A stretch of 43,655 bases of DNA from Melioribacter sp. (GTDB lineage: Bacteria > Bacteroidota > Ignavibacteria > Ignavibacteriales > Melioribacteraceae). Where the stretch lies: contig PMDS01000011.1 of the NCBI GenBank assembly GCA_003155655.1, positions 1 through 43,655 on the forward strand, read 5' to 3'. The notes under the pieces were generated by a model, which was given only the letters and a program-made list of their open reading frames with translations, ran no database searches and was not told the DNA's origin. Positions 1 to 43,655 of the stretch are shown one piece after another; positions within the stretch are counted from its first letter, which is position 1, and each line of letters starts with the position of its first letter. The translations under genes were made by a program, and so were the position numbers.

Positions 1-370
1 TTTTTGCGTAACGTGAGTTATTAATATCTTTTTCATCATACAATTCACCGCTGTAGGCAATTGTGGTTTTATGAGCAATTAATCTTTCGAGCTGATTCAA
101 GGCATTACTTTTGACTTCAGAAATGCGGACTTTTGTTTCTAATAATCTGACTACATCATTATGATTTTCACCACTGCTTTTTACACCTGCATATTTTATT
201 GTAACAGCATCTGCATATGCAATTGCCGCATGAATTATTAATAAACCAGCTGCATTCCAGCGCTTAGCATCCACAGCTAATGCAGCACAATTATAAAAAT
301 CGTCAGCAATCGCTTTAAATTTAATTGCGTCTGTCTTATTAACGTTTGTTCTCTTTGATTCTGTTGCCAT
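1..370 (-). CDS. HEPN-domain protein, partner of the adjacent nucleotidyltransferase (3' end outside window)
   Basis: This reading frame starts at an ATG at 370, overlaps the end of the nucleotidyltransferase gene by 32 bp, and runs open off the left edge, so about 123 residues are visible. The protein is helical, with a segment rich in Ala and Leu (AAGLLIIHAAIAYADAVT) and later a segment of the type HKTTIAYSGELYDEKD, as in small HEPN proteins of the SAV_6107 type. HEPN proteins encoded beside a minimal nucleotidyltransferase usually form a two-component toxin-antitoxin or nucleotide-modification module. The canonical R-x4-6-H RNase motif is not clear in the visible part (RLIAH has only three residues between R and H), so RNase activity should not be assumed. 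The overlap indicates translational coupling. Confidence 0.72.
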   Translation of the reverse strand, partial: MATESKRTNVNKTDAIKFKAIADDFYNCAALAVDAKRWNAAGLLIIHAAIAYADAVTIKYAGVKSSGENHNDVVRLLETKVRISEVKSNALNQLERLIAHKTTIAYSGELYDEKDINNSRYAK

Positions 371-980
371 TAGTCAATACCTCAATTGAATTGCCGAATA
401 TTAATTTGCCGTCTCTAATTATATCAGCAACCGGCGGTTTATTTTGTTTAGCTCTAAATTCGAATTGTGCTTTTGTAATGTAGAACGGAGCCATATTCAC
501 CGTGTATTTTTTCCTTAGAAGAGATTGTAGTTCAATTACAGCATCCTCTAATGATTTCCTTTGGCCTTGTGTATCGAATATAACACATAAGTCTAAGTCG
601 CTTTTTACATTTTCCTCATGCCGGGCAACGCTGCCGAATAGAAAGACACTATTGCATTTCTTTCTAAGTTTAGATTTAATATCGGCAAAAATAGAATCTA
701 TATACTTATTCTCAACATTAAACAAGTAAGTAATGCCTTCTTCAACAAGATAATTATTACGATTTAATGTAAACAAATGATCCCGCCCACCGCGTGCCCT
801 GTCTACAAGTCCAAGATTTTCAAGTGTAGTAAGTGTTCTAAGACTGTTTTTTGCACTCATACCAGAAAGCCGTGCTATTTCTCTTCCTGAAATACCTACA
901 ATATACTTGCTCAGTACTCGTAGAACCGCTACATTAGACCATGTAGAGAATATTTCGTCAAATACTTTATTTATTACCAT
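339..980 (-). CDS. Winged-helix domain fused to a minimal nucleotidyltransferase (MNT)
   Basis: The 213-residue protein has two parts. Residues about 18-80 form a winged helix-turn-helix (GREIARLSGMSAKNSLRTL, then a wing around RARGGRDHLF). Residues about 105-170 carry the nucleotidyltransferase signature: GS at 116-117, R120, and the metal-binding pair D128 and D130 in KSDLDL. MNT proteins paired with HEPN proteins can act as antitoxins that AMPylate or otherwise modify the HEPN partner; the fused DNA-binding domain suggests it also represses its own operon. The HEPN gene follows with a 32-bp overlap. Just upstream of the start lies a repeated palindrome, described separately, that suits such an autorepressor. 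The role as antitoxin is inferred from family and context. Confidence 0.85.
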   Translation of the reverse strand: MVINKVFDEIFSTWSNVAVLRVLSKYIVGISGREIARLSGMSAKNSLRTLTTLENLGLVDRARGGRDHLFTLNRNNYLVEEGITYLFNVENKYIDSIFADIKSKLRKKCNSVFLFGSVARHEENVKSDLDLCVIFDTQGQRKSLEDAVIELQSLLRKKYTVNMAPFYITKAQFEFRAKQNKPPVADIIRDGKLIFGNSIEVLTNGNRIKENKR

Positions 981-990
981 TTTTTATATT

Positions 991-1026
991 GTTTCCTTTT
1001 GGTAACATATGTTACCTTTTGGTAAC
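991..1026. promoter_or_regulatory. Repeated palindromic operator candidate in front of the MNT-HEPN operon
   Basis: Two copies of GTTwCCTTTTGGTAAC (w = T, then A) lie at 991-1006 and 1011-1026, exactly 20 bp apart, or about two helical turns. Between them GGTAACATATGTTACC (1001-1016) is a perfect 16-bp palindrome, so the block holds three nested inverted half-site pairs. It begins 10 bp upstream of the MNT start codon, where a repressor would block transcription or its initiation. Binding by the winged-helix domain of the MNT protein is inference. Confidence 0.6.
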
Positions 1027-1082
1027 AAAAATAGCAAGTAATTTTTTAAAGAGCAAAGAAAAACATTTAGAAGACGCCCCGA

Positions 1083-1120
1083 CATAGAGCGTCGGAACAA
1101 GCGTGCGACGCGTCTCTATG
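1083..1120. repeat. GC-rich hairpin, dispersed-repeat type
   Basis: The outer arms CATAGAG (1083-1089) and CTCTATG (1114-1120) and the inner arms GCGTCG (1089-1094) and CGACGC (1106-1111) form a stem with a small bulge. It is much richer in GC than its surroundings. It lies in a gene-free stretch and resembles short palindromic intergenic elements. A part similar to its right arm occurs again at about 1615-1630 beside the DUF2461 gene. Confidence 0.5.
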
Positions 1121-1636
1121 AAATTATAAAAAATTCTCTTCAAACCTTTGAAGGTCTTTTAGCCACATAAATAATTTTGAAGTGTTCAAAATTATTTTTT
1201 AAACGAGTTTTGCATATTCGCAAAGGACCTCACCCCGACCCTCTCCCCCGTAAAAAAGCACGGGACAGGCTTAAAAAAAGGAGAGGGGGAAAATGTAAAA
1301 ATAATTTACTTTGAAAAAAGTTCTTTGACATACTGACTATTCCATAGATGCCTAATGGTGCAAAAACAGGATGAAAATGGGATAAAAACGGACCAAAAAT
1401 GGGATAAAAATGGGGTCAAAATAGGGTCAAAAATGGGATAAAAAAGAGGTGAAAATTGGTGAAAATAGGTGAAAAATTTTGGACTAGGATTAGAAGTAGA
1501 ATGGTAATATTCTGCATAAAAGTTTCTGAAAAAAAATTAAAAGATTGACAAAAAATCCTGATGTTTACCAGACGCAGATCCGTTACCGAAATACTTTAGT
1601 AATGCACTATGGCCGGGACGTGTCTTTACGGATTTA
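1121..1636. other. Rest of the gene-free stretch between MNT and DUF2461 genes
   Basis: No credible gene was seen between 981 and 1636. Besides the operator and hairpin listed separately, this part contains four things. A 22-bp copy of the DUF2461 gene's 3' end lies at 1129-1150. A nested GC-rich hairpin has outer arms CCCTCTCC (1239-1246) and GGAGAGGG (1280-1287) and inner arms CCCGT and ACGGG. The phased A-tract array spans 1362-1476. An AT-rich tail leads to the end of the DUF2461 gene. Confidence 0.6.
1362..1476. repeat. Degenerate 11-bp tandem repeat with phased A-tracts
   Basis: Eleven runs of four to six A residues, separated by G-rich spacers such as TGGGAT and GGGGTC, have centres near 1364, 1375, 1386, 1397, 1408, 1419, 1431, 1442, 1453, 1463 and 1474. 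The spacing is 10 to 11.5 bp, close to one helical turn, which is the arrangement that gives intrinsically curved DNA. Stop codons interrupt it (for example the TAA in GGGATAAAAA), so it is unlikely to be coding. Confidence 0.7.
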
Positions 1637-2368
1637 TTAAAAATTCTCTTCAAACCTTTGTAGTTCTGTTAACGGCTGCGGAGAGATAGCAAAGCAGTAG
1701 AGGGGATAAATATTGGTCACCATTTTCATCATTTCAGGAATAATATCGCTTGAGTATAATTTTTTTAATGTAGGCTTTTTATTAAGGTGTAAAATTATGT
1801 GTTCGGTTTCTTCAAGCTTTTGGTAATGTTTCTCAGCATCAAATTTTTTTACCTGGTTTGAAGGATCGTGCAACTCATAGAAACTGTAATTACCGTTTAT
1901 TTTGTAACGCTTACAGACATCTATAATTTCCTTTTTGTATCTGGAAAGGTTCTGTTTAAAGTAAAGATTATCACCTGTACAGTTGTTAATGAAAAAGCCT
2001 AATTCATAATCATCGGGTTCAAAGAACAGAAAGAACTCACTGTCCATTTTAAATCTGCCGAAATGGATTAATAAAAAAGCCCTGTAAGGATCGCCCTTGG
2101 CAAAACGCATATCCTTATTCAGGCGCATAATTGTTTCATTGAATTTTGGCTCTGTTCTTATTGAAGGATTGATTTGATTGAAGAATGGGGCCATATCTTT
2201 AATGAACCCTTTGGCGGGTTCTACAAGAAATTTTTGGTAGTTATCCCTGTTTTTATGAAACCAATCTACTGAATTGTGCTTCTCCAGGTTCACTAAAAAC
2301 TTAAATAAGTTGCTGCTGAAACCTTCAAAAATATTTTTTTCCGGCTCTTTGCTTAGTCTTGCTTTCAA
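1637..2368 (-). CDS. DUF2461 (TIGR02453-type) family protein
   Basis: The 243-residue protein has the family's typical pattern: FEGFSSNLFKFLVNLEKHN near the N-terminus, DWFHKNRDNY at 35-44, and the conserved RLNKDMRFAKGDPY at 82-95. The family is widespread in Bacteroidota and other bacteria; its biochemical function is unknown to me. The start is a TTG that overlaps the TGA stop of the upstream barrel gene (TTGA), and no better ATG lies upstream of the conserved domain, so translation is probably coupled. The last 22 bp of the gene's 3' region recur in the intergenic region downstream. Confidence 0.85.
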   Translation of the reverse strand: MKARLSKEPEKNIFEGFSSNLFKFLVNLEKHNSVDWFHKNRDNYQKFLVEPAKGFIKDMAPFFNQINPSIRTEPKFNETIMRLNKDMRFAKGDPYRAFLLIHFGRFKMDSEFFLFFEPDDYELGFFINNCTGDNLYFKQNLSRYKKEIIDVCKRYKINGNYSFYELHDPSNQVKKFDAEKHYQKLEETEHIILHLNKKPTLKKLYSSDIIPEMMKMVTNIYPLYCFAISPQPLTELQRFEENF

Positions 2369-3006
2369 TACTGTATACCAATATTGAGAGTAATTGCAAG
2401 CTGCCCGAATTGTTTTCTAAAATTATCTTGAAGATTCTCAATTCCCGGCCCAAAAACATACGAATAATAATATCTTACATTTAGTCCCACAAGATTTGAC
2501 TTACTTGTGCCAATGTTGGTGCCGAATCCAATATATCCTCCAACGGCATAATTTGCATGAGCAAATTTAAATGCAGTGAAAAATTCAGTATCATAGGGTG
2601 TTGTTAATATCAATGTTGGTCCAACGCCTAAATTAATATATGGACGGAAATTATCCATTAAGGATTCAGGAAATAATCTGTACTGAATTCCAAAAGTAAC
2701 AGGAAGTTGAAATGCACGGTTAACTTTATTGGGAGAATAAGTGTTTCCAAAATAATCTATGTAAGTCACTTCTCTTTCATCCTTAGTCTCGGACATGGAG
2801 AAATCAACAAAACCGGTAAAAGTACCTGATAATTGCCGCCTGTAAAAAGTTCCTAATCCAAAACCGCCTTCGCCAAACATTATGTCCATACCCCATGCGT
2901 TATCAGGAAAAACTTCCGGAGCTTTTTCCGGCGCCATCTCGCCAATCTTTTGGGCGGATATAAATCCGAATGGCAGTAATAACAAAATGGTTATTATCAC
3001 TTTCAT
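2365..3006 (-). CDS. Outer-membrane beta-barrel protein, unknown function
   Basis: I place the start at the ATG at 3006, because AAGGAAG lies just upstream and the protein then begins with a clean signal peptide (MKVIITILLLLPFGFISAQ). An upstream in-frame ATG at 3048 would put 14 residues before the signal peptide. The roughly 213-residue product has alternating amphipathic strands rich in Gly and aromatic residues (YINLGVGPTLILTT, YAVGGYIGFGTNIG) and ends in a strand with a terminal aromatic residue (LAITLNIGIQY), as outer-membrane barrels do. It resembles the porin-like/OmpW-like barrels common in Bacteroidota. No substrate can be assigned. It overlaps the DUF2461 gene by 4 bp. Confidence 0.75.
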   Translation of the reverse strand: MKVIITILLLLPFGFISAQKIGEMAPEKAPEVFPDNAWGMDIMFGEGGFGLGTFYRRQLSGTFTGFVDFSMSETKDEREVTYIDYFGNTYSPNKVNRAFQLPVTFGIQYRLFPESLMDNFRPYINLGVGPTLILTTPYDTEFFTAFKFAHANYAVGGYIGFGTNIGTSKSNLVGLNVRYYYSYVFGPGIENLQDNFRKQFGQLAITLNIGIQY

Positions 3007-3133
3007 CTTACACTTCCTTTTGCTAAGATTCCATAGAAAGATATGCATTATATTTTAAAAATCAACCAGCCAAATTTTTTCATATTTTTGACTGTAATTT
3101 AAACAACTTAAATATTAAAAAGGTTTACACTTT

Positions 3134-3631
3134 ATGCCTATTAACCTGGAATTAAAGGTAAAAGTTGATTCACATTCTAAATTTATATCAATTCTCAAAT
3201 CAACAAACACGGAAAATAGGGGAATATTGAAACAAAAAGATGTTTATTTTAAAATTAAAAAAGGCATTTTAAAGCTCCGGGTGGAAAATAAAACATTTAC
3301 TTTGATAAAATATTTTAGGGATGAAAAAGGCAAACGATGGAGTAATTATGAACTGCTTAAATTAGAAGGAGCAAATCCGGAAAAGTATTTGAGGCAGATA
3401 TTTGATGTTGAGGTTGTTGTAGAGAAGAAAAGAATGGTTTGGTTCTACAATAATACCCGTGTCCACCTTGATGAGGTAAAAGGACTTGGGAAATTCCTTG
3501 AACTGGAAACCCTATTCATATCAACCCGTAAGGATGCTGAAAGTAGATTCAAAGATACAATTACACTTCTTAATCTGGATTTATCAGGACAAATCCGCGC
3601 ATCATATAAAAATCTTTTAATGAAACAATGA
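3134..3631 (+). CDS. CYTH domain protein (CyaB / triphosphate-binding fold)
   Basis: This 165-residue protein fits the CYTH (CyaB-thiamine triphosphatase) tunnel fold. Its N-terminus reads NLELK where the canonical motif is ExExK, so the first Glu is Asn; an N-x-E-x-K form is common among CyaB-like members. Further features are KQKDVYFK, the basic strand LKLRVENK, the acidic pair in DIEVVVEKKRMVW-like strands, and GLGKFLELET near the C-terminus (residues about 117-126). CYTH enzymes act on triphosphorylated substrates (ATP to cAMP, thiamine triphosphate, tripolyphosphate); which one applies here cannot be told. It overlaps the next gene by 4 bp (ATGA). Confidence 0.75.
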   Translation: MPINLELKVKVDSHSKFISILKSTNTENRGILKQKDVYFKIKKGILKLRVENKTFTLIKYFRDEKGKRWSNYELLKLEGANPEKYLRQIFDVEVVVEKKRMVWFYNNTRVHLDEVKGLGKFLELETLFISTRKDAESRFKDTITLLNLDLSGQIRASYKNLLMKQ

Positions 3632-6600
3632 TTCTTACAAAAGAAAATATTGCTAACATTAATATTGAGCAGATGATTAATGACAAAATTAATTCAGGTA
3701 AAATTAACGAACTCCTGCTCATTGTACCCACAAACCGTAAAGCAAGAAATCTAAAAAAAGAAGTAATTACTAGGGCTCCGTATCATTCTGCGTATGGAAT
3801 AAATATAGAAACGCTCGGAACGATCTCTTCAAAAATTTTACAGGAGATACAGCCATTTAAACAATTAAGTGAAGCAGCAGCAACTGTATTTATCAAGCAG
3901 TGCACAAATGAACTTGAACTGAAATATTTTTCTCTCTACAAGGGAGATATCCCATTCGGCACTTTAGACAGAATAAAGAATGTAATTTCAGAGTATAAGC
4001 GCAATGGAATAACTGTTGAAAAATTGAGGCGGGAAGCAGAAAAGCTGGATTCGTCTGAAAAATTAAAGGCATTGGATGTTGCTAACATTTATGAAAAATA
4101 CCGGCAAAAGTACTACTTATTAAACGCGTTTGAGATTGGTGATATTTATAATCATTTAAATTTATTACCGGTAATAGATTTTGTAACAAGTTTCAGAAAG
4201 ATTTTTCATGAGGTTAATCTGATTATTTTGGATGGTTTCAATGAATTCTCTGACCCTGAAATTGAAATTCTAAATAAGATTTCTATGGTTGGGAATGCAA
4301 AATTATTCCTCAGTTTTGATTACAATTCCAATAACAAGAGTCTCTTTTCTCATTTAGATAAATGTTATGATAAATTTATTGAATTTGGATTTGTAAAAAT
4401 TGATGATGAAACAACTAGTAAATCAGACGGATATCAAAACTATTTGAGGGACAATCTATTCAAGACTAAAAAGGTTGAATCAAAGTTCGACTTAACCCAG
4501 CTGGCTTTGAAAATAAATGCCCACGACCGTGAAAAAGAAATTGAGCTTATAACTTTTGAAATAAAGAAGTTAATTAATGATGAAAATATAGAACCGCATA
4601 AAATTTGTGTTGCATTCAACCTTATTCAAAATTATTCAGCAATTGTAAAAGACATATTTGAAAAAAATCGTCTTCCGTTTAATCTGACAGATAGAACTCC
4701 TCTCGATAATTCAAGTCCTGTCACGGCAATTGTTAATATGCTGGAAATAGTTGAGAATGATTTTTATTTCAAAAATATCTTTCGCGCTTTAAGCAGCGGA
4801 TTCATAGATACAAGTTCAATAGATTTACCAAATCTTTACAGGGTTTCTTCTGAGCTTAAGATTGTCTCGGGAAAAGAAAATTGGCTTAATACACTTAGTG
4901 ACTCACTAGCTAATCTTGGTCATGATGGTGATGGAGATGAAAACGAAAATAAAAGAAAAGCTTATACTAAAGCACATAACGAAATAAAGACCCTAGCCGT
5001 AAACCTCAATTCTTTTGATGAAAAAATGACTATAGTTTCTTTTTATGAGAAATTGAATGATTTTATTATCAAATCCAAATTGCCTGCTAAGTTATTAAAT
5101 GTTGATATTGAAATAGAAAAAAATATTAGGGGTTTTTCTGAATTTTTGGAAATAATTTCTGAAATATTTGATTTGCTAAGAGAAGAGTATGGAGATGATA
5201 AAAAGTTTCCGCTTGATTTTTTCATGGATCAGATTAGAACTGTATGTAACTGGGCGCGCTTCAACTTAAAAGAGAAGTCAAATTATGGAGTGCAGGTTAC
5301 CTCGCTTGATGAAATCAGGGGATTGAAATTTGATTATCTTTTTATTGGCGGACTATGTGACGGAGACATTCCAACGCGTTATGCACCGGAAATATTTTTT
5401 TCGGGTTCTTTCAAGAAGAATGCTGCGCTGCATCAATTGGAAGAACGCTACCAGTTTTATCAAGCCCTTTGTACATGGTCTAAAAAATTATATCTCACTT
5501 TTCCTGCCACACAAAACGAAAGAGAATCTGTGGGTTCTATTTTTCTAAAGGATTTTGAAGAAATATTTCTAATTTCTTCAAAAGATGAAAAAGATTTTGC
5601 AGGCACTATTTATTCAAGGGAAGAACTGCTTACTCATATAGGGAAAAATGGTATTGAAAGCATTAAAGATCAGATACTAAAGGAAGACGGAATTGATATT
5701 GAGAAAATTAAAGAATCTCTAAAAATTGATGAGATTAGAAAAAATTCCCCGTTCGGGCCGTCATTATTTACAGGGGATTTGATGGCGGGTGATTCTGATA
5801 ATGAATTATATAATGTAAAAGAAAAGCTGAATGCATTTGCATCAAGACAATATTCAATTTCACAGCTGGAGACATATGCAAAATGTCCGTATAAATTTTT
5901 TATAGAGCGTGTTCTTTCAATTGAAACAATTGAAGAACCTTCTGAAGATATCGAAGCAATTGAACTTGGCAGGCTTTTACATTCAATTCTTTATGAATTT
6001 TATACTTCTATAAGAGATAAAAAAATAATACTTGCCGGATGTGATGATAAGGTGTTTAAAAGCGCAGGTGAATTAATCTTTAAAATAGCCGAAAAGCAGC
6101 TTGAAACAACAGCATTTAAATCGCCTTTAACTTTTTATGAAAAAGAAAAGATACTTGGTTTGAACGGAAATAAAAATGATTCAATTCTTATGAGGTTTCT
6201 TGATGCTGAAAGAGACGGAGACAATGAATTCATTCCGGGCTATTTTGAAGTTAGTTTTGGAAGACTGCGGGAAGATGATTCGGATAAACAATTGAGCAGT
6301 CAAGCTCCAATTCAGATTGATAATATTAAATTGAGAGGGAAAATTGACCGCATAGAGATAAATGAAAAAGTAAGATCATTCAACGTTGTTGATTATAAAC
6401 TAAGCGGGGCAAAACCAACTTTTGAAGATTTGAAATCCGGGATTTCACTTCAGCTTCCCATTTATCTTTATGCCGCGCAGGAGTTGCTAAAAAGAAAATT
6501 AAACGAGGAATTTTCAGCAAATGAGATGTTCATATATTCATTAAAATATACTCTTGATGATTTTGGAAAAAATAAAGTCACTTCGTCAAAGAAAAATGAT

Positions 6601-6771
6601 GAAATAAATTCAGTTGATTTGCTGATTAAAAATTCTCTAGAACATGTTAAAACTTATATTGAAGCTATTTCCAATGGAAAGTTTAATCTTTCCAAACTTG
6701 ATGATAGAGAAAACAAAGTATGCTGTTATTGCCAATTCAGAACAATCTGCAGAATTGATGAAGTGAATTAA
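3628..6771 (+). CDS. addB: AddB/RexB-type ATP-dependent nuclease subunit with PD-(D/E)XK domain and 4Fe-4S cluster
   Basis: The 1047-residue protein has the layout of AddB, the partner of AddA in RecBCD-like double-strand break processing. The N-terminus (LLIVPTNRKARNLKKEV) is helicase-like but shows no intact Walker A. The C-terminal RecB-type nuclease has ELGRLLHSILYEFY, GKIDRIEI with D907, VVDYK with D922 and K924, and LQLPIYLYAAQ. Cysteines C753, C1032, C1035 and C1041 reproduce the AddB iron-sulphur spacing (one distant Cys, then C-x2-C-x5-C). The partner addA was not found in the window. It is coupled to the CYTH gene by an ATGA overlap, and a strong terminator lies about 90 bp downstream. 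Confidence 0.88.
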   Translation: MILTKENIANINIEQMINDKINSGKINELLLIVPTNRKARNLKKEVITRAPYHSAYGINIETLGTISSKILQEIQPFKQLSEAAATVFIKQCTNELELKYFSLYKGDIPFGTLDRIKNVISEYKRNGITVEKLRREAEKLDSSEKLKALDVANIYEKYRQKYYLLNAFEIGDIYNHLNLLPVIDFVTSFRKIFHEVNLIILDGFNEFSDPEIEILNKISMVGNAKLFLSFDYNSNNKSLFSHLDKCYDKFIEFGFVKIDDETTSKSDGYQNYLRDNLFKTKKVESKFDLTQLALKINAHDREKEIELITFEIKKLINDENIEPHKICVAFNLIQNYSAIVKDIFEKNRLPFNLTDRTPLDNSSPVTAIVNMLEIVENDFYFKNIFRALSSGFIDTSSIDLPNLYRVSSELKIVSGKENWLNTLSDSLANLGHDGDGDENENKRKAYTKAHNEIKTLAVNLNSFDEKMTIVSFYEKLNDFIIKSKLPAKLLNVDIEIEKNIRGFSEFLEIISEIFDLLREEYGDDKKFPLDFFMDQIRTVCNWARFNLKEKSNYGVQVTSLDEIRGLKFDYLFIGGLCDGDIPTRYAPEIFFSGSFKKNAALHQLEERYQFYQALCTWSKKLYLTFPATQNERESVGSIFLKDFEEIFLISSKDEKDFAGTIYSREELLTHIGKNGIESIKDQILKEDGIDIEKIKESLKIDEIRKNSPFGPSLFTGDLMAGDSDNELYNVKEKLNAFASRQYSISQLETYAKCPYKFFIERVLSIETIEEPSEDIEAIELGRLLHSILYEFYTSIRDKKIILAGCDDKVFKSAGELIFKIAEKQLETTAFKSPLTFYEKEKILGLNGNKNDSILMRFLDAERDGDNEFIPGYFEVSFGRLREDDSDKQLSSQAPIQIDNIKLRGKIDRIEINEKVRSFNVVDYKLSGAKPTFEDLKSGISLQLPIYLYAAQELLKRKLNEEFSANEMFIYSLKYTLDDFGKNKVTSSKKNDEINSVDLLIKNSLEHVKTYIEAISNGKFNLSKLDDRENKVCCYCQFRTICRIDEVN

Positions 6772-6857
6772 TTGGGCTTGCGTCATTAGGATTTTTTCGA
6801 CCCCCAAATGCTTAAATTTCCATTTGTATAGTTATTATTATTTTCCTAAGTTGCTGG

Positions 6858-6890
6858 TGCCACTGCAGAAAAGCAGTGGCAATTTTTTTT
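6858..6890 (+). terminator. Intrinsic terminator after addB
   Basis: The stem TGCCACTGC (6858-6866) pairs perfectly with GCAGTGGCA (6873-6881) around the loop AGAAAA, followed by A and eight T (6883-6890). It lies 87 bp after the addB stop and 28 bp before the greA start, so it either ends the addB transcript or sits in the greA leader as an attenuator. Confidence 0.85.
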
Positions 6891-6917
6891 ATTAAGGCAC
6901 CAAATAGGAGTTTTGAA

Positions 6918-7388
6918 GTGACAAATTTTGTCTATTTAAGCAAGGAAAGAATCAGAGAGCTTGAAAAAGATCTGGCTGAAATGAAGACTAACGGACGTAA
7001 AGTAATGGCCGAAAGAATAGCCGAAGCCCGTTCTCATGGCGATCTTTCAGAAAACGCAGAATATGATGCTGCTAAAGAGGAACAAGGACTATTGGAATTA
7101 AGAATTAGCAAGCTTGAAGAACTTCTTTCAAGAGCGTCGGTAATTGATCTTTCAGGTATGCCTAAAGATCAGGCGCACATACTTTCAACTCTTACAGTTA
7201 AGAACCTGAATAATTCCAAAACTTATAAATATACCCTGGTTTCTCCTGAAGAAGCTGATATTGATAAAGGTAAAATTTCAATTACATCACCTGTTGGGCA
7301 GTCTTTGATGGCTACAAAAGCAGGGCAGGAAGTGCAGGCAAAAGTTCCTGCCGGTGTTATTAAATTTAAAATATTGAGTATTGAGTAA
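6918..7388 (+). CDS. greA: Transcription elongation factor GreA
   Basis: GreA rescues backtracked RNA polymerase by stimulating transcript cleavage in the secondary channel. The N-terminal coiled coil is clear (YLSKERIRELEKDLAEMK, then RIAEARSHGDLSENAEYDAAKEEQ). The acidic tip residues D and E are in the GDLSENAEYDAAKE stretch, and the C-terminal FKBP-like domain contains KISITSPVGQSLMATKAGQEV. I take the GTG at 6918 as start, since AGGAG lies 7 bp upstream and the protein then has 156 residues, close to the usual 158. An in-frame GTG at 6876 lies inside the terminator stem and would add an unrelated 14-residue extension. The gene stands alone between two terminators, so it is probably transcribed by itself. 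Confidence 0.95.
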   Translation: MTNFVYLSKERIRELEKDLAEMKTNGRKVMAERIAEARSHGDLSENAEYDAAKEEQGLLELRISKLEELLSRASVIDLSGMPKDQAHILSTLTVKNLNNSKTYKYTLVSPEEADIDKGKISITSPVGQSLMATKAGQEVQAKVPAGVIKFKILSIE

Positions 7389-7414
7389 GAACTGTAATCT
7401 TTTTTGAAGTAATT

Positions 7415-7442
7415 GAAAGTCTCTATTGAGACTTTCTTTTTT
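7415..7442 (+). terminator. Intrinsic terminator after greA
   Basis: The perfect 9-bp stem GAAAGTCTC (7415-7423) / GAGACTTTC (7428-7436), with a TATT loop, is followed by six T (7437-7442). It lies 26 bp after the greA stop and 13 bp before the tilS start. Confidence 0.85.
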
Positions 7443-7455
7443 ATTAGTTATGTAA

Positions 7456-8817
7456 ATGAATAAAACAGAGCAAAAAGTATTAAAATTCATCGACCAGAAT
7501 AAATTAATTGATACTGGCGATAAAATAATTGTTGCATTCAGCGGCGGACCGGATTCTGTCTTTGCGCTCCGCTTTTTACATTTGTTTAAAAGAAAATTCA
7601 GGATTGATTTACTCGCGGTACATTTTAATCATAGTCTGCGCGGTAAGGAATCAGATGATGATGAAAAATTTGCGAAAGAATATTGTGCAAAAATTTCTGT
7701 TCCGTTTATTTCAAAAAAGCTAAATGTTAAATCATTTGCTGAAAAAAATAAACTTTCAATAGAAGAAGCAGCGCGCAAACTCCGGTATGAAAATCTTGAA
7801 ATACTTTCCAGGAAATTATTCTGCAATAAAATTGTTACAGCCCATAACCAGAGTGATAATACAGAAACAATTTTGATTAATTTGTTCAGCGGTTCCGGAT
7901 TGCCCGGGTTGAGCGGAATTCCAATAAAACGCGGCAATATTGTACGCCCATTATTATGTCTGACAAAGCAGGAAATTGTTGAATACCTTGAAAGAAATAA
8001 AATTGATTTCAGGGTCGATTCATCTAACCTGGAAAATGACTATAAAAGAAATTTTTTGCGTAATAAGATTATCCCGGAAGTTAAAGGTAAATTAAATCCG
8101 GCTGTTGATGAGGCGCTTTTTCGTTCATCAAAAAATTTGATGAGTGCGCTTCGCTTCAACGAGAAAATGGCAGAACATCTTGCGGCCCAATTTGTTACTC
8201 ACACCGGTGAAAGTGCTGTTATATGGCTTTATTTAGCAGATCTCTTTGATGAAAAAATTCCTGCTGAAATATTAAAGTTTGTCTTAAAAAAGTATTTTAA
8301 TCATGAGTTTGAATCTGATGATTATGAAAAAATTAATTCTTTAATAACAAAGCAAAAAGGAAAGCATGTTCAACTTTCAAAGGACATGTATGCAATTCGC
8401 GAAGAAGAATCGATCAAAATTGAGAAAAGTCTTAAAACTTCAAATAAAATAGTTACTTTGGAAGCGGGCAGAAATATTTCAATTGGAACTAAAATCATTG
8501 GAATTGAACTTGTTTCAAATGAATCCGTCCAATTTAACCGGGATGGAAGAGTGGAATACATTTCCGGCGACAAGCTATCCGGTAAATTTCTTATAAGGGA
8601 GTGGAAACCTGGAGATAAATTCTATCCGTTAGGAATGAAAAATTCCCGTAAGGTATCTGATTTCCTTACTGATTTGAAAATTCCATCATCAGAAAGAAAA
8701 GGTCAATTAGTTTTATTAAATAGGAACCAAATAATATGGGTCGTTGGTTTAAGAATAGACAACCAGTATAAGCTGACAGAAAAAACAAAAAAGATATATA
8801 AACTATGGGTGAAATGA
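7456..8817 (+). CDS. tilS: tRNA(Ile)-lysidine synthase TilS
   Basis: TilS attaches lysine to C34 of the tRNA-Ile that reads AUA, in an ATP-dependent reaction that changes both its codon and its amino acid identity. The PP-loop motif SGGPDS is at residues 29-34, followed by HFNHSLRGKESDDDE and the conserved TAHNQSDNTETILINL. The C-terminal substrate-binding domain (about 375-453) is visible as REWKPGDKFYPLGM and KVSDFLTDLKIP. At 453 residues it is a full-length long-form enzyme. It begins the tilS-hpt-ftsH run, an order well known from other bacteria. It overlaps hpt by 13 bp. Confidence 0.95.
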   Translation: MNKTEQKVLKFIDQNKLIDTGDKIIVAFSGGPDSVFALRFLHLFKRKFRIDLLAVHFNHSLRGKESDDDEKFAKEYCAKISVPFISKKLNVKSFAEKNKLSIEEAARKLRYENLEILSRKLFCNKIVTAHNQSDNTETILINLFSGSGLPGLSGIPIKRGNIVRPLLCLTKQEIVEYLERNKIDFRVDSSNLENDYKRNFLRNKIIPEVKGKLNPAVDEALFRSSKNLMSALRFNEKMAEHLAAQFVTHTGESAVIWLYLADLFDEKIPAEILKFVLKKYFNHEFESDDYEKINSLITKQKGKHVQLSKDMYAIREEESIKIEKSLKTSNKIVTLEAGRNISIGTKIIGIELVSNESVQFNRDGRVEYISGDKLSGKFLIREWKPGDKFYPLGMKNSRKVSDFLTDLKIPSSERKGQLVLLNRNQIIWVVGLRIDNQYKLTEKTKKIYKLWVK

Positions 8818-9365
8818 AAAATTCAAAAAATGAAATTTGGGTGGGTTCGGAAAAATTTGTTCCTTTTCTAACTGAAGAAGAAATTCAGAAACGCATTGCT
8901 GATCTTGGAAAACAAATTTCAGAAGAGTACAAAACCAAGCTTCCTATTTTTATTGGCGTTCTCAATGGTTCGTTCATGTTCATGTCTGACCTATTGAAAA
9001 ATATTACAATTAATTGTGAAATGGATTTTTTCAAACTTTCAAGTTACGGAGACGATAAAATATCTTCGGGGAAAGTGAAAATGGTAAAAGATTTAAATGC
9101 AGATATCAACGATAGACATTTGATAATTGTAGAAGATATAATAGATACGGGTCTTTCAATCAACTATATAGAGCAATTAATAAAGGAACATACGCCTGCA
9201 AGTGTAAAGGTTGCTTCCTTACTGGTTAAGCCAGAGAGTATCAAATATGATATCAAAATTGATTATATTGGCTTTGAAATTCCCAATAAATTTGTTATTG
9301 GATATGGTTTGGATTACGCTCAAAAGTACCGTAATCTAAGTTCAATCTATGTTTTAAGTGAATAA
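8805..9365 (+). CDS. hpt: Hypoxanthine phosphoribosyltransferase
   Basis: This enzyme salvages hypoxanthine and guanine to IMP and GMP using PRPP. The PRPP-binding loop [12 protein letters not shown] is at residues 107-118, the LNGS pyrophosphate-binding loop is at 53-56, and [22 protein letters not shown]-like purine-binding strands follow. The length of 186 residues is normal. The first ATG (8805) lies inside tilS; a second in-frame ATG at 8814 is equally possible, and neither has a strong ribosome site. It sits in a housekeeping operon, well separated from the purine-type catabolic cluster at 27-43 kb, so I do not read it as part of that cluster. Confidence 0.93.
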
Positions 9366-9379
9366 AGAAGAAGGAATTT

Positions 9380-11482
9380 ATGATTCAAGATCCTATGAAT
9401 AAATTATTTATGGCCGCTGATGATAATCAACCTAATCAGAATAAGCCTAAAAAGGGCCTAAATACCCCTCAAAAACCGGATGGAGAATTTGATTGGGGAA
9501 AAGTTATTAAAACGGTATTGAGTTGGGGTGTTGTCATTATTGCCGCCGTTATTGTTATGCAGTTTATGCGTGCCGGTTCATCCGGTACGGTTGATGTCCC
9601 TTATAATATTTATGAAACCTTGCTTAAGGACGAAAAAATTTCTGATGCAAAGATTTTCAAGACTGATGTTAACGATTACCGTTTTGAAGGAACTCTGAAA
9701 GAAAAAGAAAAAATTCTTATTAATAATAATTATGTCGATGTTAAAGTTTTTTCGGTCACTCTTGTTGAACCAATTGTTCAAGAACAGGTAAAAGTTTGGA
9801 ATGATAAAAATATAAAGTACACATTTGTTAAGGAATCCAACGAGTGGCTAACTGTACTGTTAGGATTCATTCCCTGGATTTTAATTTTTGGAGTCTGGAT
9901 TTTAATTTTCAGGAGAATGCAGGGTGGCGCAGGCGGCGGTACCAGAGGAATTTTCAATTTTGGAAAAAGTAAGGCAAAATTAATTTCAGAATCAGCAATT
10001 AAAGTTACATTTAAGGATGTTGCCGGCGCTGATGAAGCAAAGCAGGAACTTGAGGAGATAATTGAATTCTTGAAAGAACCTGGTAAATTTCAGCGGCTTG
10101 GCGGTAAGATTCCACGCGGAGTTTTGTTACTGGGACCTCCCGGAACTGGTAAAACTTTATTGGCCCGGGCTGTTGCTGGTGAAGCGGGTGTCCCGTTCTT
10201 TTCAATTTCCGGCGCTGACTTTGTAGAAATGTTTGTTGGAGTTGGTGCAAGCAGGGTTCGCGATCTATTTGATCAGGGTAAAAAAAATGCACCTTGCATT
10301 ATTTTTATTGATGAAATTGATGCTGTTGGTCGTCATCGTGGTGCGGGTCTTGGAGGCGGGCATGATGAACGTGAGCAGACTTTAAATCAATTATTGGTTG
10401 AAATGGATGGTTTTGAACAGAATAGCGGAGTAATAATTATAGCTGCAACAAATCGTCCGGATGTTTTAGACCCGGCGCTACTGCGCCCGGGGCGTTTTGA
10501 CCGTCAAGTTGTTGTTGACCGTCCTGATGTAAAAGGGCGTGAAGGAATCCTTAAGGTTCATACAAGAAAAATTCCATTAGATGTTGATGTTGATTTATCA
10601 ACACTCGCAAAAGGAACTCCAGGACTTGCCGGAGCCGATATTGCTAATCTTGTTAACGAAGCTGCTCTTCTTGCAGCCCGCAAAAATAAAAAGAATGTTG
10701 GGATGGAAGACTTTGAAGAAGCAAAAGACAAAGTGATGATGGGAATGGAAAGGAAGAGCTTAATTATTTCTGAAGAAGAGAAGAAAATTACCGCCTATCA
10801 TGAAATTGGTCATGTACTTGTTGCAAAGTTGATTCCTGAAGCTGACCCGGTTCATAAAGTTACAATTATACCGCGCGGAAGAGCGCTAGGTGTCACTACT
10901 TACCTTCCTGTAGATGAGAAACATACTTACTCGAAAGATTATTTAGAGGCAATGATTACTTATGCTCTTGGCGGCCGTGCTGCCGAAAAATTAGTCTTTA
11001 ACCGTTTTACAACCGGTGCCGGAAACGATATTGAAAAAGCAACCAACATCGCGCGTAAAATGGTCTGTGAATGGGGAATGAGCGAAAAGCTTGGCCCAAT
11101 TGCTTATGGTGCAAAAGAAGAGGAAATATTCCTTGGACGGGAAATTACAAAACATAAGGATTTCAGTGAGCAAACTGCGCAGGATATTGATTCTGAATTG
11201 AAGAAAATTATTATGACAGGTATGCAGCAGGCTGAAAAACTTCTTTCTGAAAATATTGATCTTCTACATAGGTTATCTAAAGAACTGCTGGAACGGGAAA
11301 TCCTTGACTCAGATGAAATTGAAAAAATAATTCGTGGTGAGGAGCTTCCCCCGGTTAAACGCAACGGGAATGATCAGAATAAAATTACTGAAGGTGCTAT
11401 TCCGGATCACGTTCAGGAACTACTGGAAGAGAAGAAAAAAAGAGAATCAGTAAAAAACGTAGAAAAGAATGACGTCAACTGA
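9380..11482 (+). CDS. ftsH: ATP-dependent zinc metalloprotease FtsH
   Basis: FtsH is the hexameric membrane-anchored AAA+ protease that degrades misfolded membrane proteins and short-lived regulators. The order is a cytosolic N-tail of about 40 residues, TM1 (43-62), a periplasmic domain, TM2 (157-177), and then the AAA module with Walker A GPPGTGKT (252-259), Walker B IIFIDE (307-312), the pore loop MFVGVGA (284-290) and the second region of homology near [20 protein letters not shown]. The zinc site HEIGH is at 474-478, where most FtsH have HEAGH; both His and the Glu are kept. An AAGGA ribosome site precedes the ATG. It is 700 residues long and overlaps the next gene by 14 bp. Confidence 0.97.
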
Positions 11483-12137
11483 ACGCGCAACTATTGATTA
11501 CAAAAACGAAGTTTTAAGAAAAACTATACATCTCTTTTCTCTTTCAATCCCAATTATTTATTACTATATAACAAAGGAACTGGCATTATGGATACTGGTT
11601 CCTTTAACGGTCTTTTCACTTTTTATTGATTACGGCAGATATTATCATAAAGCACTAGCAGAAACTGTTAATAAAATTTTCGGTTTTATCATGCGCAAGC
11701 ATGAAACAGACGGGAAGAAAAAAAATCTAAATGGGGCAACTTATGTTTTACTCTCTGCAGTCACTGTAATAATACTCTTTCCAAAAATTTTTGTTGTTAC
11801 AGCTTTTACAGTTTTGATAGTTGGAGACATAGCTGCAGCACTTATTGGAAGAAAATTTGGGAAAACAAAATTTCTTTGTAAAAGTCTCCAGGGAACTCTT
11901 GCGTTCATTTTCTTTTCCTGTTTTGTTGTCTTGTTAGCTCCCAAGATTGAGGGTTCTCTCATCGAATATATAATTGGCTTTGTTGCGGTAGTGGTTGGAG
12001 GAATTGCAGAAAATGTTTCTGGTGAATGGGCTGATGATAATTTTATGATTCCAATCACAATGTGCATAACAATGTGGGCTCTGTATGCCCTGCTTCTGCC
12101 CCAACTTCCGTTAATTCTGCAAAATGTTCCTAACTAA
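11469..12137 (+). CDS. SEC59/dolichol-kinase-like membrane protein (CTP-dependent lipid or polyprenol kinase family)
   Basis: The 222-residue protein is almost entirely membrane-embedded, with about six to seven hydrophobic segments. The family signature is present: [12 protein letters not shown] near the N-terminus, and [18 protein letters not shown] followed by KSLQGTLAF around residues 118-145. Members include dolichol kinase, phytol kinase and the CTP-dependent diacylglycerol kinase Dgk1; cytidylyltransferases of the CdsA type are distant relatives. In bacteria it may phosphorylate polyprenol or another membrane alcohol, but the substrate cannot be told. Its start overlaps ftsH by 14 bp, so it is probably the last gene of the tilS-hpt-ftsH transcript. 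Confidence 0.75.
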
Positions 12138-12290
12138 CCGGAAAATATATTCTCATTACAGGGGGTCACAAAAATATTTTTAAACTTCTGGCAAAAATAC
12201 ATCTATTTATATTTTATGTAATTTTATTGGGGTAAAAATGTGTTGAAAGAACTTTTCACTATGAAGGCAACTAACGCTAAATCATAAAGG

Positions 12291-12707
12291 TCAATGGTCT
12301 GTATACCTTCTCATTTTTTTCTTTTCACTTAATTTTTTCTTGCCTTCAATTCTTTTTTGGATTGAGGCGGGTGAAGGATTAGTTCTAATTCTGCTTTTCC
12401 TTTTCTGAGAAGATTTATCAATCAGCGTAATTAATCTTTCAATTGCATCCTGCCGGTTTTTCTCCTGGGTTCTAAATCGCCGGGCTTCTATAATCAACAC
12501 GCTGTCTTTGGTTACCTTTCTACCTGAAATAGATATTAATCTTGTCTTTACATCTTCATTCAAAGAATCCGAAGAAGCAATATCAAACCTCAGTTGAACT
12601 GCAGTGGCAACCTTATTTACGTTTTGTCCACCCGGCCCGGAAGAACGAATAAAGCTGAAAACTAATTCGCTTTCCTTGATCTCTATATTTTTATTAATTC
12701 TAATCAT
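12291..12707 (-). CDS. arfB: Alternative ribosome-rescue factor ArfB (YaeJ-type peptidyl-tRNA hydrolase)
   Basis: ArfB releases peptides from ribosomes stalled at the end of a broken mRNA. The catalytic GGQ is at residues 26-28 within SSGPGGQNVNK, and the basic C-terminal tail that enters the empty mRNA channel is present (RKSRIRTNPSPASIQKR and KKKLSEKKKMRR). The length of 138 residues matches ArfB and excludes the full-length release factors RF1 and RF2. It is the last gene of a minus-strand run, 25 bp after the DUF2723 gene, and converges with the SEC59-like gene. Confidence 0.92.
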   Translation of the reverse strand: MIRINKNIEIKESELVFSFIRSSGPGGQNVNKVATAVQLRFDIASSDSLNEDVKTRLISISGRKVTKDSVLIIEARRFRTQEKNRQDAIERLITLIDKSSQKRKSRIRTNPSPASIQKRIEGKKKLSEKKKMRRYTDH

Positions 12708-12732
12708 TCTGATAATCTAACTATAAACTCAA

Positions 12733-14670
12733 TTACTTAATACTATTTTCAAGATCATAGGGTATTTGATAATCCGGAAAATCTCTTTTCACCTTATCAA
12801 TGTAGATCCTGGCGCGTTCAGGTTTATTAAATTGTAGTTCATAAGAGGCGCGGTAAACAAGCATTGTTGCAGCAAAATTTTCAATTTTGTCCAGGTATTT
12901 GTTCATTTCCTTTGGGAAACGCAAAGTAAAATTTGGAACTACTGCCGGAACATATTCATTTCCTTTCACAACCTTGAAAAGAAAAACATCAGGTACTAGT
13001 TGATATCCGTTAGGAAGCGTGAACTCACCCCTCTGCATTTCATTTTGAAATAATTCAATGCCTATGTAGACATTTTTCTTATCAACATTCCCTGAAATAA
13101 TTTTTGTCATAACCGCACGGTAACAATTTTCAATTACATTAGGATTGTATTGCTCATCACGTTCGAATGGTCTTACTGCATCTATAAAATTAGAGACTTC
13201 AATTTCCATCCCGTCAAATATATGAGGATGATTTCTCCTCAGCTGATTGTAATACCAGGAACGGCGTAATAGTTCTTTATCAATAATAGTTACATCATTT
13301 CTAAAATCTTCAAGATTCTGGAAGTAATATGAAGCAGCAACAAAATAATCCCATTGGTAACTCATTATAATTGAGTTCTTTTCCGTACTATTTAAAATTG
13401 TGCGGGTATAATCTTCAAATGTATGTACATCACTTTGATCTACATCCGAATAATTTAGCACCAAAGGGCAGAGAGCAATTATTGTTGTTATTGCAATAAC
13501 GGTTTTAACATTAGTCAAGTTTTTTTGCAGATAAAAAATTAATCTTACAAATCCCAAAGCAATAAAGAAAGTAAACATCATGTAAGACATCAGAAAATAA
13601 GAATCCAAATCTGTAATGTCATAATTAATAACATATAGAACGCTGGCAAACAAAGTTATTAATAATGCGTAGAATAATATTCTCTTAACTTTATATGAGT
13701 AAATAATTCCGATTAATCCTAATATCACGCCCGTATAACCAAATTCCGCAGGAAAATTCTCTAAATATGTTGCTAAATGTTTTTTTGCTGCTTCAATTGA
13801 AGAAAACATCCAAACCTGGTACTGCTTTCCCGAAATATGCCTGAAAAAATTCTCATAATTAATTGGATTACCCCAATTCATTATAGGATTACTTGCTGCT
13901 CTTAACGGCAGGTAGCTGTAAAAAATTATTAATGTTGGAATAAAAACACTAAGAGCCAGCAGAATTTTTTTGCCTGAGACGTTATTTAATTTTTCTTTTT
14001 GGAAAAAGAGTATTGCAGAAAAAGGCAGAACAAGCAAGGTTGTCATATGATTTGAGAATCCAAGAGCTAGAGAGAATCCAAACCACATCCATTTCGTATT
14101 GTCTTCTTTAATTGAAAAGTATGCTTTAAGTGTTGCATAAATTATTAATCCAAAAAGAAAAATCTGAAGCGAGTATACTTCTACAGAAGTTGATTGCATC
14201 CAGAAGGTTTTACTGAAGCCAAGCATTATACCGGAAAATATTGTAACAGATGGGAATAAATACGATGGTGTAAAATTAGTCGTTTTTACTGCTTTTTTGT
14301 CAGCCTTCTTGTTTTTTATCTTTTCATCTTTTTGGTTTGCATTAATGGAATTTTCAAGAACAATAAGAATGGATTTCATAAATATCCATAAACCAAGCGA
14401 GCACCAAATTGCTGCTAATAAATTGGCTTTGTAAATAATTGAAGCCGGAAATGGAATTTTAAGAAGTAAAAATCCAAGAATAGTAAACAGGGGATAGCCG
14501 GTAGGATGTGCTATTCCTAAAGTTGCTTGTACAGTTGCTAATTCTCCGGCATCAATTTCAACAACCCCTGGCGCCAGTGTTAAAATGTAAATAATGAATA
14601 TACAAATTGAAGACAGGCTAATATAATATTTCTTTATTAGTTCTTTAATTATTGGTAACATACTTTTCAA
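12733..14670 (-). CDS. DUF2723 multi-pass membrane protein (putative GT-C glycosyltransferase)
   Basis: The N-terminal half of this 645-residue protein carries about ten hydrophobic segments, and residues from about 440 form a soluble C-terminal part. The DUF2723 signature lies in the first periplasmic loop: APGVVEIDAGELATVQ, then GIAHPTGYPLFT (about residues 33-62), where the acidic pair resembles the catalytic acidic residues of O-mannosyltransferase-type GT-C enzymes. A role in protein or lipid glycosylation at the membrane is therefore plausible but not proven. Its start overlaps the end of glnE by 26 bp. A second Met three codons later could also be the start. Confidence 0.82.
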   Translation of the reverse strand: MKSMLPIIKELIKKYYISLSSICIFIIYILTLAPGVVEIDAGELATVQATLGIAHPTGYPLFTILGFLLLKIPFPASIIYKANLLAAIWCSLGLWIFMKSILIVLENSINANQKDEKIKNKKADKKAVKTTNFTPSYLFPSVTIFSGIMLGFSKTFWMQSTSVEVYSLQIFLFGLIIYATLKAYFSIKEDNTKWMWFGFSLALGFSNHMTTLLVLPFSAILFFQKEKLNNVSGKKILLALSVFIPTLIIFYSYLPLRAASNPIMNWGNPINYENFFRHISGKQYQVWMFSSIEAAKKHLATYLENFPAEFGYTGVILGLIGIIYSYKVKRILFYALLITLFASVLYVINYDITDLDSYFLMSYMMFTFFIALGFVRLIFYLQKNLTNVKTVIAITTIIALCPLVLNYSDVDQSDVHTFEDYTRTILNSTEKNSIIMSYQWDYFVAASYYFQNLEDFRNDVTIIDKELLRRSWYYNQLRRNHPHIFDGMEIEVSNFIDAVRPFERDEQYNPNVIENCYRAVMTKIISGNVDKKNVYIGIELFQNEMQRGEFTLPNGYQLVPDVFLFKVVKGNEYVPAVVPNFTLRFPKEMNKYLDKIENFAATMLVYRASYELQFNKPERARIYIDKVKRDFPDYQIPYDLENSIK

Positions 14671-17473
14671 ATAGTTGATTGTTGGATTTTATAATTTCAT
14701 TAATTTTTTTGTCAAGTTCATCTATATTTTTCATTTTAAAGAAAGAGGCAGTAATAGTTTTCTTTTCCTGGTTGGAGTAAACAATCCCTTGATTTGTGTT
14801 AAAAATGTTTTGAATAGCCATTTCTAAATCCTTGAGGAAGGAATAATTTTCACTCAATTTTACAAGATCATTTACTTCTAATTTATCATTCATTAAAAGT
14901 ATTATTTCTCTAATGTTTTTACCAATCATTTTTTCATAAAGTTTAATATCATTCATGCAAAACCATTGTAAAAGAAATTCAACTGTAAGTCCGCCCCCGC
15001 GCTCTTTTTTAATGTGGAACATTTTATCATCTGACTTGATAATTTCTTTATTGAAGACCGCATACATTTTTAATATTTCCTGCTTAATAAAATTTTTTTC
15101 AAAGTTTTTAACTTTTCCAAACACACAATTCTTAAAATCTTCAAAAAGCACTATATCGCCGAACACAAATTTTAACTTAAGCAGTGTCTGAAATTCCCAA
15201 ATACGGGCCCGTTTATTTATGTATTCGCTGTAATTTTTAATATCCCAAACAAGTGGAGAACTTTTTCCCTCAGGGCGCAGTCTGAAATCAACATCAAATG
15301 GTTTTAATATTTCTTTTGCCCTGCCAAGTATTTTTTGAAAATCCTTCTGTACATCATCACTATTCTCAATATTCTCAACAATTACAACAAGGTCAACATC
15401 TGAAGCAAAGTTCATATTTTGTGCCCCATAGCTGCCAAGTCCGCATAAACAAAATTTATAAGGTATATTAAAATCAACGCATATTTTATTTAATTCTTTT
15501 TTAATAAATGAGCTGAAGATTAATGATACTTGCTGTGAATCAATTAACCCAAGAGCAAATTGAACGGCAGTTAAAAATATAATTTCTTCTGTACTGTTTG
15601 TCTGAATTTCTCCTTCAAAATATTTTATAAAAACTTTTCCAGAAATAAAATTCTCTTCAAATATCCTATTTACCGTCAGTAAATCAACTGCTTTTTGGGA
15701 ATAAAGACATAGCGTTAAAAAACCATCAAATAATTTCTTGCGGTTAAACGCATTGTACCAGATTGAGGGGAATTTTGTAAAACGAATGACTTTGGCAAAA
15801 TTCTCAAGTGTTTTATCCGGGCTGCAACAATTTTTCAAGAAATCAATTAGCAAAGGCTCAATTTGGTTAAATAATTCAATGGTTCTGGAATCAAATTCTT
15901 TCCTTTCGAATATACCTTCACCGCTTCTCAAAAATTTCAAATTCTTTTCAGCTTTAGTAAATTCTTTAAATTGAATTTTTGAAAAATCAGTCTCTTGAAT
16001 TGCACTATCATCATTTTTCAATATGTTATTGTAAATATCCCTTACACGGGTTCTATAATAATTTATCTTAGCATTCAGTTCACTAACAGACCGAAGCTTG
16101 ATATAATTAGCAAGTTTATTTTTCATTTCATGATTTTCCGGTATAATGTGCGTTTGCGAATCGTTCATAAGTTGTAAATAATGTTCGAGTCTCCTATAGA
16201 AGATATATGCCTCATTAAAAATTTCTTTTTCTTCTTTTGTAAGCAAATTATTCTTTATTAATTCTTCCAATACTATTAAAGTATTCCCGGATCTTAAAGA
16301 TTTTATTTTTGCGCCATTAAGCATTTGTAAAGCCTGAATCGAAAATTCAATGTCTCTTATTCCTCCGCTAAACGTCTTGACATTATCTTTCTCTTTGTTG
16401 TGAATTTCGATGTTCGTTTTCATCATTTTAACTTTATCTTTTATAGATGATGAAAAAGTTGAGTGGTATATATATGAATTAGTAAAATTCAAAAATTGAT
16501 TGAATAGTTTTATATCTCCACATACATAATTAAGCTTAATAAGCATTTGTCTTTCCCAGTCTTCCCCTCGTGTCTCATAATATTTTATATAATCATTCAT
16601 TGCTTTGCATAACTCTGAGGTCTTGCCGTCCGGGCGCAAACGAAAATCTACACGATATATAAAACCTCTGTCGGAAATTTCAGAGGAGCATTTAATGAAC
16701 AACTTTGCGGCTTCGGATAAAATTTCATGATATTCTTTTTTTATTGCAGGGATTAATTCGTTAAAATCATAAAATAAAATCAAGTCAATATCAGAACTAT
16801 AATTGAGTTCATTTCCGCCAAGTTTGCCTAACGAGCATAAACAAAAATCATGTTCAATGTTCTTGACTTTGTATTTGAACAATGTTTCATTATAACAGGC
16901 TTCAAAAAGAGTTGCATTAATAGTTTTAGCCAAATAAGAAAGCTGCCCAGTAATTGAATCAAGTTCTGCCAGTCCAAGAATATCTGTTAAGCCTATTTTT
17001 AGAATAAATCTTCTTTTAAACTGACGAATAACATTCAATTTTGCGTTGAGCGTTCTAAATTTTGTAATACCGGTTTCTATTTCATTCTGAATAAAAGAAA
17101 ACTCCAGTTTATGTAAAAGATAATCCTGGTCAAATAGCTGATAAAGGAATTCCGGGTTGCGTACGGTAATATCTGTCAGATAATTGCTGCTGGCGGAAAT
17201 AGCAATTAATATTTCACCGTGATGCGGATATCTGGATATTTCCTGGAAGAAAAAAGCTCTATCATAGATTGCTGAAAAAATTCTTAATAGGTTCGATTCT
17301 GAGGCGGATGTAAAGTAAAACTTTGCAGATTCGGCTTCCAAAATTGATAAAACAGATTCAAAAACATCCGGTTTAACCGATCCATCTGTTAGTTCAACTA
17401 ACTTTTTAACAAATCCATGAGCAAATTCAAATCTTTTCCCTTGCAATTCTGATGTTATCCTAAGTTTCAACAT
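14645..17473 (-). CDS. glnE: Glutamine synthetase adenylyltransferase/deadenylylase GlnE
   Basis: GlnE controls glutamine synthetase by adding and removing AMP in response to PII. The duplicated nucleotidyltransferase architecture is clear. The first domain has GKLGGNELNYSSDIDL at about 216-231, and the second has GLGSYGAQNMNFASDVDL at about 675-693. Each is followed by its helical PII/GlnE-type domain (RVDFRLRPDGKTSELC; VDFRLRPEGKSSPLVW). The 942 residues match the family. A PII gene lies 3.3 kb away beyond secA; no glnD was found in the window. The start at 17473 is the only Met before the conserved region. Confidence 0.93.
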   Translation of the reverse strand: MLKLRITSELQGKRFEFAHGFVKKLVELTDGSVKPDVFESVLSILEAESAKFYFTSASESNLLRIFSAIYDRAFFFQEISRYPHHGEILIAISASSNYLTDITVRNPEFLYQLFDQDYLLHKLEFSFIQNEIETGITKFRTLNAKLNVIRQFKRRFILKIGLTDILGLAELDSITGQLSYLAKTINATLFEACYNETLFKYKVKNIEHDFCLCSLGKLGGNELNYSSDIDLILFYDFNELIPAIKKEYHEILSEAAKLFIKCSSEISDRGFIYRVDFRLRPDGKTSELCKAMNDYIKYYETRGEDWERQMLIKLNYVCGDIKLFNQFLNFTNSYIYHSTFSSSIKDKVKMMKTNIEIHNKEKDNVKTFSGGIRDIEFSIQALQMLNGAKIKSLRSGNTLIVLEELIKNNLLTKEEKEIFNEAYIFYRRLEHYLQLMNDSQTHIIPENHEMKNKLANYIKLRSVSELNAKINYYRTRVRDIYNNILKNDDSAIQETDFSKIQFKEFTKAEKNLKFLRSGEGIFERKEFDSRTIELFNQIEPLLIDFLKNCCSPDKTLENFAKVIRFTKFPSIWYNAFNRKKLFDGFLTLCLYSQKAVDLLTVNRIFEENFISGKVFIKYFEGEIQTNSTEEIIFLTAVQFALGLIDSQQVSLIFSSFIKKELNKICVDFNIPYKFCLCGLGSYGAQNMNFASDVDLVVIVENIENSDDVQKDFQKILGRAKEILKPFDVDFRLRPEGKSSPLVWDIKNYSEYINKRARIWEFQTLLKLKFVFGDIVLFEDFKNCVFGKVKNFEKNFIKQEILKMYAVFNKEIIKSDDKMFHIKKERGGGLTVEFLLQWFCMNDIKLYEKMIGKNIREIILLMNDKLEVNDLVKLSENYSFLKDLEMAIQNIFNTNQGIVYSNQEKKTITASFFKMKNIDELDKKINEIIKSNNQLFEKYVTNN

Positions 17474-17663
17474 CTAAAATAAACCTTGCACATTTAAATC
17501 GCACTAAAGAATTTAGGTTATAAACCTTCTAATTGTATAAAAATTTATCCGATTATTTAACCAATGATGCAATAATTACAGCCTATAGTACTGGAATAAG
17601 CAGTTTCATTGCATTTCAAAGCCTCTTTATTTAACTTGCCTGCCGAAATTTTAGGAGAGATTG

Positions 17664-20600
17664 ATGCTCGGATCGCTGCTGAAGAAGTTTTTTGGCGATA
17701 AAAATGTTAAAGCTGCACAAGAATTATGGCCCATTGTTGAGCAAATCAATGTTGAATGGGAAAAATTGAAGGAATTAACTGACGATGAACTACGCAGCAA
17801 GACAATAGAGTTTAAAGAAAGGATTTATGAGTCTACAAAGGATATTCAAGTCCCCCTTAATGAATTAAAAGACAAGCTGCTTGATGACCAATTCTCTGAT
17901 GATAAACATGCAATCTACGATGAAATAGAAGAACTTGAAGAAAAACTCACAGAAAGTTATGAAGAAGTTCTGGATGATCTTCTACCTGAAGCTTTTGCTG
18001 TTGTTAAAGAAACATGCCGAAGACTTGTTGGGAAATCCTGGGATGCTGCAGGCAATAAAATTACATGGGATATGGTTCCTTATGATGTTCAACTTTTGGG
18101 TGGAATTGTTTTGCACCAGGGCAAGATTGCAGAAATGGCAACTGGCGAAGGTAAAACTCTTGTTGCAACTTTACCTGTATATTTAAATGCGTTAACTGGC
18201 CGAGGAGTACACCTAGTTACTGTTAACGACTATCTTGCCAAACGTGACAGCGAGTGGATGGGTGAAATTTATAAATTCCTTGGCTTGACTGTTGGCTGTA
18301 TTCTCAACACGATGGACCCGGAACAGAGAATAAAGGTTTATAATAGCGATATTTCCTACGGCACAAATAATGAATTTGGTTTTGATTATCTGCGCGATAA
18401 CATGTCCAGCGCTAAGGAGCATTGTGTTCAGCACGGACACAATTATGCAATTGTAGATGAAGTTGACTCTGTTTTGATCGATGAAGCAAGAACTCCGTTA
18501 ATCATATCTGGACCAGTTGGATCTACTGAACACAAATTTGATGAGATGAAACCGAGAGTTGAAAGATTGTTTAGAAAACAATCTAATCTTGTAGGATCAC
18601 TTGTTAAAGAAGCAGAGCAGCTTTTAACCGGTGGAGATCCAAAAGATAGGGATAAAGCCGGACTTTGTTTACTACGTGCCCAGAGAGGATTTCCGAAAAA
18701 TAAATCATTGTTAAAACTTCTTTCAGAACCGGAATATAAGAAGCTGCTTCAATCAACTGAAATGGAATATTTGCGTGAAAACGCCAAACGTATGCCGGAA
18801 GTTGATGAAGAACTTTATTTTGCAATCGAAGAAAAAAATAATCAAATAGATTTGACAGAAAAGGGAAGAGAAGAACTTGCAACTGGTTCCTCTTCTGAGC
18901 AAAAAGAATTTTTTGTCCTGCCCGACATTGGTACTGAAATTAGCAAAATTGAAAATGATTCTTCAATCAGTCAGGAAAATAAATTAAAAAAGAAAGATGA
19001 ACTTTATCATCTTTATAGCGAAAGATCTGACCGCATACATACACTTAACCAGCTTTTAAGAGCATACACTCTTTTCGAGAAAGATGATGAATATGTAATT
19101 ACTGAAGATGGAAAAGTTGCAATTGTTGATGAATTCACCGGGCGTGTTCTTCCGGGAAGAAGATATTCCGATGGATTGCACCAGGCAATTGAAGCAAAAG
19201 AAAGTGTTAAAGTTGAGCGGGATACACAAACACTTGCAACAATTACTTTGCAAAATTATTTCCGCCTTTATAAAAAGCTTGCAGGTATGACCGGTACTGC
19301 AGAGACCGAAGAAGGAGAATTTTTCGAAATCTACAAGCTTGAAGTACTGGTAATTCCTACTAATATGCCGGTAGTAAGAGAGGACGAAGATGATGCAATT
19401 TTCAAGACCAAGAGAGAAAAGTATAACGCCATACTCGAAAGAATAAAAGAACTGAAAGAAGAAAGACGTCCAGTTCTTGTTGGTACTACAAGTGTGGAAG
19501 TTTCTGAAACTTTAAGTAGAATGCTTAAACGTCAGGGTGTTACTCATAATGTCTTAAATGCAAAACAACATCAGCGTGAAGCTGAAATAGTTGCATTTGC
19601 CGGACAGCCAGGTGCTGTAACTATAGCAACAAACATGGCGGGTCGAGGTACTGATATTAAATTAGGTGCGGGCGTTGTTGATGTTGGTGGTTTATATATA
19701 CTTGGAACAGAGCGTCACGAATCAAGACGTATAGATCGTCAGTTGCGCGGTCGTTCAGGTCGTCAGGGTGACCCTGGTACATCAAAGTTTTTTATTTCTC
19801 TTGAAGATGATTTGATGCGATTGTTTGGAAGTGACAGGATTACAAACGTGATGAGCAGAATGGGTATGGAAGAGGGCGAAGCTATTCAGCATCCGTTAAT
19901 TACACGGTCGGTAGGGCGCGCTCAGAAAAAAGTTGAAGAAAATAATTTTGCGATTAGAAAACGTCTGCTTGAATATGACAACGTGATGAATCAGCAGCGC
20001 GAAGTTATTTATGCCCGCAGAAGACAGGCGCTGGAGGGTGAACGTCTCAAAGGGGAAATATTTGAATACATGGAAGAATACATCCAATCTGTGGTCAATA
20101 AATATTACGATGAAGGTGAGATTGAAAGTATACAAAGTGAAATTTTGCAGGCTTTGCTGGTTGATATAAAATTAGACACTGTTACATTTGAAAAACTTGG
20201 AAAAGATGGTGTTATAGAAAAAATTACTGAAACGGCCAAAGATTTCTATAAACGTAAAGAGGAAATGATTGGCAGTGAATTAATGGCACGTCTGGAACGT
20301 TATGCGGTCTTAAGTGTTATAGATGATAAATGGAAAGAACATCTTCGCGAAATGGACGATCTTAAAGAGGGTATTGGATTACGTGCTTATGGACAGAAAG
20401 ACCCGCTATTGGAATATAAAGCGGAGGCTTATAATTTATTCGTTATATTGTTAGATGACATAAGAAATGAAGTTGTAGGGTTCTGTTTCAAATTTTGGCC
20501 TCAAGCACCGGCAGAAGTTCAAGGCAGAAAAACTGCACCTGCACAAAAATTGCAGACAATTAAAGACACTGCTGATAACTTGGGCTTGCGTGCTCCAAAT

Positions 20601-20729
20601 CCGGATGAAGATGGCACAAGAAGAGGAAAACAGATGCCGGTTAAGGTTGAAGAAAAAGTTGGTAGAAATGAACCTTGCCCTTGTGGTAGTGGAAAAAAAT
20701 TCAAAAATTGCCACGGTAAAATTGCCTAA
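17664..20729 (+). CDS. secA: Preprotein translocase ATPase SecA
   Basis: SecA drives secretory proteins through SecYEG. Walker A ATGEGKT is at residues 159-165 and the DEVD box at 265-268; NMAGRGTDIKLG and GRSGRQGDPG mark the second RecA-like domain. The C-terminus ends in the SEC-C zinc motif (EPCPCGSGKKFKNCHG), which binds SecB or ribosomes. At 1021 residues it is longer than E. coli SecA (901), with insertions near residues 55-105 and 285-400 like those in Bacteroidota/Chlorobi SecA. I choose the ATG at 17664, 5 bp after AGGAGA, over the adjacent TTG at 17661. The PII gene follows after 12 bp. Confidence 0.97.
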   Translation: MLGSLLKKFFGDKNVKAAQELWPIVEQINVEWEKLKELTDDELRSKTIEFKERIYESTKDIQVPLNELKDKLLDDQFSDDKHAIYDEIEELEEKLTESYEEVLDDLLPEAFAVVKETCRRLVGKSWDAAGNKITWDMVPYDVQLLGGIVLHQGKIAEMATGEGKTLVATLPVYLNALTGRGVHLVTVNDYLAKRDSEWMGEIYKFLGLTVGCILNTMDPEQRIKVYNSDISYGTNNEFGFDYLRDNMSSAKEHCVQHGHNYAIVDEVDSVLIDEARTPLIISGPVGSTEHKFDEMKPRVERLFRKQSNLVGSLVKEAEQLLTGGDPKDRDKAGLCLLRAQRGFPKNKSLLKLLSEPEYKKLLQSTEMEYLRENAKRMPEVDEELYFAIEEKNNQIDLTEKGREELATGSSSEQKEFFVLPDIGTEISKIENDSSISQENKLKKKDELYHLYSERSDRIHTLNQLLRAYTLFEKDDEYVITEDGKVAIVDEFTGRVLPGRRYSDGLHQAIEAKESVKVERDTQTLATITLQNYFRLYKKLAGMTGTAETEEGEFFEIYKLEVLVIPTNMPVVREDEDDAIFKTKREKYNAILERIKELKEERRPVLVGTTSVEVSETLSRMLKRQGVTHNVLNAKQHQREAEIVAFAGQPGAVTIATNMAGRGTDIKLGAGVVDVGGLYILGTERHESRRIDRQLRGRSGRQGDPGTSKFFISLEDDLMRLFGSDRITNVMSRMGMEEGEAIQHPLITRSVGRAQKKVEENNFAIRKRLLEYDNVMNQQREVIYARRRQALEGERLKGEIFEYMEEYIQSVVNKYYDEGEIESIQSEILQALLVDIKLDTVTFEKLGKDGVIEKITETAKDFYKRKEEMIGSELMARLERYAVLSVIDDKWKEHLREMDDLKEGIGLRAYGQKDPLLEYKAEAYNLFVILLDDIRNEVVGFCFKFWPQAPAEVQGRKTAPAQKLQTIKDTADNLGLRAPNPDEDGTRRGKQMPVKVEEKVGRNEPCPCGSGKKFKNCHGKIA

Positions 20730-20732
20730 TAA

Positions 20733-21080
<348 letters not shown>

Positions 21081-21151
21081 CATTTTTACAAATTTGATAA
21101 GGAAAAAAATATAATAGTTTTTACAGTTTAATCACAAAAGAAGAAAAAATA

Positions 21152-23710
21152 ATGTTGTACTCAAAAATATTTGCATGCCATTATGGCTGGAAAAAACTAT
21201 TTGTTTTTGCATCTTTCTTTTTGTCGGCTATTTTATTCTCAAGTTGTGGCGTTTGGACAGATTTTACTACTTATTTCAACACTTACTATAACGCTAAAAC
21301 TCTTTTCGACCAGACTGAAGAACAAATTCTTCTCCAAAAAAAAGATATTTTCCTTTTCAGAGATCAAACTCAGCAAAATTCACCTTCTGTACAATATAAT
21401 ATTTCCAACAATAATCAGCAGACATTACAAAATCCAAACCAGATAGTTCAAGATAATCCTCAAAACCAAAATCAGTTTTCACAACAGAACCAAAATCAAT
21501 TTTCACAACAGAACCAAAATCAATTTTCACAACAAAACCAAAATCAGTTTTCACAACAGAACCAAAATCAATTTTCACAACAAAATCAAAATCAATCTAA
21601 TCCACAACAAACTAATAACCAATTTGCAGGGTCATATTCAGAAAGTCTGAGGAAAGTAATTGAGAAATGTTCAAAGATTCTACAATATGACAAAAATTCT
21701 TCTTTTTTCCCGGATGCACTTTTTATGACTGGCAAGGCTCTTTATTACCAGCAGGAATATGTTGGGGCTCAAAGGAAATTCAAAGAACTTGCAGGATTAG
21801 ATTCAAAAAAATATTCCTTAATAAATAAACTATGGCTTGCAAGAACTTACCTTCAATTAAGAGACTTTGAGGAAGGTCTTAAACTTATTGATGAAGTAAA
21901 AGATCAATCACTCAAAGAAGATAATGAAAATATATTTACAGAAGCCACTGTTGTACAAATTGGTTTTTTAACTTTTCGCCAGGAATATTTACAGGCTGCA
22001 GTACAGTGCAAAGATTATCTTAATGTCTCAAAAAATGATGAAGCAAAGGCACTTGTTTCATTCGAGCTTGGGAAAATTTATACACTTTTAAGTGATGAAA
22101 AGAATGCAATGGATGCTTATTCATCTGTTCTGAAATACTCCCCTACATTTGAAGTTGAATTCCGAAGCCGCCTTGAGACAGCCAAACTTCTTAAACAATT
22201 AAATAAAATTGATGAAAGTGAGGCTATGTTGGATAATATGAGATTCCAGGGGAGGTATAAAGCCAATCTTCATGAAATTCTTGTTGAATTAGGTCTAATT
22301 TATTATGATAAAAATGAAGTTCAAAAATCGATTAATATTTTTCGCGACGTAGATTCAACATACAAAATACTCCCGGCAGGTGGAATAGCCGATCAACAAT
22401 TAGCTAAAATTTACAGGATCAAAATCAGAGATTATGACAGTTCCTATAAATACTATAATAAAGTAATTTCATCTTTAGCACCATCTGAAATGAAAACAGA
22501 GGCAGCGCGTCACTTAAAAAATCTTGAGAAGTATTTTGAATTCAGAAATAATCTGAGAATTAATTTTAAGGCAATTGATTATGTAACTCATCCGAAAAAT
22601 TATATCCAGGATTCGGTTGATTATGCTCTTGCTTATCATGAAAATCAAGAAGAAATTAGAAAAGCCGCAGAAACAAGAGGTAATGCAAATCCACAACAGC
22701 AAACGGCTCAAACAGCTCAACCGGTACAGCCTGTATTAAATATTCAGCAGCAGCAGGCAATAATTGATGATTATAAAAAGAAAGGGAAGGAAGTTCCTCT
22801 TGCTACACTAATTAAGATTGGCCGTGTTAGAAAACCAGAAATGCCAAGAATGTCTAAAGATTCATTGAAAAAAATTATTGGTCAGAATATGTATGATCTT
22901 GGTAATCATTTTTTTACAGAACTTGAAGTGCCTGATTCAGCAAAAATCTATTTAGATAAATCATTAAAGGATTATCCCAATAAAGCTGTTAAAGTTCAAG
23001 CAATGTTTGCTCTTGGAACTGTATATGAAACATTTAACGACTCAGTTGAAGCCAGGAAATTGTTCAGGTACATTTATGATAGTTCCTCTACAAATCCTTT
23101 GGCAAAAGCATCTGCTGAAAAATTAGGATTGATTAAAAGAAAAAGTAATAGCTCAATTCTAAATCAAGAAGAAACTCTTGCCTCTAAATTATACGTTGAG
23201 GCTGAAAAAAAATATTATGAGAAAAATTATTCTGCTGCTATAGACTCATTCCATAATATTTATATAAAATTCCAATCAACATCATTTGCTCCAAAATCTA
23301 TTTATTATATCGGAATGATTTATGAGAATGAATTTAAAAATTATGATTCTGCAGCCGTTTATTATGGAATCATTGTAAAGGAATTTTCTAAATCTCCATT
23401 GCTGGTTAGAGTAAGTGAAAAGTTTAATGAGTATAAGGCTGTAAATGATGAAAAACAGTCAGCTCTTGATAAAAAGATTAAAGAAGAAAAACAAAAGGAA
23501 AAAGAAAAAAATCCCTCAAATTCACTTCAGCCTACGGAACCGAAACAATTTAAAGATGAAAATATGGATGGAAATAAATCCAAACAACCAGTTCAATCTG
23601 AATTAAAAAAAGTTAAAGTTGACCCTGATTCAACAGCAGTAAAAAAAGTCGAATTGAAAAATGAAAAAGTTGACCGCGATTCTACATTGACAAGAAAAGT
23701 TGAATATTAA
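21152..23710 (+). CDS. TPR-repeat lipoprotein with Gln/Asn-rich linker (SprE/PorW-like)
   Basis: The 852-residue protein starts with a lipoprotein signal (hydrophobic stretch, then FSSC with Cys32). A mature N-terminus of the type TDFTTYFNTYYNAKTLFD follows, as in TPR lipoproteins of the SprE/PorW group that support type IX secretion or gliding in Bacteroidota. Next comes a Gln/Asn-rich linker (about 85-165) built of NQFSQQNQ units. TPR-like helical repeats fill roughly 165-480 and 580-770, and the lysine-rich C-terminal tail has two KVDxDST-type repeats. It probably sits in the outer membrane facing the periplasm as a scaffold. The SprE/PorW assignment is tentative. Confidence 0.72.
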   Translation: MLYSKIFACHYGWKKLFVFASFFLSAILFSSCGVWTDFTTYFNTYYNAKTLFDQTEEQILLQKKDIFLFRDQTQQNSPSVQYNISNNNQQTLQNPNQIVQDNPQNQNQFSQQNQNQFSQQNQNQFSQQNQNQFSQQNQNQFSQQNQNQSNPQQTNNQFAGSYSESLRKVIEKCSKILQYDKNSSFFPDALFMTGKALYYQQEYVGAQRKFKELAGLDSKKYSLINKLWLARTYLQLRDFEEGLKLIDEVKDQSLKEDNENIFTEATVVQIGFLTFRQEYLQAAVQCKDYLNVSKNDEAKALVSFELGKIYTLLSDEKNAMDAYSSVLKYSPTFEVEFRSRLETAKLLKQLNKIDESEAMLDNMRFQGRYKANLHEILVELGLIYYDKNEVQKSINIFRDVDSTYKILPAGGIADQQLAKIYRIKIRDYDSSYKYYNKVISSLAPSEMKTEAARHLKNLEKYFEFRNNLRINFKAIDYVTHPKNYIQDSVDYALAYHENQEEIRKAAETRGNANPQQQTAQTAQPVQPVLNIQQQQAIIDDYKKKGKEVPLATLIKIGRVRKPEMPRMSKDSLKKIIGQNMYDLGNHFFTELEVPDSAKIYLDKSLKDYPNKAVKVQAMFALGTVYETFNDSVEARKLFRYIYDSSSTNPLAKASAEKLGLIKRKSNSSILNQEETLASKLYVEAEKKYYEKNYSAAIDSFHNIYIKFQSTSFAPKSIYYIGMIYENEFKNYDSAAVYYGIIVKEFSKSPLLVRVSEKFNEYKAVNDEKQSALDKKIKEEKQKEKEKNPSNSLQPTEPKQFKDENMDGNKSKQPVQSELKKVKVDPDSTAVKKVELKNEKVDRDSTLTRKVEY
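21464..21607 (+). repeat. 24-bp in-frame tandem repeat encoding NQFSQQNQ
   Basis: Five consecutive 24-bp units (21464-21583) differ only at a few third positions, and a degenerate sixth unit runs to 21607. Because the period is a multiple of three, gain or loss of units changes only the linker length. Slipped-strand variation between strains is likely. Confidence 0.9.
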
Positions 23711-23758
23711 AAGGCAAAATAAGCATTATAAAAAGAACAAGAATAATTTTCTGCAAAT

Positions 23759-24418
23759 ATGATTTCCCGCAATAAAGTTCTTGAATTAATAAAAGGAGGA
23801 GAATGCCTGAATGTTGAATTCAAGCAGCGTTTTTCTTCCCATGAAAAAATTGCAAAGGAGATGATCGCGTTTGCCAACACCCGAGGAGGTTTTATATTGA
23901 TCGGAGTGGATGATGATAAATCAATTTTTGGGATCGGCAGCGAAAAGAGTGATGTTGAGCTGGTTAAAGAAGCGGCAAATAAGTTCTGTGAGCCACCAGT
24001 ACAAATTAAAGTTGAACCGATTGAAATTGATCGGAAAGATTTATTGATTATTGAAGTTATGGAATCATTCTTAAAGCCGCATAGAATTCAGGATTACAAA
24101 ATTGACATAGATATTAATACTGCACAGGTCTATGTACGAATAAATGATAAAAGTGTTTTAGCCAGCAAAGAAATGATAAAGATCATGCAGACAAAATCAT
24201 CTGGTAAATCTTTAGAAAAATACTTTGTAGGAGATAAAGAGAAAAAAGTTTTTGATCTTTTGGACAAAAATGAAATTATTACAGTTAAAGAATTAAGTAA
24301 ACAAGCTAATATTTCGGAAAGACGTGCTTCACGCACTTTAATTAAACTTGTACGTGCAGATATATTGTTAATTCACCAGAAAGATAATGGTGAAAGCTTT
24401 TTTACATACGCCCGTTGA
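23759..24418 (+). CDS. AlbA_2/Schlafen-type putative DNA-binding protein with C-terminal winged helix
   Basis: Residues about 10-120 match the AlbA_2 (Schlafen AAA_4) domain: LNVEFKQRF at the start of the domain, KEMIAFANTRGGFILIGVDDD, and the strands around VEPIEIDRKDLLIIEV. A C-terminal winged helix covers about 150-219 (KNEIITVKELSKQANISERRASRTLIKL). Proteins of this kind are mostly uncharacterised transcription regulators. It follows the TPR gene after 48 bp, with no clear ribosome site. Its target is unknown. Confidence 0.75.
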   Translation: MISRNKVLELIKGGECLNVEFKQRFSSHEKIAKEMIAFANTRGGFILIGVDDDKSIFGIGSEKSDVELVKEAANKFCEPPVQIKVEPIEIDRKDLLIIEVMESFLKPHRIQDYKIDIDINTAQVYVRINDKSVLASKEMIKIMQTKSSGKSLEKYFVGDKEKKVFDLLDKNEIITVKELSKQANISERRASRTLIKLVRADILLIHQKDNGESFFTYAR

Positions 24419-24484
24419 AAAAGTATTTAGAACTTAATTGAAAGCAAATGTTATCTTTTTCTAAAAGTTGGCAGCTTAACTATT

Positions 24485-25018
24485 TTAGCTGTCATATATT
24501 CTTCTTAAATCAAAAACAGCAACCCCATAAGCAACTGCAACATTTAATGATTGTTTAATTCCGTACTGAGGAATTTCAATTGAAAAATCGCACAAATCCA
24601 ATAGATCCTGTGAAACACCTGTGATTTCATTTCCGACAAGCAAAGCAAGAGGAAATTGGTTCCTGATTAAATTATAGTTAGTAATACTTGAATCAGTCAA
24701 TTCAAGTGCACAAATTTTAATTCCATCCTGTTTCAACTTTACAATCACTTCTTTCGCGTCTTGGACATATTCCCAGGTTACACTTTCCTGTGATCCTAAG
24801 GCAGTTTTCAAGACTTCTTTTTTGGGTGGATGGGGTGTGTACCCGCATAAAAAAAGTTTTTCAATCATTGCCCCATCCGATGTACGGAAAATAGATCCAA
24901 CGTTGTAACTGCTTCTTATGCTGTTAAGTATAACATAGACCGGGAGTTTTTTAACATTATTAAGCGAATCTAGTGTGCTTCTGTTTCGCGAGATTTCTTC
25001 GTGGGAAAGTTTTTTCAT
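24485..25018 (-). CDS. SpoU/TrmH-family RNA 2'-O-methyltransferase
   Basis: SpoU enzymes methylate ribose 2'-OH groups in tRNA or rRNA using S-adenosylmethionine bound in a trefoil knot. The three family motifs are present: NSIRSSYNVGSIFRTSDG (motif 1), LALLVGNEITGVS (motif 2) and IEIPQYGIKQSLNVAVAYGVAVF (motif 3, shown here in shortened sense by its core SLNVAVA). I prefer the ATG at 25018 (MKKLSHEE...) to the upstream ATG at 25063, because homologues usually begin this way and the longer form would overlap the exporter gene by 44 bp. The position modified cannot be told. Confidence 0.88.
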   Translation of the reverse strand: MKKLSHEEISRNRSTLDSLNNVKKLPVYVILNSIRSSYNVGSIFRTSDGAMIEKLFLCGYTPHPPKKEVLKTALGSQESVTWEYVQDAKEVIVKLKQDGIKICALELTDSSITNYNLIRNQFPLALLVGNEITGVSQDLLDLCDFSIEIPQYGIKQSLNVAVAYGVAVFDLRRIYDS

Positions 25019-25019
25019 T

Positions 25020-25343
25020 TTAAGTCGATTTATAAGTGAGACGTAATCCGATAATTCCGACAATGATTATAAATATGAAAATTATTCGCAGCAAATCTTT
25101 CGGCTCATTGAAATATAAAATTCCATATAACGCTGTACCCACTGCGCCAATTCCTGTCCATACTGCATAAGCTGTTCCAATAGGCAGTTCATTAACACCC
25201 AATGAAAGAAATACGTAGCTTAATATCATAGTAATGATTGTAAAAATTGATGCCTTGAGCTGTGTAAAACCTTGAGAATATTTCAAGCTAACAGCCCATG
25301 AAATTTCAAAGCAGGAAGCAATTAAAATCCATATCCATGCCAT
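25020..25343 (-). CDS. gdx: SMR-family exporter, SugE/Gdx (guanidinium) type
   Basis: This 107-residue four-TM protein is of the small multidrug resistance family. Glu13 in TM1 (SCFEISWAVSLKYSQGF) is the proton- and substrate-coupling residue; Trp16 and the KYSQGFT sequence are typical of the SugE/Gdx branch that exports guanidinium, rather than EmrE. GTAYAVWTGIGAVG forms TM3. It starts 5 bp after the lipoprotein stop and ends next to the methyltransferase start, so the three genes are probably co-transcribed. I saw no guanidine riboswitch upstream. Confidence 0.85.
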   Translation of the reverse strand: MAWIWILIASCFEISWAVSLKYSQGFTQLKASIFTIITMILSYVFLSLGVNELPIGTAYAVWTGIGAVGTALYGILYFNEPKDLLRIIFIFIIIVGIIGLRLTYKST

Positions 25344-25347
25344 TTTA

Positions 25348-25842
25348 CTAAAAACCCTGCTTAGCTATTTTGAGATAAGTATCCAGTTTTTGATTATTAA
25401 TGTAGAAATTAACTTTTTCAATTCCTGGAAATTGTTTTGCTGTTTCAGAAAGTTGCTCTTGAATACATGGAATATCACATGGATCGTTTATTGTCAATTC
25501 CCCTTTTAGGTATACATCAACTGCGGCATTTGCAATAGTAACCTGAAATACTATGAGTCCCGACCCCTTTACATAATTTTTTAATTCTTCTTTGTCTTTT
25601 GTTTTCAATAATTCGTTCAATACTGCTTCTACACTGTTTGGTTCCGATATTATATTTTTTACAACCGGTACTAGAATGTTGCCGCAGCCGAATATTTTAC
25701 CATCATACTTTGTATTATCATGTGCAACAAGATAAATATTAGCAGAAACTTCCGGTGCCCCGTTTTTGCAGCTGTAAACAAGCAATGCAAGACATATAAA
25801 AGCAATGAACAAATTAGATCTTAGAAATGCCACAGTCACCAT
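25348..25842 (-). CDS. Lipoprotein with a GerMN-like domain
   Basis: The 164-residue protein has a hydrophobic leader ending in LVYSC (Cys25), a lipobox, so it is probably anchored in a membrane. The rest resembles a GerMN domain: paired strands and helices such as SVEAVLNELLKTKDKEEL, then GLIVFQVTIANAAVDVYLKG and IQEQLSETAKQFPGIEKVNFYINNQ. GerMN domains occur in spore germination protein GerM and in many non-spore-formers, with unknown roles. The start is somewhat uncertain, because no strong ribosome site precedes the ATG at 25842. Confidence 0.7.
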   Translation of the reverse strand: MVTVAFLRSNLFIAFICLALLVYSCKNGAPEVSANIYLVAHDNTKYDGKIFGCGNILVPVVKNIISEPNSVEAVLNELLKTKDKEELKNYVKGSGLIVFQVTIANAAVDVYLKGELTINDPCDIPCIQEQLSETAKQFPGIEKVNFYINNQKLDTYLKIAKQGF

Positions 25843-25933
25843 TAATGCATTTATTATTATTTGAAAGATAAGAAAAGAAAAATTATTTCTTCAAAGCAAG
25901 AGATGTTAATTTTGAAAAATAATTATACGGTAA

Positions 25934-26317
25934 TTAATCGTCTATATCCTTGCCGGAAACATGAAGACTGTGCAGGAATCTATGAACAACGGGAGCAAAA
26001 ATAATTCCAACAGTAACTAAAAAAACTATTCCTGAAAAAAGTGCATACATTGAAGCAAAAAATTTACCGCCATCCGTTTTTAAAACGTCAACAGGACCCA
26101 TTCCCCCCAGAATCATTGAGGCATTTAAGAGGGAATCTATCCAACTTAATCCTTCAAGCAAATGATATCCTATCACTCCAATCATTAACGAAATGAAAAT
26201 TGTGCATAAACCAAGTATTAAATGGTTTATTGAACGTGATAGAAATAGTTTTTTTGATAATAATGGCTCTGCTTTATGCTCAAAACCAAATAAAATTTTT
26301 CTAAGTTTTGTTCGCAT
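25934..26317 (-). CDS. Small two-TM membrane protein with channel-like topology
   Basis: The 127-residue protein has a basic N-tail, TM1 at about 32-53, a short semi-hydrophobic re-entrant-looking segment at 58-78 (WIDSLLNASMILGGMGPVD), and TM2 at about 85-112. This order resembles two-TM ion channels, but the selectivity sequence TVGYG is replaced by GGMGP, so potassium selectivity is not expected. Both termini are predicted cytosolic. I do not recognise a characterised family. It lies in a minus-strand run between a secreted protein and the GerMN lipoprotein. Confidence 0.65.
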   Translation of the reverse strand: MRTKLRKILFGFEHKAEPLLSKKLFLSRSINHLILGLCTIFISLMIGVIGYHLLEGLSWIDSLLNASMILGGMGPVDVLKTDGGKFFASMYALFSGIVFLVTVGIIFAPVVHRFLHSLHVSGKDIDD

Positions 26318-26467
26318 TTTAACTTATTTGACTTTTCGAATTGTATTTTACCGATTTTTGAAAATAGAAAATGTTTATGAATAAAGCCCAATGTTGATAA
26401 ATTGGACAATAAATTTTTCAGTAAAAATATAATCACTAAAGAAATAATTGAAATTATCTAAGAAGTA

Positions 26468-26875
26468 TTATAAAAATTTATCTCTTCTATAAATATATTC
26501 TACAAGCCATTTTTCACCCACCTTCTTCATGGTAACGTGATTTTTAATCGGCTTCTGACCCGGGCATTCCTTAGTATAATAAACTTTTCCGGTCGTATTA
26601 TTTTTATCGAGTTCAAATTTTTCAACTGTAAAAGTGCACTTTGATTCATCAAAAACTTTATCCAATTCATCGATCTTTTTAATCATATAAGACATTTGAT
26701 CATCGCAGCCCTCACATGCTAATAATTTACATGCATCGAACCACTGACCTTTGAAATAGAGTTCTAAAAATTTTCCTGCTACATCCTTAGGATTGGAAAA
26801 ATCTGCACTTATTTCCTGGGCAGCAATGTTAATACAAAATAAAAATAGGGCAAGGAACAATAACTTGATTCTCAT
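26468..26875 (-). CDS. Small secreted protein, NTF2-like/DUF4878-like
   Basis: The 135-residue product starts with a signal peptide (MRIKLLFLALFLFCINIAAQ). The mature part begins with NPKDVAGKFLELYFKGQWFDACKLL and ends with paired strands (GKVYYTKECPGQKP; HVTMKKVGEKWLVEYIY), as in NTF2-like or DUF4878 proteins that follow the pattern of a helix and a cone-shaped sheet. Cys49, Cys54, Cys57, Cys80 and Cys104 could form disulfides in the periplasm. Function unknown. It is the first gene of the minus-strand run that diverges from the molybdenum hydroxylase cluster. Confidence 0.65.
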   Translation of the reverse strand: MRIKLLFLALFLFCINIAAQEISADFSNPKDVAGKFLELYFKGQWFDACKLLACEGCDDQMSYMIKKIDELDKVFDESKCTFTVEKFELDKNNTTGKVYYTKECPGQKPIKNHVTMKKVGEKWLVEYIYRRDKFL

Positions 26876-27325
26876 AGTCTACTCCATCGAAATTTATATT
26901 TGCTAGTGTTGTTTTGCCTTTGAAATAATTGTCAGACTTAATATAAAAGTACATTGGGTATGTCTTCATATTGAATATTAACCAACAATTTTATACCAAC
27001 AATATAATTAATGAGTTAATTAACTTCATGTATAATATTTGTCCTTTATAAAAGATTTTTGCGATTAGGAAATGGCAAGCACGAATAATAAACCGGGGAA
27101 ATGAATTATTAGCTTAATCTAAAGTAGCAGAAATATCCCAAAGATGTAAAAACCCAGCTTTTATTCTTCAAAGAAGGGAAAAGAAGCTAGCAAAAATCAT
27201 TCTACCAGTCAACTGATTTAATTAAGTTTTTGATTTCGGTTTTTCAAAGTGATAATTTTATATCAAGTAAGTATGTTCTTACTGAATTTTGTGCTGTTGG
27301 TGGATAAATTTCCACCGAGGACAAC
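26876..27325. other. Divergent intergenic region upstream of the molybdenum hydroxylase cluster
   Basis: No gene is visible. The region holds an imperfect palindrome of about 39 bp centred on the perfect GTTAATTAAC (27015-27024), and nearer the cluster a possible promoter and two small hairpins (listed separately). A search by eye for a purine, molybdenum-cofactor or guanidine riboswitch found none of the conserved cores. Confidence 0.5.
27229..27316 (+). promoter_or_regulatory. Possible promoter and structured 5' leader of the xdh operon
   Basis: TTTG (27229-27232) and TAATTTTA (27253-27260), 20 bp apart, resemble the Bacteroidota -33/-7 pattern (TTTG and TAnnTTTG) with one mismatch. Two hairpins follow: AGTAAG/CTTACT (27266-27283) and GGTGGA/TCCACC (27299-27316), each with a 6-bp stem and 6-nt loop. 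The second ends directly at the ribosome site GAGGA (27317-27321), five bases before the start codon. Its stability could affect translation. The promoter assignment is weak. Confidence 0.3.
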
Positions 27326-28729
27326 ATGATAGAATTTATTCTAAATAATCAACATATAAATACAGACTTTTCTCCAACTACTGTCCTTCTCGATTTCATA
27401 AGGAAAGAAAAAAAACTAACTGGTACAAAAGAAGGCTGCCGCGAAGGCGATTGCGGGGCTTGCACTATTTTACTTGGAGAACTTGTTAATGGGAATGTTT
27501 TCTACAAATCAGTTAATTCATGTTTGGTACCCCTTGGTGATGCTCATGGAAAACACGTTGTTACTGTGGAAGGATTTAATCAAAATGAGTTATCTCCAAT
27601 TCAAGCTGGAATGATTGATGAAGGTGGAACTCAATGCGGATTCTGCACACCCGGATTTATTGTTTCTATGACAGGATATTTCTTGAATAATGAGACTCCC
27701 GAAATTGACGGTGCCATTGATGCGTTAGGAGGAAATATTTGCCGATGTACGGGTTATGTTGGAATAAAGCGCGCTGCTGAGCATTCAATCTCTGTTTATA
27801 AAAAGACGGATCCTAAGTTGAAATTTATGAACAGGTTGATAGAAGCCGGGTTTATCCCTGAATATTTTAATTCAATTAAAAAACAACTTGCCGCTATAGG
27901 AATTACTCGAAGAAAAGATTTTCAGGCGGAATATCTAATTGGCGGCGGTACGGATCTGTATGTACAGCAATGGGAAAGTTTAGTCCAATCTAAGGCTGAT
28001 TTTACATCTCTTGAAAAAACTCCATATGAGATTATTAAGTTAAAAGATAAAATAAAAATTGGCGGGGCAACAACTATTCAACAAGTTTTGAATTCGTCGA
28101 TTGTAAAAAAATATTATCCTTCTTTGCAGAATAATTTAGAACTATTTGGCTCGCTTCCAATCCGTAACCGTGCAACAGTCGCAGGAAATATTGTTAATGC
28201 GTCACCAATTGGTGATATGACTAATATTCTTCTTGCTCTCAACGCAGAACTTCAACTTAAGAGCAGCAAATCTAAAAGAACTGTTAAGCTTCGTGATTTT
28301 TATAAAGGCTACAAACTTTTGAATAAAAAAAAGAGTGAATCAATTGATTGGATTACAATTCCCATTCCATCTAAAAGATTCTTATTTAATTTTGAAAAAG
28401 TTTCCAAACGAACATACCTGGATATTGCAAGTGTAAACTCTTCAATCTTATTAGAAGAAAAGAATAATATAATTAAGAGCATTGGTTTATCTGCCGGAGG
28501 AGTTGCCCCAATTCCACTTTACCTAAGTAAGACCTGTGAGTTTCTCATCGGCAAAAAAATATCCGCGGCAACAGTAAATGACGCGGCTGAAATTGCAATA
28601 AAAGAAATTTCTCCTATAAGTGATGCCCGTGGATCTGCTGAATATAAAAAATTACTTTTACGCCAGCTAATTTATGCACACTTCATAGTTCTCTTTCCTC
28701 AGGTAATTAAAGCAGAGCAAATAGTATGA
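27326..28729 (+). CDS. xdhA: Xanthine dehydrogenase-type small subunit: two [2Fe-2S] clusters fused to FAD domain
   Basis: The 467-residue protein fuses the iron-sulphur and FAD parts of a molybdenum hydroxylase, as in Rhodobacter XdhA. C38, C43, C46 and C66 bind the plant-ferredoxin-type cluster; C104, C107, C139 and C141 (CGFC...CRC) bind the second. The FAD domain follows from about residue 180 with YLIGGGTDLYV and IRNRATVAGNIVNASPIGD. Electrons from the molybdenum site pass through these clusters to FAD. It overlaps the molybdopterin-subunit gene by 4 bp (ATGA). It is the first gene of the catabolic cluster; xanthine or another purine is the likely substrate by family, though related enzymes use other N-heterocycles. 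Confidence 0.85.
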   Translation: MIEFILNNQHINTDFSPTTVLLDFIRKEKKLTGTKEGCREGDCGACTILLGELVNGNVFYKSVNSCLVPLGDAHGKHVVTVEGFNQNELSPIQAGMIDEGGTQCGFCTPGFIVSMTGYFLNNETPEIDGAIDALGGNICRCTGYVGIKRAAEHSISVYKKTDPKLKFMNRLIEAGFIPEYFNSIKKQLAAIGITRRKDFQAEYLIGGGTDLYVQQWESLVQSKADFTSLEKTPYEIIKLKDKIKIGGATTIQQVLNSSIVKKYYPSLQNNLELFGSLPIRNRATVAGNIVNASPIGDMTNILLALNAELQLKSSKSKRTVKLRDFYKGYKLLNKKKSESIDWITIPIPSKRFLFNFEKVSKRTYLDIASVNSSILLEEKNNIIKSIGLSAGGVAPIPLYLSKTCEFLIGKKISAATVNDAAEIAIKEISPISDARGSAEYKKLLLRQLIYAHFIVLFPQVIKAEQIV

Positions 28730-30990
28730 GAAATTCAGATTCAGTTCATCACGTTAGAGGGGAATCACATTTTATTGAAGATATAAATGTTCCAGAAGGA
28801 ACTTTATTTGGTTATGTATTTTATTCTCCAATTGCTCACGGAAAAATTATAAAAATTGATTATTCTGATGCATTTAACTCCAAAGGAGTAAAAGGGATAA
28901 TCTCAGCCAAAGATATCCCCGGGGAAAATCAAATAGGTGGGGTAATTCCGGATGAGAATCTCTTTGCCGAGGACTCAGTTCATTTTATCGGTCACCCAAT
29001 AGCTCTTGTAGTTGCAGAAACTTATTTGCAGGCGCATGAAGCATCTAAAAAAATAAAAGCGTCATTCAAAAAGCTGCCTGCAATTTTAGACCCGCGTGAA
29101 GCGGCAGCTAAAGATGAATTGATTATTCCGCCAAGGACATTTGAACTTGGAAACATTAATGACTCCTGGAAAGAGTGTGATTTTATTATTGAGGGGAAAG
29201 TTGATAGCGGAGGGCAGGAACATATTTATTTAGAAACTCAGGGTGCTGTAGCTTTTCAAACTGAGGGCGGCGGTATAAAAGTTTTTTCTGCAACCCAGGC
29301 GCCAACAGCAGTTCAAAGAACAATAGCGCGCATTCTTGGTTTTCCTATGAACAAAGTTGAAGTTGATGTTCAACGCCTTGGCGGCGCATTTGGCGGAAAG
29401 GAAGATCAAGCAACTGCCTGGGCTTGTATGGCAGCTCTTGCAGCTCACAAGTTAGGTACACCAGTAAAGTTAATACTTAACAGGCAGGATGATATCCGTA
29501 TTACCGGTAAGCGTCATCCATACTCTTCTGATTATAAGATTGGACTTACAAAAGACGGTAAAATAATTGCATATCAAGCCACGTTTTATCAGAATGCAGG
29601 CGCATGTGCAGATTTATCTACAGCTATTTTAGACAGAACTCTTTTCCATTGTACAAATACATATTTCATTCCTAATGTTCATGCAACAGCATTAAGCTGC
29701 AGGACAAATATAGCACCAAATACAGCATTCCGAGGATTTGGCGGGCCGCAGGGAATGTTTGTAATTGAATCTGCAATTTATAAAGCAGCTCAGGTTATGG
29801 GTATTGAGCCGGTTGAAATTCAAAGAAAAAATTTATTAAAAGAAGGTGATGAATTTCCTTTTGGACAAAAAACATTAAAATGCAATGCTTCAAGATGTTT
29901 TGATGAATTGGAAGTGAATTATCCTTTTGCAAAAATCTTTCAAGAGATCAATGAGTTTAATTCAAAGAGTACTTTGATAAAGAAAGGCGCCGCAGTAATA
30001 CCAATTTGCTTTGGCATTTCTTTCACAACTTCAATTCTGAACCAGGCATCAGCGCTGATTCATATTTATACCGATGGCAGCATTAATATTAGTACTGCTG
30101 CTGTTGAAATGGGACAGGGCGTTAACGCAAAACTTAAACGCATAGCTGCCCGTACTTTTGGTGTTGCAGAGTCTAGAATAAAGGTTGAATCTACAAATAC
30201 TTCACGTGTCTCAAATACTTCTCCAACAGCAGCAAGCAAAGGAACGGACTTGAATGGATTTGCTGTAATTGATGCTTGCAATATATTATATGCACGTTTG
30301 CAAAAGGTTGCAGCCGAAGAACTTGGTGAAAGTGATTTTTCTACAATTTCTTTCAACCACGAAAAAGTATTTCGTAATAATGTTGTAACCGGGCTAACAT
30401 TTTCAAATTTAGTCAACAAAGCATATTCGAAGAAAGTAAGTTTAACTGCACAAGCTCATCATTCAACGCCGGACATTTATTTCAACACAAAAACAAACAA
30501 AGGCAATCCGTTTGCATATCATGTTTATGGTTCGGCAGTAGTTCAGGTTACACTCGACTGCCTGCGCGGAATTTATGAATTTGATTTTGTAAAAGCAGTT
30601 CATGATTTCGGAGAGATATTACATAAAACAATCGATTTAGGACAGGCAGAAGGCGGTATTGTTCAAGGTATCGGATGGATGACTTGCGAAGAACTTAAGT
30701 GGAACAGTGAAGGAAAACTTTTGACAGATGCACTTTCGACTTATAAGATCCCGGATATTCATGCTATTCCAAAAGTAATGAATATACATTTTCTTGAGAA
30801 CTCACCTAATGATTTTGGTCCCCTCCATTCAAAAGCAATAGGAGAACCGCCGTTTATGTATGGTCTAGGTGTATATTTTGCATTGATGAATGCAATGCGC
30901 GCTTTCCGCCCCGGCATGGAAATAAAATTTGATACCCCGTTAACACCCGAAAAAGTTTTATTAATGCTGTATAACTCAACTACAAATTAG
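28726..30990 (+). CDS. xdhB: Xanthine dehydrogenase-type molybdopterin-binding large subunit
   Basis: The 754-residue protein carries the molybdopterin and substrate domains. GGAFGGKE is at 219-226, AFRGFGGPQGM at 334-344 with Arg336 in the place of the substrate-binding Arg of xanthine dehydrogenase, and GEPPFMYG contains Glu707, the expected catalytic base. Gln191 in SATQ fits the molybdenum-ligand Gln. The FRGFGGPQ and GEPP forms favour true xanthine dehydrogenases over aldehyde oxidases or CO dehydrogenases. It is translationally coupled to the FeS-FAD subunit and followed 8 bp later by the PLP enzyme. Insertion of the molybdenum cofactor normally needs XdhC, which is not in the window. 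Confidence 0.86.
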   Translation: MRNSDSVHHVRGESHFIEDINVPEGTLFGYVFYSPIAHGKIIKIDYSDAFNSKGVKGIISAKDIPGENQIGGVIPDENLFAEDSVHFIGHPIALVVAETYLQAHEASKKIKASFKKLPAILDPREAAAKDELIIPPRTFELGNINDSWKECDFIIEGKVDSGGQEHIYLETQGAVAFQTEGGGIKVFSATQAPTAVQRTIARILGFPMNKVEVDVQRLGGAFGGKEDQATAWACMAALAAHKLGTPVKLILNRQDDIRITGKRHPYSSDYKIGLTKDGKIIAYQATFYQNAGACADLSTAILDRTLFHCTNTYFIPNVHATALSCRTNIAPNTAFRGFGGPQGMFVIESAIYKAAQVMGIEPVEIQRKNLLKEGDEFPFGQKTLKCNASRCFDELEVNYPFAKIFQEINEFNSKSTLIKKGAAVIPICFGISFTTSILNQASALIHIYTDGSINISTAAVEMGQGVNAKLKRIAARTFGVAESRIKVESTNTSRVSNTSPTAASKGTDLNGFAVIDACNILYARLQKVAAEELGESDFSTISFNHEKVFRNNVVTGLTFSNLVNKAYSKKVSLTAQAHHSTPDIYFNTKTNKGNPFAYHVYGSAVVQVTLDCLRGIYEFDFVKAVHDFGEILHKTIDLGQAEGGIVQGIGWMTCEELKWNSEGKLLTDALSTYKIPDIHAIPKVMNIHFLENSPNDFGPLHSKAIGEPPFMYGLGVYFALMNAMRAFRPGMEIKFDTPLTPEKVLLMLYNSTTN

Positions 30991-30998
30991 GAGAAAGG

Positions 30999-32462
30999 AT
31001 GAACAATTGGTCCTGGCAAATTGAGAACAAAGAATATTTAAAAAAGACAATAGAACGATGTAAGAAACAAAAAATTCTTCTGCCAAAATTCAGCGAAATG
31101 AAAAACCCTGAAACAATCCCGCAAAAAATACAAAACAAACTTCAAAATGTTGGAATGCAGGAAACAAACCCGTTCAACTTATTCAGAATAAATTGGAACA
31201 ATGACTCCAAAACCGGAAAGATCGGCGGTATAAATTTTTTAGAAATCCCTAAAGAAATTTCGGGTGTTAAAGCCCGGATAATAGGACTCATAGGAAAATT
31301 CTTCCCGACAGGCGCTCATAAAGTTGGCGCCTCGTATGGCTGCCTTGCACCTTATCTAGTAACAGGTAAATTCAATCCTGAGTATCATAAAGCAGTATGG
31401 CCTTCAACAGGAAATTATTGCAGGGGAGGGATTTTTAATTCACGCTTGCTCTCTGTTCATGGAGTAGCAATACTTCCTGAAGAAATGAGCAAGGAAAGAT
31501 TCGACTGGCTGAAAGAAATGGGTGCGGAAATTTATGCCACACCTGGTTGTGAAAGTAACGTAAAAGAAATTTATGATAAATGTCATGAGCTTGAACGCAA
31601 AAGTGATGAGTATATTATTTTTAACCAATTTGATCAGTTTGGAAATGCTATATGGCATTACACAGTTACGGGTCATACAATTGAGAAACTATTTAATCAG
31701 TTAAAAAAAGAAAATCAGAGGGTGAGCGGTTATGTAAGTGCAACCGGTTCTGCCGGGACAATTGGTGCAGGGGATTACCTGCGTGAACTTTATCCTCAAA
31801 TTAAAGTTGTTGCATCGGAAGCGCTGCAATGTCCTACTCTTTTAATGAACGGTTACGGCGGGCATAGAATTGAGGGTATTGGTGATAAACATGTTCCGTG
31901 GATTCATAATGTTAAAAATACGGATGCTGTTGCGGCAATTAATGATGAAGACCCGCTAAAAATCCTGCGATTGTTTAACGAGCCGGAAGGACAGAAATAC
32001 TTAAAACAGTTGGGTATAGATGATACTACTTTATCAAAACTTTCCTGGCTAGGAATCTCAGGCATAAGCAATATGTTGAGCGCAGTCAAATTGGCAAAGC
32101 ATTTCGAAATGAATGAGAACGATGTTATCTTCACAATTTTTACGGACTCGGTTGAACTATATAATTCACGGCTGGAAGAAATGAACCAAACATGGGGAAA
32201 ATACTCTCTCCATCAGGCTGAAATAGATTGGTACTCAATTATTCAAAGGCAGGGCATTGATTATTTTGCAGAACTTAATTACCAGGAGAAAAAACGAATT
32301 CACAATTTGAAATATTTTACCTGGGTTGAACAGCAGTGTAAAACTGTTGAAGAACTTAATGCACAGTGGTATGATGAAAATTATTGGAAGGTAAGATTTG
32401 AAATTGTTAAATACTGGGATGAGTTGATAGATGATTTTAATAAACAAGTCGCTTTAGATTAA
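30999..32462 (+). CDS. Fold-type II PLP-dependent enzyme of the long cysteine-synthase-like group
   Basis: The 487-residue protein has a fold-type II PLP layout. Lys108 in FFPTGAHKVGASYG is the probable Schiff-base lysine, STGNYCRG (136-143) is the substrate/carboxylate loop, and TGSAGTIGAG (249-258) is the phosphate-binding loop. It is about 80 residues longer than diaminopropionate ammonia-lyase (YgeX) and lacks that enzyme's typical sequence, so I do not call it ygeX. Reactions in this fold are beta-eliminations or beta-replacements. Because it sits between the xanthine dehydrogenase genes and ssnA with 8- and 37-bp gaps, it probably cleaves an amino-acid intermediate of the pathway. AGGAGAAAGG precedes the start. 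Confidence 0.8.
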   Translation: MNNWSWQIENKEYLKKTIERCKKQKILLPKFSEMKNPETIPQKIQNKLQNVGMQETNPFNLFRINWNNDSKTGKIGGINFLEIPKEISGVKARIIGLIGKFFPTGAHKVGASYGCLAPYLVTGKFNPEYHKAVWPSTGNYCRGGIFNSRLLSVHGVAILPEEMSKERFDWLKEMGAEIYATPGCESNVKEIYDKCHELERKSDEYIIFNQFDQFGNAIWHYTVTGHTIEKLFNQLKKENQRVSGYVSATGSAGTIGAGDYLRELYPQIKVVASEALQCPTLLMNGYGGHRIEGIGDKHVPWIHNVKNTDAVAAINDEDPLKILRLFNEPEGQKYLKQLGIDDTTLSKLSWLGISGISNMLSAVKLAKHFEMNENDVIFTIFTDSVELYNSRLEEMNQTWGKYSLHQAEIDWYSIIQRQGIDYFAELNYQEKKRIHNLKYFTWVEQQCKTVEELNAQWYDENYWKVRFEIVKYWDELIDDFNKQVALD

Positions 32463-32463
32463 G

Positions 32464-32493
32464 TTATCTTTATCATTGAATTGAAAAAGATAA
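32464..32493 (+). other. Hairpin between the PLP enzyme gene and ssnA
   Basis: TTATCTTT (32464-32471) pairs with AAAGATAA (32486-32493) around a 14-base loop, two bases after the PLP gene's stop and six bases before the ssnA start. There is no T-run, so it is not a terminator. It could be an mRNA stability or translation element; ssnA has no evident ribosome site there. Confidence 0.3.
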
Positions 32494-32499
32494 AACTGA

Positions 32500-33840
32500 A
32501 TGAAACTAAATAAATTAATAGTGGAAAACGCGTGGATCTGTCCTGTCATAGAGGGTGAGGTAATTCCTTTCTTTGGTGATATTATTATTGTTGAAGGAAT
32601 TATCTCAAAAATACGTCCCAAAAGTTTTCAAACATTTCAAAAGAATCCGGGAAAGGTCGGAAAAGATTCATTCAATGCATTTGGCAGGGTTGTTACTATT
32701 CCACTCGTAAATTTTCACGACCACATATATTCCCGGCTTGCAAAAGGGTTACCACTCAAAGGCAAATTTGATAATTTTCAGGATGTTCTGAAAAATCTCT
32801 GGTGGAAATTAGACCGTACCCTTGATATGGATATGATAGCTGCCTCAGCGCAAATGGCAGCGCTGGAATCAATCCGCAATGGGGTTACATATATTTTTGA
32901 TCATCATTCTTCTCAAAATGAAATTAGCGGCAGTCTAAATGTAATCAAAAATGTTTTAAACAAATTTGGATTGCGCGGTGTACTCTGTTTTGAAAGTACA
33001 GACAGAAATGGAACGGAAAAAGCATTATCCGGATTGAATGAAAACAAAAATTTTTTTACTGCCCAGCTAAACGGAGACTTCCACGGCATGCTCGGGCTTC
33101 ATGCTTCATTTACACTTTCTGATGATCTTCTTTCAGAAGCGCACAAACTTCAAAAACAATTTGATCTGGGAATTCACATACACATAGCGGAAGATGAAAG
33201 CGATAACAAATTAAGCAGTGAGTATACCGGTGCATTACCAGTAAACCGCTTAAAAAAATTCAAACTGATGAATGATAAAAGCATTTTAGTACATGGCGTT
33301 CATCTGAAAGAAAAAGATTACATAAAGATCAGCGAAGCTGAAAGCGCAATTGCGTTCTGTCCTGATTCCAATATGAATAATTCAGTCGGACTGCCACAAT
33401 TTGCTAAAATTCCCGAAAGTATTCCTTTATTAGCCGGCACCGATGGAATGCATGCAAACCTTGCAAGATCTCTCAAACAGCTATTTCTAATTTTTAGGTA
33501 CCAGGGGATAAGCGGTGACAAATCTACTGCTCTAATAAAAAAGATTTATTTAGATCAAATTGGGTTTGTGAAAAAATACTTTAATGATTATCCAACACTT
33601 GCTGAAAATGACCGGGCTGATTTGATAGTTTGGGATTACGTTCTCCCTACGCCGCTGAATAGCGAAAACTTTTGGGGACATTTGATTTATGGTATTTTTG
33701 AATACCCGGTACATAGTGTTTTACAAAATGGCAATTTCTTAATGAAAGATTTCCACCTAGTAGATGTTGATGCTGATAAAATAACGAATGATGTTTTTAA
33801 GCAGGGTGAAAGATTGTTTAATAAAATGAAAGCATCATAG
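32500..33840 (+). CDS. ssnA: SsnA-like amidohydrolase
   Basis: SsnA proteins are metal-dependent aminohydrolases (guanine deaminase/ATZ-TRZ type) encoded near molybdenum hydroxylases. The metal ligands are visible: H73 and H75 (NFHDHIYSR), H226 and H228 (GIHIHIAED), H265 and H268 (HGVHL), and D315 in AGTDGMH. The N-terminal composite beta domain (NKLIVENAWICPV) and the C-terminal DLIVWDYVLPTPL are also family-like. The length of 446 residues matches E. coli SsnA (442). It lies inside the cluster between the PLP enzyme and the second molybdenum hydroxylase. A hydrolytic step on a purine-derived ring or amidine is likely, substrate unproven. Confidence 0.85.
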   Translation: MKLNKLIVENAWICPVIEGEVIPFFGDIIIVEGIISKIRPKSFQTFQKNPGKVGKDSFNAFGRVVTIPLVNFHDHIYSRLAKGLPLKGKFDNFQDVLKNLWWKLDRTLDMDMIAASAQMAALESIRNGVTYIFDHHSSQNEISGSLNVIKNVLNKFGLRGVLCFESTDRNGTEKALSGLNENKNFFTAQLNGDFHGMLGLHASFTLSDDLLSEAHKLQKQFDLGIHIHIAEDESDNKLSSEYTGALPVNRLKKFKLMNDKSILVHGVHLKEKDYIKISEAESAIAFCPDSNMNNSVGLPQFAKIPESIPLLAGTDGMHANLARSLKQLFLIFRYQGISGDKSTALIKKIYLDQIGFVKKYFNDYPTLAENDRADLIVWDYVLPTPLNSENFWGHLIYGIFEYPVHSVLQNGNFLMKDFHLVDVDADKITNDVFKQGERLFNKMKAS

Positions 33841-33851
33841 CAGGGAAATGA

Positions 33852-36230
33852 ATGGCTAAAAAGTTTTCTGTTGTCGGTAAGCCTGTAATACGTGAAGACG
33901 GAATTGATAAAGTAACGGGCAAAGCTAAATTTGCAGACGATTATAAATTTAATGGAATGCTTCATGCTGTAATGCTTCGTATCCCATGCGCCCATGCTAA
34001 GATCAACTCAATAGACTTTTCAGAAATCCAAAATGATGAATCTGTATTCTCGATAATTACTAACAAAGATATTCCCGGAACAAAAAAAGTCGGCGTTATA
34101 AAAAACGATCAGCCGGTTTTCTGTAATGAAAAAGTAGTAACACCCGGTGATGTGCTTGGGATGATTGTAGGTCAATCAGAAGAAAAATTGCGTTCGCTAG
34201 TTAATAAAATAAAAGTTGATTATTCAACATTGCCTCTATTAACTGATCCTCAAAAATCTCTTGAGCCGGATGCTATTTTAATTCATCCTGAAACCAAGAG
34301 CAATCTTATTATTCATCATCCGCTTAGAAAGGGAAATGTAGAAAAAGGATTCACAGAAAGCGATCATATTTTAGAGCAGACATACACTACTCAGTTGATA
34401 GAACATGCTTATATAGAACCGGAAGCAGTATCAGCAATTCCATTGGGAGCAGGTGGTATAAAAATTATTGGAAGCATTCAAAATCCATTCACTACAAGAC
34501 GAATAGTAGCTGCAGTAGTAAATCTTCCATTGGATAAAGTGCAAATTATTCAGGCGCATTTAGGCGGGTCATTCGGCGGAAAGGATGATACAATGTGCAT
34601 TCTAGCGGCAAGAGCGGCTGTAGCAGCGCTCAAAACAGACCACCCTGTAAAGATCCGTTACACACGTGAAGAATCGATTCTAGAGTCTTACAAGCGTCAT
34701 CCATACATCCTGAATTATAAGGTTGGGTTTGCCAAGACAGGCAAAATAAAAGCAATGAGGATTGATATACTTGCTGATGGTGGCGCATATTGCTCAATGA
34801 GTCCTTTTGTAACCTGGCGTTCAGTTGTTCAGGCAACAGGACCTTATGAAATAAAAAATGTTCATACAGATGTACGTGCTGTTTACACAAATAATCCATA
34901 CACTGGAGCTATGCGGGGATTTGGTTCGCCCCAGCCAATCTTTGCGAATGAATCTTTGATGGATGAAATCGCCTTGCGTCTTGGTATGACACCTGATGAA
35001 GTTAGAAAAATAAACGGATTGAAAGAAGGTTCAATAACGGCAACAGGGCAGAGACTAAAAAATCATGACGTGAATTTATTGAATGTACTCAGTACTGCAA
35101 TGAAGAATACTGATTTTAAGAAGAAATGGATAAACAATAAAAAGAAAGAATCTCAACTTGGCGAACTTGATTTAAGTCAACCGGTTTTAAAAGATTCTCA
35201 ATACATGAATCCGGATCAATTGATAAAAAAGGGTATAGGTCTTGCAATTAGTTATCGCGGGTGTTCATTAGGCGCTGAGGGGATTGATGCAGCAGCAGCT
35301 TATCTCTCAATTCAAAATGACGGAAGCGCGTATCTCCTTTCCGGTCTGGCTGAAAATGGGCAGGGACTTAGAACTACATTTTCAATAGTTGCTGCAGAAG
35401 TCTTAGGAATTTCTCATGAACAAATTTTTTATCTGGAAACAGATACTTCCAGGGTTCCCGATAGTGGTCCTACAGTTGCTTCGCGGGCAACATTGATGGG
35501 AGGAGGCGCTGTTAAAAACGCTGCTGAAATTATACTTGACCGCCTAATAAGTTTAATCCGTAAAGAATGGAAATTGAAGAAGAAAGATGAAATTGAATTT
35601 AAAGAGAATAAAATTTTTGTAAATAAAAATAAGATCTCAACGTTTCCTGATCTATGTAAATTAGCTGCAAACCGGGGTGTTAATCTTGCAACAATTGGAT
35701 GGTATAAGAGTCCTACTGTTGATTGGAATGAACACACAGGTCAGGGTGATGCTTACTTCACGTACGTTTACGGATGCCATGTAGCAGAAGTTCAGGTTAA
35801 CTTGGGAACCGGAGAAGTTTATCTTGACAGAATTACTGCGGTTCATGACCCCGGTACAGTAATTAATAAACTTGGTGCAGAAGGTCAGGTTTATGGCGGC
35901 GTAACTCAAGGAGCCGGGTATGGAATAATTGAGGAAGTAACGACAGATAGAGGAGTTATCCGCGAGCAGAATTTTGATCAATATTTAATTCTTACTTCTA
36001 AGGATATTGGGGAAATAAAACCAATCTTTATCCAGGGAAAAGAAATATTCGGGCCATGGGGCGCGAAGTCGCTTGGTGAGCCTACGCTGGAATTGACTGC
36101 TGCAGCAATTTCAAATGCCGTATGCAATGCCGTTGGGAAAAGATTTTTCAATCTGCCTTTGAATCTTGAGGAGATTGTTCTTGGCAAAAAACTTCGTCCG
36201 GAAGAAATTAAGCGGGGAAGTTTGCAATGA
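33852..36230 (+). CDS. Second molybdenum hydroxylase, molybdopterin-binding subunit (XdhD/SdhM-like)
   Basis: The 792-residue protein has the two molybdopterin domains: GGSFGGKDD near 238-246, AMRGFGSPQPIFANE near 353-367, ENGQGLRTTFS, and GAKSLGEPTLELTAAA with the catalytic Glu near residue 745. The MRGFGSPQ and GEPTLE forms set it apart from the first large subunit (FRGFGGPQ, GEPPF) and resemble XdhD and the molybdenum subunit of the putative selenate reductase group. The FAD and FeS subunits follow as separate genes. Gene order L-M-S with an ATGA overlap to the FAD gene shows one enzyme. Its substrate may be a different purine from that of the first enzyme. Confidence 0.83.
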   Translation: MAKKFSVVGKPVIREDGIDKVTGKAKFADDYKFNGMLHAVMLRIPCAHAKINSIDFSEIQNDESVFSIITNKDIPGTKKVGVIKNDQPVFCNEKVVTPGDVLGMIVGQSEEKLRSLVNKIKVDYSTLPLLTDPQKSLEPDAILIHPETKSNLIIHHPLRKGNVEKGFTESDHILEQTYTTQLIEHAYIEPEAVSAIPLGAGGIKIIGSIQNPFTTRRIVAAVVNLPLDKVQIIQAHLGGSFGGKDDTMCILAARAAVAALKTDHPVKIRYTREESILESYKRHPYILNYKVGFAKTGKIKAMRIDILADGGAYCSMSPFVTWRSVVQATGPYEIKNVHTDVRAVYTNNPYTGAMRGFGSPQPIFANESLMDEIALRLGMTPDEVRKINGLKEGSITATGQRLKNHDVNLLNVLSTAMKNTDFKKKWINNKKKESQLGELDLSQPVLKDSQYMNPDQLIKKGIGLAISYRGCSLGAEGIDAAAAYLSIQNDGSAYLLSGLAENGQGLRTTFSIVAAEVLGISHEQIFYLETDTSRVPDSGPTVASRATLMGGGAVKNAAEIILDRLISLIRKEWKLKKKDEIEFKENKIFVNKNKISTFPDLCKLAANRGVNLATIGWYKSPTVDWNEHTGQGDAYFTYVYGCHVAEVQVNLGTGEVYLDRITAVHDPGTVINKLGAEGQVYGGVTQGAGYGIIEEVTTDRGVIREQNFDQYLILTSKDIGEIKPIFIQGKEIFGPWGAKSLGEPTLELTAAAISNAVCNAVGKRFFNLPLNLEEIVLGKKLRPEEIKRGSLQ

Positions 36231-37099
36231 AGACTTCAATTGAAATATTGACTCCCAAAACATTAACTGAAATTTTAGGAATACTTTCTGAAAGACAGGA
36301 AATCTTAACCTTAATTGCAGGCGGAACTGATGTTATTACAGGACTTAAACAGGAATCCAAAAGATTCAAAGACACGGAAGTTCTTGTAGATGTAAACCAC
36401 GTTCCTGAGTTAAAAGAAATTAAACACATGCCTGAAAAAATAACGATTGGGGCTGCCGCAACATTTTCTGAGATTTATAATAATTCAATAGTCAGCAATG
36501 AATTACCAATTCTTAAAAAAGCTGTGAGTACTATTGGCAGCATGCAAATAAGGAACCGGGCAACAATTGCTGGCAATTTTGTTAATAACGCTCCCTGTGC
36601 TGATACTGTGCCTGCTTTGCTTGTATACAACGCTACAATCGAAATTGAATCAATGAATTCAAAGCGGGAAACATATCTCCAGGAATTTTTACAGGGTCCA
36701 TACAAGACACAGCTTAAAAAGGATGAAGTTGTTACAAAAATAAATATCCCTGTTCCGACTAAAAGTTTTACCGGTGATTTTTACAAACTTGGCAGACGCC
36801 GGGCAGTAGCAATAAGCAGGATTACGCTTGCAGTATTGATGGAGCTGAAAGAAAATAAAATTAATAAAATAAGAATTGCTTCCGGTTCCGTAACACCGAT
36901 AGGAACCCGTTTTCCTGAGCTTGAAATATTTGCAATGGAGAATGATGTGAATGACAATCTTTTTAAAACTCTTGCTAGTAGAATGGGAGAAGAAATAATT
37001 AAAATAACAGGATTACGCTGGTCGAGCGCATATAAATTACCTGTAGTGCAACAAATGTTTTATCAACTGTTAAAAGGAATAGAACGCAGATCTTTATGA
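36227..37099 (+). CDS. Second molybdenum hydroxylase, FAD-binding subunit (YgfM-like)
   Basis: The 290-residue protein is the FAD-binding medium subunit. It has LIAGGTDVITGLKQ (about 28-41) and IRNRATIAGNFVNNAPCADTVPALL (shown by its core RNRATIAGNF, near 107-116), the two FAD pyrophosphate loops, then the CO dehydrogenase flavoprotein C-terminal domain (GDFYKLGRRRAVAISRI). It overlaps the molybdopterin gene by 4 bp. In E. coli ygfM has this place beside ssnA and xdhD. The FeS subunit starts 65 bp downstream. Confidence 0.87.
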   Translation: MKTSIEILTPKTLTEILGILSERQEILTLIAGGTDVITGLKQESKRFKDTEVLVDVNHVPELKEIKHMPEKITIGAAATFSEIYNNSIVSNELPILKKAVSTIGSMQIRNRATIAGNFVNNAPCADTVPALLVYNATIEIESMNSKRETYLQEFLQGPYKTQLKKDEVVTKINIPVPTKSFTGDFYKLGRRRAVAISRITLAVLMELKENKINKIRIASGSVTPIGTRFPELEIFAMENDVNDNLFKTLASRMGEEIIKITGLRWSSAYKLPVVQQMFYQLLKGIERRSL

Positions 37100-37100
37100 T

Positions 37101-37147
37101 TTATTATGATCTTCTCTGATCTTAAATTATTGTAACGATCATAATAA
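37101..37147 (+). repeat. Perfect 11-bp inverted repeat between FAD and FeS subunit genes
   Basis: TTATTATGATC (37101-37111) is exactly complementary to GATCATAATAA (37137-37147), with 25 bases between. The right arm continues into TCAGCGTTTAATG, which resembles a sequence before ygeW (about 42213-42246), so it may be a dispersed intergenic repeat rather than a specific regulator site. Confidence 0.45.
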
Positions 37148-37164
37148 TCAGCGTTTAATGAGCT

Positions 37165-37659
37165 ATGAAAGTGAATTTTACTTTAAATGGAAAAAAAGTT
37201 CAAGCTGAGACTGCCCAAAGCATTCGTCTGCTCGATTTGTTAAGGGATGAATTCAATTTAACAGGCACAAAAGAAGGCTGCGGCATCGGAGAATGCGGCG
37301 CTTGTACTGTTTTATTGAATGGATACGCGGTTAACTCATGTCTGGTTCTTGCCGCCCAAATAGACGGAAGCGAAATTTTAACAATTGAAGGTGTCGCAGG
37401 TGAAAAAGAACTACATCCGTTACAAAAGAATTTTTTAAAATTTGGTGCAGTCCAATGCGGATTTTGCACACCCGGAATGATACTATCGGCATATTCATTA
37501 TTAGGTCAAAAACAAGATCCAACAGAAGAAGAAATTAAAGATGCAATTGCAGGAAATTTGTGCCGTTGTACCGGCTACAAGCAGATTATTGAAGCTGTGA
37601 AAGAGACAGCAAAAGAAATGCATGCTGGTTCTTATACGTCTGTAAATGATAAGAGATAA
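37165..37659 (+). CDS. Second molybdenum hydroxylase, [2Fe-2S] subunit
   Basis: The 164-residue small subunit holds two clusters: C39, C44, C47 and C59 ([16 protein letters not shown]) and C98, C101, C133 and C135 (CGFC...CRC). It completes the three-subunit enzyme with the two preceding genes. There is no clear ribosome site before the ATG at 37165. Its last 28 bp overlap the 3' end of the convergent YgfK gene (37632-37659). Confidence 0.9.
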
Positions 37660-40600
37660 AAATAATTCTTGAGAAGATTTTTTATTAGCTGTGTTAATGA
37701 TTCAATTTCTTTCTGATCGAAATAAGAAGATTTAATTACTTCGTGCATATTATCAAAAGTGATAGTTCCTCTTTCAGATTTCCACCGAATATTTGCAATT
37801 ATTTGATTCTCCTCTCTTATTAGAAAGAATCCATTGTTTCTGCTCAGTCTAAAATCATGTTCATTGTCAAATAAGGTAGGCTTTTCTTTATAAGGGGCTC
37901 CCTGGTAAGGACAGAATGTTTCGCAATTGCCGCACTCATTGCACATTGAATCTATATGTAATATTTGGAATTTATCCTTAAAAAATTTGGAATCCTCTAT
38001 AACAGCAATATTAGCACGGTTGGGGCAAACTTCTTCACATTTATTGCATATAAAGTTGCATCCAAGACACCGGTTTGCTTCCGAAATTATGTCCTGAGGA
38101 CTCTGATATACAATATTTCCTTTTCTATTATCGATATCTTCAAAAAGAAGAGGGTCATCTACAAAATATTTTTTCGCGGGTATGCTTAAATATTCAAGAT
38201 GTTCTTTTTTAATTATTGCTTCTGCAGTCTTCTTTCCATCAGCAATAGATTCAATAACGGTGGATGGTCCGCGAAGTGCATCCCCGCCAATGAATACATT
38301 TGGAATCTCTGTTTCATTCCATTCATTTACAACTGCCCGGTTATGTGCCATGCGGATTTTATTCATGTGCAATGATTCTTTATTAACATGTTCACCAATT
38401 GCAGATATAACAGAATCGACAGTTATGTTAATAAATTCTCCTTCAATAGGCTCAACCTCTTTTCTACCGTCTTTACCAATTTGTCCAAGTTTCATCTTTT
38501 GACATGTAAGTATACCTTCCTGAAATTTTACCGGAAGCAGCAACTCTTTAAATTCAACTCCTTCATCAAGAGCGGCAAAAAATTCTTCTTTATCTGCGAG
38601 CATTTCTTCAATTGTACGCCTGTAAATCAAGTAAGTTTTCTCAACGCCATCATATCTTAATGCAGCACGTGCGCTATCCATAGCAGAATTTCCGCCTCCA
38701 ATTACAGCAACAGTTTTTCCAAGATCAAATAATTGCGCATTATGATAATCTTTTAAAAGCGCTATTGCTTCTAAAACACTGTCACCTTCTAAATGACTTT
38801 TGTTCGATAAACCCGCACCCATTGCTATGAAAATGTATTTGAATCCTTCCTTCTTTAGTTTCTCAACAGAAAAAACCGGATCGAAGCCAAAAACAAATTT
38901 AATTCCATGCTTCTCAATAAATTGAATATCTTTTTCTATTGCTTCTTTTGGAAGCCTAAATTTTGGTAAAATGTTTTGAACAATGCCACCGGCATTCATT
39001 TCTTTTTCAAAAATGGTAACATCAAAACCTGCTTTGGCCAGAAAATATCCTGCCGATAAACCTGAGGGACCTGCGCCAATAATTGCTGTTTTAATATGAT
39101 TCTGATTTTTTAAAAACTCATTATTAAATTTTTCCAGGTAAGAAGAATACCCGTTTTCAGCAGCAATCTTCTTTAGCGCACGAATCAAAACCGGTTCATC
39201 ATAATCCCAACGTGTACAGTGATTCATGCATTGATGGTCGCAAATATAACCTGTAATATGAGGCAGGGGGTTTTTTTGAATAATTAACTCGTATGCCTCT
39301 TCATACTTTTTTTGCTCAACTAATTTTATATAAGAGGCAACATCCTGATGGATGGGACACGCTTGCTGGCATGGTGCAATGTAACAATCAAATGCTGGAA
39401 GGCTCAGTTGAATTTTTATTGATTTTATTTCACGCTTTTCTTTCGAGTAAGCTTTATTCGTTAAAGAATCCTCCGCCAATTTTTTTAGGAGAGTTAAATT
39501 TATTTTGCCAATTTCCGTTTTTGAAGCGCCCATTGCTGAATTTGCAATTTGCGCTAAGCGTGTATAACCGCCCGGTTTCAATAAATCAGTGGCGAATGTT
39601 ACCGGTTTAATTCCGGTCTCTAAAATGTCTTTAATATTATTATTGCTTGCACCGCCGGAATATGAAATATTTAATTTACCATTGAACTCTTCAGATAATT
39701 TATATGCAAGATTGATTGTAAGAGGGAATAATGATCTGCCTGACATATACATATCATTACCCGGCAGGGTCTTTAAAAAGTTTTTTACACCAAGAGTATT
39801 GGAAAGCTTAACGCCAAATTGAAGTTGCTTCTTTTGAGCAGTCTCGGTCAATCTCTTTAACATCGGTAAAGCATCGCTGTATTTCAAATCATTGTCAAAT
39901 GAATGAGAATCTAAATTGATGTATTTATATCCAAGCTTATGTAATGTATCGCTTACAAAATCATAGCCTAAAAGTGTCGGATTTAATTTTACATAAGTAT
40001 TGAGGTTTTTTTCCTCAATTAGATAGGATGCAATTGCTTCAATTTCATTTGGCGGGCAGCCATGCATAGTTGACAGAGTAACAGAATTCGAGATAAATGG
40101 TGTAATTCTTATCATAGCATTGACTATTTCACCCATCCGGTTTTCGGAAATGTTGAATTCTTTAGATAAAAATTCCCGGGTTGAATTTGAAACTAAGTAA
40201 TTAACAATGTATGATTTATAATTAGCGAATTGTTCATTATTAGAGGCGTCCTTCAATTCTTCAATAAACTTATTCATTCTGTCGGTCTTAATACCTTCAA
40301 GATCATAGCCAACGCTCATGTTAAAAACAAAACCTCTTTCAGATTGCGAAAGAATAAAAAGATCTTTTACCAGGTGTATTAGAATCCATGCCTTGATATA
40401 TTCCCCATAGGATTTATCAAGAGAAAGCTCCTGTGACCATTCAACATTGTATCCTTCGTCTGATGCATCAATACATGGTTTATCTATTTTCAGATCATCT
40501 AGTTTCTGTACAGTTTTGAGTTCGAAGAATCGACCCCCGGTTAAATATGAGCTAATAATGTTCTGCGCTAATTGGGTATGAGGTCCGGCTGCAGGTCCTA

Positions 40601-40763
40601 CTAAGGTATCAAGGGATTCATTAAAAATTGATTCATTTCTTTCTTGTTTGCATTGGTAGAATTTATGTGATAGGATTCCAAAAATAGTTTTTTGCTGTGC
40701 ATATTCTTTAAGAATCCAGTCAGCTAATTTCTCAATCGGTATAGGAAACATCTTGTCAGACAT
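37632..40763 (-). CDS. ygfK: YgfK-like flavin/iron-sulphur oxidoreductase
   Basis: The 1043-residue protein has the YgfK composition. Residues 1 to about 420 form a dihydroorotate-dehydrogenase-like FMN barrel domain ([37 protein letters not shown]). A glutamate-synthase-type Fe-S domain follows ([17 protein letters not shown] near 452, then [11 protein letters not shown]). An FAD/NADPH module has [10 protein letters not shown] near 557 and [10 protein letters not shown] near 688. Two C-terminal ferredoxin-type motifs are [16 protein letters not shown] (near 896) and [12 protein letters not shown] (near 939). It could carry electrons between NAD(P)H and the molybdenum hydroxylases; the old name putative selenate reductase is unproven. 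It is transcribed against its neighbours. Confidence 0.87.
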
Positions 40764-40885
40764 TGTTTTGCCTAATAGCCTTTCTTCTTGAACGGTAATA
40801 TAAGACTTAGCGGTATTAAGTGTTATTGTAATTTTGTAGTTTTAAATAACTGAAAATTTTTATTTTGTTATAAAATGACGAATTA

Positions 40886-40913
40886 AATAAAATGAGCGAT
40901 ATTTCATTTTATT
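40886..40913. promoter_or_regulatory. Palindrome in the ygfK-ygeY divergent region
   Basis: AATAAAATGA (40886-40895) and TCATTTTATT (40904-40913) are perfect inverted copies with 8 bases between. The site lies between the divergent starts of ygfK (40763) and ygeY (40949), 36 bp before ygeY, where an operator would control one or both. ATAAAATGACGA (40870-40881) is a further near-copy of one half. No regulator gene is in the cluster. Confidence 0.4.
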
Positions 40914-40948
40914 AAACTCATATAAGAAAATCTTAAAGAGGCGTTAAT

Positions 40949-42163
40949 ATGGAAAATTCAATTATAGAAAAATTATTTAATGCAGTAGAAGCAGAGAGGG
41001 AAAATTTATTCTCTCTTATCCAAAGACTGATCCAAATAAAGAGTTACAGCGGTGAAGAACAGGAAATTGTTGAATTTATTGTTTCAAAAATGAAAGAGTA
41101 CGGCTTTGATGAAGCTTATCACGACGGATTTGGAAATGCAATAGGACGCATTGGCAATGGACCAATAAAAATAATGTATGATGCACATGTAGATACTGTT
41201 AAAGTTACAGAGACAGAAAACTGGGTGCATCCACCTTTTGGCGGTGAAATCGAAAACGGTAAGATGTACGGACGCGGAGTTGTTGATGAAAAACCGGCTA
41301 TGGCTGGTTTTATGATCTCTGGAAAGATTTTAAAACAAATTTATGGAGATAATTTTCCTTTCACGCTTTATGCTGTCGGCTCTGTATTAGAAGAAGATGC
41401 AGATGGCTACCCGCTTTATCATATTATACAAGATGAGGGAATTAGACCGGATTATGTTGTGCTCGGTGAACCAACTAATCTTAAGGTTAATCGTGGCCAG
41501 AGAGGCAGAATGGAATTGAAAATTACTGTTACCGGTAAATCTGCCCATGGTGCGCATAACCAGAAAGGAATAAATGCCATATATAAAATGCAGCCAATAA
41601 TTGCTGATATTGAAAAATTAGACAAAAAGTTAAAACCCAAACAGCCTCTTGGTAAAGGATCAATAACTGTAAGCCAGGTTATTTCCAAAGCCCCATCAAC
41701 CTGCTCTGTATCAGATTACTGCCAGATCCATCTTGACAGGAGAATGACAATCGGTGAGAATAAAAATACTGTAGTTAAGGAATTGAAGGAAATCATAAAG
41801 AAACATAAGAGTGACGCCAAAGTTTCAATTCCGAATGTTGAAGGCACAAGCTGGAAGGGAACAAAGTTTTCGATGGAAGCTTATTTTCCAACCTGGGTTT
41901 ATGACGAGAAACATCCTCTTGTTGATGCTGCAATGAAAACTTCCAAAGCGGCAATGGGAAAAGCAAAGAGCGGGGTATGGAGTTTTTCTACAAATGGCGT
42001 TGCTACTGCAGGGCTCTTTGGAATACCGACAATTGGGTTTGCGCCCAGTGATGAGAGCTTGTCTCATTCATCAAAAGAAGTGCTGGTGCTAAATGACTTG
42101 CTGAAAGCGACAAAATTTTATGCTTTGTTTCCGTTTGAACTGATGGAAAGAATAGAACGCTGA
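40949..42163 (+). CDS. ygeY: YgeY-like M20 family metallohydrolase
   Basis: The 404-residue protein is an M20 amidohydrolase/peptidase. The dinuclear zinc site is visible: H80 and D82 in DAHVDTV, D113 in GRGVVDEKPAMAG, the general base and ligand pair E148-E149, E174 in LGEPTN, and a C-terminal His in SLSHSSKE. The lid domain contains GKSAHGAHN. YgeY families are linked to the ygf/ssnA cluster and are thought to cleave an amide or carbamoyl bond in a purine-derived intermediate. ygeW follows 104 bp downstream, and ygfK diverges upstream. Confidence 0.86.
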   Translation: MENSIIEKLFNAVEAERENLFSLIQRLIQIKSYSGEEQEIVEFIVSKMKEYGFDEAYHDGFGNAIGRIGNGPIKIMYDAHVDTVKVTETENWVHPPFGGEIENGKMYGRGVVDEKPAMAGFMISGKILKQIYGDNFPFTLYAVGSVLEEDADGYPLYHIIQDEGIRPDYVVLGEPTNLKVNRGQRGRMELKITVTGKSAHGAHNQKGINAIYKMQPIIADIEKLDKKLKPKQPLGKGSITVSQVISKAPSTCSVSDYCQIHLDRRMTIGENKNTVVKELKEIIKKHKSDAKVSIPNVEGTSWKGTKFSMEAYFPTWVYDEKHPLVDAAMKTSKAAMGKAKSGVWSFSTNGVATAGLFGIPTIGFAPSDESLSHSSKEVLVLNDLLKATKFYALFPFELMERIER

Positions 42164-42267
42164 TCATTGAAAGAATTGTAAAAAAACGAAAAATTTTAAC
42201 TAAAGAACATAAAAAATCATAATAATCATAAAAATCTGTGTTCAATTTTTTTGAACCAGGAGGAATA

Positions 42268-43278
42268 ATGGAAAAGGGATTCAAAGGAAGACATTTTATT
42301 ACAGAAGATAATTGGGCAAAAGGAGAACTGGATATAGTTTTTGATACAGCATTTGAACTAAAGAAGAAATTTTATGCCGAAGAACCCACACTCTGGCTGC
42401 CATATAAAACGTTGTTCATGATGTTCTTCGAGCAGTCAACACGTACACGTAATTCCATGGAAGCCGGAATGACACAGCTTGGCGGACATGCACATGATTT
42501 AACCCCGGACAAGATGCAAATCACTCATGGAGAGGTTGCAAAGGATACAGCAATAATTCTTAGCCGCATGGGACATGGGATAGCATGCCGTAATTGTTTT
42601 TATGGAATAGGGAATAAATATTTAAATGAGCTTGCTGAATATTCACGCAAGCCGGTTATGTCTTTGCAGGATGATGTGTACCATCCATTCCAGGGGCTCG
42701 CAGATTTGATGACGATCTTTGAGCACCTTGGAAGAAATACAAAAAATTTAAAGGTAGCTATTAGTTGGGCATATGCGACAACACATTCAAAACCGCTAAG
42801 CGTACCGCAGACACAGATACTCCTTTTCCCGCGTTATGGAATTGATGTAACCGTTGCCCATCCTAAAGAATTTCCTCTAAGTAAGAACATTGTAGAAAAA
42901 GCCCGGAAGAATGCAAAAGAAGGCGGCGGAAGTCTCCGCTTAACAAATGATATGGATGAAGCCTTTGAAGGCGCTCAGATTGTTATTCCTAAAAATTGGG
43001 GCGGCTTTGGTTATTATGATGAGGAATATTATCTGGCCCATGAAGATGAATGTAAAAAGGAAATGAAAAATAATCTTGATAGTTACAAGAGCTGGATTTG
43101 CAATGATAAGAGAATTAAACTAGCAGATAAAAATGTAAAACTAATGCATGCATTACCGGCAGACCGTGGAAATGAAGTTACAGATGAAATACTTGATAAC
43201 CCGGACATATCAATTGTATTTGATGAAGCAGAAAACAGGCTGCATACGGCAAAAGCTATTATGGGATTAACAATGTAG
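42268..43278 (+). CDS. ygeW: YgeW-like knotted carbamoyltransferase
   Basis: The 336-residue protein is a trans-carbamoylase homologue. The carbamoyl-phosphate motif STRTR is in FEQSTRTR (54-61), HPFQG is the second conserved loop, SWAYATTHSKPLSVPQ matches the YgeW-specific SWAYSPSYGKPLSVPQ type, and HALPAD replaces the usual HCLP. It is shorter than E. coli YgeW (396), mainly at the N-terminus. The ATG at 42268 follows AGGAGG closely; an in-frame GTG at 42238 has no ribosome site. YgeW is thought to make carbamoyl phosphate from a ureido intermediate, which carbamate kinase turns into ATP; no carbamate kinase gene is in the window. Confidence 0.86.
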   Translation: MEKGFKGRHFITEDNWAKGELDIVFDTAFELKKKFYAEEPTLWLPYKTLFMMFFEQSTRTRNSMEAGMTQLGGHAHDLTPDKMQITHGEVAKDTAIILSRMGHGIACRNCFYGIGNKYLNELAEYSRKPVMSLQDDVYHPFQGLADLMTIFEHLGRNTKNLKVAISWAYATTHSKPLSVPQTQILLFPRYGIDVTVAHPKEFPLSKNIVEKARKNAKEGGGSLRLTNDMDEAFEGAQIVIPKNWGGFGYYDEEYYLAHEDECKKEMKNNLDSYKSWICNDKRIKLADKNVKLMHALPADRGNEVTDEILDNPDISIVFDEAENRLHTAKAIMGLTM

Positions 43279-43287
43279 TTTTTTTTT

Positions 43288-43430
43288 AACTCTGAGGAAT
43301 GAAACGACGAAGAATCCCTATCTTTGAATGTACAGAGTATTTGTTGAAATCATGATCTTTTTATAAGTGATAATTTTTGAGAAATAACACACGTGGAGAT
43401 TCTTCGTCCCATTGCACGGGACTCAGAATT
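43288..43430. repeat. Dispersed inverted-repeat (MITE/REP-like) element
   Basis: GACGAAGAATC (43306-43316) and GATTCTTCGTC (43398-43408) are perfect inverted copies, and the flanking TCTGAG (43291-43296) and CTCAGA (43422-43427) pair as well. The core resembles a family of short palindromic elements that end in CTCAGAATGACA-like sequences in many bacterial genomes. It separates ygeW from the next gene and has no coding capacity. Confidence 0.6.
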
Positions 43431-43446
43431 AAAGAAGAGAGATTTT

Positions 43447-43655
43447 ATGAAAAAATATTTATACAAATGTTTTGATTGCGGTAAAACGTACGACAAAGAT
43501 GAAATTGAGAGCTGCTTAATTTATCTATGTCCATCCTGTGGTAAAGTTGAAAAGAACATGCCGCTTAAAGGAATTCTGCTGGTTCATTATGATTACGATT
43601 CTATAAAAATTAAATACCGTAAAGAAGATTTATTCAAATTACAGCCGGGGAAGTT
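43447..43655 (+). CDS. Threonine-synthase-like protein, N-terminus only
   Basis: An ATG at 43447, after AAGAAGAGAG, opens a frame that runs off the window; 69 residues are visible. They form a zinc-ribbon-like start, C8-x2-C11 and C28-x2-C31 (with an extra C23), then PLKGILLVHYDYDSIKIKY, typical of threonine synthases of the zinc-ribbon type. Threonine synthase converts O-phosphohomoserine to threonine with PLP. The catalytic part is outside the window, so another fold-type II PLP enzyme is possible, including one that serves the catabolic cluster. Confidence 0.6.
   Translation, partial: MKKYLYKCFDCGKTYDKDEIESCLIYLCPSCGKVEKNMPLKGILLVHYDYDSIKIKYRKEDLFKLQPGK

Follow-up and report, generated by a model that had tools for sequence, protein, structure and literature searches.

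A conserved PLP enzyme family distinct from YgeX in gene clusters of the reductive urate pathway type

A reductive pathway of urate breakdown in gut bacteria, Escherichia coli among them, was published in 2025 (PMC12990295; PMC12507026). As these sources describe it, urate is converted in turn to yanthine, dihydro-yanthine, ureidomethyl-hydantoin, diureidopropionate and diaminopropionate, and finally to pyruvate. In PMC12507026, E. coli gets to pyruvate via YgeX; in the network published there, PF00291 is the only mark of YgeX, and a gene of that family next to SsnA is taken to be YgeX. A commentary asks if the gut pathway arose recently as an adaptation or was invented earlier and then adopted by gut bacteria (PMC12990295).

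The locus discussed here contains the reductive urate gene set, namely a molybdenum hydroxylase, YgfK, SsnA, YgeY and a YgeW-like carbamoyltransferase, together with a PLP enzyme of another kind (Table 1). The window, by which we mean the whole stretch of DNA analysed, covers positions 1-43,655 of its contig, which continues to 55,002 bases. We label as PLP487 the 487-residue protein encoded within it that the original prediction had described as a fold-type II PLP enzyme with an active-site Lys108. That description holds, since the reading frame is intact, Lys108 lies within FPTGAHKVGAS, and the predicted phosphate loop is present and reads SATGSAGTIGAG. The gene also sits where it had been placed, with the large-subunit gene of a conventional xanthine dehydrogenase 8 bp upstream and ssnA 37 bp downstream. 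Farther along, the ends of ygfK and the 2Fe-2S subunit gene overlap tail to tail by 28 bases. The YgeW-like product is short (346 residues), unlike E. coli-type YgeW, and the ornithine carbamoyltransferase (OTC) model TIGR00658 outscores the YgeW model TIGR03316 on it (225 versus 182 bits). An E. coli-type YgeW (68% identity) was found with PLP487 in a Bacteroidales locus (L048), and three loci (L063, L076 and L210) have two differing YgeW-like carbamoyltransferase genes that adjoin or nearly do so, with a carbamate kinase-like gene close by.

Table 1. Coordinates of the gene cluster in the window and residue features of PLP487
Feature	Position	Strand	Remarks
Xanthine dehydrogenase small subunit (2Fe-2S + FAD)	27326..28729	+	TIGR02963-like, 356 bits, cut-off 467
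Xanthine dehydrogenase large (molybdopterin) subunit	28726..30990	+	TIGR02965-like, 786 bits, cut-off 849.5
PLP487, fold-type II PLP enzyme, 487 aa	30999..32462	+	ATG start, no internal stop
SsnA aminohydrolase	32500..33840	+	PRK07203 best family, 357 bits, under cut-off 444
Second molybdenum hydroxylase large subunit, candidate urate-to-yanthine reductase (putative XdhD/XdhA role)	33852..36230	+	
FAD subunit, second molybdenum hydroxylase (putative YgfM/XdhB role)	36227..37099	+	
2Fe-2S subunit, second molybdenum hydroxylase	37165..37659	+	
YgfK, candidate yanthine reductase	37632..40763	-	TIGR03315 1351 bits, cut-off 835
YgeY hydrolase	40949..42163	+	NF009555 450 bits, cut-off 321
YgeW-like carbamoyltransferase, short form	42238..43278	+	TIGR03316 182 bits, cut-off 500
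ThrS-like gene, N-terminal part	43393..43655	+	cut by window end and N pair
PLP487 residue features	Lys108; STGN loop 136-139; Gln210; phosphate loop 249-254; Asp296; Ser354		

The window ends inside the gene of a second PLP family, here called ThrS-like. Its open frame runs from a GTG over 43393-43653, an ATG at 43447 fits the relatives better, and two N stand directly past the window end at contig positions 43656-43657. The remainder of the gene, at about 43697-44617 of the contig (C79), precedes a gene labelled MocA-like because it clusters with matches to E. coli MocA. In locus L090 this same ThrS-like gene occupies 1194-1456 and 1498-2418. At E <= 1e-3 the N-terminal stretch in the window, in which two CxxC pairs are visible, matches 39 of the 43 ThrS-like relatives. 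The best family for ThrS-like is threonine synthase, at 210 bits against a cut-off of 303, and the same genome holds a separate ThrC-like gene (L008), named from its sequence.

PLP487 belongs to PF00291 (PALP profile, 55.5 bits against a cut-off of 35), and no NCBIfam model covers it above its cut-off. The best NCBIfam matches are CysK/CysKM at 101 bits, with cut-offs of 351 (TIGR01139) and 344 (TIGR01136). At E <= 0.001 the window's protein matched neither the YgeX models (NF006058, TIGR03528) nor the TrpB and threonine synthase models, and its relatives reach the threonine synthase model only weakly (11-19 bits). The PLP487 of locus L045 scores 14 bits against the NF006058 cut-off of 276, and the true YgeX that adjoins it scores 425. 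At least 80 relatives were found, at 55-85% identity, and the 81 aligned sequences have a mean column identity of 69%. Their records name Ignavibacteria, Bacteroidales, Calditrichota, Cloacimonadota, Aminicenantes, Elusimicrobia, Clostridia, Anaerolineales and others, with groundwater, bog, lake and mine among the samples. In a tree of 35 selected proteins built by maximum likelihood, with YgeX_L196 and YgeX_L197 included and ThrC and YgeX_L194 left out, PLP487, ThrS-like and YgeX form three distinct clades. PLP487 branches with the CysK/CBS/CysM sequences from its own genome (support 99/96) and away from TrpB, and ThrS-like and YgeX fall on the opposite side; some branches of this tree are long. 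The predicted structure (pLDDT 92.2) matches cysteine synthase-type chains over residues ~37-412, with Z scores of 32.0-35.9 among the 50 entries listed. The remaining ~75 residues (~413-487) extend beyond the region aligned to the listed solved structures; His435, Tyr439 and Trp442 are invariant there, and a conserved stretch of this extension reads HNLKYFTWVEQQ. Membership of diaminopropionate ammonia-lyase (DAPAL), CysK, TrpB or ThrC was not borne out by family models, by solved-structure search or by trees, ThrC having been part of a preceding tree. The proposal that PLP487 comes from a subfamily other than YgeX stands. The orthology to a named biosynthetic enzyme that would have spoken against the original prediction was not seen, the protein lying far under the cut-offs of those models. 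On sequence grounds, PLP487 forms a family of its own next to CysK/CBS, and a strongly conserved one.

The family is closely tied to the other genes of the urate pathway. Among 392 genomes of the window's phylum with a completeness of at least 90%, 35 carry PLP487. SsnA occurs in 34 genomes, every one among those 35, and the lone PLP487 genome without it (G322) has a mere PLP487 fragment at a contig end. YgfK over its curated cut-off occurs in 19 of the 392, every one with PLP487 (in G082 split across two contigs); this is the count used, as a threshold of E <= 1e-60 catches 174 genomes, mostly via the later part of the protein. ThrS-like was likewise found in 34 genomes, all of them with PLP487, G156 being the exception that lacks it. 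Hydantoinase homologs (E <= 1e-30) are present in all 35, many of which may be dihydropyrimidinases. HyuA itself is absent from the window, and homologs lie on contigs C45 and C58 of the same genome; a missing hydantoinase was considered and rejected on that basis. Several genomes and loci (G140, G152, G255, G093; L165, L166, L167) have YgfK as an N-terminal part only (~420-690 residues), and in L165-L167 a separate neighbour of 410-417 residues beside the partial YgfK could reflect a split or a different yanthine reductase. The flanks of 80 PLP487 loci were searched for YgfK, SsnA, YgeY, YgeW, HyuA and molybdenum hydroxylase at a threshold of 150 bits. At least one marker was present in 58 loci, at least two in 47, and none in 22, some of which are on short contigs; 15 of the genomes behind these 22 were searched, and 13 of them have ThrS-like. 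No PLP487 was found in the yge region of E. coli, which reaches pyruvate with YgeX; PLP487 is thus dispensable for the pathway there. Taken together, PLP487 is very probably an enzyme of the urate pathway and, by family, not a YgeX-type lyase.

The absence of YgeX that the original prediction reported was borne out in the window and, within the search made, in the whole genome: no match to NF006058 at E <= 1e-20 was found among its contigs (a 137-contig assembly given as 100% complete), nine PF00291 genes are present, and no ygeX, which would have told against the prediction, turned up elsewhere. In a second set, 35 of the 80 PLP487-locus genomes were searched; they carry PLP487 by choice and are mostly from other phyla by name, with L045, L062, L064, L081 and L087 possibly from the window's own. 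ThrS-like occurs in 29 of them, and YgeX over its cut-off in four, all within the six that lack ThrS-like (Fisher p 2.9e-4, with shared ancestry ignored). Three of these four (L057, L058 and L071) are Aminicenantes by title and may represent one event. In the L045 operon, ygfK, PLP487 and ygeX follow one another with 7-bp gaps, and in two further PLP487 genomes (L215 and L216) ygeX directly follows ygfK. Two PLP487 genomes, G408 and G410, for which no completeness is given, have neither ThrS-like nor YgeX. From the distribution of those four YgeX genomes, ThrS-like seems to alternate with YgeX inside urate clusters, and PLP487, which accompanies either, seems to be a third, separate enzyme.

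This alternation does not extend to whole genomes in the window's phylum, where 7 of the 35 PLP487 genomes hold both YgeX and ThrS-like. The eight YgeX copies of those seven genomes (L219-L226) had no urate genes in the fetched flanks of 0.4-9 kb per side. A protein of 560-579 residues adjoins the YgeX-family gene in L219, L220, L221, L225 and L226. In a draw of 218 phylum genomes, YgeX occurred in five, four of them PLP487 genomes, so YgeX is not independent of PLP487 and a distant link is possible. Urate-type genes were present in 13 of 20 stretches around ThrS-like or YgeX; none were seen in L199, L200, L202, L205, L206 and L209, and L213 showed a weak YgeW only. The ORF maps behind such absences use the longest frame and missed ThrS-like (L200, L205), YgeX (L215, L216, where its position comes from the genome search) and PLP487 (L066), which makes the absences soft. 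For the window's genome, ThrS-like is most likely the stand-in for YgeX and would cleave diaminopropionate to pyruvate and ammonia.

The residues of PLP487 provide a view of its possible chemistry. In the alignment to solved cysteine synthases, Lys108 falls on a Lys that we take to be their Schiff-base residue, and we likewise assume from the cysteine synthase family the roles of the S/T-S/T-G-N loop, the Gln, the glycine-rich phosphate loop and the Ser at the ring nitrogen. Along with the cysteine synthase fold (Z 32-36), this catalytic core is conserved: every one of the 81 sequences has Lys108, Ser136-Thr137-Gly138-Asn139, Gln210, Gly250 and Ser354. The GIGAGF loop of aligned cysteine synthases is GIGDKHVP in PLP487, and Asp296, Lys297, His298, Trp301 and His303 are invariant. 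Profile alignment to Fn1055, the cysteine hydroxyl-lyase of Fusobacterium nucleatum, and to its D232N entry 5b55 places Asp232 of Fn1055 at Asp296, which is the same in all 81 sequences, and counterparts of Thr73/Ser74 and Gln147 are present as well. According to a review (PMC12940168), Fn1055 carries out a beta-replacement that converts cysteine to serine and H2S, and the residues that matter most are Asp232, Ser74, Thr73 and Gln147.

By analogy, PLP487 may catalyse a water-dependent beta-replacement. Lys108 would form the Schiff base, and the STGN loop with Gln210 would bind the alpha-carboxylate. Departure of the beta-substituent would leave an aminoacrylate, to whose beta-carbon Asp296, in the place of Asp232 of Fn1055, would bring water. 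The natural beta-substituted alanine in a urate cluster would be diaminopropionate or albizziin, and the net reaction would be 2,3-diaminopropionate (or albizziin) plus water to L-serine and ammonia (or urea). The earlier proposal had left room for a different end product, and that option is now mildly favoured on sequence evidence, because the invariant Asp is common to a serine-forming enzyme. Asp296 could alternatively bind a cationic beta-amino group or leaving group. PLP487 would thus act as a dedicated enzyme at the three-carbon end of the yanthine pathway, beside and not instead of a diaminopropionate lyase. The full reading, in which PLP487 makes L-serine from 2,3-diaminopropionate and water in this pathway, is one we put forward tentatively and hold somewhat short of probable. 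Still more doubtful, although possible, is the two-enzyme PLP ending in which PLP487 forms L-serine in this way and ThrS-like or YgeX converts diaminopropionate or serine to pyruvate, jointly with the idea that the clusters represent another version of reductive urate breakdown, so far unrecognised, across many environmental phyla. SerC, an enzyme of serine synthesis, was found in 26 of 35 PLP487 genomes, including the window's own, and was missing by model in nine; a need for extra serine is therefore not evident, and lost serine synthesis as a motive for a serine-forming enzyme is unsupported.

The best surviving alternative is the original one, in which PLP487 is a non-orthologous diaminopropionate ammonia-lyase that replaces YgeX and ThrS-like has another job. 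Beta-elimination is common among PF00291 enzymes, PLP487 lies inside a cluster in a genome where no ygeX was found, and YgeX over its cut-off is absent from 28 of 35 PLP487 genomes in the phylum and 31 of 35 in the locus set. Nevertheless, PLP487 and YgeX stand in a single operon in L045, and YgeX follows YgfK in L215 and L216, which indicates that genomes with a pathway YgeX retain PLP487; it is ThrS-like that is missing from these three genomes. The active-site comparison also counts against a lyase. Asp120 of E. coli YgeX, which has a role in that enzyme, is present in each of the 12 YgeX copies examined for it. A tblastn alignment pairs PLP487 residues 136-181 with YgeX from 119 onward, and although weak (29 bits, E 0.008) it sets Thr137, invariant in 81 sequences, at position 120. 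We consider this replacement unlikely. What remains of the original interpretation is an enzyme of another subfamily in the same pathway; what does not fit is the replacement of YgeX, with which PLP487 coexists.

A second alternative, which we regard as quite unlikely, casts PLP487 as an epimerase that interconverts D- and L-diaminopropionate and supplies an L-specific ThrS-like lyase. Racemases exist within fold type II, and ThrS-like has STGN where YgeX has Asp120. PLP487 and ThrS-like adjoin in 19 of the 41 loci that hold both, some of these loci coming from related or the same organisms; L056 and L173 are examples with both genes intact and adjacent. PMC12507026 calls the hydantoinase of the E. 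coli pathway D-specific, and a D substrate might in that case need conversion before a lyase with STGN in place of Asp120 could use it. Yet PLP487 also accompanies YgeX copies with Asp120 and Asp189, which might accept both isomers, as E. coli YgeX does in PMC12507026, and the listed fold and sequence relatives of PLP487 are mostly beta-replacing enzymes.

A third alternative is an albizziin lyase that removes urea from 2-amino-3-ureidopropionate and partly bypasses YgeY. One version of the pathway passes through albizziin (PMC12990295; PMC12507026), and O-ureido-L-serine synthase is among the structural matches listed, at Z 34.0. That synthase is, however, one of many listed matches with about equal Z, and YgeY is present in the window and, with a threshold of 150 bits, in 21 of the 80 loci, so the ureido group already has a hydrolase in the same clusters. 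This function is improbable. Given that Fn1055 is a cysteine enzyme that releases sulfide, PLP487 might instead supply sulfide or selenide from cysteine or selenocysteine for maturation of the cluster's molybdenum hydroxylases, and in L040 and L042 it lies between mocA-like and yqeB-like genes. Such a supply role is very improbable: the known sulfuration is a fold-type I, NifS-like persulfide transfer, and among the named genes that adjoin PLP487 on the same strand, SsnA, HyuA, ThrS-like or YgfK are commoner than MocA. Older literature (PMC2276186) links this gene set to selenium-dependent molybdenum hydroxylases, and the gene table in it, which covers E. coli, E. faecalis and C. difficile, has no such enzyme. 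Finally, an ordinary cysteine synthase or cystathionine beta-synthase in the cluster by chance is scarcely credible even with CysK/CysKM as the best models, since the score is so far under their cut-offs, three further genes of that group are in the same genome, and PLP487 coincides with SsnA in 34 phylum genomes with one PLP487 fragment outside.

No description of the PLP487 or ThrS-like families was found in the titles and abstract beginnings of the literature searched. These two uncharacterised PLP families mark an environmental version of a urate pathway described from the gut, and this version bears on whether that pathway is of recent or older origin (PMC12990295). If the two-enzyme PLP ending is true, purine carbon would reach amino acid metabolism in the form of serine as well as pyruvate. 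There is also a consequence for annotation, as counting PF00291 genes near ssnA as YgeX would lump three different enzymes.

Fn1055 (5b53, 5b55, 5z5c) has the cysteine synthase fold in common with PLP487, and its Thr-Ser loop, Gln and Asp232 correspond to Ser136-Thr137, Gln210 and Asp296, but the identity is only 21-22%, the lengths are 340 and 487 residues, and the genetic context is another. CysK/CBS share the tree branch and the fold. Where PLP487 has Asp296, the aligned cysteine synthases have Ala and yeast CBS has Tyr, and the STGNYCRGG of PLP487 compares with a TSGNTG-type loop in CysK/CBS. Unlike CysK/CBS, PLP487 has the added C-terminal residues and is found with SsnA in the phylum sample. 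YgeX and PLP487 are both PF00291 proteins in the same pathway neighbourhood, yet they form separate clades and occur together in the L045 operon. The pathway of E. coli and C. difficile, as given by Li et al. 2025 (PMC12507026), and the window both have the molybdenum hydroxylase, YgfK, SsnA, YgeY and a YgeW-like protein. The window differs in its short YgeW, in a HyuA homolog located outside it, and in having PLP487 plus ThrS-like in place of YgeX alone.
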